This document shows, in pieces, positions 1 through 64,000 of a stretch of DNA of 64,000 bases. The DNA lies in NCBI GenBank assembly GCA_030063045.1, contig JAQSEB010000016.1:1364001-1428000 (forward strand). The letters are read 5' to 3'. How positions within the stretch are numbered: the stretch's first letter is position 1; every line of letters starts with the position of its first letter. The translations under genes and the position numbers were made by a program. The notes under the pieces were generated by a model. It searched no databases. It saw only the letters and a list, made by a program, of their open reading frames with translations, and was not told where the DNA came from. The DNA comes from Pratylenchus scribneri. Lineage: Eukaryota > Nematoda > Chromadorea > Rhabditida > Pratylenchidae.

Positions 1-42
1 CAGCATAAAAATTCTTATACAGGGAAAATTTTTTAAAGGTTT

Positions 43-839
43 TGTCCACGACACGCCTTGACCGGACGGATGGACGCACCCCAAAATGACGATTGCCCAC
101 AGCAAAGGGCAATTAGTAATCCAGAATCCTCCCAATGAAAAGGGCCTAGACTCCAAATTACTCAAAAATCCGAGTAGAAAATTGAAGACACAAAATTGAA
201 TTAAATAACTTTTATTGGGGTAAATTCAGTTGAAAACGCAGTAATGAGGAGAGGGAGAGAGATATTATAGGCCGGGGAAGGGCTTTTTATATGTCCAAAA
301 AATAGGCGGGCAGATTCTTATCGGGCACAAAAAAATGGGCCATGAAGCGGGGCAGCCAACAATGCGAAGGGGCCAACATTGAAGAACGAAGGGCAGCCAA
401 ACAATGCAAGGGAGGCCAAATAGAGGAGGACCATGCCAAGCAATGCAATGGGGCCAAATTGAAGAGGACCATGCCGGGCAAAGGGAGGGGACCGAGCCAA
501 GCCAATTCAAACGGTTGTGGACGGGGCAATCGGACGAGAATCGGGCCACAACGAACGGGCGATGCAATCTGATTTGGGAGGAAAAAGGGGACCCACCCAG
601 ATTTAGATTAATTGGCCCATTTTCCCTCGATAAGAATAGAAAGAGTTAATTTATTTTGGCCCGAATTTTCCCCCCAAAACTAAATAATATGCCCTTTGTT
701 TATTAATCCAAAAAATATGAAAGGGATGGGGGATTAAGATGAATTTTGCCTTGGAGTTGATTAACTGAAATGGGAAAATATTGGCAATTTTAAATATTAA
801 ATCCAAAATAAATATTAAATCCAAAAACTGTCGAAGACA
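43..839 (-). repeat. 3' LTR of the BEL/Pao element
   Basis: 797-bp direct repeat of 9917-10713 at a constant offset of 9874 bp; every stretch compared is identical. In sense orientation it opens with the palindromic TGTCTTCGACAG and ends GTGGACA. The segment at 340-560 is rich in GGCCAA-type motifs and is open in several frames on both strands; these small ORFs occur identically in both LTRs and are not treated as genes. Confidence 0.95.
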
Positions 840-878
840 GCCTGCCCACCACGGGCCGTCTTCTTAACCAACTCCCCC
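840..878 (-). promoter_or_regulatory. Probable polypurine-tract region before the 3' LTR
   Basis: In sense orientation the bases leading into the 3' LTR are purine-rich, with a run GAGGGGGAG near 871-879 and GTGGTGGGCAGG just before the LTR. Neither is a classical uninterrupted polypurine tract, so the exact plus-strand primer is uncertain. Confidence 0.35.
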
Positions 879-1301
879 TCAAACTGCCGCAGCACCAGCA
901 CCACCTGCCGCCGATCCATCACCGCCAGAGGGCCCATTGCCTTTCCCACCATTTCCATTGTCTTTCGCCTTCTCCTGCGATCCATTTTTGGCTCTGGAAT
1001 TGAAACGACGGCGACGATTGTTATTCCCCCCAGACAACCCGTTTTGTCGATGAATTAACAAAAGCAGCTCCCGCAGTGAATCCCGGATCTCACGAATGTC
1101 ACCACGGAGCTGATGGTCAACAAACGGACGTCCCTGGGTTGGAATGCGTTGAACAGGAGCTTGGGCCGGTGGTGGCGGAGGCTGTTGCACCCAAAATTGT
1201 TGCTGTTGCGGTTGCACTTGTGGAGGTGGAGGCGGTTGTTGGAAGCCTCCATTTTGGGCATAAATTTGCTGTTGGGCGTATTGCTGTTGGCTAGGATCCA
1301 T
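879..1301 (-). CDS. Third ORF of the BEL element, Pro/Gln-rich basic protein
   Basis: This 140-residue frame lies between the envelope stop and the 3' LTR. It opens at an ATG in good context (MDPSQQQYAQQQ); the frame stays open 40 codons upstream, but that extension looks non-coding. The N-terminal half is Gln- and Pro-rich (runs PPPPP and QPQQQQ), followed by a short helical-looking segment (RGDIREIRDSLRELLLL). The C-terminal half is basic then Gly-rich (NNNRRRRFNSRAKN, then GGKGNGPSGGDG). This composition suggests RNA binding or condensate formation. I recognise no family. Its position downstream of env parallels accessory genes of complex retroviruses, but that is analogy only. It would need its own spliced transcript or a re-initiation mechanism. 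Confidence 0.6.
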   Translation of the reverse strand: MDPSQQQYAQQQIYAQNGGFQQPPPPPQVQPQQQQFWVQQPPPPPAQAPVQRIPTQGRPFVDHQLRGDIREIRDSLRELLLLIHRQNGLSGGNNNRRRRFNSRAKNGSQEKAKDNGNGGKGNGPSGGDGSAAGGAGAAAV

Positions 1302-1672
1302 TGGCGACCAAATTTTAGAATGAATCAAATTGAAGCAAACGGATTGTGAATTGATCAAAAAGGGGCAATTAGAAAAAATATAAATGAAATAATAGGAAAA
1401 ATGGGCAATGTGAGCGCTCAAAAAAAACTGAATAAGATGAGGATAAAACGCTCAATTTATATGGCCCTTATTCCGCCCAGACAGGGCGGATTTGCGGATT
1501 TTTGTGCCGCCCACAGATTAGAATTGGCGAATTTGAAGGGGAAAAACGCCAGAAGCAAATAAATGACCTCAAAAAATATCCTCTATAAATATAAATGATT
1601 ATAATATAAGCAATTTTAAGTAAAATAGTGATGAATATAAACAAAAATGGGCTGAACGGAATTATTCCCATC

Positions 1673-4600
1673 TCACATTGTGTAATGGGCTCCGGCCCGA
1701 AGTCCAGGCCTTACCACAGCTCCCACCATCGGCGGATTAATGACGGCTGTTGCTGTGCAAATAATAATAATTTTAGTGACCAAATAAGTCAAAGCAAGCA
1801 ATCCAGCCCCAGCTAAAAAGGCAACACACATTTGTGGAATTGTTTTGAGAGATTCACTCAAAACGAAGGAAAAATGTGGCAATTTTAGTTCAAAATCATC
1901 AGAAAAATTCCCATTTTCTTGCTTAATATTTGGAAATGTTTTGAGTTTGTGATTTAAAAAGAAAAGGGTGCCGTTTAGGCGGAATGATGATTTATCTCCC
2001 CCACAGTCAACGAGGCAGTTTGTGTCGACTATTGGTTCATTCCAATTATTTAGCATTATTGATGACTTATTTCCCTTTTCACTGCAATGTGCTATCCAAT
2101 TGGATCCGTCAGAGCATGAAATGCTGGCGGCAACATTGCCGAAGGAGGAAATGCACGTCTGATAAACCCTCCCCCCTGTCAAACAATTGTAACACCCTGC
2201 AAGTCGCTCCACCTGGATTCGGCAATTAGACCGAATTTGTTGCGTTACTAGGCGGGTATCGTCCATTTCAATTACCAAATTGACAGGGGTGTGAGGGACA
2301 GCGGCATATATTTTTCCCTTTTTCATATATAAACGGTTTTGGCCAATATCTATTGGCAAAGATTTTTCAAATAATTTCTCCACATTATTGTCCTCACATA
2401 AACAATTTATTACCCCAGCCCGAGGATATTCATTGCATTCCCTGCAGGCATCCAGCTCTAATCCACAATGAAAAGAGTGTGCTGCCTCTTTATTGGGGCA
2501 GTTAATGGCTGGGGAAAAGGAGGACGCTAATGTTGCGTGTGTATTATTTATTATAAATTTCTTCCCTAAAATTGGCATTGGGGGTTGACCTAGTGGAGAG
2601 GGAAGAATTGTGAGGTTTGCTTCTTTCCACCGATGTGTTATGCCCGGAATCAATTCGACCCGTTCATTTATTGGGGTTTCATTGGCATGTTGTAGAGAGA
2701 GGGACATTTTAATTCTGAATTGCCAAGTAGGACATTCAACTAATTGGTAGACATGCGGGGAGATTGGGGTGGCAAAATGGCGATAGAATAGGCATCCTTT
2801 GGCTAAAAGGAAGCAGCCTTGCGGCCAAAAACCCTCAACTTCCCTACAAAAATTATTGCCAGGAATATTTTCTTTGGGGGCCAATTCGGGTATTGATTGA
2901 TTCGGCGATAATTTTTGACACATGTCTGCCTGGCAAGAACCGGCGAGACGACAGCGTCTAACCGAATAATTTTCTATTTGAATTGACCTAAGCCAGGCCA
3001 GATTCACTAGATTACACCCCAAACGTAATTCCTCCAATGTGAAGGAAAGAGTCCCCATAAATAGGCCATGCGGCCCCTTTAGGATTAAATTGATGGGTTG
3101 CCGAGTTGGCAAGGTATTTAAAGATGTGACTGAATCAAAATGGCAAATGGTTGCGCCTTTATTTGCTATACAATTTTCTGTCTTTGCGCTTAAAGATAAA
3201 ATTTCCAGGCTCGCATTGGCCGAAAAAATGCAATAAAATAGGATAATCCCCAAGCCCAAGGCAGCTCCCACTCGGGTCAGGCTTCTCCTTGGCGGGCTTT
3301 GTGCATTTGAAGTGGTGGAGGGAAGTGGGAAGATAATATCCTCCTCTTCCTCTTCCAAATCCTCCATTTCTATTGGCTGCCTGCGAGGCAGACTTGTTGT
3401 TTCCCTTCTTCTTAGTTGGTCCATTCGCCCAGTTCTCCCCGAGCTAGAGGGCCCAGCTCTAGCCGAGCTAGAGGAAATTTGTACAGTACTTTCGCCTCCT
3501 AGCGAAGAGTCACTTGATTTTTCCTTTCGCCACCGAACTATGGGTGTCCTTTGCCTACGACGCCAAGGGAGGCTAAGGCGTCCCTTCAGATTTGAAAGGC
3601 GGCGCTGACAGTACAAAGGGCGCCAACAATGAATGTAAAATACATATATAAGGGCGGCAAATGAACACAAAATAAGAATAATGAACCCGAAAAGCAACCC
3701 AGCAATGGTTGCTGATAATAAAGGGGTACACTGGGGGTTCATGATCCGCTCAATACAAAAATAACATTTGATCAAGTCACACCCCGAAACCGGGTCGCAT
3801 TGTATTTGAGATGAGAGTTTTTCTCCCGAAAGGGAATAGGAAGCGTGGCATTCATATCCACTCACCAATAAATCGGGGGGCAGAGGCAAAAGATATGGGG
3901 TTTTATAGGATCTGCTGCTGCAAATCCCCTCACAACAAATTAATGCGTGCTCTGCCTGTGGATTAAGAAAGATCCACACTCCCTTTTCATCGCATACTAA
4001 AATGCGAGGGGCTGCCTGAGTGCCGCCAAAGAGGGAAAGAAACAAAATCACAGATAAAAATGAGATAAATTTGCTAATTTTTGATAATTTATTTCTTGGA
4101 ATATTATCATCCAATTTGATGATGGGGGAGGAAAAAATTTCAGCCCAATTGGGGCGATTTTTTCGCCTCAAATTATAACCCTTATCGGTGGATTGAGGCT
4201 CGGGGGGAACTGCCGGTGGGCTCAAAGGTGGATGAGCGGGAGTCTCAAAATTGGCCGCGGGATTTTCCGGCGAAATTTCAATTTCCTCGTTTCCCGGCAT
4301 TTCATTTTCCCTTTGTTCCGGCGTTTCCTTTTCCTCCAGTAATACTTCTAATGGGGCCAATTTATTGACTGGGCGACCCCAAATCCGCCCATTTCCCATC
4401 AATATTTTGGCGCTTCTGCCCGAGGCATCTAATGAAATAATTTTCCCCAGTGGCCATAAATTTTTAGGAAAATTTTCTATTTCAACAATTACAATGTGGC
4501 CAACTTGGGGGAATTCCTGGGCTGTTATTCGGGGATGTTTATGTTCAATTTGCGTCCTTTGACGCAGCAATAATAAATAATCGCGCGACCAAATTTCCCA

Positions 4601-5737
4601 AAAATGGTTTAAAACACGCGTCGTTGATTGCCATAAATTAGCTAATTTTTCAACCGTTGAGGGCCGAAAATTGGGGTCATCAAAATCCCCATCTCCTCTT
4701 GGTTCCATAAAAATGGGTTGAACCTTGGGGATTAAGAAATCGATAGGCCTTAATGCTTGAGGGGCATCAATTTCATCGCTAACAAAGGTTATTGGGCGAT
4801 TGTTGAGTACGGCCTCAATCTCAACCACCAATGTTTGTAATTGATTTAATGGGAGGACCTTCCTTCCAACTGAGCGCCGAAATGCGACTTTAATTAGCGA
4901 AACTAAGCGCTCATATATACCGCCGGCCCAAGGGGCCAGCGGAGGCGTCATTCGCCATTCAATTTCGGTAAATTTGGTTAACATTTCTTTATTAAGTACA
5001 AATTGGGTCGCGTTGTCGGATAACACTTGCCTTGGGGTGCCCCGTCGGGCCACGAAGCGGCGAAATGCCGCTAAGCAATCACTTGCCTCTAGGGTGGTGG
5101 TGACCTCTAGGTGCACCGCCCTAGTTGCGAGACAAGTGATGAGTAGAATCCACGCCTTGTAATTTTCCGAATTTGGCGGGATTTTACAAAGGGTCGGCCC
5201 CAAAAAATCCAGACCAACATGTGAGAATGGGATTGAGGGATTAACGCGCGAATGAGGCCAAGGGGGCATATTTGGCAACCGAAAGCAGGCCGCCTTGTCC
5301 TTTAAACAAACAGGACATCCCTTAATAATTGACTTCACTAATCTGCGCGCCCGAGAACACCACCATTGGGAAAGGAAATGGGCTAAAGTGCCATCTACCC
5401 CAGTGTGTGCCAATCTCTCATGAGAATGGCGAATTAAAAGTCGGGTCACCCAATTGGATCGTGGCAAAATTATTGGATTTTTGAAATTAATGGGATTTGA
5501 TGAGTTATTGAGGCGGGTGGCCAATCTAATCATCCCATCATTATCTGTATAATATTGGTTCAAATCCTTCAAATTTAATTCATTTTGAATATATTTGATA
5601 ATAAAATTTTGTGCAATTGAATTTGCCTTAGGAGAGTAGGGCGTTGACTCATTCATTTCATTTAGCCAACCAAATTTCTCCTTTGCCCTTTCACTCTTCA
5701 CTAATCTTTTAGCAACAAATAATAATACAAATTTCAC
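1673..5737 (-). CDS. Integrase plus phlebovirus-G2-like envelope, fused frame
   Basis: This frame of 1354 codons follows the gag-RT frame in the -1 phase. Residues 104-144 hold an HHCC zinc-binding motif (His104/106, His111, Cys141, Cys144). The integrase core triad is Asp177, Asp241, Glu276, followed by a DUF5641-type C-terminal domain near 390-470. After a Pro/Glu-rich linker comes a signal-like hydrophobic segment (about 553-573), a Cys-rich ectodomain, a membrane span (672-702), a second signal/TM segment (822-841), a large Cys-rich region resembling phlebovirus glycoprotein G2, and a C-terminal span (1301-1332). G2-like env genes are known in nematode BEL elements. The frame has no ATG at its upstream edge (first listed start is GTG), so integrase probably arises by frameshift and env by splicing or cleavage. 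No internal stop or break is visible. Confidence 0.88.
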   Translation of the reverse strand: MKFVLLFVAKRLVKSERAKEKFGWLNEMNESTPYSPKANSIAQNFIIKYIQNELNLKDLNQYYTDNDGMIRLATRLNNSSNPINFKNPIILPRSNWVTRLLIRHSHERLAHTGVDGTLAHFLSQWWCSRARRLVKSIIKGCPVCLKDKAACFRLPNMPPWPHSRVNPSIPFSHVGLDFLGPTLCKIPPNSENYKAWILLITCLATRAVHLEVTTTLEASDCLAAFRRFVARRGTPRQVLSDNATQFVLNKEMLTKFTEIEWRMTPPLAPWAGGIYERLVSLIKVAFRRSVGRKVLPLNQLQTLVVEIEAVLNNRPITFVSDEIDAPQALRPIDFLIPKVQPIFMEPRGDGDFDDPNFRPSTVEKLANLWQSTTRVLNHFWEIWSRDYLLLLRQRTQIEHKHPRITAQEFPQVGHIVIVEIENFPKNLWPLGKIISLDASGRSAKILMGNGRIWGRPVNKLAPLEVLLEEKETPEQRENEMPGNEEIEISPENPAANFETPAHPPLSPPAVPPEPQSTDKGYNLRRKNRPNWAEIFSSPIIKLDDNIPRNKLSKISKFISFLSVILFLSLFGGTQAAPRILVCDEKGVWIFLNPQAEHALICCEGICSSRSYKTPYLLPLPPDLLVSGYECHASYSLSGEKLSSQIQCDPVSGCDLIKCYFCIERIMNPQCTPLLSATIAGLLFGFIILILCSFAALIYVFYIHCWRPLYCQRRLSNLKGRLSLPWRRRQRTPIVRWRKEKSSDSSLGGESTVQISSSSARAGPSSSGRTGRMDQLRRRETTSLPRRQPIEMEDLEEEEEDIIFPLPSTTSNAQSPPRRSLTRVGAALGLGIILFYCIFSANASLEILSLSAKTENCIANKGATICHFDSVTSLNTLPTRQPINLILKGPHGLFMGTLSFTLEELRLGCNLVNLAWLRSIQIENYSVRRCRLAGSCQADMCQKLSPNQSIPELAPKENIPGNNFCREVEGFWPQGCFLLAKGCLFYRHFATPISPHVYQLVECPTWQFRIKMSLSLQHANETPINERVELIPGITHRWKEANLTILPSPLGQPPMPILGKKFIINNTHATLASSFSPAINCPNKEAAHSFHCGLELDACRECNEYPRAGVINCLCEDNNVEKLFEKSLPIDIGQNRLYMKKGKIYAAVPHTPVNLVIEMDDTRLVTQQIRSNCRIQVERLAGCYNCLTGGRVYQTCISSFGNVAASISCSDGSNWIAHCSEKGNKSSIMLNNWNEPIVDTNCLVDCGGDKSSFRLNGTLFFLNHKLKTFPNIKQENGNFSDDFELKLPHFSFVLSESLKTIPQMCVAFLAGAGLLALTYLVTKIIIICTATAVINPPMVGAVVRPGLRAGAHYTM

Positions 5738-5778
5738 ATTTTTTAAGAGTCTTTTCCAGCTGCTAAAATTTTCAAATT

Positions 5779-8700
5779 CTACAAATAATTTGGCCGGGAT
5801 CTCTTGACCACCACGACATTGGCTTCTTCCTCATCAGGAATTGTGAATTGGCCAAAAGTTTGGGGCCAGCTTCGTTCTGGCTCCTTAAGCCATTGAGGCC
5901 CTTCCCACCAAAGAATGGAGTTTGATAACTCCTGGGGGCAACATCCTCTTGCCCCTAGGTCGGCAGGGTTTTCCTTGGTGTTAATATAGTGAAAAGAAAT
6001 AGAAGGGAAACTGCGGATTTCCCTCACTCTATTCCCCACAAAAATAGGAAGTGGCCCCTTTGAGTTTATCCAAGATAAGGCGATCTGTGAATCAGACCAT
6101 AAATGGAAACCATCGATTTTTTCTAATGCCTTTTTGATAAATTTTAGGCATCTAATCCCAGTTAATACGCCTAATAATTCCAGCTTGGGAATTGTTAATT
6201 GGTCGTCTTTTTTCATTTTCATAGGTCGTAAACGGGATTTTGCAAAAACTAGGTTAACATTAATTTGTGATAAAAATTCGGCCCGCAAGTAAATTGCTGC
6301 CGAAAATCCATTTGGCCCAGCGTCAGTAAAAGCGTGGAGTTGAATGGATATTGCTCCCTCACAGGGAGTACAACGAGGAATTTTTATAGAATTTCCTTCC
6401 CATTGGAAGATTAATTCCTTCCATTCTTTTATCTGATTCTCCTCAAGACTATCGTCCCATGCCTTTTTAGTTTCCCATAATTTTTGGAAGAACATTTTGG
6501 CCTGAAAGAAAATAGGGGAACATAGTCCAAGAGGATCAAAAAATGAGGCAATTGTTGAGAGAACTGTTCGCCTATTAAATTTGGAATTATCGCATTTGGG
6601 CAAATAAAAAATAAATTGATCCAATTGTGTGCCCCAATTCATTCCCAAAACTTTAGGCTCATCCCCAGGCAATAATTCATCCTGGGATAGGTCCCTTAGA
6701 GCGTCGGGATGGGAGGAAACAAATTCCCTCAACTTCATTCCCGCCCTAGAAATTATTGCCTTTGCCTCTTTTATCATTTTTCTAGCTTCATCAGTTGAAG
6801 CACAATCCAGTAATAAATTATCCACATAAAAGTTTCTCGCCATTTTTTCCGCGATGGGATTGCCCTCGTTGCGCAAGTGATGCTGCAATGTCGAGGCTAG
6901 AATGAATGGTGAAGAGGCAATCCCAAAGGCAATCCTTTTAAATCGGAATATTTGCAAATTGTTGGGGGTCGGTGGTAAGGCAGGATTTTTCAACCATAAG
7001 AATTTGGTCACATTTCTGTCCTTCTCCTTTAATCCCACCATCAAAAAGGCCTTTTCAACATCCCCTAAAACCGCCACTTTGGCTGACCGAAAACGGATTA
7101 AAATGGCAGCAAGTTCGGGGACTAAATTAGGCCCAGCTAAAAGACAGTCATTTAAAGAAGGGCAATTTTTTAAATGGGCGGATGCGTCATAAACGATGCG
7201 CACCTTCTTTGAATTTATCACTGGGTGGTGGGGGATGAAATGGTCCCCATTTTCAGCCCTTTCGGATGGCTCAATTATTCCCTTCTTTAATTGCTCATCC
7301 ATTATTTCTTGATAGCTATTTCGCAAAAATGAGTCATTTTTTAATCGATTTGCCAACGAACTAAGTCTAGAGAATGCTATAGAAAAATTATCGGGCAAGG
7401 GAGGGTGGCCCGGACGCCATGGCCAGCTTACATAATAGCGGCCATCCCTCAATTCAATAGACTCATTAAATGCATCAATTGCCACATTATCATTGGCCAA
7501 TTCGACTTCTCTAACGCCGATTGTTTCCAAATTCCATAATTTAGAGACCGCTTCATTTAGGGCCTCATTTCGGACTGGGCAGCTAATAATTGGTTGCTCA
7601 ATTGCCCTCATATTTAATTCGCCCCCAAAAATTGGTCCAAAAGTAGTTTCAATTTTATAAAATCCGGGGCTAATTTCTGTTTTACTAATAATAAATTTCC
7701 AGAAATCCCTCAGCCCCAATAAGATTTGTGGCTCCGCCCAGCGAATGTTCATTCCAGTTTTTTGGGCTAATAGGGGAGAATCGACAATAAATTCGACTGG
7801 CGGGATAATTTTTGGAGTTTGATTTAAATTTATTGGCTCCCATCCCCCATCTTGGCGTTTTAATAAAACCGAATAACGAGGTGAGAAAAAGCGCACAGTT
7901 TGCTGCCTTTCTTGCCCCATAAAACCGCCAATTGACATTGACTCCTTCCCTACCCGCTGTGGACCGATTAAGGCGGCTAATTCAGCGGTAATAAAGGAAG
8001 GCTGCGACCCACAATCAAAGAAAACGGGTTTTTTGATGGGATTGGAGGGGTCACGATGATTGAATATGAATAGTTCCGCAATCATAAGAAATACTGTAGG
8101 CCTATCACTAGAGGAAATCCGGGAATCCGGGACCGCCGGAAAGGCCATCTCTTTTGAATCGGTGGAAAAATCCTGTCCCTTGGCTAAGGCCACAGTATTG
8201 GTTGGAGAATTTTTAAAATTTGAATTCCGGCTTGAAGAGGAATTTTTGAACCTTTGACCTAATGGGACCTTATTGCTGCCCGTGAATGGTGGATTTTTGT
8301 TTTTGGGTTTAGGACAAAGCATATAATGGTGCCTCTCCCCACAATTCCAGCACCCATTCTGAGAGGGGCAATCACGTGCAAAATGGCCCTCAAGGGCACA
8401 AATAAGACACCTTTTCTGTTCCATTAATCTTTGCTTCCGTAATTGGATTGTATTGAATTCGGGGCAAGCAGTTGGCTTATGCCCTTCATTATTACATAAC
8501 GAACAATTTCCCCTTTTAAATCCCTTTTCTTCATCGACAACAGGGAAAGCGCGGCGGATTGGCTCGCCATTCCTTGGGGGGCCCGTGGGTACAGTATTCT
8601 GGGGCGGCTTGGGCTGGGAAGATTCGCTGGAGGATGCACCAATCGCCTCTTTCAGCCTAACAAAGCGGCCCAAGGCTTCTCGCCATTCTTTAGGAGTCCA

Positions 8701-9552
8701 TTTAGTGCTGGATTCCATTTCCTTTTCAAATAATTGGGCCTTTGCCTCACTCGGCATTTTTTCTTTAAGTGCAATGGTGAGGAACGGATTTGAATTAATA
8801 TCCACTCCCATCCCTTCCAATTGCCTGCAAATGCGCTCAACATTGTCATAAAAGTGACGTAAGGAGCTAGGCGAGTTGGATGGGCGCGATAGATGAAATA
8901 ATTCACTTTGTAATTGGGCAGACCGCCTTTCATCATTTCCGAATCTTTCCAATAATATTTTTATGACACTGTCATAATTCGCTTCAGAAATGGCATAACC
9001 TTCTACCAGTCCTTTCGCCGAACCTTTTAATCTACCAATTAAATAGGTGAACTTTTGGGCACCGGTTAAGGATTTGTTGTCATGAACGGCATTTTCAAAT
9101 GCGGCCCAAAAAGCCGACCAATTGGACTCCTGTCCATCAAAAATGGGTAAATCTAAGGTCGGGAGGCGCACATTAGGCGCAAAATCCCGGACCGGTTGAG
9201 GTGGATACTCAACCCTTTCCCCAGCCCTCAATTTATCAATTTTAATATCAACATCTGTTTGGGCCTGGAAGGCCTCATCAATGATTAGGGCTGGGGACTT
9301 ATCTTTAACTTTATATTCAATGAAGACCCTTTCTTCGTCATTTCGTTCCGCAACAGCCAAACTAGTTATCAACCTCGTCCACTGGTCTAGAAATCCTTGG
9401 GCAACTTGCATGCCTCGGGATAATCTTTCCCCGCTGGCCGCTAAATCGGCTACTTGAGGGGCTTCAGTGGAGGAAAGGGCTTTAGCTGTGACAGTCTCGG
9501 TCAAGAGGCGATTCAAAACGACCTCCAATTGGTTGCGAATGACCACAGACAT
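5779..9552 (-). CDS. BEL/Pao gag-protease-reverse transcriptase-RNase H
   Basis: An ATG-started frame of 1257 codons. Residues 1-330 are a Gag region (DUF1759-like). Three zinc knuckles follow at roughly 346-414 (CSLCNNEGHKPTAC, CLICALEGHFARDC, CWNCGERHHYMLC). A retropepsin-like site FFDCGSQ lies near 510. Reverse transcriptase spans roughly 740-990, with LGDVEKAF near 825 and the catalytic YVDN box near 907. RNase H motifs FTDAGPNG (about 1070) and LWSDSQIA follow. The frame stops at 5779 while the next frame, -1 relative, is already open from about 5828, giving an overlap of roughly 50 nt. Family elements usually carry integrase in the same polyprotein, so either a programmed -1 shift or one old indel separates them. 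Confidence 0.92.
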   Translation of the reverse strand: MSVVIRNQLEVVLNRLLTETVTAKALSSTEAPQVADLAASGERLSRGMQVAQGFLDQWTRLITSLAVAERNDEERVFIEYKVKDKSPALIIDEAFQAQTDVDIKIDKLRAGERVEYPPQPVRDFAPNVRLPTLDLPIFDGQESNWSAFWAAFENAVHDNKSLTGAQKFTYLIGRLKGSAKGLVEGYAISEANYDSVIKILLERFGNDERRSAQLQSELFHLSRPSNSPSSLRHFYDNVERICRQLEGMGVDINSNPFLTIALKEKMPSEAKAQLFEKEMESSTKWTPKEWREALGRFVRLKEAIGASSSESSQPKPPQNTVPTGPPRNGEPIRRAFPVVDEEKGFKRGNCSLCNNEGHKPTACPEFNTIQLRKQRLMEQKRCLICALEGHFARDCPSQNGCWNCGERHHYMLCPKPKNKNPPFTGSNKVPLGQRFKNSSSSRNSNFKNSPTNTVALAKGQDFSTDSKEMAFPAVPDSRISSSDRPTVFLMIAELFIFNHRDPSNPIKKPVFFDCGSQPSFITAELAALIGPQRVGKESMSIGGFMGQERQQTVRFFSPRYSVLLKRQDGGWEPINLNQTPKIIPPVEFIVDSPLLAQKTGMNIRWAEPQILLGLRDFWKFIISKTEISPGFYKIETTFGPIFGGELNMRAIEQPIISCPVRNEALNEAVSKLWNLETIGVREVELANDNVAIDAFNESIELRDGRYYVSWPWRPGHPPLPDNFSIAFSRLSSLANRLKNDSFLRNSYQEIMDEQLKKGIIEPSERAENGDHFIPHHPVINSKKVRIVYDASAHLKNCPSLNDCLLAGPNLVPELAAILIRFRSAKVAVLGDVEKAFLMVGLKEKDRNVTKFLWLKNPALPPTPNNLQIFRFKRIAFGIASSPFILASTLQHHLRNEGNPIAEKMARNFYVDNLLLDCASTDEARKMIKEAKAIISRAGMKLREFVSSHPDALRDLSQDELLPGDEPKVLGMNWGTQLDQFIFYLPKCDNSKFNRRTVLSTIASFFDPLGLCSPIFFQAKMFFQKLWETKKAWDDSLEENQIKEWKELIFQWEGNSIKIPRCTPCEGAISIQLHAFTDAGPNGFSAAIYLRAEFLSQINVNLVFAKSRLRPMKMKKDDQLTIPKLELLGVLTGIRCLKFIKKALEKIDGFHLWSDSQIALSWINSKGPLPIFVGNRVREIRSFPSISFHYINTKENPADLGARGCCPQELSNSILWWEGPQWLKEPERSWPQTFGQFTIPDEEEANVVVVKRSRPNYL

Positions 9553-9624
9553 GTTATATGTTTTTTGATTATTATAAAGAATGAAAATCTAACTATTTAA
9601 CTTCAAGAGTGATGAAAATTATTT

Positions 9625-9835
9625 GCCTCAATGGCCTATAATTTATGCCTCAATGGCTAATTAATAATTCAACAAATCTGCCACCGAGGCTAATGAATTA
9701 ATTTAATGACTCTGCCTAAAGGCCTGTAAAATTTAGCCAACTGAGGCTAATTAATTAAAAATTTGCCTAAAGGCCTTCACTTGCCACAATGGCTAATAAA
9801 ATAAAATGAACTTGCCGCAATGGCCAATTAAATGG
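9625..9835 (-). repeat. Short-unit repeats in the retroelement 5' leader
   Basis: The untranslated leader between the PBS region and gag is made of about seven imperfect copies of a motif like GCCTCAATGGCTAATTAA, with variants GCCTAAAGGCC and GCCACAATGGC. Several are short palindromes (GCC..GGC). The function is unknown; packaging, dimerisation or ribosome-entry structure are possibilities. Confidence 0.6.
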
Positions 9836-9865
9836 TTTAAATTTAAACCCACCTGGAGAGCCTTT

Positions 9866-9916
9866 GCCCGGTTAGCTCTCAGTCAGTCGGTAGAGCAGCT
9901 GCTGCTCTTAATCCAA
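9866..9916 (+). promoter_or_regulatory. tRNA-Lys 5'-half-like sequence at the primer binding site
   Basis: Directly next to the 5' LTR, the strand complementary to the element's RNA reads like the 5' half of a tRNA-Lys(CTT): GCCCGGTTAGCTC at the start, GTCGGTAGAGCA for the D-arm and CTCTTAATCC around the anticodon. Two short internal duplications (TCAG and CTG) interrupt it. A normal PBS pairs with a tRNA 3' end, so this extended match to the 5' half and anticodon loop is unusual. The complement TGGATTAAGAGC abutting the LTR could still act as a PBS. Confidence 0.55.
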
Positions 9917-10718
9917 TGTCCACGACACGCCTTGACCGGACGGATGGACGCACCCCAAAATGACGATTGCCCACAGCAAAGGGCAATTAGTAATCCAGAA
10001 TCCTCCCAATGAAAAGGGCCTAGACTCCAAATTACTCAAAAATCCGAGTAGAAAATTGAAGACACAAAATTGAATTAAATAACTTTTATTGGGGTAAATT
10101 CAGTTGAAAACGCAGTAATGAGGAGAGGGAGAGAGATATTATAGGCCGGGGAAGGGCTTTTTATATGTCCAAAAAATAGGCGGGCAGATTCTTATCGGGC
10201 ACAAAAAAATGGGCCATGAAGCGGGGCAGCCAACAATGCGAAGGGGCCAACATTGAAGAACGAAGGGCAGCCAAACAATGCAAGGGAGGCCAAATAGAGG
10301 AGGACCATGCCAAGCAATGCAATGGGGCCAAATTGAAGAGGACCATGCCGGGCAAAGGGAGGGGACCGAGCCAAGCCAATTCAAACGGTTGTGGACGGGG
10401 CAATCGGACGAGAATCGGGCCACAACGAACGGGCGATGCAATCTGATTTGGGAGGAAAAAGGGGACCCACCCAGATTTAGATTAATTGGCCCATTTTCCC
10501 TCGATAAGAATAGAAAGAGTTAATTTATTTTGGCCCGAATTTTCCCCCCAAAACTAAATAATATGCCCTTTGTTTATTAATCCAAAAAATATGAAAGGGA
10601 TGGGGGATTAAGATGAATTTTGCCTTGGAGTTGATTAACTGAAATGGGAAAATATTGGCAATTTTAAATATTAAATCCAAAATAAATATTAAATCCAAAA
10701 ACTGTCGAAGACAGGTTT

Positions 10719-11058
10719 CAACTTTCCCCGTGTTTTTCTGCTGAACTACGAAAATCATCCAAGCCAAGCCGTGGGGCCCAAGCACTTACCCTTTATTCAA
10801 ATTTAAACAAAAACAAAACTTTCATTTTTATTTTTTTTCTTGTCAAGATTTTGTGTATTATTTTTGGATATGGATGTAAAGGATTTTGTTTTGTAGTGTT
10901 GTGCGAAAAAAAGTGTGAAATTGCATCATCCGAAAATCTTTCACAATTTTTGTTTTTATACCTTTCCACTCTTTTCCTTCATTTAATTAATTAAAATTAT
11001 AAATTTTCAGGTTATTTCATTTCTTTCACATTAGTTTAGTATAGAAAACATCCTAAAA
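10719..11058. other. Upstream region of the GTPase gene
   Basis: About 340 bp between the retroelement and the first ATG of the GTPase. It is AT- and T-rich with no recognisable TATA box and no ORF. A possible 3' splice site (AAATTTTCAG near 11010) could serve trans-splicing or a 5' UTR intron. The retroelement LTR could influence this promoter. Confidence 0.4.
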
Positions 11059-14000
11059 ATGGCTGGTTCAAACAAATTGGATTTCAGCAGCAATTCATCG
11101 GCAGCAGAAGAGAAATTACACGATAAAATGGCCAGCAAAAATTATCAAACACCAACAACAACAAAAACCACAACATTATCAAGCAATATAATTGAACATT
11201 TACTTCCACCCGAGAATGATATGGGTAATATTGAATACAAGTCGCAATTAGTAAATTAAATTAAATGTAAAATAATTAATCAGAAATGTTTTAAAGATAA
11301 ATCCATCTCTATCAAGGCTGCAACATTTGAGGTTATTCTTTTAAATTTTAATAAGGTTGCGAGAGTTATACAAAAATTATTAACAAAAAAAGATTCTGAA
11401 CATTTTTTAATCCTAGGAACTAGGGTGGCTCTATAACATAATCTTAAGGACCTTAATTGGGAATCCTAGATTAACTTAAAGTCAACATAAAATTGGCATA
11501 TGACATTGTGGATGAGGTTGCTCAAAATCTTTGGTAGATTGACAAAACGATAATATAATTGATAAATCTGCAGTTAAGAGGTTTTTTGGAAATAATATTT
11601 TTCAAGATTTTTATATAACATTCAATTATCGAAGTCAAAAACAAAATTAAAAACGCAAATTTAAACTACTGCTTTCAATCATTCTAAAAAATTTTATAAT
11701 TAAAAAAAATCAAAATGCATAATTCTCGCAAACCTGGAAATGGGAATCATAATTTTTAATAATTAATTTTCTCTATTTCAGCACCCAGATGAAATGGCGG
11801 TAAAAATGTTCATCAAAGTATATTTACTAAACATTTTATTTCAGATTATGCGAAGGCGACGGTGAAGCAATTTATGAAATTGGTGTAAATGATGATGGAA
11901 CATTCACTGGCTTAACCGAAAAACAAATGGAAGATTCGCTTCAAACAATTCAGGTAAAGTTGGAAAACAATTCGGATCAAGGTTTTTGGGACAAAACTTT
12001 GCGGATTATGGCTAAATTTAAATAATCGGTACTTTTGACTTATCTGGGCCCCGTTTCAATTAGCTACTTTAACTTTTAACTTTTTAAAAGTTAAAAGTCA
12101 AAGTTAAAAGTTAAAGTTAAAAGTAAAGTGTTTCAATTCGTTTTTAAAAGTTAAAATTAAAAGTTAAAAGTTAAAGGCAAAATTTTAAAAGTTAAAAGTA
12201 AAAATTTTAAAAGTTCAAATTAAAAGTTCTAAGTTAAAAGTAAAAGCGTTTCAATTAAATTTTTCTTACTTTTAATATTTCACCCTTAACTTTGAACTAA
12301 TTGAAACGCCTTTAAAAATTAATTCTCCATCAAATTCAAAGTAGATTAGCAAAATATAAATTAAATAATTATTTTGGAAAAATATTTATTCAAAACCATG
12401 CATTTCTTTAAATTTTTCCAATGTTTTATTCAACAATTCTTGCCCTTTTCTACGGCGTTCACGGGCATCTTGTGGACCCTCAGGCAAATTCAAATTTTCT
12501 TCCAATTCAGGATTATCCTCTCGGAATGGGTTTTGTCTATTAATATCATCAATAATTTCCTCTCTTTCTGCTTCATTTGTTTCCAAAATAAAGTTATAAA
12601 GATAAGCAGTGGCCATAATAATTGTAGAACAAATTCTCGGGTCTGTGAAGCGAAGTTCTCGAGACAAACAAGCAAATTTGGATTTCCAGCGCCCGAAAAC
12701 ACATTCAATGATAACTCGGCTCTTTGCGTGACTTCTAGAATAAAATAACAAATCATAAAACAAAATCAAATAATTTACGCATAGAAGCGCTTCAATAAAT
12801 CTGGAGAATCCGGAGCCAAAGGCCTCATTGGAATTAATTTCTCGCTGGCTCCATAGGCGGAGTCAGCAAGCAAATAAGCCCCTTCAAAAGGAATCTGGAA
12901 TTTTTGTGCCAGCGTTTCATTGTATACTCGAGCATCATTTGCTTTTCCTTAAAAATTTTCGAATTTAAACAAATTTATTTTAAAAACCGGGGAAACGGGC
13001 GGAAACAAATTGGAATTTTCCATCCGCGTCACAACAGGCCAAAACGCTGATACCATAACGAAGGTATCGTGAGAAATAAGCATTTTGATTAAATTTAGTA
13101 GAATCCGGGCCTATTATTGGCACTATCGTTCCATCTATAGCGCCAACCACATTTGGCAATCCAAATTTGGTAATTCGTGCAAATTTGAGTGCATTGTCAC
13201 GAAATCCAGCAATAGAATTAGGGAATTTAATGTAATCACGAAGAATGTCGTTTAAAACGATGGTGGTTTGCCGAATGAAGCGAGAAATGGAAGCTTTGGA
13301 TGGCCCTTTTCAAAAATTCTAATTAAATTTTATTTCAACGAAAAAGTCGTTTAAGATCATTCCAAAATGGATTTCGGCTATTATTAAGATTTATACCAAA
13401 AAGCAATTTATGTTTTCGGATTTTTCATTATTTAAAACACATAAACATGTTTTTAAACATCAATTTATAATAAACTAGCAAAACAAAATTTGATTGAAAT
13501 GTTTTAAACGACTTCGGTGTAAACACAAAGCAAATACAACCTTGCTCATCGAACAATGACGAGAAGTCACTATTATGTCCATAAAATCTCAAAGTAGCTA
13601 ATAATTTGAATTTGCCCTCAATTGCATTGTTAGTCGGAACAATCGGTTCCAGTCGACGTCCAATTAATTGCATTAATTTCTCAAATTGTGCCGGATAAAG
13701 GCGAAATCTCTCATAAAAATCCTTGGTGTTATCATGGATGATCATTGGTCTGTACCGTCGAACAGGCTTCTGAACAGTGTCATCATCGTCATCAGAACTT
13801 TCATAAATTGCTCGAAACATTTTAATATATTCTAACAAAATTAAAATATAAATAGGATGACTCAGAGAAATGAAAGGACAAATTTTTAGATAAACTTTTA
13901 AATGTGTAGAAATGGATGTGAAGATGATGTAAACAATATAAATCGATTTGTTATTGGCCGCCGGTTGGCTCTATTTTGAAAGAATGGTAGCCTACTAACA

Positions 14001-17000
14001 ATACTAGTGGTTATGGCCATTCATTGCGCCCCTTTGTGTTGGACACATTCATTTTATTTCATTCTTACTTCTTCCAAAGTCAATTTCATAAAATGCCTTT
14101 CTTTTTATAGCTTATAAAACTTTTTTGATAAAAATGTCAACAAAAAAGAATTTAACCGACGATGAAATTTACGCACTTTGTATTGCTGTCGAATCTCGCC
14201 ATCAAGAGCTATTTGGAAAGGCCAAAGGCCCTAACTACAAACAAAAAAAAATTGATGCGTGGAATGCCTTGAAGGGCGATCTAATTGCACAAGGCTTCAA
14301 ATGTTTCGAAGGAAAATCTGTCGATGACTTGCGTGATAACGTATACGGTTATCGCAAACGCAATACGGAAACCAAATGGAATAATAGTCGAAAAACTGGA
14401 GGTGCCGGTGTTCAGTGGAAAAATGTTAGTAAATTTGATAAAATTTATGTAAATTTTTCATATTAGTGGGAGGAAGTCATCATAAGGGCTGAAAAGTTTG
14501 CCGAAGATGTTTCAATTATGGAGGATGTGGGTGATTCTGGCGAGCAGCTAACTGATTGGCAAAAAAATGTCGAAAAGGAAATGAAGAAAGAAGAATCGGA
14601 GGAAAAGCCGATGATTTCCACGGCGGCTAGCAGCAGCACATCGGCTGCTGCAAAGGAGCTGATCGGCGAAACTCCCTCCCTCACCGGAGGCGGCCGCTCA
14701 AATATTCCAATCATCCAAATGCGCAATAAGCGCCAGAAGCCAAATGTGGGTGAAAATATATAGATATTGAGAAAAATTTGAAAAATAAAGGAGACTCCAA
14801 CTCCCGGTGACCTTTCGGCCAATAAGCGTTCAATGGATGAATTGAAACAGCAATTAATGGAAAAAGAAATTGAATTGAAAACCAAGCACCTGCAATTGGC
14901 TGATTATGACATTCAATATAAACGCCGAAGTGTAGAATTGGTTGAACTCCAGATTCAAAAATTGCAGCAAGAATTGGCAATGCGCGTTGGTGAAGAACTT
15001 GAAGGTGGTGAACGAATTATGAAGCAAAATGAATTTTGAGCTTATCAAAATATGTAAAATGCAATTATTTTGATAAAATATTTGTTGATAATTTTTTATT
15101 TGATGATTAAGCCACATTATTTTGAAAATTGAAAAAAAATCATAATTATAATTTTTAAGTTAAATCTTAGATCATTACATAGAGCAGAGTATTTCCTATA
15201 AAATATTTTTTATTTCATATTTGTACAATTTTTTCTTAATTTTTTATGATTTTTTAAACATTTTCAAAGTGATGTTTTAGGGCCTTTTTAGACTTTTAAA
15301 ATTTTCATTAAAAGTTAAAAGGAAAAGTTAAAAGTTACAAGCAACTTTTAAAATTAAAGGGAATTCAAAGTAATAATTGAAACAGAATCACCCTTAACTT
15401 TGAAAATTTGGCTTTTAACTTTGAACTTGTAACTTTTAACTTGAAAAATGCAATTGAAACGGAATAATGTCGAACTTTTAACTTTTACTTTTAACTTTGA
15501 AAATTTCGCTTTTAACTTTTAATTTTAGCTTTTAACTTTTAAAATTCAATTGAAACGGATTTACTTTTAACTTTTAAAAAGTTTAAAGTAAAAGTTCAAA
15601 GTTAAAAGTTAAAGTAGCTAATTGAAACGGGGCCCTGGTGGCAGGATGTTTTCGAATACAGGATCCCCTTAACCCTTACAGGTGATTAGGGTTACGAATA
15701 AGTGAGATGATGACCTATTCCTTCCTTAAAAACCGTAATCCTCCTATACCGGAGACCCATAGGGCTTGCATTTATCCTTCCCCAGTTGGACTAAAAAAAA
15801 ATTTGGACCCGGATAAACCACAAGTACCAAATAATCATTTATCATTTTAAAGAATAGAAAATAATAATTAAATATTTGATTGACCTATAAAACCTATTGA
15901 TAAATTTTATAAAAATTACGTATAAAAAGGTCAAAATTTAATTTAAAAAAATCAATTTGGCCAATCAATATTTTATTTGTTTTGCCATTTTCTACTCTTC
16001 AAAATGATATATTTAAATGATCAAAATATACAAAAGTTAAAACCAAAAACCTTGAGATTATACGAAATGTGTCGACACTTTTATTTTGCTTATAAAAATA
16101 TATTATTTAACCTAGAATTTGCAGAGTATGGCCTCATGTATAAATGCTGTTGTAACTATTCTAAACAAACGGGTTATTTACAATGTTGGCTGTGGAACGG
16201 AACCAAAATATTCAATTGAATTGCTCATTCGAAAGCTGCCAGATAGCAATTTGAAAGCGAATTTAAGGTTTTTAAGTATCATAAAAACAGAAATTTATAC
16301 ATCCGGAAAAATTTTGAAATGAATTAATTTAAATTTTTTTGAATTTACAAAATATTCTGATTTTTTTTTGACTTTTCAAAATTTTGAAACTACAATTTCC
16401 CAATAGAAATCTAAAATATTGTTAAATTTATTATGTATAGGATAGCCATAATTGGGAATGCCCAATCCGGGAAGTCAACACTTTGTGGAGTGCTCACCCA
16501 AGGCAAATTGGACAATGGGAATGGACAAGCACGCATTTCCATATTCAGGCATTTGCATGAATTCCGCTCCGGCAAAACATCGTCCATTTGCTTTGATTTG
16601 ATCGGATTCACAAAAGATGGACAAGTAAGGAAGGGTGAATAAATTGGATGCAATTAGGGTTTTTTGGCCATAACTTTCGTACATTGTGCCCAATTTAAAT
16701 CATTAATATATGATTTTAAAGAGTAGAAAATTGACTCAAATGATATGTTGATTGGTCATTGGCCAAATTACTAATAAATATTACAAAAATTATTGTCTAA
16801 TTGAAAAGCTAATTTTCAATTATATTTTTTGTAATGTTTTTCAATTTGGCCAATATATTTATCAATCAATTCGTCATTTTCTGTTCTTTAAAATGAACAT
16901 TTTGTGATTTTGATTAGCCAACAAATAAAATTATAGGTCAAAAAACCTTGAGATTATATGGTTATACTTATGATAATATTTTAATTTTTTTTTACAGTTA

Positions 17001-20000
17001 CTCAATTATAAAGAACATTCATTGGATGAATTGCTGGAACGATCATCAAAATTGGTTACATTAATCGGTCGGTTCTTTGTTGACGAGAAATTGTAAAAAC
17101 AGTTATGACCTAAAAACGAAAAAATACACCAAAATCGGACAATTTTCGTCATCTTGGCCATAAACTTTCTGCGGCCAATTTTAATTTAATCAAATTAATA
17201 TTCTAAATGATTAACGAAATTTATGTTTTATAAATGACTTAAATCTTAAAAGATATTTATCAAAATGTGTAAAATTCAAATAATCGATTTTTTATAGATT
17301 TAGCCGGTGATCGCAAATTTTTGAAAACAACAATTTACGGTGTTTCTGGCTACAATCCACATTATTGTGCGCTCACAATCAACGCACGGATTCCAATTAC
17401 GGCAATCACCCGGGAACATTATGGACTGGCAATGGCATTGGGCATTCCCATATTCATTGTTGTCACCAAAATTGATGTAATAAATGAAGCACAATTGGAA
17501 AGGTAGAGGTTTTTTTTTATTAATTAATTAATTAGGACCGATAACCAGGGTCATTTTTTCTGCTAATAAGGCTATACTAGCCATTTTATTGAAATCCGTT
17601 AAAAAAATTTTTTTCCATATAAAATATTTGGATTTGGAAAAATAGAGTTGACATGAGTTTTCTCTATCGACGGTATTTTTCAGTTTTTCAAAAAAAATTA
17701 TTCCAAAAAATTGAACTAACAAATTTGTGTTCACTCTTTACTTCGAGGTAAGGTATCCCGTAACCCATATCCCCGAGGCTGTTGTTCATTTGCTACGGGT
17801 ACGGGTCCACAGGATATTTTTCAGGAGATTTCGAACTCCCTCAAGCCTCCTCTCTATATAGCCCGGGCCGACCCCAGGCCGCGCGAAGCATCAAAAAAAA
17901 GTAAAGGGGGGAGGGACCCTTTTGTTTTACGATTTTCATAAAAATTCAGTAAAATTTTTCGCTGCGCGGAAATTTTTGACTAAAATTTTTCGCTGCGCGG
18001 CAATTTTTGACCAAAATTTTTCGCGGGCCACCCCTATCAGCAATTTCTGGCTACGGGCCTGATACTCATAGTGTAGTCCCGTAGACAGTCTTTAGTAACA
18101 CATCAACCTTGAAACCTGTAGATTTTTTGATTAAATTAATTTACAATTTTTTCCATTTTAGGATATTGGAATTTGTGGAAAAAAGATTGGTTGGATGTAC
18201 AGAATATTCTTTCCAAAGAATCACCAACAAGGAGGATGCTGAAAGGTTTTATTATTATTATTATTTCCTAGGATTTGACATTTTTCAACATAAATTTACT
18301 TACAAAAAAGTATTTTGGTCTCATTTTATGCCAATTTTTGTATAAGCCCAATGCCAACATTTACCATTTTGTGAGATATATCACAAATTTGGGCAAATGT
18401 TGGCATTGCCCCTTACCCAAAATGGCCAAATATTTCAATGACAAATAAGATCATTTTTATGTTTAGCTGACAAAATTACTCGGGAAAAATTGATTTTTTG
18501 AAAATTTTTGTCACACGCATAACTTCTTTTTTTAAATAATATTAAATTTTTAAATTTCATATTCTTATTTTAGTTCTGCATTATCAATGCCTTCTTCATC
18601 AGAAATCCCAGTTTTTTGCATTTGTTAGTAAAATTCAATTTTTCCATTTTTATTTTTAAATATTTCTAATTTAAGCAAATGTTACGGGTCAAAATTTGGA
18701 TATTCTTTCACATTTTTTGGCTCATTTGCCTCAACTTGATTGTCTTCCCCTTTTGAAAAATGTTGAATCTCAAAAACAACAACAACAAAGGTGTTCTTCT
18801 CATTTGCCGACAGCTGCAGAGGAATTGCCACTTTTTTATATTGAAGAAATTTTTCGGTCAGAAAAGGTATAAATCTGCCTTTTTTTAACGGAACCATTCC
18901 ATAATACGAAAAATTAATTTTAAAAACCATTATTTTAATTTTGTTACTTTTCGGTTACTGTTCGCAAAAGCAAATTTTTAACACCCCTCAAGAAAAGTGC
19001 CTCTATTCATTATACAATATCAATCATAGGATGGTTCTAATTTTCCTAAGGCCTTAATGATCATCTAAAAAACTTAGGCAACTCTTAGCCACCCCGTAAG
19101 ATTAACTTCAGGGAAATTATTGTGTTATAGAGGGGATGAAATCTTTAATCTTTGTACTGAAAACCGATAAGTAGGCTAAATTTTTTTACATTTTCATCTT
19201 TTTTGTTTGCATAAAATTTGATGAGAAAATCACATATATAATGAGGATTAATTTCATTTTTTTGGCATAAATTTTCTGCCCTATTTTACCTATTTTTTTT
19301 CACTATTTTGAGGGAAAATTTGATTGAAAAAATTCATTAAAAAAAGTTACTCTTTTAAACTCATTTTTGGCAAATTTCACAAAAAACCTTACTTTTCAAT
19401 TTTTACGAACTAAAACTCCCATTCCTACCATTTAGAATCTATTTAAATTTTTTTAATATAATAAAATGACAAAATTTAAGGTTGGCACCATCATTTGCGG
19501 GTTATTGGCCGAAGGAAATATGGCTGAAGGGGATCGAGTCAAATTTGGTCCAAATTCCCGAGGAGAATATTGCACAGCAACCATCGAAAGTATTCATCGG
19601 AATAAGCAACCTGTGTTGAGGATTGTGGCCGGCGACAGTGCATCAATTGTTCTACAGGGTCCATCCAATGATTATTTGAATGCCACTTTACGGAGGGTGA
19701 GTTTCCCATCAGCAAAGATTTTACCCAAAAATGGTTCTTCGGGGAAAAAGCTAGCCAAAAGAGACAAAGATGCAGAAACAGAAAATGAAATGAGAGGTCC
19801 ATTTGAATTGGGTTTTATCCTTGCCGGAAGAGGGGGAGGGGGTCGGAGGATATTCTGCCGGAAGCCCTATGAATCAGGCTAACCTAAAGGCAAAATGTTT
19901 GCCCAAAAATTTCAACTTTTTCGAATGATTATTAGCTTGGAGTTTAATATACATATTGGTATAATTTTATATAGAATTAGGATGATTTGATTAGAGAAAG

Positions 20001-20946
20001 AATTAGTGGATTTGATTGGAAATTGGTAAAATTTAAAACCAAAAAAGAGGCCAAAATAAGCCAAACTCGGGCAGTTTTCTTTGTTTTTTGGCCTAATTTT
20101 CAGACAATTCATAATTTGATTCACTCATTTTGATATTAAAATGCTCACAAGAAAGAGATTAAGTACAAAAAAATATAAAAGTTTTACTAATAGTTAGAAA
20201 GATTGATGAGATATTGTCCAAAAAGCGCTAAATTCGGGTAACCATAGCCAATCTATAAAATGTTTTTAAATTAATTCATCATTTTAATATTTATTTTTAT
20301 CATAGGGCATGGTGGTCATCAATGAATTTAGCGATGAAATGTTCAGTTGGAAATTCAAAGCACGCTTCTATTTATTGCAACATTTTGGTGAACTTTTCAT
20401 TGGCTTCCAAGGAACAAGTTAGCAAAACTTTTATTTATTTGTCAAAAAAACTTTAAAAATGTCTAAAAAATATTTAATTTATTCAATCAAAACTTAGGTT
20501 TACCTAATTCTAACTTACGTTTTTGAACCATTAAACCAAAATTGGATTAAGTCGTTTAAAACCCATTAATTGTTGATCAAACCGTGACCAAATTATATAC
20601 CATTCAACACATTTTGACCAGCAGGCTCTATCCAATTTTGGGTATATATGCTTTGTAATATAGGACAAACCCTTCCTTAAACTGTTACAATTTCTGCTAT
20701 TTTTTCGACAAATTAAACCTTAATTTTTAATTGAATATTTTTTTTCTAGTTTACATTGGCTCACTGCGTCGAACCGTAACAATTGTGGATTTTGATGAGG
20801 CATCTATAACCGAATGCAAATGGTACCGGGGAGTAACATTCAAATTTGTGCAACAACCGGAATATGTTCGCGTTGGAATGCCGCTGATTTTTCGTGAACG
20901 TACAACAAAAGCATACGGAATTATTGATGAAACGGTGTCACTTTAG
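11059..20946 (+). CDS. GTPBP1: GTPBP1/2-family translational GTPase, 14 exons
   Basis: Exons: 11059-11250, 11297-11331, 11782-11799, 11845-11953, 16125-16267, 16441-16624, about 17000-17067, 17298-17502, 18162-18245, 18574-18623, 18676-18866, 19481-19696, 20306-20417, 20750-20946; about 600 residues, normal for the family. Phases agree and the product tracks animal GTPBP1/2 along its length: TQMKWRL motif, P-loop GNAQSGKST, HLHEFRSGKTSS switch I, DLAGDRKF (G3), TKID (G4), SNVTG (G5), then two beta-barrel domains. The family resembles EF-Tu/eRF3 and is linked to ribosome rescue and mRNA decay in the cytosol. The usual His after DxAG is Asp here. Exons 2 and 3 are tiny (35 and 18 nt). Intron 4 carries a 3.6-kb Harbinger element. 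GTPBP1 and GTPBP2 cannot be separated with confidence. Confidence 0.88.
12386..13820 (-). CDS. Harbinger transposase, DDE_Tnp_4 type, four exons
   Basis: Exons on the minus strand: 13820-13541, 13305-12988, 12947-12779, 12734-12386. The N-terminus is acidic (DDDDD), then a helix-turn-helix-like region (PSKASISRFIRQT). The catalytic residues are in their usual settings: Asp in VVGAIDGT, Asp in LLADSAYG, Glu in SRVIIECVFGRWKSKF. The motif NDARVY corresponds to the family's H-D-x-RV block. The start was taken at 13820 (MFRAIYE); the frame extends slightly upstream without an ATG. The first intron (13306-13540) holds a roughly 190-bp MITE-like insert that would have to be spliced out. The product would act with the neighbouring Myb-like protein at the terminal repeats. 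Confidence 0.85.
13335..13525. mobile_element. MITE-like insert in the Harbinger transposase
   Basis: About 190 bp with inverted ends: CGAAAAAGTCGTTTAAGATC at the left and GAAATGTTTTAAACGACTTCGG at the right. A related copy lies at 35806-36003; both share the right end almost exactly and an internal segment resembling TATTTTCGGAT. No coding capacity. Confidence 0.6.
14134..15039 (+). CDS. Harbinger Myb/SANT-like DNA-binding protein
   Basis: Exons 14134-14424, 14467-14745 and 14791-15039, all joined in phase 0; about 273 residues. The first 95 residues resemble the MADF/Myb-SANT-like domain of Harbinger second proteins (TDDEIYALCIAVESRHQELF, then the WNALKGDL and VDDLRDNVYGYRKR blocks). The middle is acidic and Ser/Ala-rich, and the last 65 residues are a Gln/Glu/Lys-rich probable coiled coil (ELKQQLMEKEIELKTKHLQ). 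In this superfamily the second protein binds transposon ends and helps transposase enter the nucleus. ATG at 14134 is the first in frame. It is transcribed divergently from the transposase with about 310 bp between the starts. Confidence 0.8.
15836..16010. repeat. Dispersed palindromic intron element, copy 1
   Basis: AT-rich fold-back element with ends like CATTTTAAAGAATAGAAAAT and ATTTTCTACTCTTCAAAATG, followed by CAAAAACCTTGAGATTATACG. Copies with the same ends occur at 16715-16905 and 23090-23290, in introns of both plus-strand genes. Confidence 0.6.
16715..16905. repeat. Dispersed palindromic intron element, copy 2
   Basis: Same family as 15836-16010: opens GATTTTAAAGAGTAGAAAATTG and closes ATTTTCTGTTCTTTAAAATG, with TTTGGCCAAT in the arms. 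Located in GTPase intron 6. Confidence 0.6.
18349..18425. repeat. Short hairpin element, copy 1
   Basis: Inverted arms AATGCCAACATTTACCA and CAAATGTTGGCATT around a short loop. Near-copies occur at 23505-23590, 27115-27195 (one arm clear) and 29170-29275, always in introns and framed by CCATTTTGGGTAAGG-like sequence. Confidence 0.65.
19976..20245. repeat. Intronic repeat shared by the GTPase and TTLL genes
   Basis: This roughly 270-bp segment (TTTGATTGGAAATTGG, CCAAAATAAGCCAAA, CGGGCAGTTTTC, then CGGGTAACC) recurs at 25760-26015 in a TTLL5-like intron. No inverted ends are obvious. It is a non-coding dispersed repeat. Confidence 0.55.
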
Positions 20947-21850
20947 AATAAAAAGAATGAAGGAAATAGTGTAGAAATCATTACTGATTATAGAGAGAAA
21001 TTATTTTTCAATGTTTTTTTTTATTTTAAATGGCAATTTTGTTTACATTGTATTTTTCCTTACCATTATCATTTTACTTATATATTGGTTATATTATACC
21101 TACTAATTTTTCACCAAATTACACTGCAATTATTTTTTTTAATAATCACCTGCTTTTATTTATAGAAAACACCTCAATTTTATTCAATTAGTAGCCTCAT
21201 TTTATGTATTTATTATTCACTGTTCACTCCCAAACTTGGTGCGGAAAATCATAATTTTGACTATGATCAAATGTCTAATTGACCTCTCTAACAGGGGCCG
21301 GTTTTAGACCCTACAAACCTTTTATCAATTTGTAGATCTCATCAAGACGCTTCGAATGGTATCCGGTTTGTAGGGTTTAAAACTGGTCCCTAATTTTGAG
21401 GTCAATGAGACATTGATCCATTTTTACAATTTCGACAAAATTGACGATTTTTCGCACCATGGATTTACCGAACCATGCTCCCAAATCCCTATAGCTAGAA
21501 CCTGAATGCCAAAATCCCTATACCCAAATTAACTGCACTCAAAATCACATACTCAACCTAAATTCTACAATTGTTTGACTCCCCGCTCCCAAACATTTCA
21601 GCAGTTTTCACAAAGTTAGCTCCTTATCCTAACCTAAAAAGTTTTCTTTTCTCTGTAAAGATTTTTGGTTAATCCTCCCCCCCCATTTATCAATCTATAG
21701 TTTTACTTAATTAGTTGTTAGCCAAATGCCTTATTTAAAAATGATGTATAAAAAGTGTACAAGTAAATTAATCAAATTTTTTTAATTCATTTTAAATTGA
21801 ACTTTTATTTATTTTTTTTCATATTTGATTTTCAAATATTGATCAAATAG
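20947..21850. other. Intergenic region between the GTPase and TTLL5-like genes
   Basis: An AATAAA lies one base after the GTPase stop (20948), with further AT-rich sequence that could hold other poly(A) signals. A palindromic MITE occupies about 21290-21395: GGGCCGGTTTTAGACCCTAC at the left and GTAGGGTTTAAAACTGGTCCC at the right; a decayed relative is at 53140-53400. No ORF is supported. Confidence 0.55.
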
Positions 21851-32187
<10,337 letters not shown>

Positions 32188-32648
32188 ATGAATTTTGAGG
32201 GCCAAACGAATAATACACGCATTAACAATTTTAATTTCACATTTATTTTCATTTTGTTTTATTTTATTATTTTTTTCTGTTGCACACCGGATAAATCAAT
32301 GTTGTCCAATTTATATATAAAGTGGATAATAGCCTCCATAAAAAACGCAGGAAAATTGATTATTATGCAAAAATAAGTGGAAATGAAAATATTTTCGGAT
32401 ATACTATATAAGATCACCCGTAAAAAATTGCGAGTTAAACCGTCTAAATTAATTTTTTATGACTTCTAATGAACGAAGTGTGCATTAGCATTTTGTGTAA
32501 ATGTGTAAAATTCAAGAATAAAAAATTTTGAGTGGCGAAAAAGAAAAAAGGATACGAATTTTTCCGGTGAGCATTTTTAGAATGGATTCATAGCATAAGA
32601 GGGTGAAAAATATGTAAAAACCCTAGATTTAATACACAATGCGCAGAA
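32188..32648. other. 3' UTR and intergenic DNA after the TTLL gene
   Basis: AT-rich, with an AATAAA at 32517 about 330 bp past the stop. Nothing else is recognised. Confidence 0.5.
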
Positions 32649-32669
32649 TTGTCGTCATGTGTTTCAGAA

Positions 32670-33010
32670 ATGTCGCCACCGAAGCAGAAATGTCGTTACC
32701 GAAGCAGAAATGTCGTTACCGAAGCAGAAATGTCGTTACCTAAGCAGAAATGTCGCTACCGAAGCAGAAATGTCGCCACCGAAGCAGAAATGTCGTTACC
32801 GAAGCAGAAATGTCGTTACCGAAGCAGAAATGTCGCCACCGAAGCAGAAATGTCGTTACCGAAGCAGAAATGTCGTTACCGAAGCAGAAATGTCGCCACC
32901 GAAGCAGAAATGTCGTTACCGAAGCAGAAATGTCGCCACCGAAGCAGAAATGTCGTTACCGAAGCAGAAATGTCGCCACCGAAGCAGAAATGTCGTTACC
33001 GAAGCAGATG
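32670..33010 (+). repeat. 20-bp minisatellite, about 17 copies
   Basis: Unit GAAGCAGAAATGTCGTTACC alternating with GAAGCAGAAATGTCGCCACC. The two variants (TCGTTACC, TCGCCACC) recur in a semi-regular order. Open frames across it come from the absence of stops in the unit and are not genes. Confidence 0.95.
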
Positions 33011-33015
33011 TGTCG

Positions 33016-33219
33016 CCTTGCATAGGGGGGCGCCACAGAAGTAAAAAGCCAATACATATATTGCATAGGGGGGCGCCACAGAAGTAAAAAGCCAATACAT
33101 ATATTGCATAGGGGGGCGCCACAGAAGTAAAAAGCCAATACATATATTGCATAGGGGGGCGCCACAGAAGTAAAAAGCCAATACATATATTGCATAGGGG
33201 GGCGCCACAGAAGTAAAAA
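33016..33219 (+). repeat. 43-bp satellite, about 4.7 copies, left of the foreign insert
   Basis: The monomer starts TTGCATAGGGGGGCGCC and ends GCCAATACATATA. It abuts the 20-bp minisatellite on its left. The last monomer breaks off after AAGTAAAAA and the array resumes at 33905. Confidence 0.92.
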
Positions 33220-33516
33220 AATCATTTTTTTTTAGATAAAAATAGTGAAATTAGTGGTATAAAAGATAACTTAAGAATAAAAGAGGAATATACTATATTT
33301 AGTAAAGAAATAGAAGAAAACTTATCTAATAAGTTAAACACATGTTTAAATAATTTAAAAGAAAAATTTAAATTATCACAAAAGCAAGATTCAATTCATA
33401 ATGATTTATGAGATACTATAATAATAAAGACTAAACTTCGTGATAATAATGATAAAACCATTAGTAAGTGAAGTATAACTAGTTTTAATAAAAAAGATAT
33501 CTATATATTAATATAG
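33217..33516 (+). pseudogene. Mollicute-code ORF A, 5'-truncated
   Basis: The frame is open from the satellite junction to a TAG at 33514. It contains two in-frame TGAs, read as Trp in NDLWDT and SKWSIT. The product of about 99 residues is Lys/Asn/Ile/Glu-rich with a helical, coiled-coil-like middle (FSKEIEENLSNKLNTCLNN). No start remains at the left, so it is the 3' end of a longer gene. No family recognised. Under the standard code it would be broken, hence non-functional in the nucleus. Confidence 0.6.
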
Positions 33517-33548
33517 TTTTGTTCATAGCTAAAATATAAAAAAAATTA

Positions 33549-33692
33549 ATGAAAAAAGAAGACTATTTAAAAATAATAGGTACAATTACTGAAGAAGAAA
33601 TTAAAGAATATGAACAAAAAGGAAAAAGAGGATTTTTTTTTTCTTGATTTTCTTCAGTAGATAATAAAACAATATTTTTCATAATAAATTAA
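33549..33692 (+). pseudogene. Mollicute-code small ORF B, complete
   Basis: ATG to TAA, 47 residues, 32 bp after ORF A on the same strand, with one TGA read as Trp in FFSWFSS. The first half is charged (MKKEDYLKI, TEEEIKEYEQKGKRG) and the tail hydrophobic (TIFFIIN). Spacing suggests an operon with ORF A. No family recognised and no clear Shine-Dalgarno motif. Confidence 0.55.
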
Positions 33693-33738
33693 ATAACGCG
33701 AAAGTATTTTACACAAAAAAAAGATAAAACCTTTTTTT

Positions 33739-33903
33739 TTATACTTTCAAAATAGCTGATAATAGTTTATTAAAAAAACTTTTTTCAATTATTTCTGATT
33801 CTTTTTCTATAGTTATTTGTTTTGGTTCTTCAATTTCTATCTTATTAAGTATCCAATTAACAATTTCTTTTGTTTGTCCTAAATATGCATTTATATTTTC
33901 TTT
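33739..33903 (-). pseudogene. Mollicute-like ORF C, 5'-truncated, convergent
   Basis: Minus-strand frame ending TAA at 33739 and running without stops to the satellite junction (54 residues). It includes NAYLGQTKEIVNWILNKIE and ends FFNKLLSAILKV. Trp here is TGG. It is convergent with ORFs A and B, with a T-rich gap between them. No family recognised; codon use (AAA, GAA, ATA, TTA) matches its neighbours and differs from the host genes. Confidence 0.5.
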
Positions 33904-33904
33904 T

Positions 33905-34622
33905 TACATATATTGCATAGTGGGCCATAAATAAGTAAAAAGCCAATATATCTTTTACACAAACATTTTTTAAGAATTCAAATAATATATTTCCCTCATT
34001 TTAATACATTATAATATTTTGGGTATGAATTATATATTTATAATTAAAACGATTAAAAAATTTTTTGCTCAAGTTCAGCGCATTTAAAATTGCACATTCA
34101 TTCCTCATTTTTATTTCATTCTACTCATTTCGTTTGAATTCTCATTTCTCTCGTCCCTGAAGGGTGTGCCATCGAACAACCTGTAATTTGGCATATATTT
34201 TCCTTTAAAAAAATTGGGATTTAAAGGATATAGCTAGTTATTTTTTACTATATTTATAGCTAACTCAATTAAGAAATTATTTATATGAGAAAGATATATA
34301 TCCCCTAAAAAGACCTAATAGTGTGCTATAGAATTTGGCCTTTTTAAATTTTAACAAGTCAAAATTACATGTCGTTTTCTTTTAATTTAACCTAATTTTT
34401 GAAAATACAGCTCAAAAGTTTGAAAATTTTAAAAATCGAAATTTTGCGGATTCTTTTAGATTTTCAAAGGTTTTTTGTCTCATCAATTCTTTTTACTCGG
34501 TTAAGCATTAAACTATGGTCAAAAAGAACGGTTAAATAATTTCTAAAAATGGAGAAAATCTTTAAGGATCTTCCTAAAAATTTCATAGATAGATTAAAAC
34601 CCAAAAAATTGATAAATATACT
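33905..34622. other. Satellite remnant and AT-rich intergenic DNA
   Basis: 33905-33950 is the right part of the broken satellite monomer plus one diverged unit (TACATATATTGCATAGTGGG, GTAAAAAGCCAATA). The rest to the synaptotagmin stop is AT-rich, with a short GC-richer patch at 34150-34190 (CTCGTCCCTGAAGGGTGTGCC). No gene is supported. Confidence 0.5.
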
Positions 34623-37600
34623 TTAAAATTTTAATAGAATTAGAAAAGAACTCGCCGGTCTCCGTGTCAACATCATTTCGCCCCATTGCTCTTGGGCGGC
34701 CAACCCAACTTGGGAATGTTGTAAATGGACGGAGGAAAGAATAACCTAGAAAAATATAAATATAAATTAATAAAAATTTAATAAAGTAAAATTTTTAAAA
34801 ATAATTTACAAAAATTCGAAAAAAAATTGGAAATTAAAACCGTATCTTTTTTTTAATAATAATTATAATCCTATTTTTTAAAATTAATTTAAAATTAATT
34901 AAATTTTAGAATTATTTTTAAAAAAATTCAGTACCTCGCCAATGAAATCATTTTTGCTCATTTTATCATAGTCCCAAACGGTAATGGCCAAATGGACGCG
35001 CTAAAATTTAAAAATATATAATATTTTAAATAATTCAATTCAATTTTTTTACATCCATTTTATCGGCAGCAATTTTGAATTGGAAACTTTCGTTGTAGCT
35101 AAAAAATGATGAAAATTTTTATTAATATCTTTTCTTTTATTCAATGTATTTTTGAGTACTTATATATTTTCCATGAGCAGAGTTTTTTATGACAGCTATA
35201 GAAAGGTAACGGTAACCTCCCATCTTCAAAACGAAGAAGTATCTTTAAATGTACCGAAAGGAGTATTAGCTAATCATAACTATCGTTATCGAGGATTAGG
35301 ACATGATCTTGGCGAAAACAAGCGAGGCGATATCTTAGTTCTCTAAAAGTAATAGTTTCCGGCTACTGCTGTTTGATCTTTATAAAATGACGCTCTTCCC
35401 CAATCAGAAGATGTTTGAAGATCTAACAATAATAAACTTTTAAGAGGATAAAAAAAGAGCTAAGAAAGAAAATATTATTTTAGAATGTTCTCTAAATGAA
35501 GATGGTTTTTTTAACAAACATTATCCTGTCTTGGAACTAGTTGGAAAGTTTTATAGTGACGCTAATGAGTATGTTTTGAATGATCTAGAAAGACGCGGTC
35601 TTTTGGTTCAAAAAGGAATGGATATCCGATGTGGGGTTAAGTCTCTTTAGGGAATAGTTTATCATCTTACGTATCCGTAACCTTAATGCTTATCACCCAT
35701 AAGGGGAATTTTACTCTGCCAAACAGGAATAATACGTAAGTACCTTTTTTGGCCATACAACTTTGTCACTAATTATCGCTATAAAAATTCGATGATAGCG
35801 CCTTTCACCAAAAAGGTAGGAAAAGACATTTTATCCAAACCAATTTTCGACTATTTGCAGGGTAAAACCAAAAAACGAATGATATTTTCGGATTCAGCAA
35901 GTTGGAAAACCCTTAAAACCAGTTTCAAAACATGCATTTGTAAATGTCAAACTGTGCCAAAAACATTGTTTGATTGAAATGTTTTAAACGACTTTTTCGG
36001 TGAAACGCGCAAACACATAAAAATTCTATCTTTCATAATTTTAAGCCATTAAATATAGTCTATGTAATTGATTTTAATCGATATTATTTAATTTAAATTA
36101 ATCCTCACTTAAATAAGTAAAGATATTGATGTTTTGGTCTAGGGATCTCCTAGCCTCAACATTTGTCTGACCGACACTTGGCGTGTTGTCAGTGAGATTA
36201 TGCATGTTTCGGTCAGGTGGAAGCCTAACTCCAACATTTGTTCCCATCGCCGGCTTCCTTCCCAGCTCTGGATTCGAGGGATATTTTGGGCTTTGACTCG
36301 GCATCATGCAGATCCGACCCAAATCATAATCTCCGTCCATCGATTGATTCATGGTCCCATACCCATGAGCCAACCCTCCGTCCATGCGATGGATCGATTT
36401 GCTACCACTTAAGCCCCCGTGCTCACAGTGTGCGCGTGCTTGGACCAGAGGTTCCGAACCTTTCGGATCGATGCGATCGTAACGCCCCCGGGGAGCAGGA
36501 TTGTTCGGTAACACGCCGATTTGAGCTTGATCTTCCGATTGGACTGTCGTGTTCTCTGCCGCTCGCACTGGAGGGCTCCGAATAATCTTGGATTCGAATG
36601 TCCAACTTCCCGACAAATCCCTCCGCTCCCAGGCGGATCTCAGGATGTCATAAACCGATCGCTCTGGTGGCGATTCTCCCTCAACCGGTTTCGAGGTCGG
36701 CGAGGTCGTGATCGAGTGATAATTGCGAATCAATTCATCTTTCTCGTTTTTTAATGCTTTTAGGCCAGCAATGAGGCCATCCAACAGGCTGTCATCGCCG
36801 GGCGAAAAGCGCGTTTTCCTCTTACATTCACGCATCAGCGCGAACTTCTTTTCCTCGAATTCCTCGAGTTTCAAGTCTAACCAACTTGCGGGTTTAAGGC
36901 TTCTCCAGCCATCTTTTCCTTGATCCATCCTGGATGGAAACGGTGCTCGGCCGCTGTCAGGTGCGCCCCGAGATGACACCTCACTATCACGTGCGTGACA
37001 CACGAGCGGTTTAGTGTGGCCGCCACACCTTTCTTTATTTCCATTGGTCTTCCCAAATCCGGAAACCAAATTCCTTGTTGAGCTCTCACGACTAGCAGCC
37101 ACCGGAACAGGTCTCAGGTGATCTCGCATCGGGACTACTTTGGTCCTGCTCACACCATCTCGATCCAACATCGGCCAAGACTGAGTCGGTCTTGAGGTCG
37201 CCATTGATTTGATAGCCGAATTATTCATTTTATTCGCTATGCAACAGTCCCAGACTGAGGATAGGAATGAGGAACAGGCCTGGCTATTTATAGGCCCGCT
37301 GACTTGTTGACTGGCGATTTGATTTCCCAGCAAGTCAGACCTCTTTCCCCGCGTTGAGAGATCGCGTCGGGGATTAACTTTGAGGTGAATTGGAAGGCCG
37401 TCAACCAATTCATCCTTTTGTGCTGCGCTCTCTCGCAGTTCCTCTTTTCTCTTGTCAGCCATCAAAGCCTGACTTCTTCCTTCTTCACTCTGACAAGTGA
37501 ATTGGGAATTGAATGACTGCGGGCAGTGCAGACATTTGGGAATGTTTTGGAAAAGAACGTAAAGTGTTAAGATGTTTTGCTGCCCACAAAACATCTACAC

Positions 37601-40098
37601 CTTTACAAATATATTATTGGTATTTAATTAAATAATATTTATCTAATTTTAAATTAATTCTCACTATGGATTCAGTGTTTTGTATTTGATGGCAGTCTTC
37701 TTTTTTGCAACCAATTTTTTGCCCTCATACAGGTACAATTTCACATAAGGATCTGCATGAAATGAAATATATTAATTTATAATAATTATTTTTAAAATTT
37801 TTTATGCATTATTTAACATTTTTTTTAACTCCTAAGTATTTTTTTTTTTATCAATCACCTGAAGAACCGCTGACGTCCATTTTCTTCAAATTCCTCGCCT
37901 CCATTATTGTTACCGTCATTGTGCCGGTTGCTATAAAATTAAAAAAATTATTTGGATTATATTTTAATTTCTGTATACATTTTTAAAAAAAATTTAAAAT
38001 TTTTTTAGAAATTTAATTGGATTTTATGCCCTTAAGTTTACCAAATTTGTCATAAAAAATAAAAAATATTTAAAAAATACCCGGTCGATATCGAGTGGAA
38101 AAGCAAATATCACCGAGGCGAGATTCCTGGAAGATTAATTAATTAGAATTAATCAAGAAGAAATTTATGTTTTTACCAATTCGTCCACATCTTGATGTGG
38201 CGCCTCAAAATGGCTCCATTCATCCGTTGTCTGCCCAAAGTCGACCATTTGAAGGGGAATACTGATTTGCCCCATTCTAAAAAATTGATTTATAATATTT
38301 TTTATTAAATAAATTAAAAAAAATAATTTTTAAATGAATAAAAAATTCTAAAAATTTTTATTATTTTAAAAATTTTTAATATATATTTTTAAAATATTTT
38401 TGAAATTAATTTAATAATTTTTAAAATTCATAATTTTCCTAGAATTTTTTAAAATTAATAATAATTTTTTATTCACCGATCATCTTTGCTCAGCCTATCA
38501 AAATCGTAGGCCACAATTTCCAGCGTTTTACGGCCCAAATCCGAATAGGGAATCTGCTAATAAAAAATATATAATTTTTTGAGATAAAACAAAACTAATA
38601 ATAATTTCATTAAAAATAATAAAATAATACTTTGAAAATGAATGTTTCATTAAAGGATGGATTCAGTGTGTTTCGTTTGATGCGTGTCTCGAATTTTGGT
38701 TTACGTTCCGGCAAAATTGTCACTTTTATATATGGGTCGCTGCAAAATCGAGAAATTTTTTAAATTATATTAAAAAATTTGTATAAAAAATTATATTATA
38801 AAATTGAAAAAAAAAATTATTTAGGAAATTACAAATTATTTAAAAGGCCAAATTGGCTGGTTACGGTATCTTAAAAAATTCATTTTGAATTTTATTAATT
38901 TTTAAAAAGAACCAAATTAATCTTTTTTACAAAAAATTTAAAAATTTTTAATGGGAACAATTGACTGACCTCATGCCATTTCGATCCATTGCCGGCAAAT
39001 CTTTGCACTCCAAAATTGTAATCGATAAACCGGACCCAATGAAATCATAGTCCAATTTGAAATGCAATGAACCGAATGAATCGGGTGTAGGCAATTGATC
39101 GCTAAAAAATTTAATAAATTTTTAAAATTTTTTAATATTTTAAATAATTTTTTTCAAAATTAATTTTTTAGAGAAATCAAAAATGTATTTTTTTTTGTCA
39201 AAATTCAAAAAATTTAATCCATAAAATTTTATTTTATTTCAATTTTTATTCATTCGAAATTAATTAACAATTTTTTTAATTAATTAAAACTAAAAATAAT
39301 ATTTTTGTCCTTACCCATTTGTTGCGCTGTGGCCATCCTCGGTGGCCAATTTGCTACTTAAAATGCTGCTGGATGTGGAAATTTGTTGTGTTGGAGGCGA
39401 TTTGGAAATAGAGCCAGTTTGATGGCTACCACGACCTCGGCCAAAAAATGGTCCTTGTGATTTTGAATTGATAGAAAACTGAAAAAATTTATTTTTTTTT
39501 ATTATTTTAAATTTAGATTTTAATTGATTTAATAAATTAAAATTAATAAGGAAAAAAATAAATTATAAAAATAATTATTTCCAATTTAAAATATTTAAAT
39601 TTTTTTAACTATTTAAAATTAAATAAAAATTACTTAACATAAAATTATTTAATTTACTTACAGTTATTATTAATAAACAAAAATTTTTAATTATTAGAAA
39701 TAAAATTTTAAACAAAAAAGATCAGAAAAATAATAAAAATTAATAAGAAAAAAATTATTAAAAATATTTCCAATTTAAAATATTTTAAAAATTGCTATTT
39801 AAATAAAAATAACCATAAAAGTATCTAATTCATTTAAAATTAGAATATTATTTATTAATCAAAAATTTTAAATTTTTGAAATAAATTTTTATAAAAATAT
39901 CAGGAAATTTTTCATTTATTAAAATTTTTATTTATAATTTAAAATTTCCCTCACCTCTTCATGATAATCGCCACTGTCAATGTTGGGGCTGGGCGATGAA
40001 AACGGAAAGCAGAGGCGAAAAATGCGCAGCACCGAATTATTATTGCTTGTGATGAAACCGCCACCCAATCCTGAGGAACCGGCCACTCCGCCGAACAT
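34623..40098 (-). CDS. Synaptotagmin-like double C2-domain protein, 12 exons
   Basis: Minus-strand exons: 40098-39955, 39478-39315, 39101-38970, 38739-38631, 38556-38477, 38276-38177, 38126-38081, 37930-37859, 37752-37665, 35098-35053, 35000-34935, 34745-34623; about 389 residues with consistent phases. C2[52 protein letters not shown]2[51 protein letters not shown]. The calcium-binding Asp residues are kept in both domains, so calcium-dependent membrane binding in vesicle exocytosis is likely. The C-terminus has WGEMM where others have HW(S/A)xM. The first visible exon encodes a Gly/Ser/Asn-rich N-terminus without a membrane span, so either a TM exon lies further upstream (above 40098) or this is a cytosolic form. 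Confidence 0.86.
35152..35346 (+). pseudogene. DnaJ C-terminal-like bacterial fragment in an intron
   Basis: A frame of about 64 codons, antisense to the host gene, containing [20 protein letters not shown] and [20 protein letters not shown]. The order (beta strands, VPKGV, G-x-G, GDILV) fits the DnaJ/CbpA C-terminal substrate-binding domain, where IPAGV...GKG...GDLLV is usual. It ends at a stop and lacks a credible start. Codon use is unlike the AT-extreme introns. Probably a fragment of bacterial or organelle/virus origin. Attribution rests on motif spacing only. Confidence 0.4.
35343..35456 (-). pseudogene. Short bacterial-looking fragment, unknown family
   Basis: Minus-strand open stretch ending in a TAG at 35343, with [18 protein letters not shown] followed by [12 protein letters not shown]. 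Composition looks coding but I recognise no family. It overlaps the end of the DnaJ-like fragment tail to tail. Confidence 0.25.
35459..35650 (+). pseudogene. Isoleucyl-tRNA-synthetase-like fragment
   Basis: Open stretch of 63 codons to a TAG at 35648, with [28 protein letters not shown] and LERRGLLV. The pattern DG-x-F/Y...YP-x-L...AN-x-x-V...L...G-L-L matches the region at the end of the IleRS editing domain in bacteria. It has neither start nor flanking domains, so it is a fragment. It lies 110 bp from the DnaJ-like piece in the same intron, suggesting one inserted block of bacterial origin. Confidence 0.4.
35806..36003. mobile_element. MITE-like element, relative of the copy in Harbinger
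   Basis: The right end GAAATGTTTTAAACGACTTT followed by TTCGGTG is nearly identical to the end at 13500-13520, and the interior shares TATTTTCGGAT. The left end (CACCAAAAAGGTAGG) is a diverged inverted copy. Confidence 0.55.
36098..37594 (-). CDS. 498-codon ORF of unknown family inside a synaptotagmin intron
   Basis: An uninterrupted ATG frame on the host gene's strand, much richer in G+C than the introns around it. The product is hydrophilic with no membrane span and no recognised motif. It has a charged helical stretch ([20 protein letters not shown], then [15 protein letters not shown]), many Ser/Pro/Arg, and repeat-like segments near the end ([33 protein letters not shown]). Cysteines are scattered, without zinc knuckles. 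The block is bracketed by near-copies of the intron's own start (GTGAGAATTAATTT at 37664 downward, GTGAGGATTAATTT near 36112), as if inserted with duplication of a splice-donor region. It could be the gag-like ORF of a mobile element, a retained foreign gene, or an alternative exon. Confidence 0.4.
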   Translation of the reverse strand: MFCGQQNILTLYVLFQNIPKCLHCPQSFNSQFTCQSEEGRSQALMADKRKEELRESAAQKDELVDGLPIHLKVNPRRDLSTRGKRSDLLGNQIASQQVSGPINSQACSSFLSSVWDCCIANKMNNSAIKSMATSRPTQSWPMLDRDGVSRTKVVPMRDHLRPVPVAASRESSTRNLVSGFGKTNGNKERCGGHTKPLVCHARDSEVSSRGAPDSGRAPFPSRMDQGKDGWRSLKPASWLDLKLEEFEEKKFALMRECKRKTRFSPGDDSLLDGLIAGLKALKNEKDELIRNYHSITTSPTSKPVEGESPPERSVYDILRSAWERRDLSGSWTFESKIIRSPPVRAAENTTVQSEDQAQIGVLPNNPAPRGRYDRIDPKGSEPLVQARAHCEHGGLSGSKSIHRMDGGLAHGYGTMNQSMDGDYDLGRICMMPSQSPKYPSNPELGRKPAMGTNVGVRLPPDRNMHNLTDNTPSVGQTNVEARRSLDQNINIFTYLSED

Positions 40099-43000
40099 TT
40101 TTATTTTTCTGACTTTTTTTTTGTTACTCTAAAAAATAATATTTTTTGTTATAAAGTAATATTTCGCGTCTATTGAAAGTTTTCAAATGGAAAAAGAGTA
40201 ATTATTAATGGAAAAGAGTAGATAATTGGCATTTTATGAAAGGAAAAAATTCGATAAAATTATATCCTAATTATCCCCCATATCCTTATCCAAGGTATGC
40301 GTTAATTAACCTCACGGCCATTATATCTCATAAAGAGGAAATAAATTATATGGGTATGTGCAAATGAATTCAAATGGAACTTTTGTATTCTTTGAGGAAA
40401 AGCAAATTAATTAACATAACAAGCAATTTTTTTTAAAAATTAAAGTCACTTTTTATTGGACATTTATGGTTCTCAAAAAGATTATAGCTTTCAGCAGGAA
40501 TTGGTTGTTTCCTTGTTTAGATTAAGTAAAAAATGTGTTCAGATATTAAAATTGTTGGTATGAATCATATTTCAAAAAATAAATGTCCAACAGAAAATTG
40601 GACATATAAGGGAATAAAAAATGACGCAAAAATGGGAACATATAAATGGAATGGAAATGACGATCAATGTGTCCCTAACATAAAAAATGTGGGAGGAAAA
40701 GCAATTTTGGAACACACCTCAGCATAAAATTGATTTCTTCTCAACAGTCAACACACATTTGAGCAAAGCCACATTCCCATTTAAAACATTTTTATTATCG
40801 CATCGCCGGCAATAAAATGGAAATGGCAAAGAGGGGGGAAGGGGCGCCGTGGGAATAAATTAAAAATATTAATTTTTGGGGGTTCGGAAATATGGAAAAA
40901 AAATTGAAAGCGGTCGCACGATTGACGAATTCCCAAATTGTGTGTAGCTTTTCATTTCATTTTTATTGAATAATCTATTAAATTTTTGTGTTCTATTTTG
41001 TATTTTTGAGGGAAAATTTTGGGAATTAAATTAAGCAAACATAAAATTTTTAATTATTGAGTAAAATTAATGAATAAAAATAAAGTCACAAATTTTATTT
41101 TTAACAAAAATTTTAAAATGTGCCAAAAATTTAGTAATTTTGAGGCCATAAAATTTGTCAAATGTGTTTAAAAATTAATATTATTCCATAATCCTATCCT
41201 GAAACTATTCCAAAGCACAAATAATTAAATTATTACCACAAAAGGAATTAAGCCAAAAAACACTTTCCTTACCAAAAATAATAATTTCAATTATCGAAAA
41301 AATAACTATAGAATTAAATCATTCTTGAAGGCAATATCTCTGCTCTTAAATGAGAAAATTGGGAAAATGGATTTGATTTTTGATAAAAAGAATTCATATA
41401 ATTCGTATATAATTCGTAATTTGACTATGCTATGGAACAAAATTTTTCTCTTTGAACGGAAAATATTTATATAAAAAATCAAAAAAAAATCTATATCAAA
41501 AAAGTATGTGACCAAAATAAGAATTGCCAAAAAACAGTGCAGAGGCGAACGAAAAAAAATTATATTGAGAAAAATGAATGGAAAATATGAAATTTGTGGG
41601 CGAGCGTTCATTTTTTGGATTGTAATTAAAATTAAAAATGGTAAATGTAGTTGAAGCCAACACATTTTTTGTATCATGAAAACTGGCATATGCTACAAAA
41701 AATCGAATTTAATAATATAACACAAAGAATATTCGGGGGCAGGAGAGAGTGGTGGTCTTCGACAAAAATGTGTGTACCATATTTATGGTTTGTTTTTTGT
41801 TAAGGAAAAGTATTGGCTTTCCTTCTTACCAAAAATAAAATTTCATTAACCCATTATTGGCAATGCAATTGACACTTATGTTTAGGAGAATTTTATGAGA
41901 AGCCTTCAAATTTAAATATTTTATGACAATTTTGTGTTACCACAATTTTTAGTACAAAAAAATTGTTTAAAGTCAAAATAGAAAATAGCTTTGGCCAAAA
42001 GCATGGTCGATGCCTTCCCCCTCCACCCAAAAATTGCATTAACCCATTAGTCGGCGCGGCACCACCGAGGCTAAAAGAGATGAGGCACACATTTCTGGTG
42101 GTGCGGGGGACGAGGGGCCAAAATAGGTTAGATTTAGATGGGCCAATTTTCGTTGTGGAAGGTTTCCATTTCAGCCGGTTAAAAAGAGGGAAGGCTCTCT
42201 TGTCGCACCAATTTTACTGGACCACAAAAAGCCGTCGCCGCCGCTTTTTTCTTCTATGTCAAAATGTGGAGGGAGGGAGGAGGATGGCCACTTTCCCCGA
42301 GGCCAAACTTCTTCGTTCCCTTGGCTCTTGCCCATATCCTCTTTGCTCCCTGGAGAATAAGCACACATTTGGAAAAATGGAAAATTATTTCTAATTTTTG
42401 GAAGAAAACTTGTTGACCATTTTTTGGTACAAAATATTACATTTTAAATTGGAACATTTTTCGCGACCAAACAATTTTGAGATGATAGTAAATTTAATTT
42501 ACTTTTAAAATAAGCTGTAACATTTAAATATTAGTGTGAATGCCATAAAAATTATTTAATACTTAAATTTTAATTTGTGAATACACTTTTAAATGAAAAA
42601 TAATATTTACCGTAAATATTCTATTAGAAGCCCAGTCTCTATTAGAAGCCCAGTCTCTATTTGAAGCGCACCCTAGAGAGACTATGAAATTTATAAGCCC
42701 ATGGGTTTCTATTTCTATTAGAATATTTACGGTATATAGGCTATATTCAATTAAAAAATTTTTTAATGGATCAAATTTATCGAAATTATAAATATTATAT
42801 TTCATGAGAAGTAAAAATTTTATCCTAGACTCCTCTATTATAAATATAGGTTTTAATAATTACGGTCATTTTAAAAAGGATAACATTAGATTAAAATTTA
42901 AAATTATTGGTTAAAAATTAATAAAGCTTATAATTATTTTTGAATGCAAATTGTACTTTTTTAGCTTTAAAAATGCAAGATTGGGGGCTATTCGATTCGC

Positions 43001-45487
43001 CAAAAGGGCAAATAAAAGTTTAAATAAAAAGTAGCACTTTTGCTTGCAATTTTACCAAATTTGGCCTCAGGCATAATTCTTCGATTATTTGGTCCTGGTC
43101 CGTCAAACCAAATTAGTGTGGAAAGTGTTCCGGTCATTAGTGAAAATTCCTTAATGGATTTGGCACAAATTTTTGCCTTTTTGGTTCGCTAATTGAAAAT
43201 GTGACTTGACGTTGAAAATTTTTGGCTAATTGAAGGGAAAGGATTTAAAAGAAGACATATATAGAGAGGGATTTTAATAAAAATCAGTTAAAAATGAGGG
43301 AAGTAAAATTTTATATAAATGTCATAGGAAAAATTTTAGACCAAACTTGATCAAATAAAAAAATTTTTTAATAAAAATTAATTCTAAATAAAAAAATATT
43401 TTTAATTAATGAAATTTTTAAGATAATCCGAAATTCGTTTCATTGGAAAATATCTCAGTATCTTTAAAATTTGTATTTTATTTTTATTAATATAATTTTG
43501 TAGGTCTTTTTGATATCAAAAATTATTGATTATAAACCTAATTGGCTTTTTATGATATGGCCAAAAACCGTACAAAAATTTCGTGCCACCTGCCTAATCT
43601 TCTAATTTTTTTTTATTAATTATTTTGTATTTTTTTCTATTTTAAAATTTATATTTGTCAAAAAATATTTATGAGGAAAAATAAATAAAAGAAAATGTGA
43701 GGCAATAATTGAACCAACCAAATGCGAAGGAAAAATGAACAATGTGTGTTATTTTGGTTTCCATAGGGAATAATTTATTTTTATAATATTAATTTAGGTA
43801 TTTGAATGTGAGCATTTTCCCTGCAGCAGCTTTCTGATTTTTTCCCTTAATTTTCCTCTTTATTCCAAATTGGAATTAGCAGAGAATAAAAAAGGCAAAA
43901 AATCATTTTTTAATTATTATTTGCTATTTTAATTTGCATTTGCGGAATATTATTAATTAATTGAATATAAAGAGTAATAAGTGGAAAAAAGGACGGAAAC
44001 ATTTATTAATGTGGAAAATTATGGATAAAATTAATAATTTTTCCCCAATTTCCTGTGTGGTTTTCTATTGCATTTTGCACAAAAATGTAATGGGAAATAA
44101 TAAAATAATTAATTTTTTTGCGAGAGAAGGAAAAATTATATTTTTTGTGGAAATAAAATTTGCATATTAATTTTTACACTTTTGTAAAAATAAAAAAAAT
44201 TTTTTATGGGTTTTTAGAGTACAAATTTATGACTGATTTTTTCTATAAAAATTAAATTTCGAAAAATCAGAATTAAATATAAATTTTGAGCCTTCTAAAA
44301 GGACACATTTTTGTATGTCGTACAAAAAATTTTGTGGGAAAAATACAATAATTAATTTTTGTACCAAGGAGGGAAAAATTTTATATTTTTTATAAAAATA
44401 AAATTTGCATATTAATTAATTCACTTTTGCAAAATTTGAAAATCAAAATTTTCGTTGGATTTTTAGGGCATAAATTTATTAATTGAAATTTTTCTATAAG
44501 AATTAAATTTCTTAAAATAATAATTAAGATAAATTGTAAACCTTTTAAAAAAAGGTTAGAAATAGATTTTTAAATTTATCGATTTAAAATTTTATGTAAT
44601 TGTGTTAAGAGGTTTGCAATTGTTTTTTTTTGGATTGTAATATTTTGGGATTGAAATTGTGTTTTCTATTTTAATTGTTAATGTATATTGGCTAGCAGAA
44701 TTAAATCTGCTCTGAAAATTTTCAAATTTTTAATTGGTTGAATTCTAAAAAATAAGCCCTAAAATGCATTTGTTCTGGATCCTGATTTTTAGATATTTTT
44801 TGGCTAGCAGAATTGATCCTGCTCTGAAAATTTTAATTTTTTTAACTAGGTCAAAATTCAATTTCTAAAAAAATAAAAATAACACAAATTTAGAACCATA
44901 TAAAATGATGAAAAAAGTATTGAAAATTTATTGTTCTTTGAATTTATTTTTTCAATTTTATGATTATTAGAAATTGGGTCCAAAAATGGGAATTGAATCC
45001 GGCTCTATAGGGGAATGAAATGAATGAGCCAGCCACTCTTTGGTCCAAAAAATTCAATTTTATTTTTTTGCTCTCAATTTTCAATTGAATTAAGAAAATT
45101 GTGCAAGAAGTGTTGGGAAAATAAAATTATTGTCCCAGAATTTTTGGATACTGCCAATTTCAAAAAATTTCATAAAAATTGAATTTACTCTGAAAAGTAT
45201 TGGAGGGAAAATTAAATTTTTTTTTCAATTGCAACAAATTTTTGACTCGATTACTTATAATTTTTCGGTACATTTTCTACTTCACTTTAAGGTTATTTTG
45301 GGTTATGCTTTATTAATGGATTCTGGTATTGGTAGGTAGTCGACTTTGTTCCCCCCATTTTTTTCCAAAAAAAATTTTATTTTATTTTAAACTAAAAACG
45401 TGTAATATTTGGGTTTTCGATGATAGGGAATCCGAATTTGGCATTTCTGTTGCTTTTGATTTTCCGTTGACTTTTTCTGATTTTCCG
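40099..45487. other. Gene-poor region upstream of the synaptotagmin-like gene
   Basis: Mostly AT-rich with very low complexity. A GC-richer patch at 42000-42370 is open on the plus strand (41963-42394, 143 codons) but shows no family resemblance. A 64-codon ORF at 40533-40727 is equally unsupported. The region may be a long 5' intron or promoter of the synaptotagmin-like gene, whose membrane-span exon is missing from the visible part. Confidence 0.4.
42610..42732. mobile_element. 123-bp MITE with TA target duplication
   Basis: Inverted ends CCGTAAATATTCTATTAGAA and TTCTATTAGAATATTTACGG, each bordered by TA. Inside is a direct repeat of AGAAGCCCAGTCTCTATT. End sequence and TA duplication suggest a Tc1/mariner-related family. 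Confidence 0.75.
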
Positions 45488-46680
45488 AAAATATCTTGGA
45501 TCAGAAAATTTTGCTTTGGTAACCAAAATTGCAGAATTGACCTGCATAAAATATCTTGGATCAGAAAATTTTGCTTTGGTAACCAAAATTGCAGAATTGA
45601 CCTGCATAAAATATCTTGGATCAGAAAATTTTGCTTTGGTAACCAAAATTGCAGAATTGACCTGCATAAAATATCTTGGTTCTGAAAATTTTGCTTAGTG
45701 AACCAAAATTGCAGAATTGACCTGCATAAAATATCTTGGTTCTGAAAATTTTGCTTAGTGAACCAAAATTGCAGAATTGACCTGCATAAAATATCTTGGT
45801 TCTGAAAATTTTGCTTAGTGAACCAAAATTGCAGAATTGACCTGCATAAAATATCTTGGTTCTGAAAATTTTGCTTAGTGAACCAAAATTGCAGAATTGA
45901 CCTGCATAAAATATCTTGGTTCTGAAAATTTTGCTTAGTGAACCAAAATTGCAGAATTGACCTGCATAAAATATCTTGGATCAGAAAATTTTGCTTTGGT
46001 AACCAAAATTGCAGAATTGACCTGCATAAAATATCTTGGATCAGAAAATTTTGCTTTGGTAACCAAAATTGCAGAATTGACCTGCATAAAATATCTTGGA
46101 TCAGAAAATTTTGCTTAGTGAACCAAAATTGCAGAATTGACCTGCATAAAATATCTTGGATCAGAAAATTTTGCTTTGGTAACCAAAATTGCAGAATTGA
46201 CCTGCATAAAATATCTTGGTTCTGAAAATTTTGCTTAGTGAACCAAAATTGCAGAATTGACCTGCATAAAATATCTTGGTTCTGAAAATTTTGCTTAGTG
46301 AACCAAAATTGCAGAATTGACCTGCATAAAATATCTTGGTTCTGAAAATTTTGCTTAGTGAACCAAAATTGCAGAATTGACCTGCATAAAATATCTTGGT
46401 TCTGAAAATTTTGCTTTGGTAACCAAAATTGCAGAATTGACCTGCATAAAATATCTTGGATCAGAAAATTTTGCTTTGGTAACCAAAATTGCAGAATTGA
46501 CCTGCATAAAATATCTTGGTTCTGAAAATTTTGCTTAGTGAACCAAAATTGCAGAATTGACCTGCATAAAATATCTTGGTTCTGAAAATTTTGCTTAGTG
46601 AACCAAAATTGCAGAATTGACCTGCATAAAATATCTTGGTTCTAAAAATTTTGCTTATTGAACCAAAATTGCAGAATTGA
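45488..46680 (+). repeat. 60-bp satellite, about 20 copies, two interleaved variants
   Basis: The exact 60-bp period contains AAAATATCTTGG, GAAAATTTTGCTT and AACCAAAATTGCAGAATTGA. Variant A has GGATCAG and TTTGGTAACC; variant B has GGTTCTG and TTAGTGAACC. The order is AAABBBBBAAhABBBhABBB (h = hybrid), showing conversion or unequal exchange. Variant A is open for 20 codons per unit and B carries a stop, so the ORFs here reflect monomer order. Flanks share the motif ATGCTTTATTAATGGATTC. Confidence 0.95.
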
Positions 46681-46764
46681 ATCATTGTGTCTCTCTTACA
46701 TACATGTTTATGGGTTACCTATTTCAATTTTTCGTGCAAGGCTAATTCTATTAGATAAAAACAA

Positions 46765-46955
46765 GACAATGCTTTGCTAATGGATTCTGGTATATTCTGG
46801 AAAATTCTGATAGGGCTTTAGGGTTAACAGATATGTTTATGCTTTATTCATGGATTCTGGTATATTCGGGAAAATTCTGATAGGGCTTTAGGGTTAACAG
46901 TGCTTTATTGATTGATTCTGTTATATTTTGGTAGGGCCTTACATTTAACAGTTAA
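46765..46955 (+). repeat. Short degenerate tandem repeat beside the 60-bp satellite
   Basis: Three units of about 70-80 bp: TGCTTT, ATGGATTCTGGTATATTC, then AAAATTCTGATAGGGC and TTTAGGGTTAACAG. A single diverged copy (ATGCTTTATTAATGGATTC) lies on the far side at about 45306, so the large satellite sits inside this older repeat. Confidence 0.7.
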
Positions 46956-49900
46956 GTTTAGGCTTTATGTCTCACTATTCTTTTCAAATGTACGCAACAC
47001 AAGTTTTTGACATATTTTTGAATCCATCATATTCCCTTAGTCATATTTTCCATACACATTTTCTGAGGGCAAGCCAAAATGAGAACGCCTCTGGGTCCCC
47101 GCCCCGTCATCATTTAAACACATTTTGTGCCGCCGATGACTTTGCCGAATTTGTTTGGCTCTCGTCAAGCAAACACATATTTTTTTATGTGAAGCCAAAT
47201 GCGTTTTTGGGCGGTGGGGAAATTTTGGGGAAGGAAGCCGACCAAAGGGAATTGGGATTAATTTTTTTTCACGTCCACTCGTTCACAAAGTCCCCCCTCT
47301 GCTGATGCCTTTTTCTCTTGATGGCATCTTGTCCAATGCTAATATGCCGGATATGGGCATTCGAAGAAGCCCTCGCAATTTGGCATAAAATTCCCATTTT
47401 GGATGGGATTTTTTGATGGATTAAAATTTTTTGATGGTTTTTGATATTTAAAAAGAGGGAAAGAGGATTATTTTCTGTTAAAATGAATCCATGTTCAAAA
47501 AGATAAAGATTACATTTTCGGATCGAGGTTATGTTTTGGGCTTGTGAATTTTTGGAGTTTTTTTTGCAAATTTTCTCTCGGATAATTAAATAATTTAATT
47601 GCAGAAAATTTTTATATTAAATCAATTTATTTGGTTTTTGGTCTCAAAATTATTAAATTATTAAGGCTATAATTGTATTTAATTTAAATTTTGTTGCCAT
47701 ACAATCTCGTAAAAATATTCTTTTTAATATTTAATTTGCACCTGTTATAATTAGTAGAAGATAAAAACACTCATAAGTTTAAAATGAGCATGTTTTTGCA
47801 TCGAAATATGGTTTTTTATATAAAAAATTTTAAGGTACTTTTCGGTTATCTACCTGCAGTAGATTGTTTGACGGGGTCCCCTTATAGGTGATTTATGGAT
47901 ATGTGTGAGATGATACCCTCCCTATCCCTGAATGACCTTAACTCTAGTTTATAACTATCTTAGTTGAGAGTTGAATTAAAAAAATCTGCAGATATATAAT
48001 CGAAAAGTACAAATTTAATTTAACTTTAAATTTAATGAATAGAATGTAATGAAAAAGAATTACGAAAGGAAGATGAATTCGAAATGTGAAGATAGCAAAT
48101 TGGAATATTTTAAAAATTGGTAGGCCATGCGCCAAATCAGTGTCTATCTCAAAGTATAATAGGTTGGCAAAATTACTTATTCGGACATATTTTTGAAAAG
48201 AAAATAAGGAAGAATAAATGAAGCGGAAAGAAGGAGAATATAAGAGAGCATTGCTTGCAATGATTATTTATAATATGCAAAAATGGTGGCAAAATACTAA
48301 TGAAAATGTCTGCTTTTTGGTTAAATTTTTAAAATTTAAAGTGCAATATAAACATTACATAAAAAATGACTAAAATAAAACAAAATGGAAGAATAAATAA
48401 AATGAAAAATTGAAGTCCAGAAAATGACTTGACTAAAAATATGCTCAGAAAAAAAATAATAGATAATAATTGACAAAAAATATTCAGACTTATTTTTAAT
48501 TTTTTGCTAAATAAGATGACCGAAATGAAAAAAAAACGTAAAATTTTTAAGAGGAAGGTGCTATAGGCAAGTAACATGCGCTTAAGAAAATTGTAAAAGG
48601 CAACAAAATTGAAAATTTGGCCTACATTTAAAACGAATGGAACAATATGACTAACAAAATATTCAAGGGTTATTTTTAGAAATAACTCTGGAAAATCCCA
48701 ATTTTGGCGCACATAAAATGGTCGAAATGAAAAATATTGAACTGTCAGAATAAAAATAAATTTTTTGGGAGAAATTTTGCATTCCTACGGAATATATTCT
48801 CCCCAAAAATAAGGAACATGGAAACGTTAAAACAATGGTCAACAAAATATGCAGAGGTCTATTTTTAGAATTGGCACACATAAATTGGGCGAAATGAAAA
48901 TTTTTATACTGCCGGGCTGCCGGCGACATGAAAAATGGGTGTTGACTGTTGAACGGGCATGAAAATTAAAATTAGAAAATTTTTTCAAAGAAATTTTGCG
49001 TTCCTCTGGAATCCCCAAAAATAAAAAAATGAAGGAACAATGGAATTGTGTGGGACGGGGGCCAACCTGTTGGGCATGAAAAATGTGCATAGGAAAATGA
49101 GAATTTTTTTTGTGTGGCGCACCCGTAAAACATTCATTTGCCAAAAGGCCCTTTTTGAACATAGCGACGAAAGGGAGCCTCTAACAAAGGTTGCCGGTGG
49201 CCAATGGAGTAATTTTTTATTCACAAGATAATAATGGGGCCAAAGAGGGGGAAAGAAGGGGAAATCCTAGTGAAACTGAAAAAGAAAGGACAATCGGCGC
49301 TGGTGGATGTGGCCAATGCCAAACAATGAACAAAAAAAAAGTGAAAATAAATGGGCAGTGAGCGGAGACATTGGGTTACCCTGGGTGAGTGAAAAAAAAA
49401 TGTTTAATGAGAATGTATGGATGTGGGGAATGAGAGGGAATACTCGGACTCGGACTGGGTTTGCGTTGGAATAATAAAATATGTTGTGAAGAGAGGACTC
49501 AAATTCCAAATTCCAGACCCAACTTTATTATGCCCCAAACCTATGCCTTAAAAAATACATTTGTTGCGCGAATTATTTATTTACAACCTATTCGAATATT
49601 GCCTAAGCCAGATTTAATATTCATAAAATTATTAAATTTACCCAAAAAATTTTTCATGTCAAAAACAAAAAAAAATACATTTATGTGAATTAGCTATTCT
49701 CAATCTATTATATTTTTGAATAATACGAATTTCAGTTAAAATATTCATAAAATTATTAAATTTATCCAAACAAAAATTTTTCATGTCAAAAACAGTTAGA
49801 ATATTTATCTTTATTTATATTATATCTGTTCTCATGTTTTTGTGTATATTTTAATTTTTTAGTGTTTTATTACCAATGTTTTTGTGCTGACCTATATTAG

Positions 49901-50223
49901 CTTCTAGAATTCATGTCATTGTGTATTAGGTTTTAAGCTTGGATAAGGCTCAAGCAGGATAAATGTTTAAAAGAGAGAATAAAATTATTCAAAGACCCAC
50001 GAGAAAATACTGCTAATATTTTTGGCATGCATTTCTGTAAATTCAATGATTCTTTATAGAAAAATTAAATTATCCTTATGAAATTATATTAAAAATAAGA
50101 TCAAAAATTAATGTAGGTAATTGGCAATATCATATGCGTTAAACCTAAAGCTAAGATGAAAGCAAATGAATTTTTTCGAATATACAGAAAATTGGTTTTG
50201 GTTGGATTTGTTTCATTTCACAT
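46956..50223. other. Gene-poor region
   Basis: Low-complexity AT-rich DNA with two GC-richer patches (about 46990-47390 and 48900-49520). They stand out by composition and could be regulatory or exonic, but no family resemblance or consistent splice model was found. Confidence 0.35.
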
Positions 50224-50514
50224 TCTATTGCTTCCCAAAAAAGAGTTGCCAGAACAACGCGATGAGCGCAAATTCTATTATTTCCCAAAAAGAGTTGCCA
50301 GAACAACGCGATGAGCGCAAATTCTATTATTTCCCAAAAAGAGTTGCCAGAACAACGCGATGAGCGCAAATTCTATTATTTCCCAAAAAGAGTTGCCAGA
50401 ACAACGCGATGAGCGCAAATTCTATTATTTCCCAAAAAGAGTTGCCAGAACAACGCGATGAGCGCAAATTCTATTATTTCCCAAAAAGAGTTGCCAGAAC
50501 AACGCGATGAGCGC
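50224..50514 (+). repeat. 49-bp minisatellite, six copies
   Basis: Unit CCCAAAAAGAGTTGCCAG then AACAACGCGATGAGCGC then AAATTCTATTATTT. Copies are almost identical, indicating recent expansion. Both strands are partly open through it; not treated as coding. Confidence 0.92.
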
Positions 50515-52688
50515 TCAACGAGTTTGCCAACGGTGGCCGGAAATAATAAAAAATGGAAAATGAAAGAGGGAAAACAATATTTGCCATAATTCTATTGTTT
50601 TTTTTTGGTCCACTTTCTTTAAATAACTGAATTAATGAAACAATCGAGAAGTCAATGGGTCTTAACTTATTTAACAAATTATTATTGTACAGTAAAATTT
50701 AAGGCATTTAATATTTATTGTAAATTGTGCAATTTTAGTCAATATTTTGACATTCATTCAGGCTATTAATTATAAATTACCATTGTGGAATTTTTTTTAA
50801 CTATGATTGAGACTTGAGGGCAACAAAATGTAAATTCTTTCGCTTTGGAAAAAATTGAATGAGCGATAAAAATTTATTATTTTATTTACCTTTTAATTTT
50901 ATAGGGAATGCAATTTATTAAATTAACGATAGGATGAGAATAATATTTAAGGAATTTGGGTAGTAAACATAAAAAACATTAAGCAAATAAAAATTTTATT
51001 GATGGCCCAAGTGGTTGAGAATTGTATGTGCGGTTGATGATTGAAAAAAAAATTTATAAAGAAGAATTTATGTTAATAATATTTTTATGTCTGTAATTGA
51101 TTGTTTTTTCAAATTAAAATAAAGCATAAAAATTCTTATATATATATGGGATTTGTGGGAATTTTAAGGACTTTGGACTTATAAATTCTAAAGGAGAAAT
51201 AAATTCTTTAAAAAGAGCAAGCTTTTGAGGGATTGATAAACCGGTTTATGAAAAGGTTTGATTATAGAAATTTTTTAATGGGACATAAATCGAAGAAAAA
51301 CATTTAATTGTTTTTTAGGACCATCAAAATATATGTAGTTTAAATTGATAAGGAACATTCAAAATTTATTGATATTTCGAGAATTTGGGAGGAAAAACAT
51401 GTAATTTATTATATGGGGAAAAAGGATTGGCCCATTTTGTGAAGCCCATTTGGTATTTGCCCTTTTTAATATAGACCAACCAACGAGCAATATGGACTGC
51501 TGGGATGGAATGGCTTTTAGCGTCATCAACGGCAACGGCTGGAAATGACAATCTCATATTTTTCATAACATGACAATTATCAAAAAAACTAAATTTTCCA
51601 TGTCCTAATTATGAGTGAGAATGAGGGTGCTATTAATCAAAATCAGAGTTAATAAATTATTTAATTTATTTTATGCATTTTATAGGAATTAGAAAATTAC
51701 TTAAGAAAATAATTAATATTAATAAAATTAAAATAGTAAATAAAATATTTTAAAAAATTGGCAAATTTATCGACATTTTTAGAATATTTTTCTCATAAAT
51801 GCTTAAAAGTTATTGGGATTTAAATAAAAATAATTTTAATGTACAGGAATAGAGAAAACTATAGCAAATCCCATTAATCAGCCAAATGGCTTGTTTCTCA
51901 AATAAAAAAAAACCTCAATTTAATTATCAAAATTTGACGATTAAAAATTATTAATGCACAAAATTATGAAAATCACATTAAGTCAAATTTGTCTTCCAAA
52001 AATTCTTAAAAATTGACAATTTACAAAAAAATATTTTTGCAATTTATGGAAGGAAAATTTGTTAGGATTAGTCAAAAAATGCAAATACAAAGAATGCCTC
52101 CAGCAACTAAATAAGCCCAAATTCGCCCCTTTTTGGGGAGAAGAAAAGCGAGAATTCTGATGAAAAAAAAGAGGAAGAAGAAGCCGAAAATGAGGGAAAG
52201 AGAGGGCAAATGAAAGGAAAATATTTGTGGCCGAGGAAATAAAAAATGATGTCGTCTGGCAATTTCGTCGAATTGGCGGCCTCCGATGGATGGCATTGAC
52301 ACAAGCGGATGAAATGGAGAATATATGTGCCACAAAAGCAATTGGCCACTTCTTTCCGGAATAAAACAAAATTTTATTCCAAGACCAAAAATGTGACGAA
52401 GAAAGGAAAATGCGATGATGAGGGAGGATTTTGAATTCCGTGGTGGCCAGCTAATGTTTTTGAAAGGTGTTAGGTAAATTCCAAAAAAAAAATGTAAATT
52501 ATACGCATTTTATCTCATTAAAAAAGCAACTCATCTATGCATAAGCATTTTATTTTTGAACATTTTCTTTTCCAGCTAAAATTCGAAATCCTATAAAAAT
52601 TTTTTTTATTTTGAAAATTGCTGAAATACCGGCCATACAAAAATTCTAATAGCTCATTAAAATAATTCATTTTTCATCTTTTTTATAG
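50515..52688. other. AT-rich DNA before the SPRY-like exon
   Basis: No gene is supported. A 66-codon minus ORF at 51366-51566 and the purine-rich patch at 52080-52370 were examined without finding a family. Earlier exons of the SPRY-like gene should lie here or further left if it is intact. Confidence 0.35.
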
Positions 52689-52825
52689 GATCAATTGAAT
52701 TGCCTGCCCAGTTTTGCTATTTGGAATTGTATCCGGCTGCCAGTCTGTTCTATGAGAATGATAAAATTGAGGCCAATTTTGGCAAAACTGAATGGGCCTT
52801 CGATCCTTATCAATTGGTCCAATGA
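52689..52825 (+). CDS. Terminal exon or remnant of an SPRY-domain protein
   Basis: After an acceptor (TTTTTTATAG) the frame reads 45 codons to a TGA: LPAQFCYLELYPAASLFY, then ENDKIEANFGKTEWAFDP. The pattern LYP-A-xSL...N-DKIEANFG...F-FDP is how RanBPM-type SPRY domains end (LYPTVGL...VDANFG...FVFD). The frame enters with two bases of a split codon, so an upstream exon is required; none was found within several kb. It is either the last exon of a gene with long introns or a decayed fragment. SPRY domains mediate protein binding. The longer secreted SPRY-like gene starts 3 kb downstream and diverges strongly from this sequence. Confidence 0.5.
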
Positions 52826-53582
52826 AGAGATTGATGAAAATGATGACAATGAAAAATATGAAAAAGTTCACACTTTTTCGATAATTCGAATTTTCCTGGA
52901 CACTTATTTTTATGAGCCATAAAATTTATGTTTCCTATGGACAATATCACAACAAACCTACATTCAATTAATAAAATTTTATACCAATGGATTAACAATA
53001 ATTCTGTAGAGAATTTTGATTTCAAAATTATTGATAAAATACTATTGGCCTTATTGGCAGCATAATTATTTTTGCCTGGAAAAATGGGCAATTTTTATAT
53101 GTTGGTGCTATGCTATGTCGTTTCGTAAAAAGTGCAAATGTGATCAGAAATCGGTTTTAAATCCTACAAGCCTTATATTATATACCTCATCGAGATGCAT
53201 CGAATGGTATAAAATTTGTCAAAGTTTGATGCAAAATTAAGAGTTAAAATAAAACCAAAGACTGGTAAAATGGTTCGAACAGTTTAATACCCACTAATTT
53301 TGACTTATCCATGACAATTATACCAATCGACACTTATCGATGAAATCTACAAAATGATAAAAGATTTTCGGGATCTAAACCCGGTTCCTGATTTATTAGA
53401 AGTTGAAAAAGCCTACATTTGGCCCACATTTGCACGGCTCTTTGTCTATTCAGGAATCGACCCTGTGCGGTTTAACTTAAACCGCGGAATATGCCTGTAA
53501 TTTAACCTAAAATTATTCAAATAACATCAAATAAATTCAATGCTAATTGGGCTATAATTGCTCGTTATATTATGGTTCGAAC

Positions 53583-54808
53583 TAGTGTGCGGCACGAGAC
53601 GATATCTCGACGAGAAAATCCGAGATATCGACCGAGAAATTTCTCGAAATATCGTTCTCGTTATCGTCTCGGTCAATTTTTCAGAAATCCGAGAAATGTC
53701 GAGAAACGAGAATTTTTTAAATCATGCATGAATCTTTAAATTTTTTATAAAAATATTCGAATTGTTTTAACTTGTAAATAAAAGAATTATTATGTAATTT
53801 AAATAATTTTCTAAAATCATAATTTTTTTGAAATTTGTTCACCAAAATTAAAAATTAATTTTAGAAAAATGAGTTTAGTCTGGAATATTGGCCTTTATAA
53901 TAAATTTCGAAAGATGAAGCCGAATGCAACGAACGCAAATCGAAGTTAAAAACAAAAGATGGCTGAAAATATGAATCAAATTGAATTGAGCATAGACGGA
54001 AATGAAAACAAAAAAGGTTTTAAAATTTATTAATTATTAAATAATTAAATTTTATTTTAGAAACCGAAGAGCCGCCAATTAAAAAGCAAAAGTTGGATTT
54101 CTTCGCTGCTCGTGCCAAAAAATACAATTCGCGTCAAAAAACTCCAACAAGCCCGGCAAGCCCAGCATCTTCACAGGAAAATGAACAATCAAATGAACTC
54201 GACTTGGAACTGGCATTTTATCGAAAATTAGCATTGCAAAATTTGGAGGATGATCCTTTGGATTTCTGGAAAGAAAATGAAAAACAATTATTTGAGCCTA
54301 TTGTGCGTCGTCATTTATCAATTCCGGCCACTTCCGTGCCAAGTGAGGAAACTTTTTCTGCGGCAAATGATGTATTCAATTATCGCCAATCAAGATTAAA
54401 TCCGGATACAGCAGAAAAACTTGTATTTTTGAATAAGACACTCCCATTAATCAATTACAAATATTGAAATTTTATGAAATCAATTTATTTATTTTAATTG
54501 TTTTCTGAATATTTTTTGCTCTCACATTAACTATTTTTCAATTTTATCTTTATTTATTGGAATAAAATTTAAAAAGAAAATAATTTTTTTTTTGAATTTT
54601 AAACCATTTTTAAAGCTTTTTCAAAATTTCTCGTTCTCGGCGAGATATCGGTTTTTTTTTGACGAGAAATTTCGAGACCGAGAAATTCTCGAAATATCGG
54701 TCTCGGTCTCGTCTCGGTCAATTTGCCGAGAAACCGAGAAATTTCGATTTCTCGATTTTCCGAGAATTCTCGTTCTCGTTCTCGAAAAAACCCATTTGCC
54801 GAACACTA
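53583..54808 (+). mobile_element. Short hAT element encoding a dimerisation-domain protein
   Basis: Ends TAGTGTGCGGCA and TGCCGAACACTA are inverted and flanked by an exact 8-bp duplication GTTCGAAC (53575-53582 and 54809-54816). Subterminal regions are dense in CGAGATATCG/CTCGAGA-type motifs on both sides, likely transposase binding sites. It contains one two-exon gene. The 1226-bp length is far below an autonomous hAT (about 3 kb or more). A second copy in reverse orientation starts at 63430. Confidence 0.9.
53959..54467 (+). CDS. hAT dimerisation-domain-only protein
   Basis: Exons 53959-54016 and 54061-54467; about 154 residues. The N-terminus is short and charged ([19 protein letters not shown], then PPIKKQKLD, a possible nuclear signal), followed by a Ser/Pro linker. 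Residues from about 75 on match the hAT C-terminal dimerisation region: [49 protein letters not shown]. The BED finger and RNase-H-like catalytic core are absent. Because the splice sites and start codon are tidy, it may be a made protein that pairs with full-length transposase and restrains it. Alternatively it is simply an internally deleted copy. Confidence 0.75.
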
Positions 54809-54906
54809 GTTCGAACCCATTATTATTGATCCAAATTATTCACAAAAATTGGGATTGGGCAAATCGCATTCTCCTCCTTCGGGGAAATGGAGAGAAATTG
54901 AAGGGC

Positions 54907-55700
54907 ATACGCCATCCATTCTTCAAATGCTAATGCCGATCCCATGGTGGAGGCCGAATTCAAAACAACCGGTTAATCACGAAGATCACCCGTAACCATT
55001 TGAAGGGCTTTCGGGAAAATGGGTTAGGGAATAGCATCCACTCTCTAAATGCCAATGCCCTGGTGGAGAATCAGGGCTGTGCAGGTGCCGGGTTAGAGCC
55101 GGCACGGAACTGCACCGGGTATAACGTGCCGGCCTTTGGCTGGCACGGTATGGCACGTGCCGGCACATAATTTTTCGGTAAAATTTTTTTTATCATTAAG
55201 TATAAAAAAATGCGTATGTTAATTCATAAAGTAAAATTCGATAGAATTCAATTGCAGAGAATTAATTTTTTTTCAGAAATAAAACTTAATAAATTTGAGA
55301 AAAAGTTTGAAAATAGAATGTGGTTGATAGAGTCGAGAAAACTTTTAGTGTAAATTTTGTTAACTTGGAATATTTTGGTAACATACGAACTTAAAAATTG
55401 AAAATATTCTTATCTTTTTCCTCAATTAATTTTCATTTTTCAATAATGACTTCTCTTTAAATTATTTATTAAGAAAGTGCCGGCCTGCCGACCTTCGGCC
55501 GGCACCGTGCCGGCACCTGCACAGCCCTGTGGAGAATTCATATTACCCATTAATCACGAAGATCACCACTAACCATTTGGGTTGAAGGGCTTGCGGCAAA
55601 ATGGGATAGGGAATAACATCCACTCTCCAAATGCCAATGCCGATCCCGTGGGGGAGGCCGAATTCAAATCACCCGGTTAATCACGAACATCACCCATAAC
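54907..55700 (+). repeat. Three copies of a roughly 130-bp promoter-proximal repeat
   Basis: Copies near 54907-55030, 55031-55071 continuing at 55538, and 55618-55700 share ATCCACTCTCTAAATGCCAA, GTGGAGGCCGAATTCAAA, CGGTTAATCACGAAGATCAC and GAAAATGGGTTAGGGAATA. The middle copy is split by a 458-bp MITE. The array ends about 130 bp upstream of the start codon of the secreted gene and could carry repeated control sites. Confidence 0.7.
55072..55529. mobile_element. hAT-type MITE, 458 bp, intact ends and duplication
   Basis: Inverted ends CAGGGCTGTGCAGGTGCCGG and CCGGCACCTGCACAGCCCTG with an exact 8-bp duplication TGGAGAAT on each side. GC-rich GCCGGCAC-type arms surround an AT-rich core with no ORF. 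Inserted in the promoter-proximal repeat. Confidence 0.92.
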
Positions 55701-55730
55701 CGTTATTCAGCCGAGCATTTTATTTGCCTT

Positions 55731-55736
55731 TATAAA
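55731..55736 (+). promoter_or_regulatory. TATA box of the secreted SPRY-like gene
   Basis: TATAAA about 97 bp before the ATG, with a pyrimidine-rich likely start region 25-35 bp downstream (CTCATTCATCC). A homopolymer of about 18 C at 55775-55792 lies in the presumed 5' UTR. Confidence 0.5.
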
Positions 55737-55827
55737 TTCTAATCTCTCATTCATCCACTTCATTCAATCTATTGCCCCCCCCCCCCCCCCCCATATTCAT
55801 TCCCTAGAAAATTTATTCATAATTAAA

Positions 55828-58800
55828 ATGATAAAACCCTTTTCATCAACTTCTATTCTGCTGTTGGTCATTTTGTCAATTTCGCTATTGATTTGCAACA
55901 ATGTGAATGGCATGCATCCGGCGGCTAGCCCCTCACATCCTCAACATGCTTCTGCTGGTTCAGGCACCTCACATACTCAGCCGATTTATGGTTCAAATGA
56001 TGAGGTAATTTTTATTGCTACCAATTTTTTGCTAGCTAATTATTGCGGTTGGTTGCCACACTGCTTAGAACCTAAGCCGATTTTTTTAAATTTCATAGGG
56101 CTAAATTGTGTATATTTAAGCAGAGTTCGCATCTGCTGCCCCGATTTTTCAGATTTGATTCTGGTTTTTAATTTGTTTGCTGAATTTGTCATTATTCAAT
56201 AAAATTATTAAATTTAAAATATTTTAGCTTCATTCATTTTTGTTTTAAATTTTTCCCTATATTTCTATCTGAAATATTCGGTTACACACAGAGCTGTGCT
56301 TTTTATAAATCTCGACTCCGACTCCGGACTCCGACCTTTCAAAAATTTAGCTCCGACTCCGGACTCCGGGTTTTCCAATTTTTGACTCCAACTCCGGATC
56401 CGGAGTCGTTCTAAAACTCGACTCCGACTCCGGAGTTTGACCCCTCAGAAAATTTTTTTATTAACTTCGATTTGGCTCCAGGGCATTTTTGTGTAAAATT
56501 AACATCTATTTCCGAAAATGTTATAATTTCGGTACGAAAATTTCAATTTTAGTCAAAATAAACTAAAAAATTTAATTTTAAAAAATTGAAAAGGGAAATT
56601 TTTTTTAAAATTAAGTAAAAAATACAATTTTTTTAAATAAAAATCCGGAGTCGGACCCAGCTTTGGTTACAAAACAAAAATCTTATGTTCAAATTCAAAA
56701 TATTAAAGAGGCAAAAATATGAATTTAAAAGAATTTAGGAAATCGATTTTCAATGAGTTTTAATTAAACACTTTTACTTAATTTTGATACAAAATTGAAT
56801 TTTTAATGTAATTTGTCTGAATTTTTATAAATCGATGAGAATTCTAGTTAAAATTAAAAAAATAGAAAATAAAAACCTAATTTATAAGATGTTAGATTTT
56901 TGTATAATAATTTGTCTGATTTTACTTTTGAATCAATTGAATTAATAAAAACCAGAAATTATGAAAATGATAATATTAATCTAAAAATCTAAACTCAAAT
57001 AAAAAAATATGAATTTAAGCATGTTGAAGAGATTTATCCAAATTAATTATTTGCTTTTTAATTCCTAATTTTTTAACAATTTCAGAATAGCGATGAATTC
57101 GTATTTAAAGCTCTGGGTGGTAGAGTGGAAGTGGACAAAAATATGAATACATACACATTAAAAAGTGGGCAATTTAAATTTTAACCTGAATATAATTATA
57201 GTAATTAATAAATGTTTTTATACTTATCGGTTAACCATCAAATATTTGAAATTTTTTTTTGTAATTTTGATTAAATTTTTCACTTTAGTATATCAAACTG
57301 TTGTTTTCTATTTTTAAAAAATAATGAGATGAGCAGTTTTTTATCTGATTGATTAAATTTTTGTAAAAAATGAATTCTTGAAATACTTTTTTTTGACTAA
57401 AATTTATATAAAAATATTTCAACATTTTATAAAAAGATAAATGTTTTATACTAATTTTTAATTTATATATATAAATCATATTTACAGATAAACAAGCATC
57501 TATTCAGGCGAAAGTACCATTCAAGGTTGTTTTTGAGGGAAACGAAATAAAATACTTTGAAATGAAGCCCTTGAAAATTGAAAGGTAATATAATAAATAA
57601 ATTAAATAAATTAAATAAATTAAATAAAATAAATAAATAAATTAATAAATAAATAAATAAATAAATAAATAAATTAAATAAATAAATAAATAAATTAAAT
57701 AAATTAAATAAATTAAATAAATTAAATAAATTAAATAAATTAAATAAATTAAATAAATTAAATAAATTAAATAAATTAAATAAATTAAATAAATTAAATA
57801 AATTAAATAAATTAAATAAATTAAATAAATTAAATAAATAAATTAAATAAATTAAATAAATAAATTAAATAAATTAAATAAATTAAATAAATTAAATAAA
57901 TAAATAAATTAAATAAATTAAATAAATTAAATAAATTAAATAAATTAAATAAATAAATAATTTATTCGGAAAAAAATTATTCATAGTTCTTTAGAATCAT
58001 TTAATCAATAACTCTTTAAAACAAGTATATTTTTCCAAATATAACAATATTTGCTAAAATAATATAATAATAATTTATTTCTATTTAAGCAAAGAATTAT
58101 TTGAAATTGGGTTCAATGGAATTAATCGTACTCACCTAGGATTGATTTTTACTTATTTAAATACGCCGACATCTGTGACCTTGAATGGCACCTATGGATC
58201 CGGTTTCTGTCATTTCAATGGAAAAATTTACGCTTTTTACAGGGAAAACAAGCAAATTCTTAAAAGTTTGTTTTTATTCTATTAAATACTCTCAATAATC
58301 AATTTTAATCCTGTTTAAGTTGAAGATCAAACGGCAGATTTGCGGACTTATTTTGCTGAAGATCAACTATTTCCGTTTGTTCATTTGTTTGGGGAAGGAA
58401 CAAAAGTGAAAATGCAAAAAGGAACTCCGCCATTCTTGGAAGAAATCGAATATGAAATCGGCAAACATTATCCAAGAGTAACTTTTAAAATAATATATTA
58501 AAAATAAGTTTATCCGCATTTATATGTTAATCAATAATGATTTTTTTCAATCGAATTTGATTCTGTTTTTTAAGCACATTCTAGTTATTGTATAGCCTTG
58601 ATATATAGCTTATGGAATTCTTCAGTTTCGAATTTATTTTAAAGATTCAATTTCAAATTAATTTGAACAGTTCAAATTAATTTGAACAGTTTATATCTAA
58701 GTTATGACCAACTGAAATTTCGGGTTTTAAACCGGTTCAGTTAGATAGGCCTAGTGCTGTGTTTAGACCAGTAGAATGTGCTTGGGATAGGGATAGGCTA

Positions 58801-61800
58801 TAAGATTAGGGTTAGAAAAAAATTAATACAATCGTATGTCTACAAATTGAAATATTCCCATTTTTCCTAATCACAATGTCTGCCACTATACTATTTCTGG
58901 TCAGAGGAGTAATTCAGAATAGGCTAAAATCAAAATCGTTGCGACATTTATATTTAGTTCAATGGGATTGGTTCAGAATAAAACGAATTATAAAATATGA
59001 AAATAGTTCATTTGATGTAACATGTAACATCCAATTTTAACATTAAACTAAACCAGAATAAATTATAAATGAATTAATATACATTTTGATAAGATTTATC
59101 ATTATCCAATATCCGTAAAAATAGTTTGCATAAATTAAAACATTTTTCTGAACTGTTTTTTTTTGTGAACCGATCGGGGTGAGCGATAGCGCATTCGAAA
59201 GAACACAAAAAACTGGGGCGATCTGGGTAAGGATGAAAATCTAAGACTTCATCAAATCTTAGATTTTAAATATTAGATTTTTTGTCTATTCTCTATTTTT
59301 ATATGATTTTTTATTTCGGCCAAATTGATGCCCAATCCCTATACGGAGCCGCTAGCGCAGCTCATGACTGGTCATCATGGCCCTGACCTTAACCTAACCC
59401 TATAAACCCTAATCCGAAGCCCTAAAACTACAAAAATAGCCATAAATTTTTTATTTTTGAGTTTTATGTGAAATCAATGACATAATCAGACTCGACTCAT
59501 CGAGGCGCGTCGAGGCGCGTCGATTAAGCTATAATTCGACCGAATAAAAATTTCAAAAATTTTTCGAGTTCCGACCCAAAGGGGGACCTTCACTTTTTCA
59601 TTTTTCGCGACTCTACAACTTTTTAACCAGACTTCCAATGCTCTATCGAATGAGCTAGCCCACACCCCCGATCGGTGGGCAAATAAAAGAGAGCGTATAC
59701 ATCCCCGAATAATCCAATTTCTTTTTTAATTGTTATTTTCGTAATTTTTAACAATTTCAGATTGGTGAATTCCTATTTCGATCGTTTGCTGCAAAAATGG
59801 CGGAAATGGAAAATAAGTATACATTCACATTAAAAGGTGAGTATAATTAATTTATTTTTTATTATCATAGTCCAACAAAAAATAAAATGTCTATTTTATT
59901 TTTTGTTTTAATTTTAATGATACCTAGTTGATTTTGGTTTTTTTTAAAGAAACCAAAATTCAAATGATTTAGCATTTTAAAAAAATTTTTATTGCTATAT
60001 ATTTGCATTTGAATGTTAAAATTCATATTTTCAGATTCATCCGCACTTCTTGAATCGAATCAACCGTTCGTTATTTATTCGGCTAAGAAAATACAATATT
60101 TTGAATTTGTGCTGAAGGTGAAAAGGAGGTAAAATAATATTTGCAAAAAATTATTCGACTTCAAAATTTATTTATTAAGCCAAAAACCGTTTGAGATTAA
60201 GTTAGCGGGAGAAAAAGATAGCACTGATAACTATGTTTACAAATTGGAAGCTGAAATCAATGAACCCTTTGGATGCGGCCTCTTTTATCGTGATGATGGA
60301 AAAATTTTCCGTTTTTACAAGCAACATGATAAAATTTCGAGTTTGTTTTTTTTATAACCAATTAAAAAACAAATCCCACTATTCAAATAGTTTTTGATAT
60401 AACAAAAGATTGGCACAAATTTAAAAAGGATGAATTATGGCCGACGGTTTCCTTGGAAGGAAAAGGAACAAAAGTGAAAATGCAAAAAGAAGGAACTCCG
60501 CCAACCGTGGAAGAACTCGAGCATGAAATCCGCAAAGCAGCAGAAACTTCGGGCGATTCAGATGTATTTTTAAATTTTATCTCAAAATAATATATTTTAA
60601 AAAATTAGGCGTTTTTTTTTTGTTATAAATCTGAGTTAATTTTGGATGCTAATATTTTCAGGTTACAAAAATCGTGAAAATATGTGCCTAAAAATTTAAA
60701 AAAAGGTCAAAATAAGTCAAAAAATAAACCGTTTAAAAGGCAAAAATTGACATTAAAATTTATTCAAAATACAAAAAAAATTGAAATTAATTATATAATT
60801 CATTAACGCTACGACAATTCTGGATAAAAAATCAAAAATAAATATTTTATCAAAAAAATACGACTTAAACAATAATTATAATCTATTTAACCATATAACA
60901 TTTATATCTAAAGTTTCATAGAGCTGAATTATATAATTTAAAACTGTTTTTTATGCATTTTTTTTTGTTCGAAAATGAAAAAAAGCAAACTTCTAAAGTT
61001 AGATTAGAATATAATGATTGTTTAAATTTTTGGTTTTGAATGAATTGAGTTATATATAAACCAGAATGTGAAAATGGTTTAAATTGGTTTAACATCCAAT
61101 TAACATTAAATTAAATCCGAATAATAAAAAATTAATTGCTTTTTAATTGCAATTTATTGTAGTTTTTTTAAAAATTTCAGAATAATGATGAATTAATGTT
61201 TCACCCAGTGCATAATCCTAATGTGGAAGTGGAAAACAATAAGAATACAATTATAATCACATTAAAAGGTGGATTAAACAATTTATCAATTTTTATTTAA
61301 AATTAGGGTTGCTCCCCGTCCCCGTCGAAAGCGAACGGCGAACCCCGGCAGGGATTCCCCGATGATTTTGGGCCTCACCCCCGTCCGCAAATTTCCATCC
61401 CCGTCAACCCCCGTCCCCGAATGCTCACACCCCGCGGGATTACGGGGTTGAATATGCACCACATATTATTGGATATTTCGAAGAAAATTGGATACTATAA
61501 GAAAATTTTGGCCAAACTTTTGTAGTTTTTTTTTTAAATTTTTAGTAAAAATTTTGCGCTACGCGGCCATTTTTGTGTCAAGATTTTATTTTTTAGTGTA
61601 AATTTTTGCCGGACTACATTTTAGACTGAAATTTTTCGCCTTACGGCTATTTTTTATACTTAAAGATTTTCCGGTAAAACAGTCGGTCAAATTTTGGTTG
61701 TAATAGCAAATTTGGACCATGTTTAACTGGCGCCAAAAAAATTCGAATGATCCAGAAGCAGTGGCGTAGCCAGAGGGAGGAAGTGAGGGGAAATCACCCT

Positions 61801-63270
61801 CTCGAAATGAAATCGAGAAGGAAAAATTGTTTAAAAAAAGTCAAAAAAATTTTGACGCTAGTGACAAGAATGGACTTTTTGAAAAATTTTTTTCAAAGTC
61901 ATGAAATGATAAACCAATCGATTCGTCTCGACGAGCAAGACATGAAAATGTTATTGATTTCGCATAAAACTCAAAAGTAACAGAGTTATAGTTGCGCAAA
62001 GGAAATATGGATTGGAACTGCTCCGGTGGGCATTTCAGAGTGGACTCCTCCGTGTGCTCCGCCTCCGCGCGACCAGACGAGCTTGGCGGCTCGCTTCGCT
62101 CGCCAAGCGCTTGTCCAGTTCCCGCGCTTTGGTGACGCACACTCCGGAGTCCACTCTTACATTCCTCCGCAGTTCCAACACATTCCAGCGAGACTTAGAA
62201 AAAATTCATTTTCAAAAAGTCCATTCTTGTCACTAGTGCCAAAATTTTTGTTTTTCGCACTCGCGCCTTTCAGCGTTGGCATAATTTATTTTTTTCCATT
62301 TCAAAAGTGAACTTTTCGTCGAAAAATGTATAAATTTTAAAATTTTTCTGTATATTTTTGCTTATAATTAATGATTTTTGCAAAAATACACCCTTAAAAT
62401 CCAATTTTTTAAAACTTCCTCCCTCTGAAATTAAAAAAATTTTTGAGATGCCCCCTCCAAAAATGAAATTTCTATCTAAGCAATTGCCCAAGAGGAAGAA
62501 ACGTGAAACCTGCCCCGGGTCGGGGGAACAACCCTATTTAAGATACAACAAAAATAAAATATTTCTTTTTATTTTTGTTTTAAATTTTATTTTGAGTACT
62601 AAAATTTTGATGATTTAAATTTTTTGTGATATTGTCTAATAAAAGCAGAGAAAAAACTAATTGATTTTTATTGTTAAATTTTCTTATTTTCAGATTCATT
62701 CCACATTCTTAGATCGGATAAAGATAAGCCGCTCATTATCCCCCCGCAAAAGAAAATTGAATATTTTGAATTTAAGCTGTTGGCAAAAGGGAGGTAAAAA
62801 TATTCGCAAAAAAAATCATTCGAATTCAAAATTTACTCTTTAAGCAATGAATCACTTTACTTTGGCTTAGAAAGTGTTGATAAAAAGAAAAATGGATATG
62901 AACCCAAGATGAAAATTTCTCGCGGATTTGATGAAACTGAAATCAATGATTTCTTTGGATGCGGCTTGTTTAATCAAGATGGAAAAATTTTCAGTTTTTA
63001 CAAAAAAAATAATCAAATTTTTGGTTTGTTATATTTTTTGTAATTAATTTAAAAAATCCCCCAATAATTTAATTAGTTGATGATATAACAGAGGCAAAGC
63101 ACCGGTTTGAACAGAGAGGATTCGCACCGTTTGTTACGTTGTCTGGCATTGGTACAAAAGTGGAAATGCAAAAAGGGACTCCACCAACCGTGGAAGAACT
63201 CGAGCAGGAAATCCGCAAACTTTATCCAGCACCAGCAGAAACTTCAGCCGTTTCAGCAGATGTATTTTAA
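55828..63270 (+). CDS. Secreted protein with three tandem SPRY-like domains, 13 exons
   Basis: Exons: 55828-56004; 57086-57164, 57488-57584, 58090-58265, 58320-58477; 59761-59836, 60035-60128, 60180-60340, 60391-60563; 61181-61268, 62694-62793, 62845-63023, 63077-63270; about 583 residues. Exon 1 encodes a signal peptide (ILLLVILSISLLICNNVNG) and a His/Ser/Pro-rich stretch. The rest is three four-exon cassettes of 170-185 residues, each entered and left in phase 0 with internal phases 1-2-1. Each repeats KIxYFEFKLL...FGCGLF..DGKIFSFYK...PFVTLSG.GTKVEMQKGTPP, which follows the SPRY/B30.2 strand order. Cyst nematodes secrete many single-SPRY effectors (SPRYSECs), a possible relationship. Cassettes 1 and 2 each have a nearby read-through stop (58501, 60590), so shorter forms are possible. 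Confidence 0.72.
56291..56667. mobile_element. Degenerate hAT-type MITE in intron 1
   Basis: Left end CAGAGCTGTGC, right end GACCCAGCTTTG, with flanks GTTACACA and GTTACAAA (7 of 8 match). The left part is a run of GACTCCGACTCCGG-type repeats, answered at the right by CCGGAGTCGG. Confidence 0.6.
57590..57965 (+). repeat. AAATTAAAT/AAAT microsatellite
   Basis: About 375 bp of AAATAAATTAAAT units with switches between 4-bp and 9-bp periods, in intron 3 of the secreted gene. Confidence 0.95.
59440..59600. repeat. Fragment of the fold-back family of 29642-30312
   Basis: Shares GAGGCGCGTCGA, ATAATTCGACCGA, TTTTTCGAGTTC and GGGGGACCTTCAC in the same order as one arm at 30000-30150. Lies between cassettes 1 and 2. 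Confidence 0.65.
61305..62535. mobile_element. Nested non-coding elements between exons 10 and 11
   Basis: The outer ends AGGGTTGCTCCCCGTCCCCG and CGGGTCGGGGGAACAACCCT are imperfect inverted repeats. Nested within is a fold-back element at about 61850-62235 with ends TGACGCTAGTGACAAGAATG and CATTCTTGTCACTAGTGCCA, related to 29642-30312. Several ORFs cross it but none resembles a gene. Confidence 0.6.
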
Positions 63271-63429
63271 AATTTTTTCTTAAAATAATATATTTATAAA
63301 AAAGTAGGCTTTTATCCGTAATTTTTCGTTATGAATCATCCTAGGTAAGTAAAAATTCAGAAAATCACTTACTAGAATTTATTTTGTGTGCCCAGTCATT
63401 AGAGAATTGGGTACTTTTGCAGTTTACAG

Positions 63430-64000
63430 TAGTGTGCGGCAAATGGGTTTTACCGAGACCGAGACCGAGATATCTCGGGAAAACGAGATCTCGGAATATC
63501 TCGGTTTTTTCAAAAAATGACCGAGACGATACCGAGACCGATATCTCGGTAATATCTCGGTCTCGGGATATCTCGGTCGGAAAAAAACGAGATCTCGCCG
63601 AGATACCGAGATTTTTAAAAAAAAATTTAAAACTGTTTAAAATAGAATCTAAATTATTTCATTTATAATTTATACATTTTATTAAAAAAAACGAAAATAA
63701 AATAAAGCAATAATCTTGTTTCAACTCAAATAATATTCCAAAAATAATAAATAAAGAGGAAATAAAATAACAATGCAAAAAATTGTTCAAATAAATTAAT
63801 TTCATAAAATTTCAATATTTGTAATTAATTATTGGCAGTGTCTTATTTAAAAATACAAGTTTTTCGGCTGTATCCGGATTCAATCTTGACCGGCGATAAT
63901 CAAAAACATCATTGGCAACCGAAAAAGTTTCTTCGCTGGGCACTGAAGTTGCGGGAATGGATAAATGACGGCGCACAATTGGGCACAAAATTGGAAATTC
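63430..64000 (-). mobile_element. Second short hAT element, reverse orientation, cut by window end
   Basis: Begins TAGTGTGCGGCAAATGGG, matching the right end of the 53583-54808 copy, followed by dense GAGATATCTCGG-type subterminal motifs. The coding strand is minus. The other end lies beyond the window. Confidence 0.85.
63812..64000 (-). CDS. hAT dimerisation-domain protein, partial
   Basis: Minus-strand frame ending TGA at 63812 and open to the window edge. It reads [35 protein letters not shown] and [14 protein letters not shown], about 90% like the 54-kb copy. Both copies keep the frame without stops, which argues against simple decay of a deletion derivative. Upstream residues cannot be seen. 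Confidence 0.75.

Follow-up and report, generated by a model that had tools for sequence, protein, structure and literature searches.

A probable mollicute-type chromosomal fragment within a satellite array of the nematode Pratylenchus scribneri

A 685-base block of bacterial-type DNA interrupts a single 43-bp satellite monomer on contig C16 of the nematode Pratylenchus scribneri, and three homologous loci of the same assembly lack it. We consider it probable that the block is a chromosomal fragment of a mollicute-type bacterium, captured at a break in the satellite and now a genomic fossil. It lies within the window, that is, the whole stretch of 64,000 bases analysed here (C16:1364001-1428000), in an assembly totalling 227,248,964 bases in 276 contigs. 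Pieces of bacterial genes on two other contigs point to the genetic code of the donors.

Insertion site and homologous loci

The host satellite and its flank are continuous with the insert at both ends at the level of the assembly. At the left junction, four perfect 43-bp units are followed by a fifth that is cut after GTAAAAA at 33219. At the right junction, the satellite is picked up again at 33905 with TACATATATTGCATA, and the monomer continuation from this position reads TACATATA. Since TACATATATTGCATA resumes at 33905, GCCAA is absent, give or take microhomology. The preliminary description had claimed that about 5 bp of a single 43-bp monomer were replaced and that the satellite resumes beyond, and the 33219/33905 junctions with the missing GCCAA bear this out. 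The G+C content of the insert is 18.5%, and those of the flanking kilobases are 37.8% (32001-33000) and 25.5% (34001-35000); the insert value, as well as the shuffle and host-window statistics below, was calculated on 33220-33905 (686 bases, the insert plus one). Neither a target duplication nor a recognised mobility gene is seen at the insert, and both of its outer frames are severed. Elsewhere, the window contains a perfect 798-bp duplication (43-840 and 9917-10714, spaced by 9.9 kb), a 26-bp array of 15 units at 99% (28036-28432) and a 60-bp array of 20 units at 97% (45488-46680).

A search of the nematode's own genome with positions 31400-36200 returned 56 matches, including three homologous loci on contigs C9, C203 and C22. 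On C9, the match to the left flank reaches 752171 and that to the right flank begins at 752136, with no gap between them. Since the two flank matches meet, C9 is a clean empty site. On C203 and C22, the flank matches are separated by 98 and 143 bases, respectively. The intervening stretches are similar to one another (84% over 77 columns plus 28 identical bases) and have in common with the insert only chance-size matches of at most 27 bases, so that they are a separate difference and not remnants of the insert. With three homologous loci free of it, the block is a derived insertion present in one of four locus copies. The copy on C203 is rearranged, since the first 1014 bases of the query match there at a distance of 25 kb from the remaining matches. 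The insert-bearing copy has the longest 43-bp array; in the other copies, this array is limited to one or two units. As a separate observation, the short stretch common to C203 (L067, 1401-1500) and C22 (L068, 1357-1501) is found neither on C9 nor on C16. Identity of the copies to the window is 74-89%, depending on the segment, and four copies at this distance suggest homologous genomes that have diverged more than they suggest a simple diploid.

Table 1. Features of the insertion site, of the insert and of the related bacterial tract (positions are those of the window unless C131 is named)
Feature	Location	Strand	Basis or remark
20-bp tandem array, host	32665..33008		present at the homologous loci too, beside the site
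43-bp satellite array, 4.7 identical units, interrupted after GTAAAAA	33018..33219		junction reading
Bacterial-type DNA insert, 685 bases, 18.5% GC, in place of GCCAA of one monomer	33220..33904		junctions and homologous loci
Remainder of interrupted monomer and one degenerate unit	33905..33952		degenerate unit matches the empty site on C9 (46 bp, 98%)
Frame A	33229..33516	+	95 codons under code 4, TGA at residues 61 and 81; 5' end lost at left junction
Frame B, ATG to stop	33549..33692	+	47 codons under code 4, one TGA (residue 33, counted by hand)
Stretch of frame B with relative on C131	33568..33628	+	89% to C131:638479-638539, adjoining a ClpB piece
Terminator-like hairpin between convergent frames B and C	33700..33748		-9.6 kcal/mol; equalled by 2 of 200 shuffles
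Frame C	33739..33903	-	54 codons to stop, no TGA; 5' end lost at right junction
GrpE-like stretch, leading into DnaK	C131 tract		Pfam E 0.0015, below its cut-off
DnaK positions 207-251	C131 tract		4.8e-9
DJ-1/PfpI, both halves	C131 tract		5.6e-18 and 1.6e-15
ClpB, in pieces	C131 tract		AAA_2 1.5e-43; TIGR03346 3.2e-61 and 2.4e-37

Frames and coding signal of the insert

The insert holds three AT-rich frames on two strands (Table 1). Mycoplasmas and spiroplasmas read TGA as tryptophan instead of stop. Three frames, two of them open only with TGA as tryptophan, had been described before, and translation with table 11 confirms that frames A (two TGAs) and B (one TGA) are interrupted at these codons. 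Frames B and C, with the hairpin between them, have the layout of two putative genes converging on a shared terminator. A single-sequence fold of frame A yields one long helix at low confidence (mean pLDDT 66). None of the three frames matches a family in Pfam, PHROGs or NCBIfam below E 0.03, and nothing convincing emerged from PHROGs. Searches of phages and plasmids with the insert DNA, of phages, plasmids and viral contigs with frame A, and of viral contigs with frame C returned no match. No tRNA or Rfam family was detected in the window, L003 or L004.

Frame length and codon phase differ in what they say about the insert. Among 2000 dinucleotide shuffles, 28 contain a code-4 frame as long as the longest one of the insert, and 3 reach the sum of its two longest frames. 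This sum is attained in 468 of 902 host windows of equal size (overlapping, and drawn from the window, L005, L006 and L007) and in 47 of 136 in the class below 22% GC. Because host windows often match it, frame length is weak evidence and not unusual for host DNA. Codon phase provides better evidence: over the three frames, 53, 42 and 16 of 196 codons carry G or C at positions 1, 2 and 3, respectively (Fisher p 1.1e-6), and none of the 902 host windows contains a frame of at least 90 codons with third-position GC as low, by a criterion chosen after the insert had been seen. The insert thus combines a very low G+C content with the lowest value at the third position, as looked for in a mollicute donor. 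The relative on C131 described below and the insert-free homologous loci are independent of these frame statistics.

Bacterial DNA on two further contigs

Other code-4 islands, whose existence in the assembly the preliminary description had left to be checked, were sought and recovered as pieces on contigs C131 and C159. In the 227-Mb genome, the insert itself has a single match elsewhere, 61 bp at 89% identity on C131, and this one match would constitute the link between the ClpB pieces and the window insert. The match is short, and its seven differences, distributed as 3, 2 and 2 over the codon positions and including one that creates a stop in C131, show no coding constraint. The surrounding bacterial tract spans approximately 7 kb (632.9-640.3 kb, the right limit being provisional), with code-4 frames on the other strand. 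It is frameshifted and has within it a palindromic element of about 930 bp (C131:636810-637744). This element has 153 matches in all; those listed place it at 39 other sites, with 35 copies of 87% identity spread over 29 contigs and four of 86-94% over three contigs. To the left of the tract lies a gene with NADAR and poly(A)-polymerase domains (its frame read under code 4), and a tandem array at 640.3-641.5 kb terminates the tract on the right. C131 thus carries old bacterial DNA. The window insert is likely younger than this tract, because TGA is the only stop within its frames. A homologous copy of the C131 tract without the bacterial DNA could not be distinguished, the left flank being repetitive.

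Two features of the wider C131 neighbourhood are recorded separately. Either side of the tract (C131:581000-632000 and 645000-658000) is occupied by a tandem family of about 750 bp in many copies and by a satellite of great length with about 12% GC. Some NadD-like pieces (C131:642.2-643.8 kb) looked bacterial at first. Their order is, by eye, more like that of an intron-containing eukaryotic NMNAT gene, but two of them gave no match in the PDB, so that 640.3 kb is a provisional right limit of the bacterial tract.

A search of the genome with the ClpB family gave four matches, three on C131 and one on C159 (832516-832782). The C159 piece comprises about 290 bases, matches the ClpB AAA lid (5.5e-28) and is surrounded by DNA of 28-40% GC in 200-base steps. 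Over 91 aligned codons, the C131 and C159 pieces differ at 99 of 273 bases, with a dS of about 1.2 and a dN of 0.39. The pN/pS ratio of 0.51 was matched or undercut by no simulation in two null sets of 1000 each, one uniform and one AT-biased, and the pair thus bears the mark of purifying selection. The pieces therefore diverged while still selected. Both carry an in-frame TGA at the same codon. The simplest reading of a shared in-frame TGA in two diverged ClpB pieces is that UGA was a sense codon in the donors, presumably one specifying tryptophan. The comparison also supports at least two putative donors with UGA as tryptophan, whether strains or species. The evidence for this codon assignment comes from the C131 and C159 pieces and not from the insert itself.

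The individual stop codons were compared with reference proteins. One of the five DnaK alignments listed, that with 8w1m_A, has a tryptophan opposite a TGA of the DnaK piece. DJ-1 contains two TGAs in its matched part, and the compared relatives have no tryptophan at those positions. In 10 of 12 reference alignments, the end of the first C131 ClpB piece extends into a TAA, in one of them also into a TAG. The wide ClpB envelope on C131 contains 4 TGA, 2 TAG and 6 TAA, in keeping with its frameshifts, and that on C159 contains 1 TGA and 1 TAA. A ClpB TGA within the reading SKWT was considered as a conserved tryptophan codon and discarded, as the alignments place it outside the matched ClpB frame. 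Relatives of the ClpB pieces elsewhere reach at most 51% identity and belong to bacteria of other groups, in searched sets that contained no mollicute. A ClpB scan of genome contigs from other organisms identified 11 loci, including one in a Clostridia genome and none labelled as a mollicute. In 398 genomes of the phylum of that Clostridia genome, 391 ClpB matches were obtained; among the matches listed, identity is at most 51% and internal stops are absent.

Origin of the insert and comparison with known systems

Four alternative explanations were weighed against the capture of mollicute-type DNA. The donor could have been an AT-rich bacterium with the standard code, the TGAs being stops that arose by decay after transfer. 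The C131 tract is indeed decayed, with frameshifts and a host element inside, TAA or TAG codons also stand at the ends of ClpB alignments, and ClpB from other genomes lacks internal stops among the matches listed. Single-base decay, however, predicts TGA in only 20-27% of new stops, whereas the homology-defined stretches hold seven TGAs (two each in ClpB of C131, DnaK and DJ-1 and one in ClpB of C159) against 0 to 2 TAA or TAG, depending on where the C131 ClpB alignment ends, a count favoured by the choice of the DnaK and DJ-1 stretches as open code-4 frames. The retention of TGA at one codon across a dS of about 1.2 is also hard to explain by decay, and we regard this origin as improbable. 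To a similar degree, we doubt that the insert is an artefact, whether a chimera from ultra-low-input library preparation or an assembly error in the satellite. The ultra-low-input HiFi workflow amplifies by PCR, and the insert is undecayed and located at a repeat, as an artefact might be, but chimeric molecules usually occur singly, and more than one read is needed to build a contig. The assembly was built from 5 ng of DNA with this workflow, according to the available text of its report (PMC10138993), which adds weight to the concern. On the other side, the related C131 tract is decayed and contains a dispersed element, unlike a library artefact, and C159 provides a third site.

Ordinary AT-rich nematode DNA with frames open by chance would account for the frequency of equally long frames in host windows and for the lack of any known family among the insert frames. 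This reading is very unlikely in view of the GC bias at third codon positions, which is seen in three frames and on both strands, the absence of the block from the homologous loci and its relative within a ClpB-bearing tract. A nuclear copy of nematode mitochondrial DNA would equally fit the high A+T content and the frames with TGA as tryptophan, since these agree with the mitochondrial code as well. However, Lys, Glu and Asn abound in the frames, no mitochondrial Pfam family is found in frames A, B or C, and the related C131 tract encodes ClpB, DnaK and DJ-1, so that a mitochondrial source seems exceedingly remote.

Capture of mollicute-type DNA remains the reading that we prefer, and the earlier interpretation is retained in part. 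Its proposal of bacterial-type DNA in a nematode contig stands, the block being absent from three homologous loci, as does a donor type reading TGA as sense, through the ClpB pair; its suggestion of a phage or plasmid origin drew no match in the phage, plasmid and viral sets searched, and Spiroplasma or Mycoplasma as the donor and a past or present endosymbiont are at most putative. UGA as tryptophan together with such a low G+C content presumably points to mollicutes. The donor class is therefore likely to be mollicute, an assignment made from these two properties, and the insert probably derives from the same donor type as the C131 and C159 pieces. We envisage that a random piece of the chromosome of a bacterium with UGA as tryptophan, most likely a mollicute, was captured at a double-strand break in a satellite monomer of the germline, entering one of four homologous locus copies. 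The junctions suggest that end joining would have sealed the break without target duplication and with the loss of five bases. The piece, severed through two genes and without a recognised mobility gene, would be expected to be inert, a genomic fossil. A heritable symbiosis may have provided the route into the germline, by which at least two further pieces would have come to reside on C131 and C159.

Because the ClpB parts appear to come from two donor strains, transfer would have happened more than once, which suggests that the ancestors of the nematode met such bacteria repeatedly. Two of the three pieces, in the window and on C131, lie at or near tandem arrays. Tentatively, and with slightly less than even confidence, we propose that these ancestors may have been hosts to two or more lineages of heritable mollicutes associated with the germline, which would be the first such symbionts known for a nematode. 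Breaks in satellite arrays would then have captured mollicute DNA, the latest such event affecting one of the four copies described here. The present assembly shows no sign of a living symbiont, because rpoB, uvrA and polC lack a match near the family cut-off: RpoB gave 17 matches and UvrA three weak ones, none near the cut-off, and polC gave no match. The one RpoB match read in detail, on C10, was not taken for bacterial, as it is split by intron-like gaps and looks like a host polymerase. Five of 2564 small-subunit rRNA candidates were scored, each of about 1815 bases and 18S-like, in a search that a short bacterial piece could escape; these 18S-like genes occur once each on C201, C72, C10, C78 and C221. 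In the published assembly (276 contigs, 227.24 Mb), one 40-kb bacterial contig had been removed by the authors, according to the available text (PMC10138993).

The fragments, if their origin is as proposed, would be the first hint, within the literature searched, of mollicutes reaching the germline of a plant-parasitic nematode. They also suggest that code-4 islands in long host contigs can escape a contamination screen at the contig level. Among the best-ranked papers of our literature search, in whose coverage most subscription journals are not included, no published report of mollicute DNA in a nematode genome was found. The available part of an archive survey of 128 nematode species with 27 Spiroplasma reference genomes reports only Wolbachia and one instance of Cardinium (PMC10335654).

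Nuclear Wolbachia transfers are known from nematodes such as Dictyocaulus viviparus, in which they amount to nearly 1 Mb (PMC4046930). The present case is similar in that DNA of a bacterial symbiont in a nematode assembly may trace a past symbiosis, but it differs in its donor, which seems to have used UGA as tryptophan and not to have been Wolbachia, and in its extent of three small pieces. In ants, 37 of 497 loci are described as transfers derived from Spiroplasma or Mycoplasma (PMC13320244). The putative donor type is shared and the recipient is again an animal, although here it is a plant-parasitic nematode that harbours broken fragments, in contrast to a conserved, expressed gene such as murQ in ants (PMC13320244). 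Root-knot nematodes likewise exemplify transfer into a plant-parasitic nematode, and their laterally acquired genes are discussed, in the text available, as adding to genome content and parasitic ability, whereas the fragments of P. scribneri look inert (PMC3511272). Bacterial DNA in nematode assemblies and mollicute loci in ants are thus already known; the novelty of the present case would be an unexpected donor type in a nematode.
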